A program made the translations under genes and the position numbers. From Candidatus Tectimicrobiota bacterium (GTDB taxonomy: Bacteria; JACPSX01), in the NCBI GenBank assembly GCA_016193065.1, contig JACPSX010000268.1:933-7475 (forward strand): DNA of 6,543 bases, written 5' to 3'. The notes beneath the pieces are model-generated. The model was not told the DNA's origin, ran no database searches, and was given only the letters and a program-made list of their open reading frames with translations. Of this stretch, positions 1 through 6,543 are shown in pieces (position 1 is the first letter of the stretch; the number at the start of each line of letters is the position of its first letter).

Positions 1-1
1 T

Positions 2-2113
2 CACGTGGAAACAGTGAGCGGATCGAGCAGCAAGCTCAAGTTCAATTACCTCAAGCCACGAATCACAGAGGTGCGTCCAGCGTCCGGGGAGCGAGGCCGA
101 GAAGTGGAGCTAGTCGGAGAGAATTTCGGAATAAAGGGGCAGGACTTTAGTGTTTTTTCGGTAGGGTTCGGTGAGTCATTACCTCAAGCCATTTCCTGGG
201 ACGATAGGCGCATAGTCGTCAAGGCTCCAATGGATTTCGGGACAGGCACCAATTTGAAGATCGTATTTGGGTCTCTCGGTTGCATTGTGGATCAATTCGG
301 CGGTCTGAGCAAAGCTGCAGAATTCCTTGTAGATCTTGCAATCCCAGGGTGCCCGGATCTTATTGAGAATATCTGGAAGAGGTATCGACTGAGAGTGAGG
401 CCTGGGTTTATGGAGCGGGAAGTGAAGGTCTCAGTCAAAACATCCGCAGGGACGAGCAATGAACGTAGCTACACCTATCAGGTGCGTGCCGAGATCCGGA
501 GCCGACCGAGTCAGCCGCAGATCGCGCAGGGCGGGCAACCGACTGCCCCTGGTGCAACTTCAGCCGGGCCACCAACAAATGTTCCACCGGCTGGCTCCAT
601 TTCCAGCGGACCCATGGGGATCGCGCCTTCTGGTCCAGCGCCTACGGCTTCTCGGGTCCCATCTCAAGCCCCGCCGAGCCAGACCCCACCAGGGCTACAG
701 GCACAACCCGCGCAACCTCAGTCTGGCCCTCCCGCGCCTGATCCTCAGCTCCTCGCCCAAGTGCAACAGGTGCGCACGGCGTGGCAGCAACTCAACGCCC
801 AGGTCAATCAGTTGCCGAACCTCCAACCGGCGGACCGCACCACCCTCAGCCAGGACCTCCAGCGGGGCAGCCAGGCCCTCGACGCGGCGGAGGCCGCGGC
901 CCAACGAGGCGATCGGGCCACCATGAACGTCCACCTTAACCAAACTCAGCAGGCGCTGGATGCTGCCCGCCAACGCCTGACCCAGATCGCCTCCCGTCCC
1001 ACTCCCACAACGCCGCCACCACCGAGCGCTGCTCACCCGCAGCCTGTCCTACCGCCTCAGCGCGTCGCACCGACCACGCCCCAGCCAATGCCCCAACCCC
1101 CGCTGATCCAGACCCAACCGGGGAAACCGGCTCAACCAATGCCGCCTCAAATACCCACCCCCACCGCCGATCCGCAGCTCGTGGCCCAGGTGCAACAAGT
1201 CCGTAATGCGTGGCAGCAGCTCAATGCGCAGGTAAGTCAGACGCCGAACCTGCAGCCCGAGGATCGAGCCGCGCTAGCCCAAGACATGCAGCGGGGCAGC
1301 CAGGCCCTCGACGCCGCGGAGGCTGCTGCCAAACATGGTGACCGAGGGACCACGCAAAAGCAGCTAGGCCAGGTGCAGCAGGCCCTGGCCTCCGCCAGCC
1401 AGCGCCTCAGCGAGATCGCGCGGCGCCCCGCCCCTGCGCCTCAGCAACCACCCCGGGCTGGCCCCGCGAGCCCGCCACCGGCACCCGCGCCATCGCCGAC
1501 GCCCGATCCCCAGCTCTTTGCCCAAGTGCAGCAGCTCCGCACGGCGTGGCAGCAGATCAACACGCAGGTCACTCAGATGCCGAACCTCCAGCCCCAGGAT
1601 CGTGCCTCCCTGATCCAAGACCTCCAGCGGGGCAGCCAAGCCATTGACGGGGCGGAGGCCGCGGCCCGACGGGGCGATCGGGCCACCGTGCAGGCGCAGC
1701 TCGCGCATGCACAACAGGTCTTAGGAGCAGTCAGCCAGCGCCTCAGCCAGATCGTCCAGCGCGCCGCCGCACCACAGCAGACTCCCCGCGCCAGTCCACC
1801 GAGCGCGCCTCCGCCTCAAGCAACGCTCTCACCGCCTGGGCCCTTTTCCCTCAGCGCCACAACCCGCTGCTCGGCCGCTCAGCCGGAGGTGGTCCTTTCG
1901 TGGAATGCCTCGCCCGGCGCTAAGGCCTACGCACTTCTTCGTAATGGCCAGCTTTACCGTGACTTCACCTATGTAGGAACCAGCTTGGCCTTTGTCAACC
2001 AGGGGGTGGTGGGCGGCACCCGGTACACCTACGTCGTACGCGCGAAAAACGACGCCGGGCAAACCCGGGACTCAAATCCTGTGACGGCAGCCCCACCTAC
2101 CTGCCGGAGGTAG
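2..2113 (+). CDS. TIG / triple helical repeat / FN3-like surface or periplasmic protein (5' partial)
   Basis: The frame is open to the window edge. The first possible start is GTG at 5, but it has no ribosome binding site in view and no signal peptide follows, so the true start is probably upstream. Residues are numbered from that GTG. About 18-160 resembles an IPT/TIG beta-sandwich (PRITEVRPASGERG, VELVGENFG, closing with VKTSAGTSN and YTYQV). About 165-245 is a Pro/Gln/Ser-rich linker. Three 84-residue repeats follow at 246-329, 389-472 and 501-584, each starting DPQL, containing AWQQ and PNLQP, and predicted helical; they are separated by Pro-rich linkers. About 609-700 resembles fibronectin III (VVLSWNASPGAKAYALLRNG, GTRYTYVVRAKNDAG), with C622 and C700 placed to form a disulfide. 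This architecture suggests an exported binding or scaffold protein; no enzymatic motif is visible. The specific function is unknown. Confidence 0.85.
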   Translation, partial: HVETVSGSSSKLKFNYLKPRITEVRPASGERGREVELVGENFGIKGQDFSVFSVGFGESLPQAISWDDRRIVVKAPMDFGTGTNLKIVFGSLGCIVDQFGGLSKAAEFLVDLAIPGCPDLIENIWKRYRLRVRPGFMEREVKVSVKTSAGTSNERSYTYQVRAEIRSRPSQPQIAQGGQPTAPGATSAGPPTNVPPAGSISSGPMGIAPSGPAPTASRVPSQAPPSQTPPGLQAQPAQPQSGPPAPDPQLLAQVQQVRTAWQQLNAQVNQLPNLQPADRTTLSQDLQRGSQALDAAEAAAQRGDRATMNVHLNQTQQALDAARQRLTQIASRPTPTTPPPPSAAHPQPVLPPQRVAPTTPQPMPQPPLIQTQPGKPAQPMPPQIPTPTADPQLVAQVQQVRNAWQQLNAQVSQTPNLQPEDRAALAQDMQRGSQALDAAEAAAKHGDRGTTQKQLGQVQQALASASQRLSEIARRPAPAPQQPPRAGPASPPPAPAPSPTPDPQLFAQVQQLRTAWQQINTQVTQMPNLQPQDRASLIQDLQRGSQAIDGAEAAARRGDRATVQAQLAHAQQVLGAVSQRLSQIVQRAAAPQQTPRASPPSAPPPQATLSPPGPFSLSATTRCSAAQPEVVLSWNASPGAKAYALLRNGQLYRDFTYVGTSLAFVNQGVVGGTRYTYVVRAKNDAGQTRDSNPVTAAPPTCRR
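740..991 (+). repeat. 84-residue helical repeat, copy 1
   Basis: This encodes residues 246-329 of the large protein, from DPQLLAQVQQVRTAWQQL to the LTQIA end. It is rich in Gln and Ala with heptad-like hydrophobics and contains PNLQPADR, QRGSQALDAAEAAA and RGDRA. It aligns with copies 2 and 3 over exactly 84 residues without gaps. Two or three amphipathic helices are the likely fold. Confidence 0.85.
1169..1420 (+). repeat. 84-residue helical repeat, copy 2
   Basis: This encodes residues 389-472, from DPQLVAQVQQVRNAWQQL to LSEIA. It has the same length and landmarks as copy 1 (PNLQPEDR, QRGSQALDAAEAAA, HGDRG). It is separated from copy 1 by about 59 residues of Pro/Gln/Thr-rich linker, the longest linker between repeats. 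Confidence 0.85.
1505..1756 (+). repeat. 84-residue helical repeat, copy 3
   Basis: This encodes residues 501-584, from DPQLFAQVQQLRTAWQQI to LSQIV. It keeps PNLQPQDR, QRGSQAIDGAEAAA and RGDRATVQ, and is 28 residues of Pro/Ala linker away from copy 2. Stretches such as the segment encoding QRGSQA are nearly identical in DNA among the copies, which indicates duplication within the gene. Confidence 0.85.
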
Positions 2114-2123
2114 GTTTTCTTGT
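2095..2123 (+). terminator. Intrinsic terminator overlapping the stop codon
   Basis: ACCTACCT (2095-2102) and AGGTAGGT (2108-2115) form a perfect 8-bp stem around the loop GCCGG, followed by a T-rich tract TTTCTTGT (2116-2123). The TAG stop (2111-2113) of the large gene lies inside the 3' arm. The last codons therefore double as terminator, which separates this gene from the M48 gene downstream. Confidence 0.7.
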
Positions 2124-2223
2124 CTGCCCCCGGTTTTTGCAGCGGATGTGGAAGGGGAATAGCCACCATTGTGGCGGATAGTCGCGCGAGGCGGCGCCGC
2201 GCCCGCTAGGCGGAGGCTTCACC

Positions 2224-3138
2224 GTGCGTTGGAGGTATGAACTGGGAGACATTCCTGCGGATGGTCGGAACGTTGAAGCACCCATCGAAGCCCAGGCACG
2301 CGGGTTCCTATTGCCTCGGCGGACCCTGCTGAAGGTTGGAGTGGGTCTGGTCGTCTGGCCCGCTGCGCAATTCCTGCAGGCATGTGCGACGACCGGAGGC
2401 ACAAGCACAAGCCGATCGAGGCTTCGCCTCATCTCTGACGAGGAGGAAGCGAAAATTGGAGTGGCAGTATTTCAGCAGCTGCAGGAGAAAGAACTGAAGC
2501 GTGGGCGCCTCATGACCGAGCCGGATGGTCCGGCCGCTCACGCCTGGGTCAAGCGCGTGTCGGATCGGGTGATCTGGGCCTCGGGCTTGGGCGATAAATA
2601 TCGCTGGGAGTACATACTCATCAACGCCCCCGGGACGGCGAACGCCATCGCCTTCCCGGGTGGGCGTATCATCGTATTCACCGGGATCCTACCAGTGGCA
2701 CGCGATGACGCGGGCCTGGCCACGATTATTGGGCACGTGGTGGGGCACGTGATGGGTCACCACATGGCCGAACGCATCTCCAAGGAATTCGTGATGGGAT
2801 TCGCTGAGGAGATTGCGCGCGAGCAAGGTGCAAGCGACTCGACCATAGCGACCATGCGGCTGGTAAATAGGAGCATTCTCTCGCAGTACAGCCGGATCCA
2901 CGAGACCGAGGCCGACCTTATTGGTCTGTTACTGATGTCAAAGGCAGGATACGACCCACGGGAGTCTGTCAAGCTGTGGCAGAGGATGAATGACGCCGCA
3001 GGGGAGTTCAGCCGGGGGCATGAATTCCTCCACACACATCCTGGTTCGGGAACGCAAATCGCGGACCTCCAGGCCTGGATGCAGCAGGCTTTGCAATACT
3101 ACGAGAATCCGAGCCTAGCCTTGCCGGTCCTGAAGTAG
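2224..3138 (+). CDS. M48-family peptidase homologue, Tat lipoprotein, catalytic Glu replaced
   Basis: The 304-residue product starts at GTG 2224, chosen because GGAGG (2212-2216) lies 7 nt upstream. Residues 31-37 (PRRTLLK) match the twin-arginine motif. A hydrophobic stretch follows and then a lipobox LQAC with C54, so an exported lipoprotein of about 250 mature residues is likely. The M48 landmarks are NAIAFPGGRIIVFTGIL (140-155), the zinc site IIGHVVGHVMGHH (168-180), ETEAD with the expected third zinc ligand E227 and D231, AGYDP (241-245) and THP (271-273). The active-site motif is H171-V-V-G-H175. In M48 enzymes such as BepA and HtpX, position 172 is the catalytic glutamate, so the zinc ligands are kept but the general base is missing. 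A pseudo-protease, or a one-base sequencing error (GAG to GTG at 2737-2739), would each explain this. Active family members act in envelope protein quality control. Confidence 0.9.
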   Translation: MRWRYELGDIPADGRNVEAPIEAQARGFLLPRRTLLKVGVGLVVWPAAQFLQACATTGGTSTSRSRLRLISDEEEAKIGVAVFQQLQEKELKRGRLMTEPDGPAAHAWVKRVSDRVIWASGLGDKYRWEYILINAPGTANAIAFPGGRIIVFTGILPVARDDAGLATIIGHVVGHVMGHHMAERISKEFVMGFAEEIAREQGASDSTIATMRLVNRSILSQYSRIHETEADLIGLLLMSKAGYDPRESVKLWQRMNDAAGEFSRGHEFLHTHPGSGTQIADLQAWMQQALQYYENPSLALPVLK

Positions 3139-3499
3139 TCCCGGCTTGTGGTGCCTGCGAAAACATAGCTGGTCAAACCCGAGGCTGAAGTTCGGTGGCG
3201 GTGGCCGCGCCTGTCTGGCGGAGGCACACCAGTACTCTGTGCTGATGCCTAAAATCGGTGCAAGAACGAAAAGGCTTATCCTGTCCGGCGCTTCGAGAAC
3301 GTGTGGACCGTTATCTGGCAATCGTGGGTAAAAAGAGGGGGGGTCCCGTTCAGGATGAAAGCACGCACATCCGCACCGGCACTCGCGCTAGTGCCATTGA
3401 GACTATGCAGGCTCGCGGGGGCACCGGTCAATTTGGTGAGTGCGAAGAGATTCCCGGAAAGCGAACAGAAAAACCGAACCCACAAAGAGGGGACCGAAC
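3139..3499. other. Intergenic stretch without a convincing gene
   Basis: No reading frame here has a recognisable domain together with a ribosome binding site. Short open frames on both strands (for example from 3146 + and 3276-3617 -) give Cys/Ser/Arg-rich peptides with no family signature. One small perfect hairpin is present, GGCACT (3378-3383) with AGTGCC (3390-3395) and a 6-nt loop, but no T-tract follows. I found no clear promoter for the lipoprotein gene at 3500. Confidence 0.5.
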
Positions 3500-3832
3500 A
3501 TGAAGCATTGTGTAATTTTAACTTCACTACTTCTGATCTTGGCTGGGTGCGCTGCGACAACCGGCAGACGATTTGACTCATCACTTGTAGACAATATTCA
3601 GAAAGAGAGAACGACAAAGCAAGAAATCCTCAAGTGGTTTGGAGAGCCTCTTTCGGCTTCCGTCGATTCTTCAGGCTCGGAGGTCTGGCGATACTCCTAC
3701 CAAGAAATCCCTGCCTCTACAATGTTTCTCGGCGTGCTCGGTGCGGAGGGCAAACAGGAGACGTTGATCATCAAGTATTCGCGTGATGTCGTCAAGGAGT
3801 TTTCACTCAGCAAAGGTGGGTTTCTACATTAA
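3500..3832 (+). CDS. Small lipoprotein with BamE/SmpA-like domain
   Basis: The 110-residue product starts at ATG 3500, preceded 7 nt upstream by AGAGGGG. An in-frame start at 3440 would put 20 charged residues before the signal peptide and is rejected. Residues 1-17 (MKHCVILTSLLLILAGC) are a classic lipoprotein signal, with lipobox LAGC and C17 as lipidation site. The mature part contains RTTKQEILKWFGEPLSAS (about 37-54) followed by EVWRYSY. This is the pattern of the SmpA/OmlA (BamE) fold: a TT-x-x-E/V helix, an (F/L)G-x-P turn, then a W/Y-rich strand. The glycine usually found just before TT is replaced here (ER-TT). BamE is an outer-membrane lipoprotein of the BAM complex, but many small lipoproteins of other roles share the fold, so BAM function is not claimed. 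Position 18 is Ala, not Asp, so outer-membrane targeting is expected. Confidence 0.8.
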   Translation: MKHCVILTSLLLILAGCAATTGRRFDSSLVDNIQKERTTKQEILKWFGEPLSASVDSSGSEVWRYSYQEIPASTMFLGVLGAEGKQETLIIKYSRDVVKEFSLSKGGFLH

Positions 3833-4024
3833 CTAACCCAATCGGAAAGTAGGCGGGACATGATGTATCGACCCAAACGAATCAGAGGGGCCCTGGTGCG
3901 CTCTCAATGGAGATCAGGTCAAGGTTACCTCCTTCACAGCGGAGACTCCTTCGATGGGTTTGAGGCTGGACTTCGCAATATGTGCCTGTTACGAAACATC
4001 TCTGGCCTAACGCGGGGGAAGAAA

Positions 4025-4717
4025 ATGAGACTACTACTCACTCTAGCTCTAAGCGTTCTGTTTGTATCGCAGGCCCGAGCTGCCGCCCCATCACTCTCGG
4101 ACCGCGAGGCTATGTCCCCCCTCGAAGGTCATTGGAGGTCGGCCGGCGTATTGCGGATTAAACTTGGTAACTTGAAGGTTGTCCGGGAGCCTCTCGAACC
4201 TGATATTTCTAAAGGCGAGCTGAGCGAAAAGGATCTCGACGGATACAAAGTGCTTGATAGGCTGGGTGTTATCGCAATCACAAAGATGGAGGTCCTGTCG
4301 CAGAGGCGATTTAATTGGGAAGATTTCAGAAATATGGCGCTGGGGGGCAAAGCGGAGCTAACCGTTCGAGCGGGGGAGAAGGGGCTTGATCTTCAACGAC
4401 GAGCTAATGTCCGCGCAGAGGATGGATGGCTAATAATTCCACAAGGAACATTTAAGATTGAGAAGATAGTTCGCAATGAGGAGCAAAAGAAAGTCGTAGA
4501 CTACTACCGAGTCGTAATGGGCACATTTACAGCATCATGGACAGCGGAATATAGGGAATACGCATCGTCAATGGGAAGACAATTGAGCGATAAAAGAAAG
4601 TTCAAGGTGCTTTATGCGTATGACGCCTTCACCTCGAAATGGAAAATCGTTGCTTGGGACTATGCCAATCTAGACGAGGAGTTTCATACTAACTACGTGG
4701 ATTCGGCCCTAAGGTGA
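4025..4717 (+). CDS. Secreted or periplasmic protein of unknown function
   Basis: The 230-residue product is read from ATG 4025, which has GGGGGA 5 nt upstream and immediately encodes a Sec signal peptide (MRLLLTLALSVLFVSQARA, cleavage likely after A19). The same frame opens earlier at ATG 3860, but that would place 55 arginine-rich residues before the signal peptide, so the internal start is preferred. The mature protein has no cysteine and no transmembrane segment. It mixes charged and aromatic residues (GHWRSAG, WEDFRNMALGGKAEL, WLIIPQGTFKI, ASWTAEYREYA, SKWKIVAWDYANLDEEF) and looks like a mostly beta globular domain. I do not recognise the family. The DNA is AT-richer than its neighbours (22 of 60 G+C in 4441-4500), which suggests a different origin. 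Confidence 0.75.
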   Translation: MRLLLTLALSVLFVSQARAAAPSLSDREAMSPLEGHWRSAGVLRIKLGNLKVVREPLEPDISKGELSEKDLDGYKVLDRLGVIAITKMEVLSQRRFNWEDFRNMALGGKAELTVRAGEKGLDLQRRANVRAEDGWLIIPQGTFKIEKIVRNEEQKKVVDYYRVVMGTFTASWTAEYREYASSMGRQLSDKRKFKVLYAYDAFTSKWKIVAWDYANLDEEFHTNYVDSALR

Positions 4718-4726
4718 ATTCAAAGG

Positions 4727-4755
4727 TTGACTGCGTAGAATGGGCGTGCTTTATG
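4727..4755 (+). promoter_or_regulatory. Possible sigma70-type promoter reading into the IS remnant
   Basis: TTGACT (4727-4732) and TTTATG (4750-4755) are separated by 17 nt. The -35 box is good and the -10 box is weak. It would transcribe the IS200 remnant, and no intact gene lies directly downstream. Confidence 0.25.
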
Positions 4756-4834
4756 AACGGGTTGAGAAATCGCTATAGTAAGTTCATATGAACGGGACTA
4801 CGTAGGAGACTTATCAGATTCGAGGCTGAAGACG

Positions 4835-4850
4835 CCGGGCGTCAGCCCGG
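4835..4850 (+). repeat. Left-end subterminal hairpin of IS200-type remnant
   Basis: CCGGGC (4835-4840), loop GTCA, GCCCGG (4845-4850) form a perfect 6-bp stem. Its shape and loop resemble the hairpin downstream of the transposase fragment, which supports assignment as the left end. Confidence 0.5.
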
Positions 4851-4863
4851 GGTTGAAAGCCTC

Positions 4864-4893
4864 CCCAGCCGCAGGCTGGGCCGGCGCAGCCGG
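4864..4893 (+). repeat. Two back-to-back GCA-loop hairpins
   Basis: CCCAGCC-GCA-GGCTGGG (4864-4880) is directly followed by CCGGC-GCA-GCCGG (4881-4893). The stems are 7 and 5 bp, both with the trinucleotide loop GCA. They sit at the junction where the missing 5' half of the transposase gene should be. Confidence 0.55.
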
Positions 4894-4905
4894 GCCGGAT
4901 TTCTT

Positions 4906-5139
4906 CCGCCCAAGTACGCCGTCTCCACGATTGTCGGGAAGATCAAGGCCAACACGAGCCGCGAGATCCGCCAGCGCTTCCCCGGGATCAAGAAGGGGTA
5001 CTGGCGCAACGAATTCTGGTCCGTCGGCTTCTTCTCGTCCACCGTCGGCATCGATGAGGCCGTGATCAAGCGCTACGTCGAATTTCAGGAGAAGGTCGAC
5101 AAGGGCCAACTGAGGCTCCAGTTGGATTTCGGGTTCTGA
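4906..5139 (+). pseudogene. tnpA: IS200-family Y1 transposase (TnpA), C-terminal fragment
   Basis: Seventy-seven residues end at TGA 5137-5139. They start with PPKYAVSTIVGKIK, the segment that in IS200 TnpA directly follows the HUH (His-x-His) strand. Next come REIRQRFPG, NEFWSVGFFSSTVG (compare the family's FWxRGYxxxTVG) and the helix VIKRYVEFQEK. Y57 of the fragment (codon 5074-5076), with Q four residues later, matches the catalytic tyrosine position. The frame stays open back to 4792 but has no ATG, GTG or TTG there, and the residues upstream of PPKYAVS do not resemble the family. Full TnpA is about 130-150 residues, so roughly half is lost and the protein cannot be an active transposase. 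Confidence 0.85.
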
Positions 5140-5148
5140 TCCAAAGTG

Positions 5149-5168
5149 CCACGGGCGTAAGCCCGTGG
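5149..5168 (+). repeat. Right-end hairpin of IS200-type remnant
   Basis: CCACGGGC (5149-5156), loop GTAA, GCCCGTGG (5161-5168) form a perfect 8-bp stem starting 9 nt after the transposase stop. This is the expected place and shape for the right-end recognition hairpin of an IS200/IS605 element. It could also act as a terminator stem, but no T-tract follows. Confidence 0.65.
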
Positions 5169-5264
5169 GTATCTACTAGACTTTTCGTTGCCGATAGGCG
5201 GAGCGCCCTGGGTTGAAGCTGGTAGAATCCTTTCCCACCCCTCGGTGGTGATGTCCTGCGGCGT

Positions 5265-5406
5265 CAGTGCGGCCGGACGCGCCCATGGTAGCTGAAGCGG
5301 GCCAGCCCCTCCTTGCTTCGGACTCGGGAAGTGTGAGTGTTGCGCTATGGGTGGGCGCCAGGCACGCCATCTCGAATCGGAAGCCCGACGAGGCCAGTGC
5401 GGCCGG
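5265..5406 (+). repeat. 12-bp direct repeat CAGTGCGGCCGG, two copies
   Basis: Identical 12-mers lie at 5265-5276 and 5395-5406, starting 130 bp apart. Both occur in non-coding DNA between the IS remnant and uma2. Origin unknown; they may be leftovers of a decayed element. Confidence 0.4.
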
Positions 5407-5423
5407 GTGCCGTGCGTGGCGCC
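5354..5423 (+). repeat. Imperfect long inverted repeat
   Basis: GGCGCCA plus GCACG on the left (5354-5366) pairs with CGTGC plus TGGCGCC on the right (5411-5423). This gives 12 of 13 matched pairs with one G-G mismatch, around a 44-nt loop. It ends 4 nt before the promoter at 5428. Confidence 0.5.
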
Positions 5424-5427
5424 GAGA

Positions 5428-5457
5428 TTGACCCGGTGGTTGGCTTGCTGCTATAGT
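5428..5457 (+). promoter_or_regulatory. Sigma70-type promoter upstream of uma2
   Basis: TTGACC (5428-5433) and TATAGT (5452-5457) are separated by 18 nt. Both boxes are close to consensus in otherwise GC-rich DNA. A transcript starting near 5464 would have a leader of about 215 nt containing the CGCCAAG inverted repeat before the uma2 start. Confidence 0.5.
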
Positions 5458-5490
5458 CCCGCCGATTGAGCCCAAAGAGTGCAGCAGTTG

Positions 5491-5645
5491 AACCGCCAAG
5501 ACGCCAAGTGAGCCAAGAAGCTCCCCATATTCAAGGGCGAATGGGGACGAGAGACGAAAGCCCGCTCGGAACTCCTGGTCCTGAGTTCGCCTCCAGCCTT
5601 GATGAGACCTGGCGCGCCTTTGCGGCCTTGGCGACCTTGGCAGTG
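5491..5645 (+). repeat. CGCCAAG-unit inverted repeat in the uma2 leader
   Basis: The left arm carries three units, CGCCAAG at 5494 and 5502 and AGCCAAG at 5511. The right arm carries their complements, CTTTGCG at 5618, CTTGGCG at 5627 and CTTGGCA at 5636, spaced 9 bp apart. The arms could pair imperfectly over about 28 bp and enclose about 97 nt, which contains a smaller stem GAACTC/GAGTTC (5569-5574 with 5583-5588). From memory, similar CGCCAAG repeats are common in intergenic regions of several environmental phyla. The nature of this element (non-autonomous mobile repeat or RNA structure) is undetermined. Confidence 0.6.
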
Positions 5646-5679
5646 AGATATCCGGGGTGAGGCAGTCGGGGAGGCCAGC

Positions 5680-6258
5680 ATGGCTGTTTCGCACACGCAC
5701 CTGCGCCAGTGGACCCGGGAGGAGTACCTGAAGATGGCCGAGGCGGGCGTCTTCGCGCCCGGGGAGCGGGTGGAACTCATCGAGGGGCAAATCACCACCA
5801 AGACGAAACCGAGCGCGTCGGAGGCTACATCCACCACCCTTTTGGCGGAGGAGCTGCGGCGGGCTTTCGGAGGGGGATACGTGATCCGGGTTCAAGGTCC
5901 GTTAGCTCTTGGGCCACTTTCAGAGCCTGAACCGGATGTGGCCGTTGTTCGGGGATCGCCCCGGGATTATCGGGACGCGCATCCAACAACGGCAGTCCTC
6001 GTAGTCGAGGTCTCGGACACGACGCTCGTGCTCGATCGGCAGCAGAAGGCCGGCCTGTACGCCAGGGCAGGCATCCCGGAATACTGGATCCTCAACTTGC
6101 TTGAACGGGTCCTCGAAGTCTACCGAGATCCTGCGCCACTCCCGGATCACCCGCTGGCTTACGGCTACCGTTCCTCAGAGCGTCTGGATGCGTCAGCCTC
6201 GGTCGTGCCCCTCGCCGCGTCGGCCACCCCGATTGCAGTCGCCGACCTCTTACCGTAG
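5680..6258 (+). CDS. Uma2-family (DUF820) PD-(D/E)XK nuclease-like protein
   Basis: The 192-residue product starts at ATG 5680, with GGGGAGG (5668-5674) 5 nt upstream. The N-terminus WTREEYLKMAEAGVF and GERVELIEGQI are typical of the family. The restriction-endonuclease-like core follows: SEPEPDVAVV with D86, AVLVVEVSD with E110, and K123 in RQQKAGLYARAGIPEYWI, giving the D-E-x(n)-K active-site set. The C-terminal VLEVYRDP strand is also conserved. The length is normal for Uma2. Where most relatives have a conserved His after the first strand (as in SPHAT), this protein has SEAT, with E48. Uma2 proteins are abundant in cyanobacteria and other environmental bacteria; they are presumed DNA nucleases, but their biological role is not established. 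It appears to be a single-gene unit with its own promoter. Confidence 0.9.
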   Translation: MAVSHTHLRQWTREEYLKMAEAGVFAPGERVELIEGQITTKTKPSASEATSTTLLAEELRRAFGGGYVIRVQGPLALGPLSEPEPDVAVVRGSPRDYRDAHPTTAVLVVEVSDTTLVLDRQQKAGLYARAGIPEYWILNLLERVLEVYRDPAPLPDHPLAYGYRSSERLDASASVVPLAASATPIAVADLLP

Positions 6259-6302
6259 CGGCGGCTCAACCCCTGGGACAATCAGCAGCTTGTGCATTCT
6301 CC

Positions 6303-6331
6303 TTGATTTCCCTCTGACCACCTCCTATACT
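6303..6331 (+). promoter_or_regulatory. Sigma70-type promoter giving a leaderless RND transcript
   Basis: TTGATT (6303-6308) and TATACT (6326-6331) are separated by the ideal 17 nt. Transcription would begin about 7 nt after the -10 box, near 6338-6339, which is the A of the ATG of the RND gene. No Shine-Dalgarno sequence lies between the -10 box and the ATG, consistent with leaderless translation. Confidence 0.55.
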
Positions 6332-6338
6332 GCGCGCC

Positions 6339-6543
6339 ATGTTTCTCGCCGAACTCTGCGTCAAGCGACCGGTCTTCACCACCATGCTCATCATGGCGCT
6401 CGTCGTGATGGGCTGGTTCTCCTACGAGCGCCTCGGCCTGGATCTGCTCCCCAAGATCGATCGCCCTACCATCACCATCACGACCAAGCTCGCCGGCGCC
6501 AGCCCCGAGGAGATGGAGACCCAGGTCACCAAGCCGATCGAGG
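6339..6543 (+). CDS. RND efflux transporter permease (AcrB/HAE1-type), 3' partial
   Basis: Only the first 68 residues are inside the window; the family is usually over 1000 residues. The start MFLAELCVKRPVFTTMLI places a short cytoplasmic N-terminus before the first transmembrane helix (about residues 12-30). Next come LGLDLLPKIDRPTITITT and GASPEEMETQVTKPIE, the periplasmic PN1 entry conserved in AcrB, MdtB and related drug or lipid exporters. RND pumps export hydrophobic compounds from periplasm or inner membrane, using the proton gradient, with a membrane fusion protein and an outer membrane channel. No fusion-protein gene lies upstream within this window. The ATG at 6339 is supported by the conserved N-terminus; no ribosome binding site precedes it. 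Confidence 0.92.
   Translation, partial: MFLAELCVKRPVFTTMLIMALVVMGWFSYERLGLDLLPKIDRPTITITTKLAGASPEEMETQVTKPIE

Follow-up and report, generated by a model that had tools for sequence, protein, structure and literature searches.

The window, by which we mean the whole 6,543-nucleotide stretch of DNA analysed here, carries on its forward strand a gene for an M48-domain putative lipoprotein with a Tat-like export signal (positions 2224..3138; 304 amino acids, GTG start). Homology places the protein in family M48, with a match to Pfam PF01435 of 105.5 bits (curated cut-off 20.3) that spans positions 2-185 of 186. Read by eye, the putative signal runs from PRRTLLK (amino acids 31-37) to the lipobox LQAC (2314..2385, forward strand), whose Cys54 codon occupies 2383-2385 on the same strand, and both elements are conserved among the six closest orthologues, where the paired arginines read SRR-x-(L/I)L and the lipobox LQAC/VQAC. 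These orthologues share the signal and align from approximately the same start residue, which is Met in two of them, and thereby support both the start at GTG and the frame, which contains no stop or frameshift.

Directly upstream lies a second M48 protein, with HEISH and HPSPDER intact (G000:C217:3-930), which seems to extend past an NN (C217:931-932) into a proline-rich protein with a TIG domain (window 1-2113). As the reading frame differs on either side of the NN, the length of this gap is probably wrong. Within the TIG-domain protein, 702 amino acids long, window 740-1780 holds a helical segment in three near-copies (DPQLxAQVQQ...WQQ...NLQPxDR...QRGSQA), with proline-rich linkers between them. 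Downstream are a small BamE-like lipoprotein (window 3500-3832) that scores 21.2 bits, just under the Pfam cut-off of 23.2; GC-rich hairpin-like repeats, CGGGCGTCAGCCCGGGG and CGGGCGTAAGCCCGTGG, 316 bases apart (window 4836-5168), flanking a short reading frame that we take to resemble the end of an IS200-type transposase; and a gene for a putative Uma2-family endonuclease (window 5680-6258, 92.5 bits). In the loci of the six closest orthologues, which all belong to one family (f99), only the M48 gene itself finds a match; the arrangement of an upstream M48 gene and a downstream BamE-like gene is not conserved there, and the neighbourhood indicates no partner gene.

The initial annotation had reported HVVGH in an M48 protein, and this was borne out at amino acids 171-175 (2734..2748, forward strand), where the zinc-binding His pair is kept and the catalytic Glu172 is replaced by Val (GTG, 2737-2739). 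Glu occupies position 172 in all of a first aligned set of homologues (113/113) and in all of a closer set (59/59), so that Val172 falls far outside the variation of the family. The columns of H171, H175, E227 and D231 are invariant in the same 113 homologues and all four residues are kept in the window protein, as had likewise been stated; E227 and D231 stand in an intact ETEAD segment (2902..2916, forward strand; 113/113 relatives). The protein thus has the HxxxH pair and the downstream Glu that are the predicted zinc ligands of M48 proteins (H171, H175 and E227), but lacks the Glu of HExxH that marks the active enzymes.

The claim that all other M48 landmarks are intact was incorrect. The HPx4R motif is found throughout M48, and in BepA of Escherichia coli its His246 is a zinc-binding switch and its Arg252 lies within the active site (PMC7950410). 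In the window protein this plug motif reads H272-P-G-S-G-T-Q278: the His and Pro are intact (3037..3042, forward strand; counterpart of BepA H246-P247, with His in 27/27 of the closest set) and the Arg, present in 59/59 close relatives, has become Gln (R278Q, CAA, 3055..3057, forward strand). Among 60 sequences the window protein alone departs from Glu at 172 and from Arg at 278, and the second loss strengthens the reading as a pseudo-protease. Other conserved positions, all on the forward strand, have been substituted as well: G212R (2857..2859; Gly in 59/59 close relatives), L220S-P221Q directly before the helix that bears the third zinc ligand (2881..2886; Leu in 58/59, Pro in 57/59), and, two residues ahead of the His switch, S270H (3031..3033; Ser in 58/59), which a TCN codon can reach only through two or more base changes. 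Leave-one-out counts give the window protein 15 changes across 60 conserved columns (median 2, next-highest 11) and 8 across 38 near-invariant columns (median 0, next-highest 6). The share of changes near the active site (10/27, versus 5/33 elsewhere) is suggestive but not significant (p 0.07). Only one of the 18 sites invariant among orthologues in segment 236-263 has changed, and the edge strand N140-A-I-A-F-P-G-G147 (2641..2664, forward strand), the counterpart of BepA N105-A106-F107, keeps the family-invariant N140 and A141.

An AlphaFold model built with 22 related sequences (mean pLDDT 79.5) was confident over the zinc helix (pLDDT 98 for residues 161-170, 95 for 171-180) and fell below 50 in the plug (265-270); the zinc geometry is accordingly read from the sequence. 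The best Foldseek matches of this model were BepA and PDB 3c37. BepA (YfgC; PDB 6ait, 6sar) shares the M48 fold and the zinc ligands with the window protein, its H246 switch corresponds to H272 and its edge-strand N-A (105-106) to residues 140-141. It has Glu137 and Arg252, however, where the window protein has Val172 and Gln278, and it carries a TPR domain, which the window protein, a putative lipoprotein by its Tat-like signal, lacks; against the NCBIfam BepA model the window protein scores 78 bits, far below the cut-off of 570. LoiP (YggG), an E. coli M48 lipoprotein, resembles the window protein in layout, with a single M48 domain and a lipoprotein plan, but keeps both HExxH and HPx4R (PMC7950410), and against its NCBIfam model too the window protein scores below the cut-off (36.6 bits, cut-off 365). 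The closest solved relative by sequence is the M48 peptidase of Geobacter sulfurreducens (PDB 3c37, 6.5e-20), in which HEINH and HPLTSER are intact while the window protein has neither motif intact. Pseudoenzymes that have kept a metallopeptidase fold and lost catalytic residues are known, including FtsHi and Ecm14 (PMC11266112); they belong to peptidase families other than M48, and a term search of that review found no mention of M48. A limited literature search returned no description of a bacterial M48 pseudopeptidase, which is weak evidence of absence.

The closest orthologues come from a different phylum, that of G084, in which we found the six f99 genomes (G098, G099, G100, G101, G103 and G104; 57-61% identity when aligned, 58-63% as search hits), along with a further relative at 41-48% identity. 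HEVGH or HELGH together with HPx4R is intact in all seven, and the six f99 proteins, all with HEVGH, match the window protein in their Tat-like signal and lipobox. The tree places the window protein with the f99 six (support 100/99), on a branch of 0.51 as compared with end branches of 0.007-0.23 for the six. This common ancestry with Tat-lipoproteins that have intact motifs indicates that the loss is private to the window lineage. The initial annotation had envisaged a clade of pseudo-enzymes sharing the change, but none was found in 98 and then 386 broadly sampled genomes, in the window genome's own phylum, of which it is the sole representative in the comparison, or in two further phyla: the six close orthologues and every distant relative inspected have HExxH. 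A relative with another residue in place of this Glu was also sought in genome contigs, viral contigs and plasmids, and none was seen among the matches inspected outside plasmids. Among the genomes inspected, the catalytic loss is thus known from one genome and is shared by no second organism. In a sample of about one genome per family the best identity outside the window gene was 41%, and in the wider sample of 386 genomes nothing beyond the window genome itself matched with an E value below 1e-50.

The same genome encodes a paralogue on contig C165 that is 41% identical to the window protein, has HEVAH intact and shows none of the changes at the conserved columns (0 of 60); in the tree it groups with the G084 relatives and not with the f99 six. 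It adjoins genes that, from their sequences, we take to be Tol/Pal-like, consistent with an outer membrane. In the f99 genomes one and the same gene (loci L163-L168) is the best match to both single-domain M48 paralogues of the window genome (C165: L122), which implies that this genome has two such genes and f99 seemingly one. An f99-like donor may have supplied the window gene through lateral transfer. Contamination from f99 was rejected, as the contig, with a GC content of 0.596, matches other contigs from the window genome (0.587-0.608) but not the f99 loci (0.648-0.682).

Divergence at third positions was similar whether or not pairs included the window protein (0.44 vs 0.40-0.44), and at second positions it was higher for window-protein pairs (0.19 vs 0.12). 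Relative-rate tests gave more changes on the window branch in 24 of 28 comparisons (p<0.05; for example 38 vs 14), although these are non-independent. Using a codon model custom-written for this analysis, we estimated an omega of 0.115 for the window branch (95% upper range near 0.22), an average over a long, saturated branch that would hide a very late loss. An omega of 1 was rejected for this branch (LRT 41.3, p 1.3e-10) and the difference from the remainder of the tree (0.072) was not significant (p 0.19), in tests whose synonymous sites are near saturation and whose taxa vary in base composition. A model with a neutral tail fitted best with a tail of zero and left room for one of no more than about 6% of the branch.

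Our best reading of these data is that the window protein arose independently as an M48 pseudopeptidase and remains under constraint, and we consider it reasonably likely that the gene encodes a catalytically dead metallopeptidase lipoprotein that its lineage has kept; the inactivity itself we infer strongly. The initial proposal of a pseudo-protease is therefore supported by the loss of R278, the intact frame and the purifying selection, while its picture of otherwise unchanged landmarks and of a clade sharing the loss did not hold: the close orthologues are intact and the organism's own phylum is represented by one genome. Decay ranks next and sequencing error is unlikely.

Early decay of a redundant copy, in which the active paralogue is kept while the Tat-lipoprotein copy becomes a pseudogene, is rather unlikely but is the alternative that survives best. 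The excess of changes on the window branch fits such a process, as does the intact, fully conserved paralogue on C165. It is difficult, however, to reconcile with a gene free of stops and frameshifts, with a neutral tail estimated at zero, or with the retention of the zinc ligands, the switch, the signal and all but one of the invariant sites of segment 236-263.

That the enzyme is active and base 2738 was misread or misassembled is improbable. Codon 172 differs from that of the orthologues by one transversion (GAG to GTG), the codon sits in a 12-base tandem near-repeat (GGGCACGTGGTG/GGGCACGTGATG), and the assembly is a fragmented draft of 294 contigs with the NN noted above. The orthologue L127 reads GGGCACGAGGTGGGGCACGTGATG at the near-repeat, so that with GTG the first copy has come to look like the second, which may be how the substitution arose. 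Against an error, assembly k-mers are usually longer than a 12-base repeat. Moreover, R278Q, S270H, L220S and G212R affect further near-invariant positions 120-320 bases away, and two of these four need several base changes, including R278Q (CGG/CGC in orthologues to CAA). The initial annotation had named HEVGH in all close orthologues as refuting a pseudo-protease; literally this is what the orthologues have, yet R278Q and the multi-step codon changes argue for lineage-specific loss rather than error.

We know of no M48 enzyme that works without the Glu of HExxH. The least probable alternative is a rewired, active metallopeptidase using another residue as base, for instance His270, newly acquired next to the switch, since although S270H is a multi-step change adjoining the zinc plug, R278 is also missing, BepA E137Q has no proteolytic activity (PMC7950410) and the plug lacks a reliable AlphaFold model.

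If the window protein is a constrained pseudopeptidase, as we favour, it would be exported folded by Tat and would bind zinc through H171, H175, E227 and probably H272. It may then stay in a closed state in which, without the general base E172, the attacking water would not be polarised. BepA offers an analogy, because it has chaperone-like activity alongside proteolysis and its edge strand N105-A106-F107 binds the substrate LptD (PMC8423444). Mutation of the same Glu (E137Q) abolishes proteolysis while contact with LptD persists, and leaves a protein with weakened chaperone-like activity that is dominant negative (PMC7950410, PMC8423444). This behaviour, together with the kept N140-A141, suggests by analogy that the window protein is probably a zinc-bound, substrate-binding lipoprotein with a chaperone-like or competing role. 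Its edge strand could bind misfolded or maturing envelope proteins, as a holdase would, or it could compete for substrates with the active M48 enzymes of the genome. That the protein has, under selection, given up proteolysis to serve envelope protein assembly as a dedicated, zinc-locked chaperone or as a regulator competing for substrates is a more tentative proposal.

BepA exemplifies an M48 protein that both assists and destroys its outer-membrane clients, with the His switch choosing between these outcomes. A natural homologue that lacks the cutting residues but retains both switch and binding strand would allow these two roles to be separated without the need for an engineered mutant.
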